Below are positions 1 through 23,070 of a stretch of 23,070 bases of DNA, piece after piece. The notes under the pieces are model-generated. The model saw only the letters and a program-made list of their open reading frames with translations. It did not search any database and was not told the origin of the DNA. This DNA is from a virus, in IMG/VR virus record IMGVR_UViG_3300020420_000063, positions 1 to 23,070 of that record; one strand, given 5' to 3'. Numbering within the stretch: position 1 is the first letter of the stretch; each line of letters begins with the position of its first letter. Position numbers and translations under genes: made by a program.

Positions 1-399
1 ACGGAAACTGAATCACAGAACTACGGGTATAAGTTTGGTCAGGAAGGCGAGACTTATAACATCGTAGCTGCACACGGATACTTCGGACGACTCATATTTC
101 AATATGCTTCTTTCAATAATTCTCGTGCTTTACATTTCTTTCTTGGTGCTTTCCCCGTGGTTGGCATATGGCTTACCTCCATGGGAATCAGTACTATGGC
201 ATTCAATCTTAATGGTTTTAACTTTAACCAGTCAGTAGTTGATGCTAATGGTAAAGTGATTCCTACATGGGCTGACGTCTTAAACAGACAGAGCCTTGGT
301 ATGGAAGTAATGCACGAGCGTAACGCTCACAACTTCCCACTTGATTTAGCAACAGCCGAGTCTACTCAAGTTGCTCTATCAGCTCCACAAATTGGTTAA
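1..399 (+). CDS. psbA: Photosystem II reaction-centre protein D1, 3' part (5' end outside window)
   Basis: The first 132 codons read as the C-terminal part of D1, equivalent to residues 228-359 in standard numbering. D1 binds the photosystem II cofactors in the thylakoid membrane. Visible landmarks are His252, Ser264 and Phe265 of the QB pocket ([16 protein letters not shown]), the iron ligand His272 (RALHFF), and the manganese-cluster ligands His332, Glu333, His337, Asp342 and Ala344 ([13 protein letters not shown]). All are intact, so this part would encode a functional protein. After Ala344 comes a 15-residue tail of the kind the host protease CtpA removes. Cyanophages carry psbA to replace host D1, which turns over quickly in light. 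Here it lies upstream of the capsid gene in a late-gene context. The gene enters from the left edge, so its start is not visible. No intron is seen in this part. Confidence 0.98.
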
Positions 400-416
400 A
401 AATTTTTGCACTGTCC

Positions 417-466
417 TTACACTGGTAACTAATATTTTTATTATTGCCGGTGTAACCAGACACTGG
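417..466 (+). promoter_or_regulatory. Three-arm inverted repeat after psbA (mutually exclusive hairpins)
   Basis: The 89-nt gap after psbA holds the arm ACACTGG at 419-425, its partner CCGGTGT at 447-453, and a second ACACTGG at 460-466. The middle arm can pair with the first (extended to TTACACTGG / CCGGTGTAA, 9 bp with one G-U, large AT-rich loop) or with the last (7 bp with one G-U, 6-nt loop), but not with both at once. No U-tract follows, so this is not a classical terminator. It may stabilise the 3' end of psbA mRNA, act as an RNA switch, or bind a protein. The arms are seen directly; the function is inference. Confidence 0.4.
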
Positions 467-488
467 AGCTCATCACATAACCACAACA

Positions 489-1106
489 ATGAAAGAGATC
501 ACCCTATTTCCTCAACTAATACACCAAATAAATATTCCCCAGTCCAAAACTATTAAAGATAGATTTGCTGGGAAATTTATTAAAGCTTTTAAGGAACAGA
601 AAACAAAGAAAGCTGACTGGGCAGACCTATGTAATTCATGGCAAGTACAATCAGATGATAGTCATTACATATTTAATGAGTACTTTCCAACTTATGTTAA
701 TAACTGGTTTGACGACTACGGATATCCACAAATAGAATGGAAGACTAATCCTTGGTGTAATGTCCATACGTATGATATGTATCAGGAAGCTCATAATCAC
801 ATGGGTCCTAATGTTGTGTTATGTGGTATTTATTATCTTAAGTTTAATCCCGAAAAAGATAGACCAGTAGTATTTTTTAATTACAACCATGCTTACACAG
901 ACCAACTGTATTGTATGGGTGTAGAGCCAAACCACCCTCATTTTATTAAACGTTCATATGATTTGTTAAAGATAAAAGAAGGAGACTTGATTTTATTCAC
1001 CCCAGATCAACAACACTTTGCACCATGTGCTAAAGAAAAGCACGATGGTCATAGAATAACAATATCATTTAACATACATAAAGTAAATGTCACATCAAAA
1101 CGATAA
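489..1106 (+). CDS. Putative 2-oxoglutarate/Fe(II)-dependent oxygenase
   Basis: This 205-aa protein has the layout of a 2OG/Fe(II) oxygenase of the kind frequent in cyanophages. The likely iron ligands are in EAHNHMGPN (His102 or His104) and QQHFAPC (His176), with Arg189 in HRITISFN as the probable 2-oxoglutarate salt bridge. Between them is the CGIYYLKF strand (112-119) and EGDLILF (164-170), matching the double-stranded beta-helix core. The usual H-x-D pair is not present as such; H-N-H replaces it, so the iron site could be atypical. The substrate is unknown. The start is the ATG at 489, with no Shine-Dalgarno, as is common in this window. It is the only sizeable gene between psbA and the capsid genes. 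Family assignment is fairly secure; activity is not. Confidence 0.75.
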   Translation: MKEITLFPQLIHQINIPQSKTIKDRFAGKFIKAFKEQKTKKADWADLCNSWQVQSDDSHYIFNEYFPTYVNNWFDDYGYPQIEWKTNPWCNVHTYDMYQEAHNHMGPNVVLCGIYYLKFNPEKDRPVVFFNYNHAYTDQLYCMGVEPNHPHFIKRSYDLLKIKEGDLILFTPDQQHFAPCAKEKHDGHRITISFNIHKVNVTSKR

Positions 1107-1110
1107 GATG

Positions 1111-1140
1111 AAAGCGAGTTTAACTCGATTTGATTTTTGT
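1111..1140 (+). terminator. Weak terminator-like hairpin
   Basis: Five nucleotides after the oxygenase stop codon, CGAGT (1115-1119) and ACTCG (1123-1127) form a stem with a TTA loop. AAA (1111-1113) and TTT (1129-1131) extend it across one G-A mismatch, and an interrupted T-rich run follows. The stem is short and AU-rich at the base, so any termination would be partial. Confidence 0.3.
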
Positions 1141-1147
1141 AATAGCA

Positions 1148-1390
1148 ATGAGCAAGAAGAACGTCAGCCTGAAGATAGGCAAACACAAGAGTCGGACCGG
1201 GGGTCTGACAGCAGCCGGTAGAAAAAAATACAATGCTGCAACTGGGTCAAACCTCAAGGCACCACAGCCACAGGGTGGACCTCGTAAGAGATCTTTCTGC
1301 GCTCGGATGAGTGGAGTGAAAGGTCCTATGAAAAAACCAAACGGCAAGCCTACTCGTAAGGCTCTTGCCCTTCGTAAATGGAAATGTTAA
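1148..1390 (+). CDS. Small basic phage protein (DUF6321-like)
   Basis: This 80-aa protein is very rich in Lys, Arg and Gly, starting MSKKNVSLKIGKHKSRTGG and ending RKALALRKWKC. Its pattern (GGLTAAGRKKYNAATGSNLK, then PQGGPRKRSFCARMSGVKGP) is what I recognise from the DUF6321 family of small phage proteins; this is recalled from memory and not searched. A TTG at 1130 would add six residues, but ATG 1148 is the natural start because the family begins at MSKK. The net charge is strongly positive, so nucleic-acid binding is plausible, but no function is known to me. It heads a run of three tightly spaced basic genes just before the capsid leader, which suggests late expression and perhaps a role near DNA or capsid. 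Confidence 0.8.
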   Translation: MSKKNVSLKIGKHKSRTGGLTAAGRKKYNAATGSNLKAPQPQGGPRKRSFCARMSGVKGPMKKPNGKPTRKALALRKWKC

Positions 1391-1392
1391 TC

Positions 1393-1455
1393 ATGGCACA
1401 CAAAGGTAAAGGCTCCTGCAAGGGAGGAAAAGGCGGAAAGAAAGGGTACAGATAG
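1393..1455 (+). CDS. 20-aa Gly/Lys-rich microprotein
   Basis: ATG at 1393 opens a 20-codon frame, MAHKGKGSCKGGKGGKKGYR, ending in TAG at 1453-1455. It starts two nucleotides after the preceding stop, and its stop directly abuts the ATG of the next gene, so it fits into the operon without any gap. The composition (mostly Gly and Lys, one Cys, no acidic residue) matches its two basic neighbours. Its shortness makes coding status uncertain, but the perfect spacing argues that it is translated, possibly coupled to both neighbours. Confidence 0.5.
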   Translation: MAHKGKGSCKGGKGGKKGYR

Positions 1456-1605
1456 ATGGCAAAACGCGGACTCTATGCAAACATCCACGCCAAACGTCTA
1501 AGAATCAAGAAAGGTTCTGGCGAAAAGATGAGGAAGCCCGGTCAGTCTGGAGCTCCTACTGCTGCAAACTTTAAACGTGCAGCTAAAACAGCAAAGAAAA
1601 GATAA
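1456..1605 (+). CDS. 49-aa basic phage protein
   Basis: ATG at 1456 follows the TAG of the microprotein directly and gives 49 residues, beginning MAKRGLYANIHAKRLRIKKG and ending FKRAAKTAKKR. Small proteins starting with the RGLYANI(H/N)AK motif recur in marine phages, as far as I remember, and are of unknown function. About a third of the residues are Lys or Arg, and there are only single acidic positions. It is the last gene before the structured capsid leader. A nucleic-acid-binding or virion-packaging role is possible but not shown. Confidence 0.75.
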   Translation: MAKRGLYANIHAKRLRIKKGSGEKMRKPGQSGAPTAANFKRAAKTAKKR

Positions 1606-1793
1606 GAGTAGTCAAGTAGACCATAGGGGAGGAGCATTACCTCCCTACTCAATTTGGCTAAAGCCCTCTGCGGAGGACACCTTTATGCCGTCGACGGTGG
1701 GAAAAGACCACAATCTCAGTGAGTCCAATTAAGACTCCTACAATTCTAGGCTAGAAGACGATACATAATACCCTTACATTTTAAGAAAAAATC
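1606..1793 (+). promoter_or_regulatory. Hairpin-rich leader upstream of the capsid gene
   Basis: These 188 nt between the 49-aa gene and the capsid start hold no convincing reading frame but a dense set of inverted repeats. GAGTAG (1606-1611) can pair with CTACTC (1645-1650), enclosing GGGAGG (1627-1632) with CCTCCC (1640-1645) in a competing or nested form. Further on are CCTC/GAGG (1665-1676) with a TGCG loop, the perfect palindrome CCGTCGACGG (1688-1697), GTGG/CCAC (1697-1711), GAGTC/GACTC (1721-1737) and TTCTAGGCTAGAA (1744-1756). The final 35 nt are unstructured and AT-rich. A capsid promoter probably lies here too, as phi10 does in T7, but I cannot point to a convincing consensus. It could be a processed, stable 5' leader or a separate small RNA. 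Confidence 0.55.
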
Positions 1794-2939
1794 ATGGCTC
1801 ATCAGAGTTCAGATTTAACTACCTCGCTAACACGCCAAGGTCAGTTAAACTCAGCCGGTGACGCTAGAGCACTCTACCTTAAATTGTTCAGTGGAGAAAT
1901 GTTCAAAGGATTCCAGCACGAGACAATCGCTCGTGACATGGTGATGAAGAGAACACTTAAGAACGGAAAGAGTTTACAGTTCATTTATACTGGACGTACA
2001 ACTGCTGAGTTCCATACTCCCGGAAACAGTATCTTAGGTAACAGTGACGGCGCACCTCCAGTCGCAGAAAAAACAGTGACTTGCGACGACCTATTAATCT
2101 CATCCGCATTCGTTTATGAATTAGATGAGACACTTGCTCACTACGAATTACGCGGAGAAATTTCTCGTAAGATCGGTTACGCACTTGCAGAAAAGTATGA
2201 CCGTCTAGTATTCAGAGCAATCGCTAAAGGCGCAAGACAGGCTTCTCCTGTATCAAAAACAAACTTCAAAGAGCCCGGTGGTACACAGATCAGAGTTGGT
2301 ACAACAACAAATGATTCTGATGCTTACTCATCTACTGCTCTTGTAAATGCTTTCTATGATGCAGCAGCAGCTATGGACGAGAAAGGAGTATCTTCTCAAG
2401 GAAGAGTATCCGTTCTTAACCCAAGACAGTACTATGCTCTTATCCAAGAAGCTGGTACAAACGGACTTATCAACAGAGACGTACAAGGTACAGCACTTCA
2501 GTCAGGTAACGGAGTAGTTGAAATTGCAGGCATCAAGATCTACAAGTCAATGAACATTCCTTTCCTAGCTAAGCATGGTGTAGCTTATGGCGGAACTACA
2601 GGTAAGACATCTCCTTCAAACTTAGGAGACCACGTCGGCACAGCAATGGGCGACGCAAGAAAGTCTGTAACAGGACTTAACAACAACTACGGTAACAGCA
2701 CAGACTTCTCTAAATCTTGTGGATTAATTTTCCAGAAAGAAGCAGCAGCAGTTGTAGAAGCTATTGGACCACAAGTTCAAGTAACTTCAGGTGACGTTTC
2801 AGTAGTTTACCAAGGTGACGTAATCCTTGGAAGACTAGCTATGGGCGCAGACTTCCTAAACCCAGCAGCAGCCGTTGAACTATATGTAGGTGCTAGTGCT
2901 CCAGCAGCATTCGGTGCAACATACCCAGAGAACGGTTAA
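1794..2939 (+). CDS. Major capsid protein (T7 gp10-like)
   Basis: This 381-aa protein builds the icosahedral head. The N-terminus (MAHQSSDLTTSLTRQGQLN, then GDARALYLKLFSGEMFKGF) is typical of T7-like cyanophage capsid proteins, and the length matches T7 gp10A (345 aa) with a modest increase. The central part (VFRAIAKGARQASPV, SVLNPRQYYALIQ) and the C-terminal VYQGDVILGRLAMGADFLNP fit the HK97-like fold that this family has. The portal and scaffold genes must lie to the left of the window. The start ATG has no Shine-Dalgarno but is preceded by an A-rich stretch, and the long structured leader in front suggests special control. Codons look more C-ending than in the tail genes, in keeping with high expression. 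A strong terminator follows. Confidence 0.96.
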   Translation: MAHQSSDLTTSLTRQGQLNSAGDARALYLKLFSGEMFKGFQHETIARDMVMKRTLKNGKSLQFIYTGRTTAEFHTPGNSILGNSDGAPPVAEKTVTCDDLLISSAFVYELDETLAHYELRGEISRKIGYALAEKYDRLVFRAIAKGARQASPVSKTNFKEPGGTQIRVGTTTNDSDAYSSTALVNAFYDAAAAMDEKGVSSQGRVSVLNPRQYYALIQEAGTNGLINRDVQGTALQSGNGVVEIAGIKIYKSMNIPFLAKHGVAYGGTTGKTSPSNLGDHVGTAMGDARKSVTGLNNNYGNSTDFSKSCGLIFQKEAAAVVEAIGPQVQVTSGDVSVVYQGDVILGRLAMGADFLNPAAAVELYVGASAPAAFGATYPENG

Positions 2940-2954
2940 TTTACACTTTTATAC

Positions 2955-2978
2955 GGGAGCTTCGGCTCCCTTTTTTTT
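2955..2978 (+). terminator. Strong intrinsic terminator after the capsid gene
   Basis: GGGAGC (2955-2960), a TTCG tetraloop and GCTCCC (2965-2970) are followed by eight T (2971-2978). This is a textbook Rho-independent terminator with an extra-stable loop. The T-tract ends at the base before the ATG of the next gene, so transcripts that read through have the hairpin where a ribosome would bind. It probably sets the high ratio of capsid to tail transcripts, as T-phi does after gene 10 in T7. Confidence 0.93.
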
Positions 2979-3596
2979 ATGGCTATTCAAATAAGCACCG
3001 ATACCGAACTATCCGCAGTGAACTCTATCTTGGGTAGCATTGGTCAATCTCCTGTTACTAACACTACAGGGAATGCACTACAAAATCCAGAGATAGCATT
3101 TGTAGTCAACCTACTTAATGAAGTAAACAAAGATGTTCAAACAATAGGTTGGACATTTAACACAGAACACAGAGTAAAAAAATCTCCTGATGCTCAAGGT
3201 AACTATGTTGTACCTAGCAATGCAATAGTTTATGATATTAGTGACGGTCAGATTGACAGAGATACTAATGTTGTAAAAAGAGATGGTAAATTATTTGACA
3301 CAAATCATCAAACAGATGTATTTACTGGAGAATATTACTTTGACATTGTTACATTATATCCATTCACAGATGTACCTCCAGCTATACAGAGATACATAAT
3401 TGCAAGAGCATCTATGCGTGCTGCTACACAACTTGTTTCTAATGGTGATCTAGTTAAGTTACTTCAGGTAGAAGAACAACAAGCTAGAGCTAATGCTATA
3501 GAATTTGAAACAGAACAAGGTGACCATAACTTTATGGGATTCCCACAGCAGACTAACTATAGAGCTTACCAACCATACAAAGCACTTATTAGATAA
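2979..3596 (+). CDS. Tail tubular protein A (T7 gp11-like, gatekeeper)
   Basis: This 205-aa protein is the homologue of T7 gp11 (196 aa), which forms a dodecameric ring between portal and nozzle. The N-terminus TELSAVNSILGSIGQSPV and the following EIAFVVNLLNEVNKDVQTIGW helix are the family hallmarks. A middle segment (YYFDIVTLYPFTDVPPAIQRYIIARASMRAATQLV) continues the helical bundle. The start codon touches the T-tract of the capsid terminator, so there is no room for a separate ribosome binding site. Its stop overlaps the next start by one base (TAATG), implying translational coupling with tail tubular protein B. Confidence 0.95.
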   Translation: MAIQISTDTELSAVNSILGSIGQSPVTNTTGNALQNPEIAFVVNLLNEVNKDVQTIGWTFNTEHRVKKSPDAQGNYVVPSNAIVYDISDGQIDRDTNVVKRDGKLFDTNHQTDVFTGEYYFDIVTLYPFTDVPPAIQRYIIARASMRAATQLVSNGDLVKLLQVEEQQARANAIEFETEQGDHNFMGFPQQTNYRAYQPYKALIR

Positions 3597-6500
3597 TGGC
3601 AAACATAACACAAACTATACATAGTCTGAATGCTGGTATATCACAACAGCCTGACGAACAAAAGATTCCCGGTCAGGTAAAAGACATGCTAAATGCAGTA
3701 CCTGACATAACACAAGGTCTGCTAAAGAGACCGGCTGGTAAGTTTGTGAAAACTTTAGTAGGTTCTACAGATACCGGCAAATGGTTTCACTACTACAGAG
3801 ACGAAACCGAACAGTATGTAGGACAGATACAACGAGATGGTACTGTTAAAATGTGGGATTGCTTGACTGGTAATCCTAAGACAGTTGTTGATGTTACTAA
3901 TACAAGAGCATCAAACAATTTATATACATATGATGATGATACTACAGGTAATAAATATCTGAAGCATTCAGCAGATGATATGATTCAAACTCTAACTCTT
4001 AATGACTATACATATATAAGTAACAGAAATGTTAATACAAATATGAAAAGAGGTGCTTCTGATTTAGAACCTGAAGGAGATTTTTTAAAAGAAATATTTA
4101 TTGAATTAAAATCAATATCTTATGCAAAACAATATGCAGTAAATATTTTTGATAATACTGACCCCTCTACAGTTAGTACTGTTACTCGTATCAGTGTAGA
4201 CTTACAGAAATCTAGTAATAATTATTGTAATACCAGTGGACAAATGGTTGCTAGAAACTCACGAGCTGGTCAATCAACTAGATGTGGTAAAGCTGCTGGT
4301 GATAGTAGAGATGCTTTCGCACCTAACGTAGGTACAAGAATTTTTAGTATCAACGATGGCGGTACACTTACAGATGATGCAGTTTCTGGTTCTCATAGTT
4401 ACACAGTTGACGTTAAAAATTCTAGTGGTAACTCTGTTAACAGAGGAACAAATTTATATTTCCGCATAGCTACAACTGGACAGTCAGTGCCTTTTACAGA
4501 AACAACAGGTACTGCTGCTAATGAAGTTAACATAACTACATATCAAGCTAGATATACAACTACCCATGATTTACTACATGGTGGAGAAGGTTGGGAACAA
4601 GGAGATAATTTTACACTCTTTATGGAAGATGCTATTTATAAAGTCACTGTTGACTCTGTAAGTAAATCAGTAGTTCAAGCTAACTTAGCTTTAGTCAGAC
4701 CTCAACCTACACCATTTGACACAGAAACAACTGTAACTGCTGAGAGTATTCTTGGTGATATTAGAAAAGGTATAACTGGTAGTGCTACAGCTAGTACAGG
4801 TAATGGGTTCACTGTTACACAAATTGGTACAGGACTACATATAAAAAGAACTAGCGTATTCAACGCCTCTACGCCCGTAGGAGAGCTGTTAAATGTTGTT
4901 GCTGGTAAAGTTAATGATGTAGGTGATTTACCCTCTCAGTGCAAGCACGGGATGGTTGTAGAAGTAGTTAATAGTGCTGCTGAAGAAGATAATTATTTTG
5001 TTAAGTTCTTTGGTAGGGAAAAAGCAGACGGAACATTTGTTGATGGTGAGGGTACATGGGAAGAATGTGCTAAGCCGGGTAGAGCTATATCATTTGATGA
5101 AACTACTATGCCAGTAATTCTTATTAGAACTGCTGATGGTAACTTTAGACTTACAGAACAGAAAGGTGGTAACTATACTATTGCTGGTAAAGATTATCCA
5201 GTTCCACAGTGGGACAATGCTATAGTTGGTGATGATGTAACTAATCCAGAACCTTCTTTTATAGACAAACCTATTACGCAGATGCTATTCTTTAGAAATA
5301 GATTTGCATTGCTGTCTGATGAACATATAGTTATGTCACGTCCGGGAGACTTTACTAACTTCTTTGCTAAGTCTGCCATACAGTTAATAGCAAGTGACCC
5401 TATAGATATAGCTGCTAGTTCAGAGTATCCAGCAATTCTATTTGATGGCATACAAGTAAACACTGGTTTAATATTATTTTCTAAAAACCAACAGTTTATG
5501 TTGACAACTGATAGTGATGTCTTCAGTCCTACAACTGCTAAAATCAATGCGCTTTCTACCTATAATTTTAATTTTAAAACTAATCCTATTTCTCTTGGCA
5601 CTACGATTGGTTTCTTAGATAATGCTGGTAAGCATTCTAGATTCTTTGAAATGGCACAGATACAAAGAGAAGGGGAACCACAAGTTATAGAACAAAGTGC
5701 AGTTGTAGCTAAATTATTTGAGAATGATCTAGCTTTAATTAGTAACTCTAGAGAAAACTCAATAATATTATTTAGTGAAGACGATCAAAAAACATTATAT
5801 GGTTACAGATATTTCGATCAGATTACTGAAAGAAAATTAGCTTCTTGGTTTAGGTGGACTTTACCGGGAACTATTAAGTATCATTGTATGCAAGATGATG
5901 CTTTGTTTGTAGTGATAGAAAATAATTCTCAACGTGAGTTGTTAAAGTTTTCTATAAGAATGGATAGTAATACAGTTGCTTTAAACGATGACAGAGTACA
6001 TCTAGATTACTTAATGCCTGTAACATCCCTAGCAGCTAGTGCTTATAGTGGTGGTAATACTTCATTTACAAAACCAACTGGTTTAAATGGTGACGGACAA
6101 CTAGCCGTATATGACATAGATGGTAGTTTAGCTATAGGTAACTATGCAGAGGCGACAGTCGACGGTAGTGGTAATGTAGTAATACCCGGAGATTGGACAG
6201 GACAAGATTTTTATATAGGTTATCTATATACTATGTCAGTAACTATACCAACTATCTACTATGTAACTAGAACTGGAGAAAGCTTTAGAGCTGACACTAG
6301 ATCTAACACTATATTACATAGAGTCAAACTAGGGTTTGGTCCAGTAGGTATATATGAAACAACATTATCTAGGACAGGTAGAGAAGATTATACAGAACTG
6401 TTTGAAGTAACTCCTGCAAACCAAATAGCAGCTAACACAACAGGTGTGTTTGATGATAATATATTAAGAACAGTACCAATATATGATAGGAATATAAATA

Positions 6501-6598
6501 CTACTTTAGTCATTAAATCTACTCACCCATCTCCTGCTAACTTTCATACGTTAACATGGGAAGGCGTTTATAATAATAATTTTTATCAACGTGTCTAA
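3596..6598 (+). CDS. Tail tubular protein B (T7 gp12-like, nozzle)
   Basis: This 1000-aa protein corresponds to T7 gp12 (794 aa), the hexameric nozzle of the short tail. The start MANITQTIHSLNAGISQQPDEQK and PDITQGLLKRPAGKFVKTL are typical, as are FRNRFALLSDEHIVMSRPGDF (about residues 563-583) and the C-terminal RTGREDYTELFEVTPANQ segment. It is about 200 residues longer than T7 gp12, with the extra length mainly in the region around residues 150-480, which is Ser/Thr/Asn-rich and likely a surface domain. The start overlaps the previous stop by one base. The stop lies 8 nt inside the next gene, which begins with GTG. Confidence 0.95.
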   Translation: MANITQTIHSLNAGISQQPDEQKIPGQVKDMLNAVPDITQGLLKRPAGKFVKTLVGSTDTGKWFHYYRDETEQYVGQIQRDGTVKMWDCLTGNPKTVVDVTNTRASNNLYTYDDDTTGNKYLKHSADDMIQTLTLNDYTYISNRNVNTNMKRGASDLEPEGDFLKEIFIELKSISYAKQYAVNIFDNTDPSTVSTVTRISVDLQKSSNNYCNTSGQMVARNSRAGQSTRCGKAAGDSRDAFAPNVGTRIFSINDGGTLTDDAVSGSHSYTVDVKNSSGNSVNRGTNLYFRIATTGQSVPFTETTGTAANEVNITTYQARYTTTHDLLHGGEGWEQGDNFTLFMEDAIYKVTVDSVSKSVVQANLALVRPQPTPFDTETTVTAESILGDIRKGITGSATASTGNGFTVTQIGTGLHIKRTSVFNASTPVGELLNVVAGKVNDVGDLPSQCKHGMVVEVVNSAAEEDNYFVKFFGREKADGTFVDGEGTWEECAKPGRAISFDETTMPVILIRTADGNFRLTEQKGGNYTIAGKDYPVPQWDNAIVGDDVTNPEPSFIDKPITQMLFFRNRFALLSDEHIVMSRPGDFTNFFAKSAIQLIASDPIDIAASSEYPAILFDGIQVNTGLILFSKNQQFMLTTDSDVFSPTTAKINALSTYNFNFKTNPISLGTTIGFLDNAGKHSRFFEMAQIQREGEPQVIEQSAVVAKLFENDLALISNSRENSIILFSEDDQKTLYGYRYFDQITERKLASWFRWTLPGTIKYHCMQDDALFVVIENNSQRELLKFSIRMDSNTVALNDDRVHLDYLMPVTSLAASAYSGGNTSFTKPTGLNGDGQLAVYDIDGSLAIGNYAEATVDGSGNVVIPGDWTGQDFYIGYLYTMSVTIPTIYYVTRTGESFRADTRSNTILHRVKLGFGPVGIYETTLSRTGREDYTELFEVTPANQIAANTTGVFDDNILRTVPIYDRNINTTLVIKSTHPSPANFHTLTWEGVYNNNFYQRV

Positions 6599-7085
6599 AT
6601 ACATTCACCCAGCAACATTGGAAGCTGCACTTCGTGTGGCTTCTAATTTACTCCCTGCTGATTATAGGGAGGTTACAGAAGGTCATGGACATGACCCTTT
6701 AAACTCGCTAGTCGTAGGGTTTCATAACTGCGACTCAGTTTATTTTGAGGTACCCAACGGAGAGTTGGCAGGCATGGCAGGCGTTCACGAAGGTGGACAG
6801 ATCTGGATGTTATGCACACCAGCAATCTATGACTATCCCCATACCTTTGCTAGAGAAGCAAAAAGGTATATTGAATCCAGACAAGAAGAGTTACTGTGGA
6901 ATATTGTTGACGAAAGAAACAAAGTCCATTTAAAGTTACTCAGGTTTTTAGGTTTTAAATTTCTTAGAAGATTAACCTACGGACCAAATAATTTATCCTT
7001 TATCGAGTTTTGCCGTGTGCGATGTAGCAGCAATAGGACCAGCGATAGGAGCTGTAGGAAACGCAGCAGCAGCGTCCCAAGCTAA
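6591..7085 (+). CDS. Internal virion protein A (T7 gp13-like, GNAT-type fold)
   Basis: This 164-aa product follows the nozzle gene and matches T7 gp13 (138 aa) in position and pattern. Residues 30-125 look like a GNAT-related domain: hDPLNSLVVGF, FEVPNGELAGMAGVHEGGQIWML, then the N-x-VH-x-K-x-L-x-x-LGFKFLRRL motif near 107-128. Whether it binds acetyl-CoA is unknown. The start is GTG at 6591, overlapping the nozzle stop by 8 nt. The recognisable family part ends at about residue 144 (NNLSFIEFCRV). The last 20 residues (RCSSNRTSDRSCRKRSSSVPS) are read from bases that also encode the start of the next gene in another frame. This 71-nt overlap is unusual and the tail may be non-functional. Confidence 0.8.
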   Translation: MSKYIHPATLEAALRVASNLLPADYREVTEGHGHDPLNSLVVGFHNCDSVYFEVPNGELAGMAGVHEGGQIWMLCTPAIYDYPHTFAREAKRYIESRQEELLWNIVDERNKVHLKLLRFLGFKFLRRLTYGPNNLSFIEFCRVRCSSNRTSDRSCRKRSSSVPS

Positions 7086-7770
7086 CAAAGAAAAACGTAG
7101 ACAGTACGAGCATCAGCTTAAGATCAGAGAACGTAAGTGGATGCAGACTAGGTCTACATACCAAAGTAAAAAAGTACAATTTGCACAAGAAGTTGACCTA
7201 GCAAATATAGCAGCTCAACGTGCATATACAAGAACAAACATACAATTAAATAGAGCTAGAGCATCAGCTATTTTACAGAATGAAGAAGACTTTAAAAAGA
7301 TGTTATCTAACGAAGGTGTGATAGAAGCCTCTGCTGCTGAACGTGGTGTAAGAGGTGCATCAGTTAGGAGACAGTTAGTTATGAATCAAGGTCAGTTTGG
7401 TCTGAGTCAAGCGATGAGGTCTAGAGCTTTAGCCACTGCTGGCTTTGATGCTAAAGAAGTCATGGCAGATACTAACAGACAACTGAAGAGTACACTTAAC
7501 AGATCATTTAGTAAAGTAGCTGTAGCACCTGTACAAGATATTGCACCACCTCCACCAGTTATGCAGAATGTAGGTATGACACTTATGTTAGGTATGGGTC
7601 AAGCATTAGCTGCTGGACTAGAAGCCAATATAGGAAATAACACTATGGATGCTGGACAAACACCAAAGTTTGTTTCTCAATCTGGTAGTGGAATGGCAGG
7701 CAATAGTCCTTATCTCTATACTACAGACCCTACATTTGGTCATCAGATTAGAACCTTTCAAAGTTATTAA
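7015..7770 (+). CDS. Internal virion protein B (T7 gp14-like)
   Basis: This 251-aa protein is equivalent to T7 gp14 (196 aa), the ejectosome component that ends up in the host outer membrane after ejection. The start MCDVAAIGPAIGAVGNAAAA is a short hydrophobic Ala/Gly segment, as is usual for the family. A long charged helix follows (residues 26-95, KEKRRQYEHQLKIRERKW). Then come ASAAERGVRGASVRRQL and a Pro run (APPPPV) before a second hydrophobic stretch near residue 190 (VGMTLMLGMGQALAAGL). The start is GTG at 7015, which gives the expected MC start. It lies 71 nt upstream of the end of the gp13-like frame. It sits directly before gp15. Confidence 0.88.
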   Translation: MCDVAAIGPAIGAVGNAAAASQANKEKRRQYEHQLKIRERKWMQTRSTYQSKKVQFAQEVDLANIAAQRAYTRTNIQLNRARASAILQNEEDFKKMLSNEGVIEASAAERGVRGASVRRQLVMNQGQFGLSQAMRSRALATAGFDAKEVMADTNRQLKSTLNRSFSKVAVAPVQDIAPPPPVMQNVGMTLMLGMGQALAAGLEANIGNNTMDAGQTPKFVSQSGSGMAGNSPYLYTTDPTFGHQIRTFQSY

Positions 7771-7772
7771 CT

Positions 7773-9827
7773 ATGATTCCACAATTTAATATAACGGGTC
7801 AGTCAGTAAACCCTGAAGAAATCGTGGACATTATTCCCGAACAAGAAAAATCTGACAGACAAATACAACAAAGCGAAGAAAGATACTTTGACCAACTAAA
7901 ACAGGTCAACGAAGATAAGCTAAGAAATGATGAAAAAATGTATCAAGGATTAGCTGATCTTTCTTCTAGCTTTGGTAATTTTTTAAAAAAGAAACAAGAA
8001 AAACATAGACAAGATAGAGAAGCAGAAATAGCTTTAGACATTCTTACAAAAGGTGTAAGCCCAGAACTGGAAGCACAGTTCAGAGGTGACAAAGAAATCC
8101 TGTTTGAAGATGATTTAGCTCTACAAGAGTTTGCATCTAAGATAGAATCCACTGACAGTATCACCGCTCAAGAATTTCGTAAGATGTCTGGTTGGGAAAG
8201 GTATATGGTTGCAGAACAATATGCTTTACAGAAAGCTAAAGACTACGATCAGTATGTTTATGATGCTTACGAAACTACTAAGATAGATGTAATTAGAGAT
8301 GGTCAACCAACGACTGTTGGACATTACGATAACCTATCACTACAAGAACAGGCAGCTTTAGATACAAAGATTAAGTTTGAGTATGCTAGACAATTTGCAG
8401 GATTAAATCCAGCAATGATAGCTACTGTTGTTAAACCAGAAATGGATAAGTTTGACGAGGCTAGACGTAAGAAACAAGCTGTAGAAAGAGAAGCTAACTA
8501 TCAGACAGAGGTAGCAGCTTCTGACAGTAAAATGATACAGACTGGATTTGTTACTGCTAACCCAGAAGACGGACACCAACTTGCACATGACTGGGCTGCT
8601 AGATATGCAGCTAGAAACAAGACAACTCTAGGTGCTGGTAGAAGAGCATTCAAAGAAAACCTAATTAATTTAGTTAGTCAGAATGCTATTACTTATGGAG
8701 AAGCTATGTCTGTAGTTAATCACGAAATAACAGCTCGTGATGGTTCTACTAAGACTATGGGTTCTTGGAAAGAGTGGGCTGGTCTGGAAGGAGAACTAGC
8801 TGGTGCTGCTAAATTAGGTAGTGCTGCTAGAGACGAAGCAAAAGAAAACTCTATAGCTGCTGACTTGTCAGTTATAAGCGAGTTAGAAGCTCCTACTAAT
8901 GAACAAAAAGCACAGTTGTATGCGTACTACAAAAATAAGTATGATGGATATGTACCAATAGAATTATCAGATGCGTTGAAAGGACATTTACCTGACGATG
9001 TAGCAGAAGATATGATTGCACAATCTATACGCTTCCAAGGTGGGGTGTATGATTTTGAAATGGAAAATGTAAGTACTGAAGTGTTTAATAAATACAAAGA
9101 TAAGATAATTACTTCAGGTGCACTCGTACCGGGTTCAGATTTACATGACCAAGCAGCTAAATATCTAAAGGCATACACTGATTTAGGAACAGGAGATACA
9201 TTTGGAAGCACTGAAACTGCTTCAGTAGAATGGCTAAACTTATATGCTGGTCTAGAAGAAGTATTTAATAGTGCTTACAAACAAGCTACTGTAAGAGATG
9301 GTCAGATTGTAGGTAGACCTGAAGATGGAATGAGAGCTGGTCAAGCTGCTGTAAAAGAAGTATTAGATAATGAAAGAGCAAAGGATGCTTTAATGAATCC
9401 TAGTCTTGACCCATCAGATAATACATATAGTAGAAGTATTCAGAAAGGTATGACACAATCTGCTAATGGTCAATGGAGAAAACAAAAAATTAATACAGAC
9501 CCAACAACACAGCGAGAATTGTTGATGTGGAGTAAGACTCCATTAAAACAGTCTAGAGATATACCAGACTACTATCGTGATCTAGCTATGAGAATGGGAG
9601 TTAATCCTATTGACTTAGCTAACTCACAGCTACAGTTTTATACAGATGACGCAGGAGATATAAAACCTCAAGAAAATAAAAAGAACGATAAAATATTAAA
9701 TCTTATTTACAAATTCCCTACACGTTCTCGTATAACAAGAGCAAGACTTGAAGACGAAGGACAGGGTGAACAGAACGTAAAAACTTCTATTTATAACAAA
9801 AAAGGCTTGATGAGAAAGGACCAGTAA
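7773..9827 (+). CDS. Internal virion protein C (T7 gp15-like)
   Basis: This 684-aa protein occupies the gp15 position (T7 gp15 is 747 aa), the periplasmic tube of the ejection machine. It is almost entirely alpha-helical and charged. The early region (EKSDRQIQQSEERYFDQLKQ through FLKKKQEKHRQDREAEIALD) is a likely coiled coil. The segments EFRKMSGWERYMVAEQYALQ and LGAGRRAFKENLINLVSQNA are of the sort seen in cyanophage gp15. No enzyme motif is visible. It starts two bases after the gp14 stop. Assignment rests on gene order, size and helical composition. Confidence 0.88.
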   Translation: MIPQFNITGQSVNPEEIVDIIPEQEKSDRQIQQSEERYFDQLKQVNEDKLRNDEKMYQGLADLSSSFGNFLKKKQEKHRQDREAEIALDILTKGVSPELEAQFRGDKEILFEDDLALQEFASKIESTDSITAQEFRKMSGWERYMVAEQYALQKAKDYDQYVYDAYETTKIDVIRDGQPTTVGHYDNLSLQEQAALDTKIKFEYARQFAGLNPAMIATVVKPEMDKFDEARRKKQAVEREANYQTEVAASDSKMIQTGFVTANPEDGHQLAHDWAARYAARNKTTLGAGRRAFKENLINLVSQNAITYGEAMSVVNHEITARDGSTKTMGSWKEWAGLEGELAGAAKLGSAARDEAKENSIAADLSVISELEAPTNEQKAQLYAYYKNKYDGYVPIELSDALKGHLPDDVAEDMIAQSIRFQGGVYDFEMENVSTEVFNKYKDKIITSGALVPGSDLHDQAAKYLKAYTDLGTGDTFGSTETASVEWLNLYAGLEEVFNSAYKQATVRDGQIVGRPEDGMRAGQAAVKEVLDNERAKDALMNPSLDPSDNTYSRSIQKGMTQSANGQWRKQKINTDPTTQRELLMWSKTPLKQSRDIPDYYRDLAMRMGVNPIDLANSQLQFYTDDAGDIKPQENKKNDKILNLIYKFPTRSRITRARLEDEGQGEQNVKTSIYNKKGLMRKDQ

Positions 9828-9838
9828 CTGCGGATTAC

Positions 9839-9860
9839 TAGCCTTATCTTAGGCTATAAT
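9839..9860 (+). promoter_or_regulatory. Hairpin overlapping a TATAAT box before gp16
   Basis: In the 46-nt gap, TAGCCT (9839-9844) and AGGCTA (9851-9856) form a perfect 6-bp inverted repeat around TATCTT. The right arm runs into TATAAT (9855-9860), an ideal sigma70 -10 box. No good -35 is seen at the right distance (CGGATT at 9832). A start site about 7 nt downstream would leave a very short leader before the ATG at 9874. It may be a weak internal promoter with an overlapping operator, or just an RNA stem. Confidence 0.3.
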
Positions 9861-9873
9861 TACCGTGGTAACT

Positions 9874-12800
9874 ATGAATGAAGAATTTGACCCTACACTA
9901 GAAATAGGAATCTCTGGTACAGGGATGTCCGAAGAGGACACACAAAAGGCAGTACAAAATATCGAAGCTGCTGATATAGAAAATGGAATAGTAGAACCTG
10001 AAGTCGAAGTACCGGCAGAGGTTGTACCTGAAGAAGCTAAACCTGAAGGTCCAACAGCATTAGACTATGCTGCTGACACTGCAATAGGTTTAGGAGCTGG
10101 TGCTAGAGATATAGCTTCTAATATCATCACTGCTCCAGAAAGAGTTATTGACTTTTTCAATGGAGAGATGGCAGAGGAGTCAAAAACTGATGAAGGATAT
10201 CAGACAGAATGGGACCAGTTTATGTATGGCGACGGCGACCCTATTGAAACTAAAACATGGTGGGGTGGTCTAGTCAGAGGTGCTACAGATGTCGTTGGTA
10301 CTATCGCTGTAACAGGTGGTATTGGTAAAGCTGTACAAGGTTTATCAGTTGGAACTAAAGCTGTTACTGCTGCATCAAAACTTAAAAATATAAAGCAAAC
10401 AACTACACTAGCTAAAGAACTTAAGAAAGGTGCTTTACTTGGTTTACGTTATGACCTTGTATCTAAAAATGAATCACAAGATAATTTACTTGGAACTCTT
10501 ACAAAACACTATGGTTGGATAGACACACCTCTTACTACCAAAGATACAGACCATCCTGCATTAAATAAACTTAGACATATTGTAGAAGGTATGGGTATAG
10601 GTGCTGTGTTTGATGCAACTATATTTAAAATCACACCACTAGCTCAGTTATTACTTAGACAAGGAAAAGAAGGTGCAAAGGTTGTAGCTGATACTGGTGT
10701 AAAAGCTGGTAAAGAAATAGGTGATGCAGCTAAAAGAGTGTATGATGCTAAAGGTGAACTAAAGGCAGCAGCAGGAGAAGACGTAGCTGCACTTAGAGCA
10801 AAGTTTGAGGAGTTTACTAACTCAAGAAAACAGAGTATAGAAGTACAGAAAAGAGAACAAGCTAAATCACAGATGAAAGACTCTGGGTTTAGAGCACCAA
10901 AGAACGAACCTATCGCTGACCCTTGGCAAGGAGCTACAACTTCTAACAGCACCGCTTCAGATGTTAACAAGTCTATGAAGCGTATGAAAAACGAATGGGG
11001 TGCAGAAGAAGGAAGTACAGATTCTATGCTTTCTAACACTCAGATTAGCAGAATGGCTGAAGGTACAGGTGAGACTGAAAAAGTAATAAAAGAAGTTTTA
11101 AGTAATTTTAGAAGTCAAGGATTTGTTAAAGAGCTAGAAGCTAGTGCTAGAAGTGCAGGAAAAACATTGCAAGAAAGTATTGGTGAAGACCTTGATATGT
11201 TTAGAGCTGTTTACGAAGGTAGAAATACAAGTGATGTAACTACTGAACAATTCTTTAAAAAATTTACTAGAAGACAAAGACCAATCTACGACGCAAAAGG
11301 TAAGAAAACAGGTGAATACATGCAGCCTATGTTTATCAAAGCCTTAGACATGGTAAACACATCTTTGTTTAATGACATAAGAGATCAAGGTATTACTGCT
11401 AGAGAACTAGCTAACATAGTTGACGTAAATGATATTGATGGTCCAGCTCAACAGATGGTTGAAAAATTAATTGCTGGTTTAAAACTTAGAAAAAGATCAG
11501 CTTATGAAGCATCTCAACAGCTTGCAGAAATTGGTGACTCACGTTTAAGAAAGTCAGGAAAAGACTTAGATGAAATGATTGAAGCGGACGTAAAGGATAG
11601 TATAGATGCGTTCCGTGTAGCTCTACAAATGACTACTGAACAAGACGGTGACGAAGTATTTAAGACTATATTTGAAGGTATATCTATGGCTGACGGTGTA
11701 CACACACTAGATGATCTTGACGTATTTATGCGTAAGAAAATGAGAGGTGGTACATTTGCTGGTGATAAGAAAAAGACTGGTGCATTTTTAAGAGAGATGG
11801 GTACTATGTTTACTCATAGTGTTTTATCTGGACCTAAAACATCAGTTCGCGCAATCATGGGTACATCTACCGCAGCATTTACTAGACCTATGGCTATGGC
11901 TATGGGTGGTTTAATGAAAGGTGATGCAACTATAACTAGAGCTGCATTAGCTTCTCTTAACTCAATGCGTGAAATGGTACCAGAAGCATTTACATATTTT
12001 AAAAAAAGACTAAATAGTTACTGGGCTGGTGATATATCTACAATGAAAACTAGATTTGTAGAGAGAAATAAACTAGATGACCAATGGCAAATGTATGGAC
12101 ATTGGGCAGAAACAAGAGGTAATACAGTAGATAAGGCATTATATCGTACAGCTAACATGGTTAGAGGTTTGAATGATAGCAGTCTTCTTACATATTCTAC
12201 TAAAATTATGGCAGCAACTGACGATACCTTTGCACTAATGATAGGTAGAGCTAGAGCTAGAGAGAAAGCATTTTTAGCTGCTGCTGACAGATTACCTGAT
12301 GGTAACTTTAGTAACCTAGATCAGACATTTTTTAAGAATCAAGAAGATTTATTTCAACAACAAATATTTAAACCTGACGGTACTTTAGCTGACGAAATGG
12401 CTGACTTTAGTAGAAGAGAAGCTACATTGACTCAAGACCTAACAGGTTTTAGTAAGAGTTTGGCTAAAGCATTTGACGAAGCACCATGGGCTAGACCTTT
12501 CTTCCTATTTGCTAGAACAGGTGTTAATGGATTAGCATTAACTGCTAAACATACTCCCGGTTTTAACTTCTTTGTTAAAGAGTTTAACATGATAGCTAAA
12601 GCTAAACCCGGAGATGATCTTTCTGATTTACTACAGTATGGAATTAGGACCCCCCAGGATTTGATGAATGCTAAAGCTATCCAAAATGGTAGACTAGCAA
12701 TAGGTTCTGCTGCTATAAGTATGGCGTCTATGGCATATCTTAGTGGTAACTTACATGGTAATGGACCAACAGATAGAAAGCAAAGACAAGCATGGTTAGA

Positions 12801-13737
12801 CATGGGATGGAAACCAAGGACTATAAAACTTGGTGACGTCTGGGTAAACTATGATGCCTTTGAACCATACAACCAAATACTTGCATTAGTAGGAGATATA
12901 GGAGATCACCAACAGTTAATGGGTGAAGAATGGGCTGAAGATAGATTATTAAAACTAGCTATGGCAATGGGAAGTACAGTTACAAGTAAGTCCTATCTAG
13001 CTGGTATGCAGTCATTCGTTGATCTATTCTCTGGTCAACCCGGACAGTCTAATAGAATCATTGCTTCTTTGGCTAATAACACAGTACCTTTATCTGGTCT
13101 TAGAAATGAGATAGGTAAAGTACTAACACCATATACAAGAGAGCTAGGTTCTGATTTAGCAAGTTCTATAAGAAACAGAAACTTAATAACTGAGAACATA
13201 GCAACAGACCCACTACCTATTAAGTACGATATATTAACTGGTAAACCTATTAAAGATCACGATTTTGTTACTCGTATGTTTAATGCGTTCTCACCTGTTA
13301 ACTTTAATTTAGATTACTCAGAAGGTAGAGAGTTTTTATTTAACAGTGGCTATGATATGAGAACTTCTACATATACAGCTCCAGATGGAACAGATCTATC
13401 TGACAGTCCAAAGGTCAGATCAATGTTTCAGAAAGCTATAGGTGACCAAAACTTATTAGCTAAGTTTGATGAGATGGCTAAGTCAGAAAATATGCAGATA
13501 TCTCTTGCAGAAATGAACTGGCACCGTAAAAATGGATTGTCTGATGTCGAACCAAAATCATTCCCACACTACAAAAAAATTGCAAAGACGTTTGACCGAG
13601 CTAAGAAACGAGCTTGGGCGAGCCTTAAAAATGATAACGACGTCCAAAAGTTGTTACTCGAAGAAAGGCAACAAAAGCTAAAAAACAGAGATGCAAACAA
13701 AGGCACAATAGAAAAGATGCTAGAGATGCCTAAATAA
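9874..13737 (+). CDS. Internal virion protein D (T7 gp16-like)
   Basis: This 1287-aa protein corresponds to T7 gp16 (1318 aa), the largest core protein, which crosses the inner membrane during DNA ejection. The N-terminal 70 residues are acidic and low in complexity ([19 protein letters not shown]). Then come small-residue helices ([19 protein letters not shown]) and a hydrophobic stretch at about 140-160 ([20 protein letters not shown]). The C-terminal half has family-like segments: [40 protein letters not shown], and a charged end ([20 protein letters not shown]). The soluble lytic transglycosylase domain at the start of T7 gp16 is not recognisable here. The start is uncertain: a GTG at 9865 would add three residues, but the ATG is preferred. 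Confidence 0.9.
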
Positions 13738-13750
13738 TCCGCCCGTCAAA

Positions 13751-13765
13751 TTATCCCTTAGATAA
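13751..13765 (+). promoter_or_regulatory. Short inverted repeat abutting the tail fibre start
   Basis: TTATC (13751-13755) and GATAA (13761-13765) flank CCTTA and end at the base before the fibre ATG at 13766. The 5-bp stem is AU-rich and weak, but it occupies the ribosome-binding position in the 28-nt gap. It might tune translation or be chance. Confidence 0.2.
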
Positions 13766-16700
13766 ATGGCGACAAAAACTGAAGAATTTTTAACAGGAAC
13801 CGGTACCTCTATCGGTTTTACAACTCAATACATAAATGAATCTGACATTAAAGTCAGAGTTGACGGAGGTAATCCTTTAACCTTTATAGGTACTACAGGA
13901 ACTCCAGCAACAGGACAATATAAAATAGCTGCTAACAGCACAACCATAAACTTTGGCGATAACCAGAACGGTAAAAGTCTACACATATATAGTGAGACAG
14001 ATGTAAGTTCACCTACAGTAAGTTTTACTCCCGGTTCATCTATCAAAGCTGCTGACTTGAATGCCTTAGAAACTTTAGTTAGACATGGTATTAAAGAAAG
14101 TAGAAACGAAATAGTTACATCTGACCTTAGAGACGAACAGATAACATCTTCTAAAATTAAAGATGGAACTATAGTTGATGGTGATATTGCTAGTAATGCA
14201 GCTATAGCACAGACTAAAATAGCAACAGGTACATTACCAAGTGGTATTCAAGTAGCCTCTGCTAACATAGTTAATGGAACTATAGTCAATGATGACGTAA
14301 GTTCTAGTGCAAACATACAAGGTTCTAAACTTGCTGATGACAGTGTACCTCTTACTAAGTTAGGTGGAGGAACATTACCTTCAGACATAGATGTAACATC
14401 TACCAACATACAAGATGGCACGATTACTAATATTGATATCTCGAATAGTGCTGCTATCGCTCACGGTAAACTGGCTCTTGATATCGTTAATTCAGACATT
14501 AATGCAAGCGCAGATATTGCCGGAAGCAAGCTGGCAAACGATTCAGTGGGACTATCCAAATTAGGTGGAGGAGCTTTACCTACAGACATTACTATTACAA
14601 CTAACAACATAGTAGATGGCACTATTGTAAATGCTGACATCAAATCTGATGCTGGTATTGCATATACTAAACTACAGACTGGTGTATTACCAGCCGATAG
14701 GATGGTTAACAGTGCTAACATTGTAGATGGTTCTATAGTAGATGCTGATATAAACGCGAGTGCAGATATACAAGGTTCTAAATTACTTAATGACTCTGTA
14801 AGTTTAGATAAACTAGGGTCAGGAAACTTACCTACAGACATCAAGATTACCCAAGCTAACATAACAGCAGGGAATATTGTAGATGCTGATATCAACGCTA
14901 GTGCTGATATACAAGGTACTAAGTTAAAAGACGATTCTGTACCTCTAACTAAGTTTGGAGCTGGTGCTCTACCTACAGACATAACTGTAGCTAGTGCTAA
15001 CATAGTTGACGGAACTATAGTAAACGCAGATATAAATGCTAGTGCAAATATAGCTGGTAGTAAATTAGCTAACGATTCTGTAACCCTAGATAAATTAGGT
15101 TCAGGAGCACTGCCTACAGACATAACTGTAGCTAGTACTAACATAGTCAATGGCACTATTGTCAATGCAGATATAAATGCTAGTGCAGAAATAGAAGGTT
15201 CTAAGTTACTTAACGATTCTGTAACTCTAGATAAGTTAGGTTCTGGTAACCTACCTACAGATATAAATGTCAGTAACAGTAACATTGTTACCGGTACACT
15301 AGATGGTAGATACTATACAGAGACTGAGCTAAATGCTGGTCAGTTAGATAATAGATATTTTACAGAAACTGAGCTTACAAATGGAGCTTTAGACGGTAGA
15401 TACTACACAGAAACAGAAGCTGAAGCTAAGTTCTTAAGACAAGACAGTTCAGAAACTATTGCTAGTGGTGCTACATGGTCTAACTCTGACGCATTCGTAG
15501 CTACAACTGCTGCTATTAACGCTAGAATTATTGACCTTATTGATGACGTTGGTGGTTTTACAGCTATTACAAACCAACTTAGCTTCCCAACTACTAACCC
15601 ACAAGGGTCTACAGGACAGGCAGCTATATTAAGTATTGGAGCTACAACTGCTACACTAACTCCTAGCAGTGGAACTATAACCATAGCTAATGGTGCTGGC
15701 ACAGGAAACACTGTAACTATAACTGGTGCTCCTACAATACCTCAAGGTTTTGGTTTCTTAGTTAATTCTACATCCACATTACATACATATACTTTTCATA
15801 GATTAGTACCTATAGCAACTCAGGTTGACACTGTTGCTACAAACATAACTAACATTGTCAATGCTGGTGCAAACGTAGCTGATATAAATAACTTTGCTGA
15901 TATATACATTATATCTGCTAGTGAACCTACAACAAGAAATGATAGTTCATCTTTACAAGAAGGTGATTTATGGTATGACAGTTCTAACGATAACTTACTT
16001 GTATATACAGGAAGTGCGTTTGCTATTATCACACCTAATCAAACAGTTCTTGATAACGTTGCTACTGTATCTGGAGCTATAACATATAGTGAAGACTTAG
16101 GTCTTATTACACAGGCTGTAGCTACAGGTAGTTCTAATGGTTCATTAGATATAGTTGCAGATGCTTTAGAAGATGAGGTTACATTTACTATCACTGTATC
16201 TGGAGGTAAGTACTTAATAGACGGTGTATCAGCTCCTGCTTTGACATTGTACAAAGGTTGGACATATACATTTGATGTAAGTGATAGCTCTAACAGTGCT
16301 CATCCATTACGATTCTATGCTGGTAGTTCTCAGTATTCAACTGGAGTTACTGTTACAGGTAGCCAAGGTAATGCTGGAGCAAAGGTACAGATTGTAATAC
16401 CAGAATCACAACCTGCTAACTTCCAATACTATTGTACAAACCATAGCGGTATGGGTAATACCATAACTGTTAAGGATGACCCAATAAAAACAGTATCAGA
16501 CAACGTAGTTAAAATTATAGCTGCTGCTGATAACCAAACCAATATAAACGCAGTACAAGCAAATGCCTCAAACATTAACGCCGTACAAGCTAACAGTTCT
16601 AATATTAATGCTGCTGTTAGCAACGCTTCAAATATTAATGCTGTTGTTTCCAACGCTACAAACATCAATACAGTCGCTGGTAACAACTCAAACATCACTG

Positions 16701-18019
16701 CTGTAGCTGGTAATAACACTAACATTACAGCCGTAAAAAACAACGCTACAAATATAAATACAGTTGCTGGTATAAATGCAAACGTAACTACAGTTGCTGG
16801 TATCTCATCTGATGTCACAACTGTTGCTGGAAAAAATACAGAGATAGGTAGACTAGGTACTGCTGATGCAGTGGCTGATATGAACACCTTGGGTACAACA
16901 GCAATCGTATCTGACATGGATACATTGGCTGACATCTCAAGCGACATAACAACCGTATCTGGCATTAATTCTAATGTCACTACAGTTGCTGGTATCTCAG
17001 GTAACGTAACAACAGTTGCTAACAATAATGCTAACGTTACTGCGGTAGCTGGCAATGCAACTAACATTAACGCAGTTAAGAATAATGCAACTAACATCAA
17101 CGCTGTCAATGCAAATAAAACAAACATTGATGCTGTAGCTGGTAATAATTCTAATATAACTGCGGTAGCTAACAACTCAAGTAATATAAATAGTGCGGTC
17201 TCAAATGCTTCAAACATCAATGCTGCGGTTGCTAACGCATCCAATATTAATAGTGTCGTGTCTAATGCAACAAACATTAACACTACTGCTGCTAATATCA
17301 CTGACGTAAATACATTTGCAAACAGATATCGTATAGGTTCTACTAACCCAACATCTAGCTTAGATGTAGGAGATTTATTCTTTAACACCTCTGCTAATGA
17401 GTTAAGAATATATAACGGTTCACAATGGCAAGGTGGTGTAACAGCTACTGGTAACTTTGCTACAACTGCTGGTGTTATATTTACCGGGGACAACAGATAC
17501 AATGATAATATAAAAGCTAAATACGGTAACGACTCGGATTTACAGATATTCCATAATACTACAGATTCTATAATTAACGCATCTGGTGTAGGTAATATTA
17601 AATTACAAGATTCAGGTAATACAAAATTAGAAGTAACTTCTAGTGGAATAGGTGTTACAGGTAATATCAGTGTATCAGGAACAGTTGATGGAAAAGACAT
17701 ATCAGGATTAGGAATTAGTGGTACTACTTTAGATAACGGAGTAGTTGCAACAACTCAATCTCAATCAGATAACTCAACTAAAGTTGCTACAACTGCATAT
17801 GTAAGATCAGCAGTATCTAATTTAGTTGACTCAGCTCCCGGAACTCTAGACACGCTAAATGAATTAGCAGCAGCTCTTGGAGATGATTCAAACTTTGCAA
17901 CTACAACTGCAAACTCATTAGGTACAAAAGCACCTATTAATAACCCAACATTTACTGGAACTGTAACAGCAGGAACAATAGATGGAACTAACTTAACTCT
18001 CGATTTCGGTACACTTTAA
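13766..18019 (+). CDS. Tail fibre with T7 gp17-type N-terminus, two repeat arrays and a cupredoxin-like domain
   Basis: This 1417-aa protein is about 2.5 times T7 gp17 (553 aa). Residues 1 to about 115 (MATKTEEFLTGTGTSIGFTT, GSSIKAADLNALETLVRHGI) resemble the T7 fibre domain that docks on the tail. Residues about 130-510 hold eight or so imperfect 47-aa repeats (NIVDGTIVNADINASADIQG, GSGALPTDI). Three LDGRYYTETE-type motifs follow near 512-560, then EGDLWYDSSNDNLLVYTGSA. Residues about 802-905 form a cupredoxin-like domain with His846, Cys890, His893 and Met896. Residues 926 to about 1180 are about 22 decapeptide repeats (NINAVAGNAT type). The C-terminus (KVATTAYVRSAVSNLVDSAP onward) is a common fibre module without a chaperone domain. 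The stop abuts the next ATG, so the following protein may form its distal part. Confidence 0.93.
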   Translation: MATKTEEFLTGTGTSIGFTTQYINESDIKVRVDGGNPLTFIGTTGTPATGQYKIAANSTTINFGDNQNGKSLHIYSETDVSSPTVSFTPGSSIKAADLNALETLVRHGIKESRNEIVTSDLRDEQITSSKIKDGTIVDGDIASNAAIAQTKIATGTLPSGIQVASANIVNGTIVNDDVSSSANIQGSKLADDSVPLTKLGGGTLPSDIDVTSTNIQDGTITNIDISNSAAIAHGKLALDIVNSDINASADIAGSKLANDSVGLSKLGGGALPTDITITTNNIVDGTIVNADIKSDAGIAYTKLQTGVLPADRMVNSANIVDGSIVDADINASADIQGSKLLNDSVSLDKLGSGNLPTDIKITQANITAGNIVDADINASADIQGTKLKDDSVPLTKFGAGALPTDITVASANIVDGTIVNADINASANIAGSKLANDSVTLDKLGSGALPTDITVASTNIVNGTIVNADINASAEIEGSKLLNDSVTLDKLGSGNLPTDINVSNSNIVTGTLDGRYYTETELNAGQLDNRYFTETELTNGALDGRYYTETEAEAKFLRQDSSETIASGATWSNSDAFVATTAAINARIIDLIDDVGGFTAITNQLSFPTTNPQGSTGQAAILSIGATTATLTPSSGTITIANGAGTGNTVTITGAPTIPQGFGFLVNSTSTLHTYTFHRLVPIATQVDTVATNITNIVNAGANVADINNFADIYIISASEPTTRNDSSSLQEGDLWYDSSNDNLLVYTGSAFAIITPNQTVLDNVATVSGAITYSEDLGLITQAVATGSSNGSLDIVADALEDEVTFTITVSGGKYLIDGVSAPALTLYKGWTYTFDVSDSSNSAHPLRFYAGSSQYSTGVTVTGSQGNAGAKVQIVIPESQPANFQYYCTNHSGMGNTITVKDDPIKTVSDNVVKIIAAADNQTNINAVQANASNINAVQANSSNINAAVSNASNINAVVSNATNINTVAGNNSNITAVAGNNTNITAVKNNATNINTVAGINANVTTVAGISSDVTTVAGKNTEIGRLGTADAVADMNTLGTTAIVSDMDTLADISSDITTVSGINSNVTTVAGISGNVTTVANNNANVTAVAGNATNINAVKNNATNINAVNANKTNIDAVAGNNSNITAVANNSSNINSAVSNASNINAAVANASNINSVVSNATNINTTAANITDVNTFANRYRIGSTNPTSSLDVGDLFFNTSANELRIYNGSQWQGGVTATGNFATTAGVIFTGDNRYNDNIKAKYGNDSDLQIFHNTTDSIINASGVGNIKLQDSGNTKLEVTSSGIGVTGNISVSGTVDGKDISGLGISGTTLDNGVVATTQSQSDNSTKVATTAYVRSAVSNLVDSAPGTLDTLNELAAALGDDSNFATTTANSLGTKAPINNPTFTGTVTAGTIDGTNLTLDFGTL
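14153..15298 (+). repeat. Degenerate 141-nt tandem repeat inside the tail fibre gene
   Basis: About eight imperfect units of 47 codons lie in register. Each contains the sequence of motifs N-I-V-D-G-T-I-V-N-A-D-I, S-A-D-I-x-G-S-K-L, D-S-V-x-L-x-K-L-G and L-P-T-D-I. Two adjacent units, near 14998 and 15139, are exactly 141 nt apart and the most similar; the outer ones have diverged. One further unit occurs in the next fibre gene, around 18248-18340. Such repeats usually form a trimeric shaft and allow length change by recombination. Confidence 0.85.
16541..17320 (+). repeat. 30-nt (decapeptide) tandem repeat inside the tail fibre gene
   Basis: About 22 imperfect 10-codon units of the form N-[IV]-[NT]-[AT]-[VA]-x-x-N-x-[STA] run in register. 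Examples are NINAVQANAS, NITAVAGNNT and NVTTVAGISG. They are broken once near 16840-16940 by a segment (GRLGTADAVADMNTLGTTA) that keeps only part of the pattern. The regular hydrophobic positions 2 and 5 and the Asn at 1 and 8 suggest a repetitive shaft. DNA copies are divergent, so the unit is old. Confidence 0.85.
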
Positions 18020-19687
18020 ATGGCTAAATTATTAAAACTAAGGCGTGGTACTACTTCGCAGCACAACACATTTACTGGTGCCGAAGGTGAAGTAACTATA
18101 GATACCACAAAAGACACAGCCGTCGTACATGACGGTTCACAAGCTGGTGGTAGACCACTAGCAAGAGAAGATATGTCAAACGTATCTTCATCATCTATAG
18201 CTAGTAGATTAGGTGCAGACTCTATAGCAACAACTAAGATTGCTGGTGGAGCTTTGCCAACAGACGTAACCGTAGCTAGTGCAAACATAGTTAACGGAAC
18301 AATCGTAGAAAGTGATATAGCTAACGATTCTGTGTCTACAGCAAAAATGTTAAACTTCCCAACTCAAACTATTTTAGGAAGAGAAACTGCTGGCACTGGT
18401 AATGCAACAACTCTAAATGCTTCACAAGTAAGAGGAATTATAAACGTAGAAAACGGAGCTACAGCAGACCAAACTGCTGCTGAGATTCGTACACTTGTAG
18501 AATCAGCATCTGACAGTAACGTGTTTACTGACGCAGATCACAGTAAATTAAATGGTATTGAAGCGTCAGCGACTGCCGATCAGTCAGCATCAGAAATCTT
18601 GACACTTATCAAGACAGTTGATGGTGCAGGTTCTGGACTAGATGCTGACACTTTAGATGGTGTTTCTTCTGGTAGTTTTGTAAGATCAGATGCAGCAGAT
18701 ACATTGTCTGGAACATATAACATGAGTGCTGATAGCACTGACGTACTAAATTTTTCTGCCAGCTCTACAAATGACAGTAGAGGTATAGCATTTAATAATA
18801 GAACAGCAATATCAGCAGACCATAATGATGGCTATTTAAGAATTAATCAAGGTTCTGAATTTGTTAATGGTACATATACACCGGGCGTTATGAGAGCTGA
18901 TGGTGGATTTCATGTAGATGGTGCTGCTTCTATTGATTCTTCTGGAAACATAGTTGCATCAAAAGTTCCAACACTTAACCAAAACACAACTGGTAATGCT
19001 ACAACTGCAACTAGATTGCAGACTGCAAGAACTATTGGTGGTACATCATTTAATGGAACTGCAAACATAACTCCAGCTCAATGTACAAACTCTGACACAG
19101 TTGACAACTTACATGCTTCAAGCTTTGTAAGATCAGATGCTGATGATACAGTAAATGCTACATTAACTACTCGAAGAGTACATGTCCAAGGTGGTTATGA
19201 TATAAGACTTAGCCAAGGAAACTGGACAGGAGAGTACGGTTCAAAGATTCAATATCACAGTAACAATTTATATCTTCAATATGGTAGTGGTAGTTTTATA
19301 GTTAGAGACCCATCTGGTAATAATAGATTTTCTGTAGATGGAAGTGGTAACGCAGTTGCTCAAGGTAACGTAACAGCTTACTCTGACGCAAGACTAAAAA
19401 CTGACGTTTCTACTATCAACGATGCTCTTGGTATTGTTGGTAAATTACGTGGTGTTAGTTATAAATGGTTAGCAGATGGTAAAGCTGGTATTGGTGTTAT
19501 TGCACAAGAAGTAGAAAAGGTTATACCAGAAGTAGTTGTGACTACTATGAACCCTGACCCTGCTACAGGTGAAAAAACAGAAGTCAAATCAGTTGACTAC
19601 GGAAAAATAGTAGGCGTACTTATAAACGCAATTAACGAACTTAAAGAAGAAGTTGAGGAATTAAAAAATGCCAAGATTACCGGATAG
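18020..19687 (+). CDS. Tail fibre/spike with Mtd-type N-terminus and C-terminal S74 self-cleaving chaperone
   Basis: This 555-aa protein begins with a short domain (LKLRRGTTSQHNTFTGAEGE, VVHDGSQAGGRPLA) like the N-terminal attachment domain of Bordetella phage Mtd and many other fibres. One 47-aa repeat unit shared with the preceding fibre follows (GALPTDVTVASANIVNGTIV). Then come ADQTAAEI and DTLDGVSSGSFVRSDA-type modules common in phage fibres. From about residue 450 it carries a peptidase S74 intramolecular chaperone. This has the SDARLK box with the expected Ser455 and Lys460 dyad, then GVSYKWLADGKAGIGVIAQE and a terminal helix (INELKEEVEELKNA). Cleavage before Ser455 would release about 101 residues after trimer folding. 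The start abuts the previous stop. The 3' end overlaps the next gene by 20 nt. Confidence 0.92.
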   Translation: MAKLLKLRRGTTSQHNTFTGAEGEVTIDTTKDTAVVHDGSQAGGRPLAREDMSNVSSSSIASRLGADSIATTKIAGGALPTDVTVASANIVNGTIVESDIANDSVSTAKMLNFPTQTILGRETAGTGNATTLNASQVRGIINVENGATADQTAAEIRTLVESASDSNVFTDADHSKLNGIEASATADQSASEILTLIKTVDGAGSGLDADTLDGVSSGSFVRSDAADTLSGTYNMSADSTDVLNFSASSTNDSRGIAFNNRTAISADHNDGYLRINQGSEFVNGTYTPGVMRADGGFHVDGAASIDSSGNIVASKVPTLNQNTTGNATTATRLQTARTIGGTSFNGTANITPAQCTNSDTVDNLHASSFVRSDADDTVNATLTTRRVHVQGGYDIRLSQGNWTGEYGSKIQYHSNNLYLQYGSGSFIVRDPSGNNRFSVDGSGNAVAQGNVTAYSDARLKTDVSTINDALGIVGKLRGVSYKWLADGKAGIGVIAQEVEKVIPEVVVTTMNPDPATGEKTEVKSVDYGKIVGVLINAINELKEEVEELKNAKITG

Positions 19688-21014
19688 TGGTCCGTTAAAT
19701 ATGAATGATATCGCTGGCGAGTTTGGGGGAGATACACCCCATTCTCTCAACGAATATTATAGAAACGGCGCATATACAACCTCTAACAATACAGGAGTAC
19801 CTACTTCTGGAGCTATCTCTATTGGTCAGTTTTATGATTGTATTGGTGAGATTCATTATACAATAAGTGGTAACACAACTAACTTTCATTGTGCAAGTGC
19901 TTTCGGTAGTGACTGGGGTTCTTCAGTTCCAAAACGTCTATACATAAACTCAGGAGTAACAGTCGGTGGTACATCAGGTGCTGCTGTAAATATTTCTGCA
20001 AGTATGGGCGGAACATTAGTAGTACATAACTCAGGGTCAATCCAAGGTTATGGTGGTGCTTCTAATGGTGGTACCGGAGGACCAGCTATTTCTGCTGTGT
20101 CTACATCTGGTGTTACTATTGAAAACAACTCTGGCGCGTCTATATATGGCGGAGGCGGAGGCGGTGGACAAGGTGGAGCCGGTGGTACTGGCGGACAAGG
20201 CGGAACTGGAGGTTCTGGAGGTTCTGGAGGAGCTGGTACTTATCAATACAACGTAGGTGGTACTGGAAGTCCTTTCAACACCAACTATATATCCAACGCA
20301 GGTAGTATGTGCAACAACCGAGGTATGTATAACCAAGGTGGAAGAGGACAAGCTGGTGGTTGCTGGCATAGTTCTACTGCTGCGTGTCAACGTTTTAAAG
20401 GTGGACATACATTTTCAACAAACGGTTGGAGTACAGGAATTAAATATGATAGAGACCGCTCAAAATTCTATTGCTGTCAAGGTGCCTACCAATGTAGTGC
20501 AAACCAAACCACATCAGGTGGTGGCGGTGGTAGCGGTGGAGCTGGAGGCTCTGGCGGAAGCGGTGGAGCTGGCGGAGCTGGCGGTGTAGGTCAAGGTTAC
20601 GGACAATCTGCTACATCAGGTTCAGGTGGTTCTAGTGGAGCTGGAGGTAACTCTGGTTCAGGTGGTTCTGGCGGTTCTGCTGGAGGTACTAACGCTGGTT
20701 CTGGAGGAACAGGTGGAACTGGAGGAACAGGTGGTCAAGGCGGAACCGGGGGAACCGGTGGAGCTGGAGGCAACTTTGGTAACGCAGGGTCTTCTGGAAA
20801 CGCAGGAGCTACAGGTAACACAGGAGCACAAGGAGCTACAGGTAATACTGGAGGCAACGGTAACGCTGGAAGCGGTGCTGGAGGTTCTGGAGGTAGTAAT
20901 GGTTCTGGTGGTTCAGGTGGTTCAGGTGGTTCTGGCGGAGGACAAGCTGGTTATTATATCACTAACCGAGGTTCAATCTCATTTACAAACAACGGCACCG
21001 TTGGAGGTCGCTAA
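19668..21014 (+). CDS. Glycine-rich tail adhesin (T-even gp38-like architecture)
   Basis: This 448-aa protein probably sits at the fibre tip and touches the receptor. The N-terminus (MPRLPDSGPLNMNDIAGEFG, SLNEYYRNGAYT, GVPTSGAISIGQFYD) is a module frequent in marine phage tail proteins. Residues 60-160 look like beta-rich solenoid sequence (INSGVTVGGTSGAAVNIS, VVHNSGSIQGYGG). Two glycine-rich tracts (about 161-188 and 284-426, GGSGG, GGTGG and GGAGG units) fit polyglycine-II packing as in gp38 adhesins. Between them is an island with six cysteines (215-276). The C-terminus returns to solenoid style (NRGSISFTNNGTVGGR). ATG 19668 has a GAGGAA Shine-Dalgarno at 19655-19660 and overlaps the upstream gene by 20 nt. 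The role is inferred from architecture. Confidence 0.85.
   Translation: MPRLPDSGPLNMNDIAGEFGGDTPHSLNEYYRNGAYTTSNNTGVPTSGAISIGQFYDCIGEIHYTISGNTTNFHCASAFGSDWGSSVPKRLYINSGVTVGGTSGAAVNISASMGGTLVVHNSGSIQGYGGASNGGTGGPAISAVSTSGVTIENNSGASIYGGGGGGGQGGAGGTGGQGGTGGSGGSGGAGTYQYNVGGTGSPFNTNYISNAGSMCNNRGMYNQGGRGQAGGCWHSSTAACQRFKGGHTFSTNGWSTGIKYDRDRSKFYCCQGAYQCSANQTTSGGGGGSGGAGGSGGSGGAGGAGGVGQGYGQSATSGSGGSSGAGGNSGSGGSGGSAGGTNAGSGGTGGTGGTGGQGGTGGTGGAGGNFGNAGSSGNAGATGNTGAQGATGNTGGNGNAGSGAGGSGGSNGSGGSGGSGGSGGGQAGYYITNRGSISFTNNGTVGGR
20148..20945 (+). repeat. Low-complexity GGN-rich tracts coding for glycine repeats
   Basis: Two stretches, 20148-20240 and 20511-20945, consist mostly of GGT, GGA and GGC codons with Ser, Thr, Ala or Gln between. 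The 20240-20510 segment separating them is normal sequence with the cysteine codons. GGN tracts like these favour slippage and recombination, so length variation between related phages is likely. Confidence 0.85.
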
Positions 21015-21019
21015 TTACT

Positions 21020-21457
21020 ATGAAATTTAAAATTACAAACAAAGCCGTAGAATGGCTAAAAATAGAATATGAAGATGGTAGTTGGGCACAGATACCATCA
21101 GTCGGTGGAATGACTAAAACTGAATGGCATCATCTTATCAACAGTTATGCACCAAGACCACGTTGTGAAAAGTTATCTGATATCCCTTGGGAAATAGGAG
21201 AAGAAGAAGACACAACAACAGATTTAGAACCAGCACCAACATATTCATATGAAGCTGCAAGATTATATTTGTATCCATCAGATATAGAATTAATGCTTGC
21301 TGAACATGAAGCAAGAAAAGGCAACACTGGACCTATAAATGTAATTGATAAACACATTACAGATATACTTACATTAGTGCCTGTAGATGAAAGTAAAATC
21401 TACACACATGCAGAAGTAATAGCTCTTCGTGAGAAACTGGAGCAAGAAACTGTTTAA
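21020..21457 (+). CDS. Unidentified protein next to the adhesin
   Basis: This 145-aa protein starts five bases after the adhesin stop. I do not recognise it with certainty. The N-terminal half has a small beta-type motif (KIEYEDGSWAQIPSVGGMTK) followed by TEWHHLINSYAPRP. The middle is acidic (IGEEEDTTTDLEPAPTYS), and the C-terminal half is helical (LYLYPSDIELMLAEHEARKG, VIALREKLEQETV). Its place directly behind the adhesin is where many tailed phages have a fibre assembly chaperone, which would suit a small acidic protein, but there is no motif to prove it. Confidence 0.7.
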   Translation: MKFKITNKAVEWLKIEYEDGSWAQIPSVGGMTKTEWHHLINSYAPRPRCEKLSDIPWEIGEEEDTTTDLEPAPTYSYEAARLYLYPSDIELMLAEHEARKGNTGPINVIDKHITDILTLVPVDESKIYTHAEVIALREKLEQETV

Positions 21458-21471
21458 TTATTACAACACCC

Positions 21472-22011
21472 ATGAACAAAAAATTAGATTTACGAGTTAA
21501 AGATAACTTTTTAAATGATAGAGATTTCTGGTATTTAAAAGATTTATTTTTAAACGAACAAACTATTTACAATCCTGTTTGGTCTATATCAGATCAAGAT
21601 GAATACAAAGATAAGGATGAATATGATAACTGGTTTATGACTCATTTAATTTATGGTGATTGCCGGATTTATAGTTCATCCTTTGAAGAGGTGCAAAAAA
21701 GATTAATTACACCACTTAAAAATCTAGAAGAAACACAATTTGGATTTTTAACAAGAATAAAAATAAATATGTATCCACATACTCACGAAGTAAAAGAACA
21801 TATGTTACACAAAGATGCGACGCATTGTAATAGACTTCGTGGTGCTATATATTGTTTAAATACTTGTGATGGCTACACAGGATTTGCAGATGGTACAAAA
21901 GTAGAAAGTATCGAAAATAGATTAATATTATTTAATTCTTTGGAAGATCACCATTCTACATCAACTTCTAATGCACAAGTTCGTCTTAACATAAATATTA
22001 ACTATGTCTAA
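21472..22011 (+). CDS. 2-oxoglutarate/Fe(II)-dependent oxygenase (prolyl hydroxylase-like)
   Basis: This 179-aa protein has a complete 2OG/Fe(II) triad. H-x-D is in EHMLHKDA (His113, Asp115), the distal histidine is in LEDHHSTSTS (His160 or His161), and Arg171 in QVRLNININ binds the 2-oxoglutarate carboxylate. GAIYCLNTCDGYTGFADG lies between, as expected for the double-stranded beta-helix. The fold resembles prolyl-4-hydroxylase-type phage enzymes. The substrate is unknown. It differs clearly from the oxygenase at 489-1106, so the two are not recent duplicates. Its last 8 nt overlap the next gene's start. Confidence 0.8.
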   Translation: MNKKLDLRVKDNFLNDRDFWYLKDLFLNEQTIYNPVWSISDQDEYKDKDEYDNWFMTHLIYGDCRIYSSSFEEVQKRLITPLKNLEETQFGFLTRIKINMYPHTHEVKEHMLHKDATHCNRLRGAIYCLNTCDGYTGFADGTKVESIENRLILFNSLEDHHSTSTSNAQVRLNININYV

Positions 22012-22150
22012 AACACGGCAGGAAAAAATAGAAATATGTGAATCCTGCCCAATGTTTCAAAAAGTAACTAGGCAATGTGCAGTTTGTCATTGTTTTATTG
22101 ACTTAAAAACAACGTTACCTTTTTTGAAATGTCCTAGAAACAAATGGTAA
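22004..22150 (+). CDS. 48-aa cysteine-rich zinc-ribbon-like protein
   Basis: ATG at 22004, inside the end of the oxygenase gene, opens a 48-codon frame starting MSKTRQEKIEICESCPMF. Cysteines at 12, 15, 25, 28, 30 and 43 (C-x2-C, C-x2-C-x-C, then K-C-P-x-x-K-W) form a pattern I know from small phage proteins (DUF6171-like, from memory). Zinc binding is likely. The function is unknown; nucleic-acid or protein binding is possible. It overlaps both neighbours by 7-8 nt, which supports translation by coupling. Confidence 0.8.
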   Translation: MSKTRQEKIEICESCPMFQKVTRQCAVCHCFIDLKTTLPFLKCPRNKW

Positions 22151-22545
22151 AAACAATGGAAAGAAAGGAAACTATAGGTAATGTAGTTTACTATGCTCCA
22201 ACAAATATAGAACAAGAAGATTGGCTTGGTTCAAAAACAGGAAGAAAAGCTACTGAAATAACAATATCAGAAGTTTTATGGCATGGTAAACATAATAAAT
22301 TTATTACCCATAATGGCGGTGCAACTTGCAGTTGTTGTCATGGTGAACGATTTAGAAAAGCAAATTACAAAGACTACCCTATTGGGGTGCTTGCTTATGA
22401 GTGTACTAAAGGAGAAAAATATGTTGTTTATAGCGGATTGCATAGAATTAATAAAGCTATAGCTGACGGAGAAACAACTATTAAAGCTTATGTATACACA
22501 GAAGATGAGTTAGAAAAGTGGAAGCCTTACAATTACCAATCTTAG
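22144..22545 (+). CDS. Unidentified protein with ParB/sulfiredoxin-like G-x-H-R box
   Basis: This 133-aa protein overlaps the preceding zinc-ribbon gene by 7 nt. The C-terminal third (VVYSGLHRINKAIADGETTI, KAYVYTEDELEKW) looks like the G-x-H-R box and following helix of ParB/sulfiredoxin-type domains. The rest does not match well, and no partner motifs are seen. The middle has a tight cysteine cluster (CSCCHG, residues 62-67) that might bind metal. A second in-frame ATG at 22156 is also possible. Function is unknown. Confidence 0.65.
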   Translation: MVKTMERKETIGNVVYYAPTNIEQEDWLGSKTGRKATEITISEVLWHGKHNKFITHNGGATCSCCHGERFRKANYKDYPIGVLAYECTKGEKYVVYSGLHRINKAIADGETTIKAYVYTEDELEKWKPYNYQS

Positions 22546-22916
22546 AATTACCACTTCCACAAAAAATAGAAACAATATCTATACCTTTGCCTACCGCAGA
22601 TGTACCTAGTTACGTACCTTTAGTTGTACCACCTAGTGATCTTGAAGCTCCTGAGGGAGTACAGGCAGAGGCAAAAGATGAGCCGGAACAAGGATTAAGA
22701 AAAGTAGACATACCGTTTACAGATTTTAAAGTACCTGTCCCGGAGAACGAAATTTTAGTAACGGCTGGGACAACTGCGGTTGTCTCTGTAGCAGCCACTC
22801 TTACAGCTACAGCAGCTTTTAAATGGGCGGTTACTGCAATGAAACCTATACTAAAAACAGCATGGAAGAAGATAAGCCGATCAAAGGAACCCCAAGAAGT
22901 TTCTTCAAAAAATTAA
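22518..22916 (+). CDS. Unidentified membrane protein with Pro-rich N-terminus
   Basis: This 132-aa protein begins at a GTG that overlaps the previous gene by 28 nt; no other in-frame start exists before residue 100. Residues 1-75 are rich in proline with short hydrophobic repeats (LPILELPLPQ, VPSYVPLVVPPSD). Residues 79-101 form a single membrane segment (ILVTAGTTAVVSVAATLTAT). A basic tail (KPILKTAWKKISRSKEPQEV) follows, suggesting a cytoplasmic C-terminus. It overlaps the next membrane protein by 55 nt, an arrangement reminiscent of nested lysis genes, but no lysis motif is seen. Confidence 0.7.
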   Translation: MEALQLPILELPLPQKIETISIPLPTADVPSYVPLVVPPSDLEAPEGVQAEAKDEPEQGLRKVDIPFTDFKVPVPENEILVTAGTTAVVSVAATLTATAAFKWAVTAMKPILKTAWKKISRSKEPQEVSSKN

Positions 22917-23070
22917 AAGAAAACGTGGATGACCACGAAGAACAGATGGCAATACTTGGCGCAGCAGTGCGTTTAGGTGTAGTTATCTGGTCAGGATTTA
23001 TTATTACCTTAAGTTATGTCGAACTGCCAATGATTAAAAAGTCAGCTACAGCAGGCGATATCACGTTCGT
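22862..23070 (+). CDS. Small membrane protein, possible holin-like (3' end outside window)
   Basis: ATG at 22862 gives at least 69 codons and is still open at the window edge. It starts MEEDKPIKGTPRSFFKKLKE, a charged amphipathic segment, then AILGAAVRLGVVIWSGFIIT and LSYVEL, a hydrophobic stretch at about residues 31-55. It is frame-shifted relative to the preceding gene and overlaps it by 55 nt. A charged N-terminus with membrane segments fits a holin or other small lysis protein, but the part seen is not enough to decide. Confidence 0.7.
   Translation, partial: MEEDKPIKGTPRSFFKKLKENVDDHEEQMAILGAAVRLGVVIWSGFIITLSYVELPMIKKSATAGDITF

Follow-up and report, generated by a model that had tools for sequence, protein, structure and literature searches.

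Results

The gap before the capsid gene

The DNA investigated here, referred to as the window, is a 23,070-base virus record originating from a T7-like cyanophage. Its gene order starts with the end of psbA and continues through a 2OG-Fe(II) oxygenase gene (489-1106, PHROGs), small open reading frames (ORFs) and the major capsid gene, downstream of which lie tail and internal virion genes assigned by PHROG; an endonuclease V gene is present at 21472-22011 (PHROGs). A very glycine-rich protein is encoded at 19668-21014, where long open frames overlap in other frames. Between the small ORF at 1456-1605 and the capsid gene, the ORF list leaves a gap of 188 nt (1606-1793), the longest between main ORFs of the window, in agreement with the first-pass annotation, which had described it as the longest non-coding stretch. 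The features of this leader and its flanks are as follows.

1456..1605, + strand: upstream small ORF of 49 aa, PHROG 16028, unknown function (E 8.6e-32); its stop codon abuts the leader
1606..1651, + strand: P1, tRNA-like module, with compensatory changes in relatives, some of which have a full tRNA at this position
1606-1611/1645-1650, + strand: P1 acceptor
1611-1613/1619-1621, + strand: P1 small D-like hairpin; base 1611 is also in the acceptor
about 1628-1632/1640-1644, + strand: P1 T-arm, with a 7-nt loop at 1633-1639
1653..1713, + strand: core, match to covariance model R1 from P2 to P5 (60.6 bits, E 1.7e-13)
1656..1689, + strand: P2, helix around P3 (1656-1663 with 1681-1689, bulge at 1686), with covariation
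1665..1680, + strand: P3 hairpin, YNMG-type loop UGCG (1669-1672), bulge ACAC (1677-1680)
1688..1697, + strand: P4, palindrome CCGTCGACGG
1697..1711, + strand: P5 hairpin, GUGG-GAAAAGA-CCAC, with covariation
1721..1737, + strand: hairpin GAGUC-CAAUUAA-GACUC, present in part of the relatives
1744..1756, + strand: P6 hairpin, UUCUA-GGC-UAGAA; its loop is not self-complementary in the window
1757..1793, + strand: A/T-rich stretch reaching the capsid start codon
1794..2939, + strand: major capsid gene, PHROG 27239 and 267, major head protein; we infer that it is under control of the leader

The seven inverted repeats from which a highly structured leader had originally been proposed are all present within 1606-1793: GAGTAG/CTACTC (1606-1611/1645-1650), which indeed begins directly after a stop codon, the TAA of the 1456-1605 ORF, GGGAGG/CCTCCC (1627-1632/1640-1645), CCTC/GAGG (1665-1668/1673-1676), the palindrome at 1688-1697, GTGG/CCAC (1697-1700/1708-1711), GAGTC/GACTC (1721-1725/1733-1737) and TTCTAGGCTAGAA (1744-1756). 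The first two had been thought to compete; they have only base 1645 in common and are nested as the acceptor and T-arm of a tRNA-like fold. Helix P2, which surrounds CCTC/GAGG, had been overlooked. P4 shares bases with both P2 and P5 and therefore excludes part of each when folded.

Comparison of folding energy with shuffled sequence, proposed as a check of the structured leader, lent it weak support, as the window lies near the shuffled controls: the gap folds at -47.3 kcal/mol with shuffles at -39.6 kcal/mol (sd 4.09, z -1.88), and 8 of 200 shuffles were as good. Mean z was -1.60 in 60 of the 242 leaders described below (the window plus 59 random) compared with -0.91 in 30 coding stretches. 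The predicted minimum-energy fold of the window (-45.6 kcal/mol) departs from the consensus fold (-41.9 kcal/mol).

Conservation and covariation of the core

Relatives were obtained by scanning viral contigs with the capsid protein, using the best 80 of a longer list. A set of 242 unique leaders comprises these capsid-fetched loci, motif-fetched loci and named phages, with 24 loci with short upstream sequence and one without a start left out. Since many of the 242 leaders were motif-fetched, the frequencies given refer, wherever possible, to capsid-fetched sets.

The core follows a fixed order, P2 around P3, A[U/C]A(A)C after the P3 loop, a palindrome and then P5. Covariance model R1 was built from 56 rows, from which the window is absent, and its match in the window places a P2/P3/P5 core directly before a T7-like capsid gene (1794), making the window a member of the family. 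R1 scores of 60-84 bits were observed in 10 of 20 sources, the window, P-SSP7, P-SSP2, P-GSP1, S-TIP37, S28-C3, 9515-10a, S-RIP2, NATL1A-7 and S-CBP1, with S-TIP37 and 9515-10a being rows of the model; P60, SS120-1, S-CBP42 and S-TIP28 scored 18-20 bits and P-SCSP1p 15.6 bits. Beyond the leader, R1 gives no further clear match in the window or anywhere else in the P-SSP7 genome. It misses Syn5, whose leader was found by eye and with a P3 descriptor and carries the P3 motif and, by eye, a tRNA-like module. A YNMG tetraloop caps P3 in 176 of 177 parsed cores, 13 of the 190 distinct cores being left out of the parse, and the loop is UACG in 128.

Covariation, which the first-pass annotation had suggested looking for, is present in the core of the relatives. 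In a MAFFT alignment of 56 cores, 98.3% of cells are paired and 8 of 14 pairs have changed on both sides, giving a covariation score of 0.426 compared with 0.115 (sd 0.012) in 500 shuffles and at most 0.099 in slid controls, while further pair types in this alignment show no excess (18, with 17.7 in shuffles). Under a tree-based null, self-written after the R-scape idea and applied to 102 distinct rows with 40 null alignments, one P2, two P3 and one P5 pair lie above all null values and three more have E <0.1; 6 of the 13 pairs, mostly invariant, are not significant. Both tests are biased in favour of the structure by the way in which their rows were parsed or selected, P3 and P5 being aligned by pairing in the tree-based test and the 56 R1 rows being chosen partly by core shape. 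Combined, the comparisons indicate structure beyond chance, weakly by energy and clearly by conservation and covariation.

Variant cores were also observed. P3 has a longer stem in L288 (8871-8951), L274 (414-496) and L277 (3770-3849), as expected for an RNA helix. L096, L134, L189, L194 and L196 combine a hairpin P1 with a rearranged core, and in several of these a palindromic hairpin precedes the P2/P3 unit.

The first module is a tRNA-like fold, a full tRNA or a hairpin

P1 is present in all 57 unique leaders having at least 200 nt of upstream sequence, a set consisting of the window and loci fetched by the capsid protein alone from the best 80 relatives of a longer list; it is tRNA-like in 34 and a hairpin in 23. 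Across the 242 leaders 161 are hairpin and 79 tRNA-like, the remaining two (L243 and L285) being neither by rule and tRNA-like by eye. Both arms of the tRNA-like form, acceptor and T-arm, show compensatory changes among relatives, and the loop in the window, AGCAUUA, is atypical in departing from the T-loop pattern of most relatives; the tRNA-like parse behind the arm compensation and loop counts mis-sorted a few leaders, e.g. L066.

Full tRNAs, three tRNA-Gly and one tRNA-Leu, are detected by ARAGORN in 4 of 242 leaders, compared with 0 of 4,840 shuffled leaders. In NATL1A-7 a tRNA-Gly is annotated in the leader (RF00005, 70.5 bits) and the R1 core match begins on its last base, and in Rhizobium phage RHEph01 an annotated tRNA-Asn precedes the capsid gene together with the P3 motif. 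No full-cloverleaf tRNA (RF00005) was found in the window leader, which gave no tRNA by ARAGORN and no Rfam match. In the hairpin type, a 15-nt loop is conserved, CACCUCAGAGUCGGA occurring in 126 of the 159 counted, and the five loop-adjacent pairs are intact in 98-100% of 83 distinct forms. Spacing to P2 is narrow for both types, with 2 nt (33/65) or 3 nt (32/65) from the tRNA-like discriminator and 13 nt (103/134) or 14 nt (29/134) from the end of the hairpin loop.

The range of P1 forms, from full tRNA to short fold, and the integrases annotated in P-SSP7 and Syn5 would suit an integration site or a tRNA gene undergoing decay, either of them having no function in the leader. This origin is barely credible, as compensatory changes maintain the pairing of both arms, P1 keeps a fixed distance from P2 and a conserved hairpin takes its position in other leaders. 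The hairpin type was considered as a host RNA and rejected as such: 257 Gb of genomes contained 41 exact matches, whereas ~120 would be expected under uniformity.

A second copy of the hairpin-type P1 was observed in L280 (minus strand, ~1045-1175 from its start) and L289 (121-240, + strand), where it precedes a different structured element and then a further gene, itself located upstream of the capsid gene. The genes concerned encode 164 and 228 aa and have only weak PHROG matches, to families of unknown function; the hairpin module may serve virion genes besides capsid.

Considered as an RNase P/RNase Z-type element, P1 has its helices present and compensated in relatives, and an atypical loop in the window. 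The stop of the upstream open frame, defined as any stretch of at least 28 codons and not a proven gene, lies inside the fold, 6-19 nt before the T-arm, in 45 of 52 scorable tRNA-like leaders; in the window the upstream stop falls just before the fold. A cut at the acceptor would remove a stop located inside the fold, and a simple 5′ cut by RNase P is therefore disfavoured; P1 may instead be cut on its 3′ side, hinder decay or act in translation.

Distribution and linkage to the capsid gene

The P3 plus bulge descriptor matches 242 of 251 unique leaders, with seven further matches in 4.75 Mb of strand sequence, four of which resemble leaders at contig ends. With a relaxed bulge, P3 is present in 65/66 cyanophage, 43/51 pelagiphage and 46/46 roseophage capsid-fetched leaders, 0.0016 being expected per 290 nt; the bulge rule was relaxed after near misses had been seen, the stricter rule giving 36/51 pelagiphage and 37/46 roseophage leaders. 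The sole cyanophage miss, L040, has GC-rich sequence joining abruptly inside the leader and has the appearance of a chimeric contig. Scanning viral contigs with the pattern yielded 100 stretches, 78 of them directly before a T7-like capsid gene (30 roseophage, 28 cyanophage, 15 pelagiphage and 5 of P-SCSP type) and 22 without a T7-like capsid gene in the DNA examined. Among 14 single phages, the P3 motif is present in Syn5, P-SCSP1p, HTVC011P, HTVC119P, CRP-227, RHEph01 and BB8, and absent from T7, SP6, phiKMV, ProddE, YIMV22061, PlaquesPlease and S39C11; the motif-bearing phages include a Rhizobium phage and a Bordetella phage, in which it likewise precedes the capsid gene. Judged from sequence comparison, nearly all of the T7-like cyanophage leaders examined have a conserved, predicted structured RNA ahead of the capsid gene.

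The P3 motif is shared by phages infecting cyanobacteria, SAR11, roseobacters, Rhizobium and Bordetella, which points to a partner that is either universal or encoded by the phages. This would suit a translation element, in which the ribosome or a phage protein such as capsid or scaffold binds the core and boosts or autoregulates capsid translation with no need for cleavage, P1 only shielding or positioning the core; upstream stops inside the tRNA-like fold would then be harmless or could couple translation. However, the core is separated from the start codon by ~115 nt in the window and by 67-119 nt in those single phages that carry the motif, away from the ribosome site, and we regard this explanation as possible but rather doubtful.

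The same distribution bears on a separate phage small RNA, one of the first-pass proposals, or a released tRNA-like RNA acting in trans. While such an RNA would be in keeping with the full tRNA of some relatives and the strong conservation of structure, the motif is tied to the capsid gene in 78 of the 100 pattern stretches, in one strand and order, and the tRNA module is often swapped for an unrelated hairpin, making this option very unlikely.

Downstream hairpins

At least two perfect palindromes of at least 8 nt occur in the last 170 nt of 218 of 242 leaders, compared with ~30 predicted from shuffles. The best hairpin after P5 was scorable in 218 of the 242 leaders (24 dropped), giving 120 distinct hairpins, 65 with a 4-nt loop and 55 with other loop sizes. 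Self-complementary 4-nt loops are found in 60/65 of these hairpins compared with 40/615 in shuffles, and a G-U pair is present in 55 of the 65, which fits RNA. The 4-nt loop of P6 is self-complementary in many relatives; the rule is not universal, since the window keeps the first palindrome but has GGC as its P6 loop.

Promoters at the capsid gene

Sigma-70-like and terminator-like sites were both absent from 1400-2000. Leader 16-mers did not recur elsewhere in P-SSP7 or Syn5 at <2 mismatches, whereas a coding control did, and the recurring word expected of promoters for a phage single-subunit RNA polymerase was not found at the leader. The Syn5 polymerase is described as having only two promoters, with >37 kb read from one (PMC3950665). 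These sites are located at 4929 and 44797 and the capsid gene at 20017; with both promoters elsewhere, the Syn5 capsid gene is left without a phage promoter of its own. Searching the window for the Syn5 promoter with up to 3 mismatches gave one chance-level site, at 18072. The conserved UUGGC..GCC was accordingly rejected as a Syn5 promoter, the promoters of Syn5 being elsewhere and the window having only this chance-level site. The promoter predicted for P-SSP7 (PMC11475235) was likewise rejected as a leader element, 3-mismatch sites occurring at 35720 and 37200 and none in the leader.

In T7 the phi10 promoter is annotated at the capsid gene and the P3 motif is absent; phiKMV similarly has a putative promoter at its capsid gene and lacks the motif. 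The capsid-gene stretch of SP6 contains a sequence which we take to be an SP6 promoter. The suggested contrast, motif or promoter at the capsid gene, comes from few phages, and ProddE, YIMV22061, PlaquesPlease and S39C11 count against it, lacking the P3 motif with no promoter annotated in the stretch fetched. By eye, the gene 10 mRNA start of T7 (L344, 1405-1467), GGGAGACCACAA, resembles GGGAuaGACCACAA in the P5 region of many leaders, a resemblance seen in the window at 1700-1713.

A DNA element, be it a phage promoter, an operator or another palindrome-binding site, would explain the frequent palindromes, which exceed expectation as given above. Compensatory helix changes and the G-U pairs of the 4-nt-loop hairpins speak against it, as do the lack of a repeated promoter-like word or sigma-70-like site and the location of the Syn5 promoters elsewhere, and we consider it highly improbable.

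Discussion

T7-like phages infect marine cyanobacteria, SAR11 and roseobacters. As at least Syn5 uses only two phage promoters, the question arises of how hundreds of capsid proteins per virion are obtained from one long transcript. The gap almost certainly encodes a structured RNA family acting in cis, a conclusion drawn from the sequences compared here, and the leader probably raises capsid expression; that it does so via a processed or protected 5′ end is a tentative proposal, put at somewhat below even odds. Our preferred explanation, with a probability of roughly 45%, is that the gap encodes a cis-acting structured leader providing the capsid message with a protected 5′ boundary of its own inside a long late transcript. 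The RNA family is well supported; its processing is something we infer. Of the four roles offered in the first-pass annotation, a stable 5′ leader and a processing site fit best with the covariation, the position at the capsid gene and the tRNA or tRNA-like piece, whereas a promoter/operator region is disfavoured and the separate small RNA has been dealt with above.

In the proposed mechanism, late genes would be read as long messages, the capsid gene having no phage promoter, as in the published case of Syn5, and P1 would set the 5′ boundary of an abundant capsid message, either via processing at the tRNA-like element or hairpin or via a block to 5′ decay. The core, located 2-3 nt after a tRNA-like P1, would protect that end and favour translation, so that the leader RNA could do post-transcriptionally what the capsid-gene promoter does in T7 or SP6. 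Host RNase E is described as raised during P-SSP7 infection (PMC9692554), a situation in which a protected 5′ end would be useful.

A further alternative is an RNA machine in place of a promoter, in which a captured tRNA, its mimic or a substitute hairpin, docked with fixed spacing on the conserved P2/P3 core, recruits ribosomes to the capsid start in a very long transcript, much as the intergenic ribosome entry sites of viruses do but in bacteria, with the self-complementary loops pairing capsid mRNAs. We regard it as unlikely.

The conserved RNA would represent a new RNA family, no Rfam 15 match having been found in the window, and could mark capsid genes in metagenomic data. Its precise placement at the capsid gene, with a swappable tRNA or mimic module, makes the question of capsid output testable.

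Comparison with known systems

In tRNA punctuation in mitochondria and in mascRNA/menRNA, a tRNA or an anticodon-armless tRNA-like fold lies between coding units of a long transcript. The tRNA-like piece of the leader is similarly positioned between coding units of a long transcript. It differs in that cleavage is putative, upstream stops are usually inside the fold, the module is replaceable by an unrelated hairpin and the core has no counterpart. The mascRNA-menRNA family (RF01684) has no match in the window, and the S-TIP28 leader has a sub-threshold match to it (21.5 bits, cut-off 42.5). No Rfam 15 family was found over the window leader, searching the whole window at the gathering threshold and the leader at E up to 10, and searches at E up to 10 with the window, NATL1A-7 and S-TIP28 leaders gave only the tRNA in NATL1A-7 above the cut-off.

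Structured RNAs located before genes in cyanophage or marine sequence are described for the PhotoRC, manA and wcaG motifs (PMC2864571, Weinberg 2010). As described there, these are tied to psbA-like, sugar or light-induced genes, whereas the present leader is tied to capsid. They give no above-threshold match in the window; one sub-threshold PhotoRC-I match (15.3 bits) lies on the opposite strand of S-TIP28.

The leader resembles the T7 gene 10 leader and phi10 promoter in lying immediately ahead of the capsid gene in a T7-like phage, but T7 starts transcription at gene 10 and is without the P3 motif. Retroviral dimer-initiation hairpins have self-complementary loops, as do hairpins of the leader. 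In contrast to the retroviral case, these occur in the mRNA of a dsDNA phage, dimerisation is putative and P6 of the window breaks the loop rule. Among the matches listed in a search of the open-access literature, no structured or tRNA-bearing capsid leader is described in these phages. The kind of element, a structured leader with a tRNA-like element, is known, while the present family appears to be new, as do the swappable module at its start and its link with the capsid gene.
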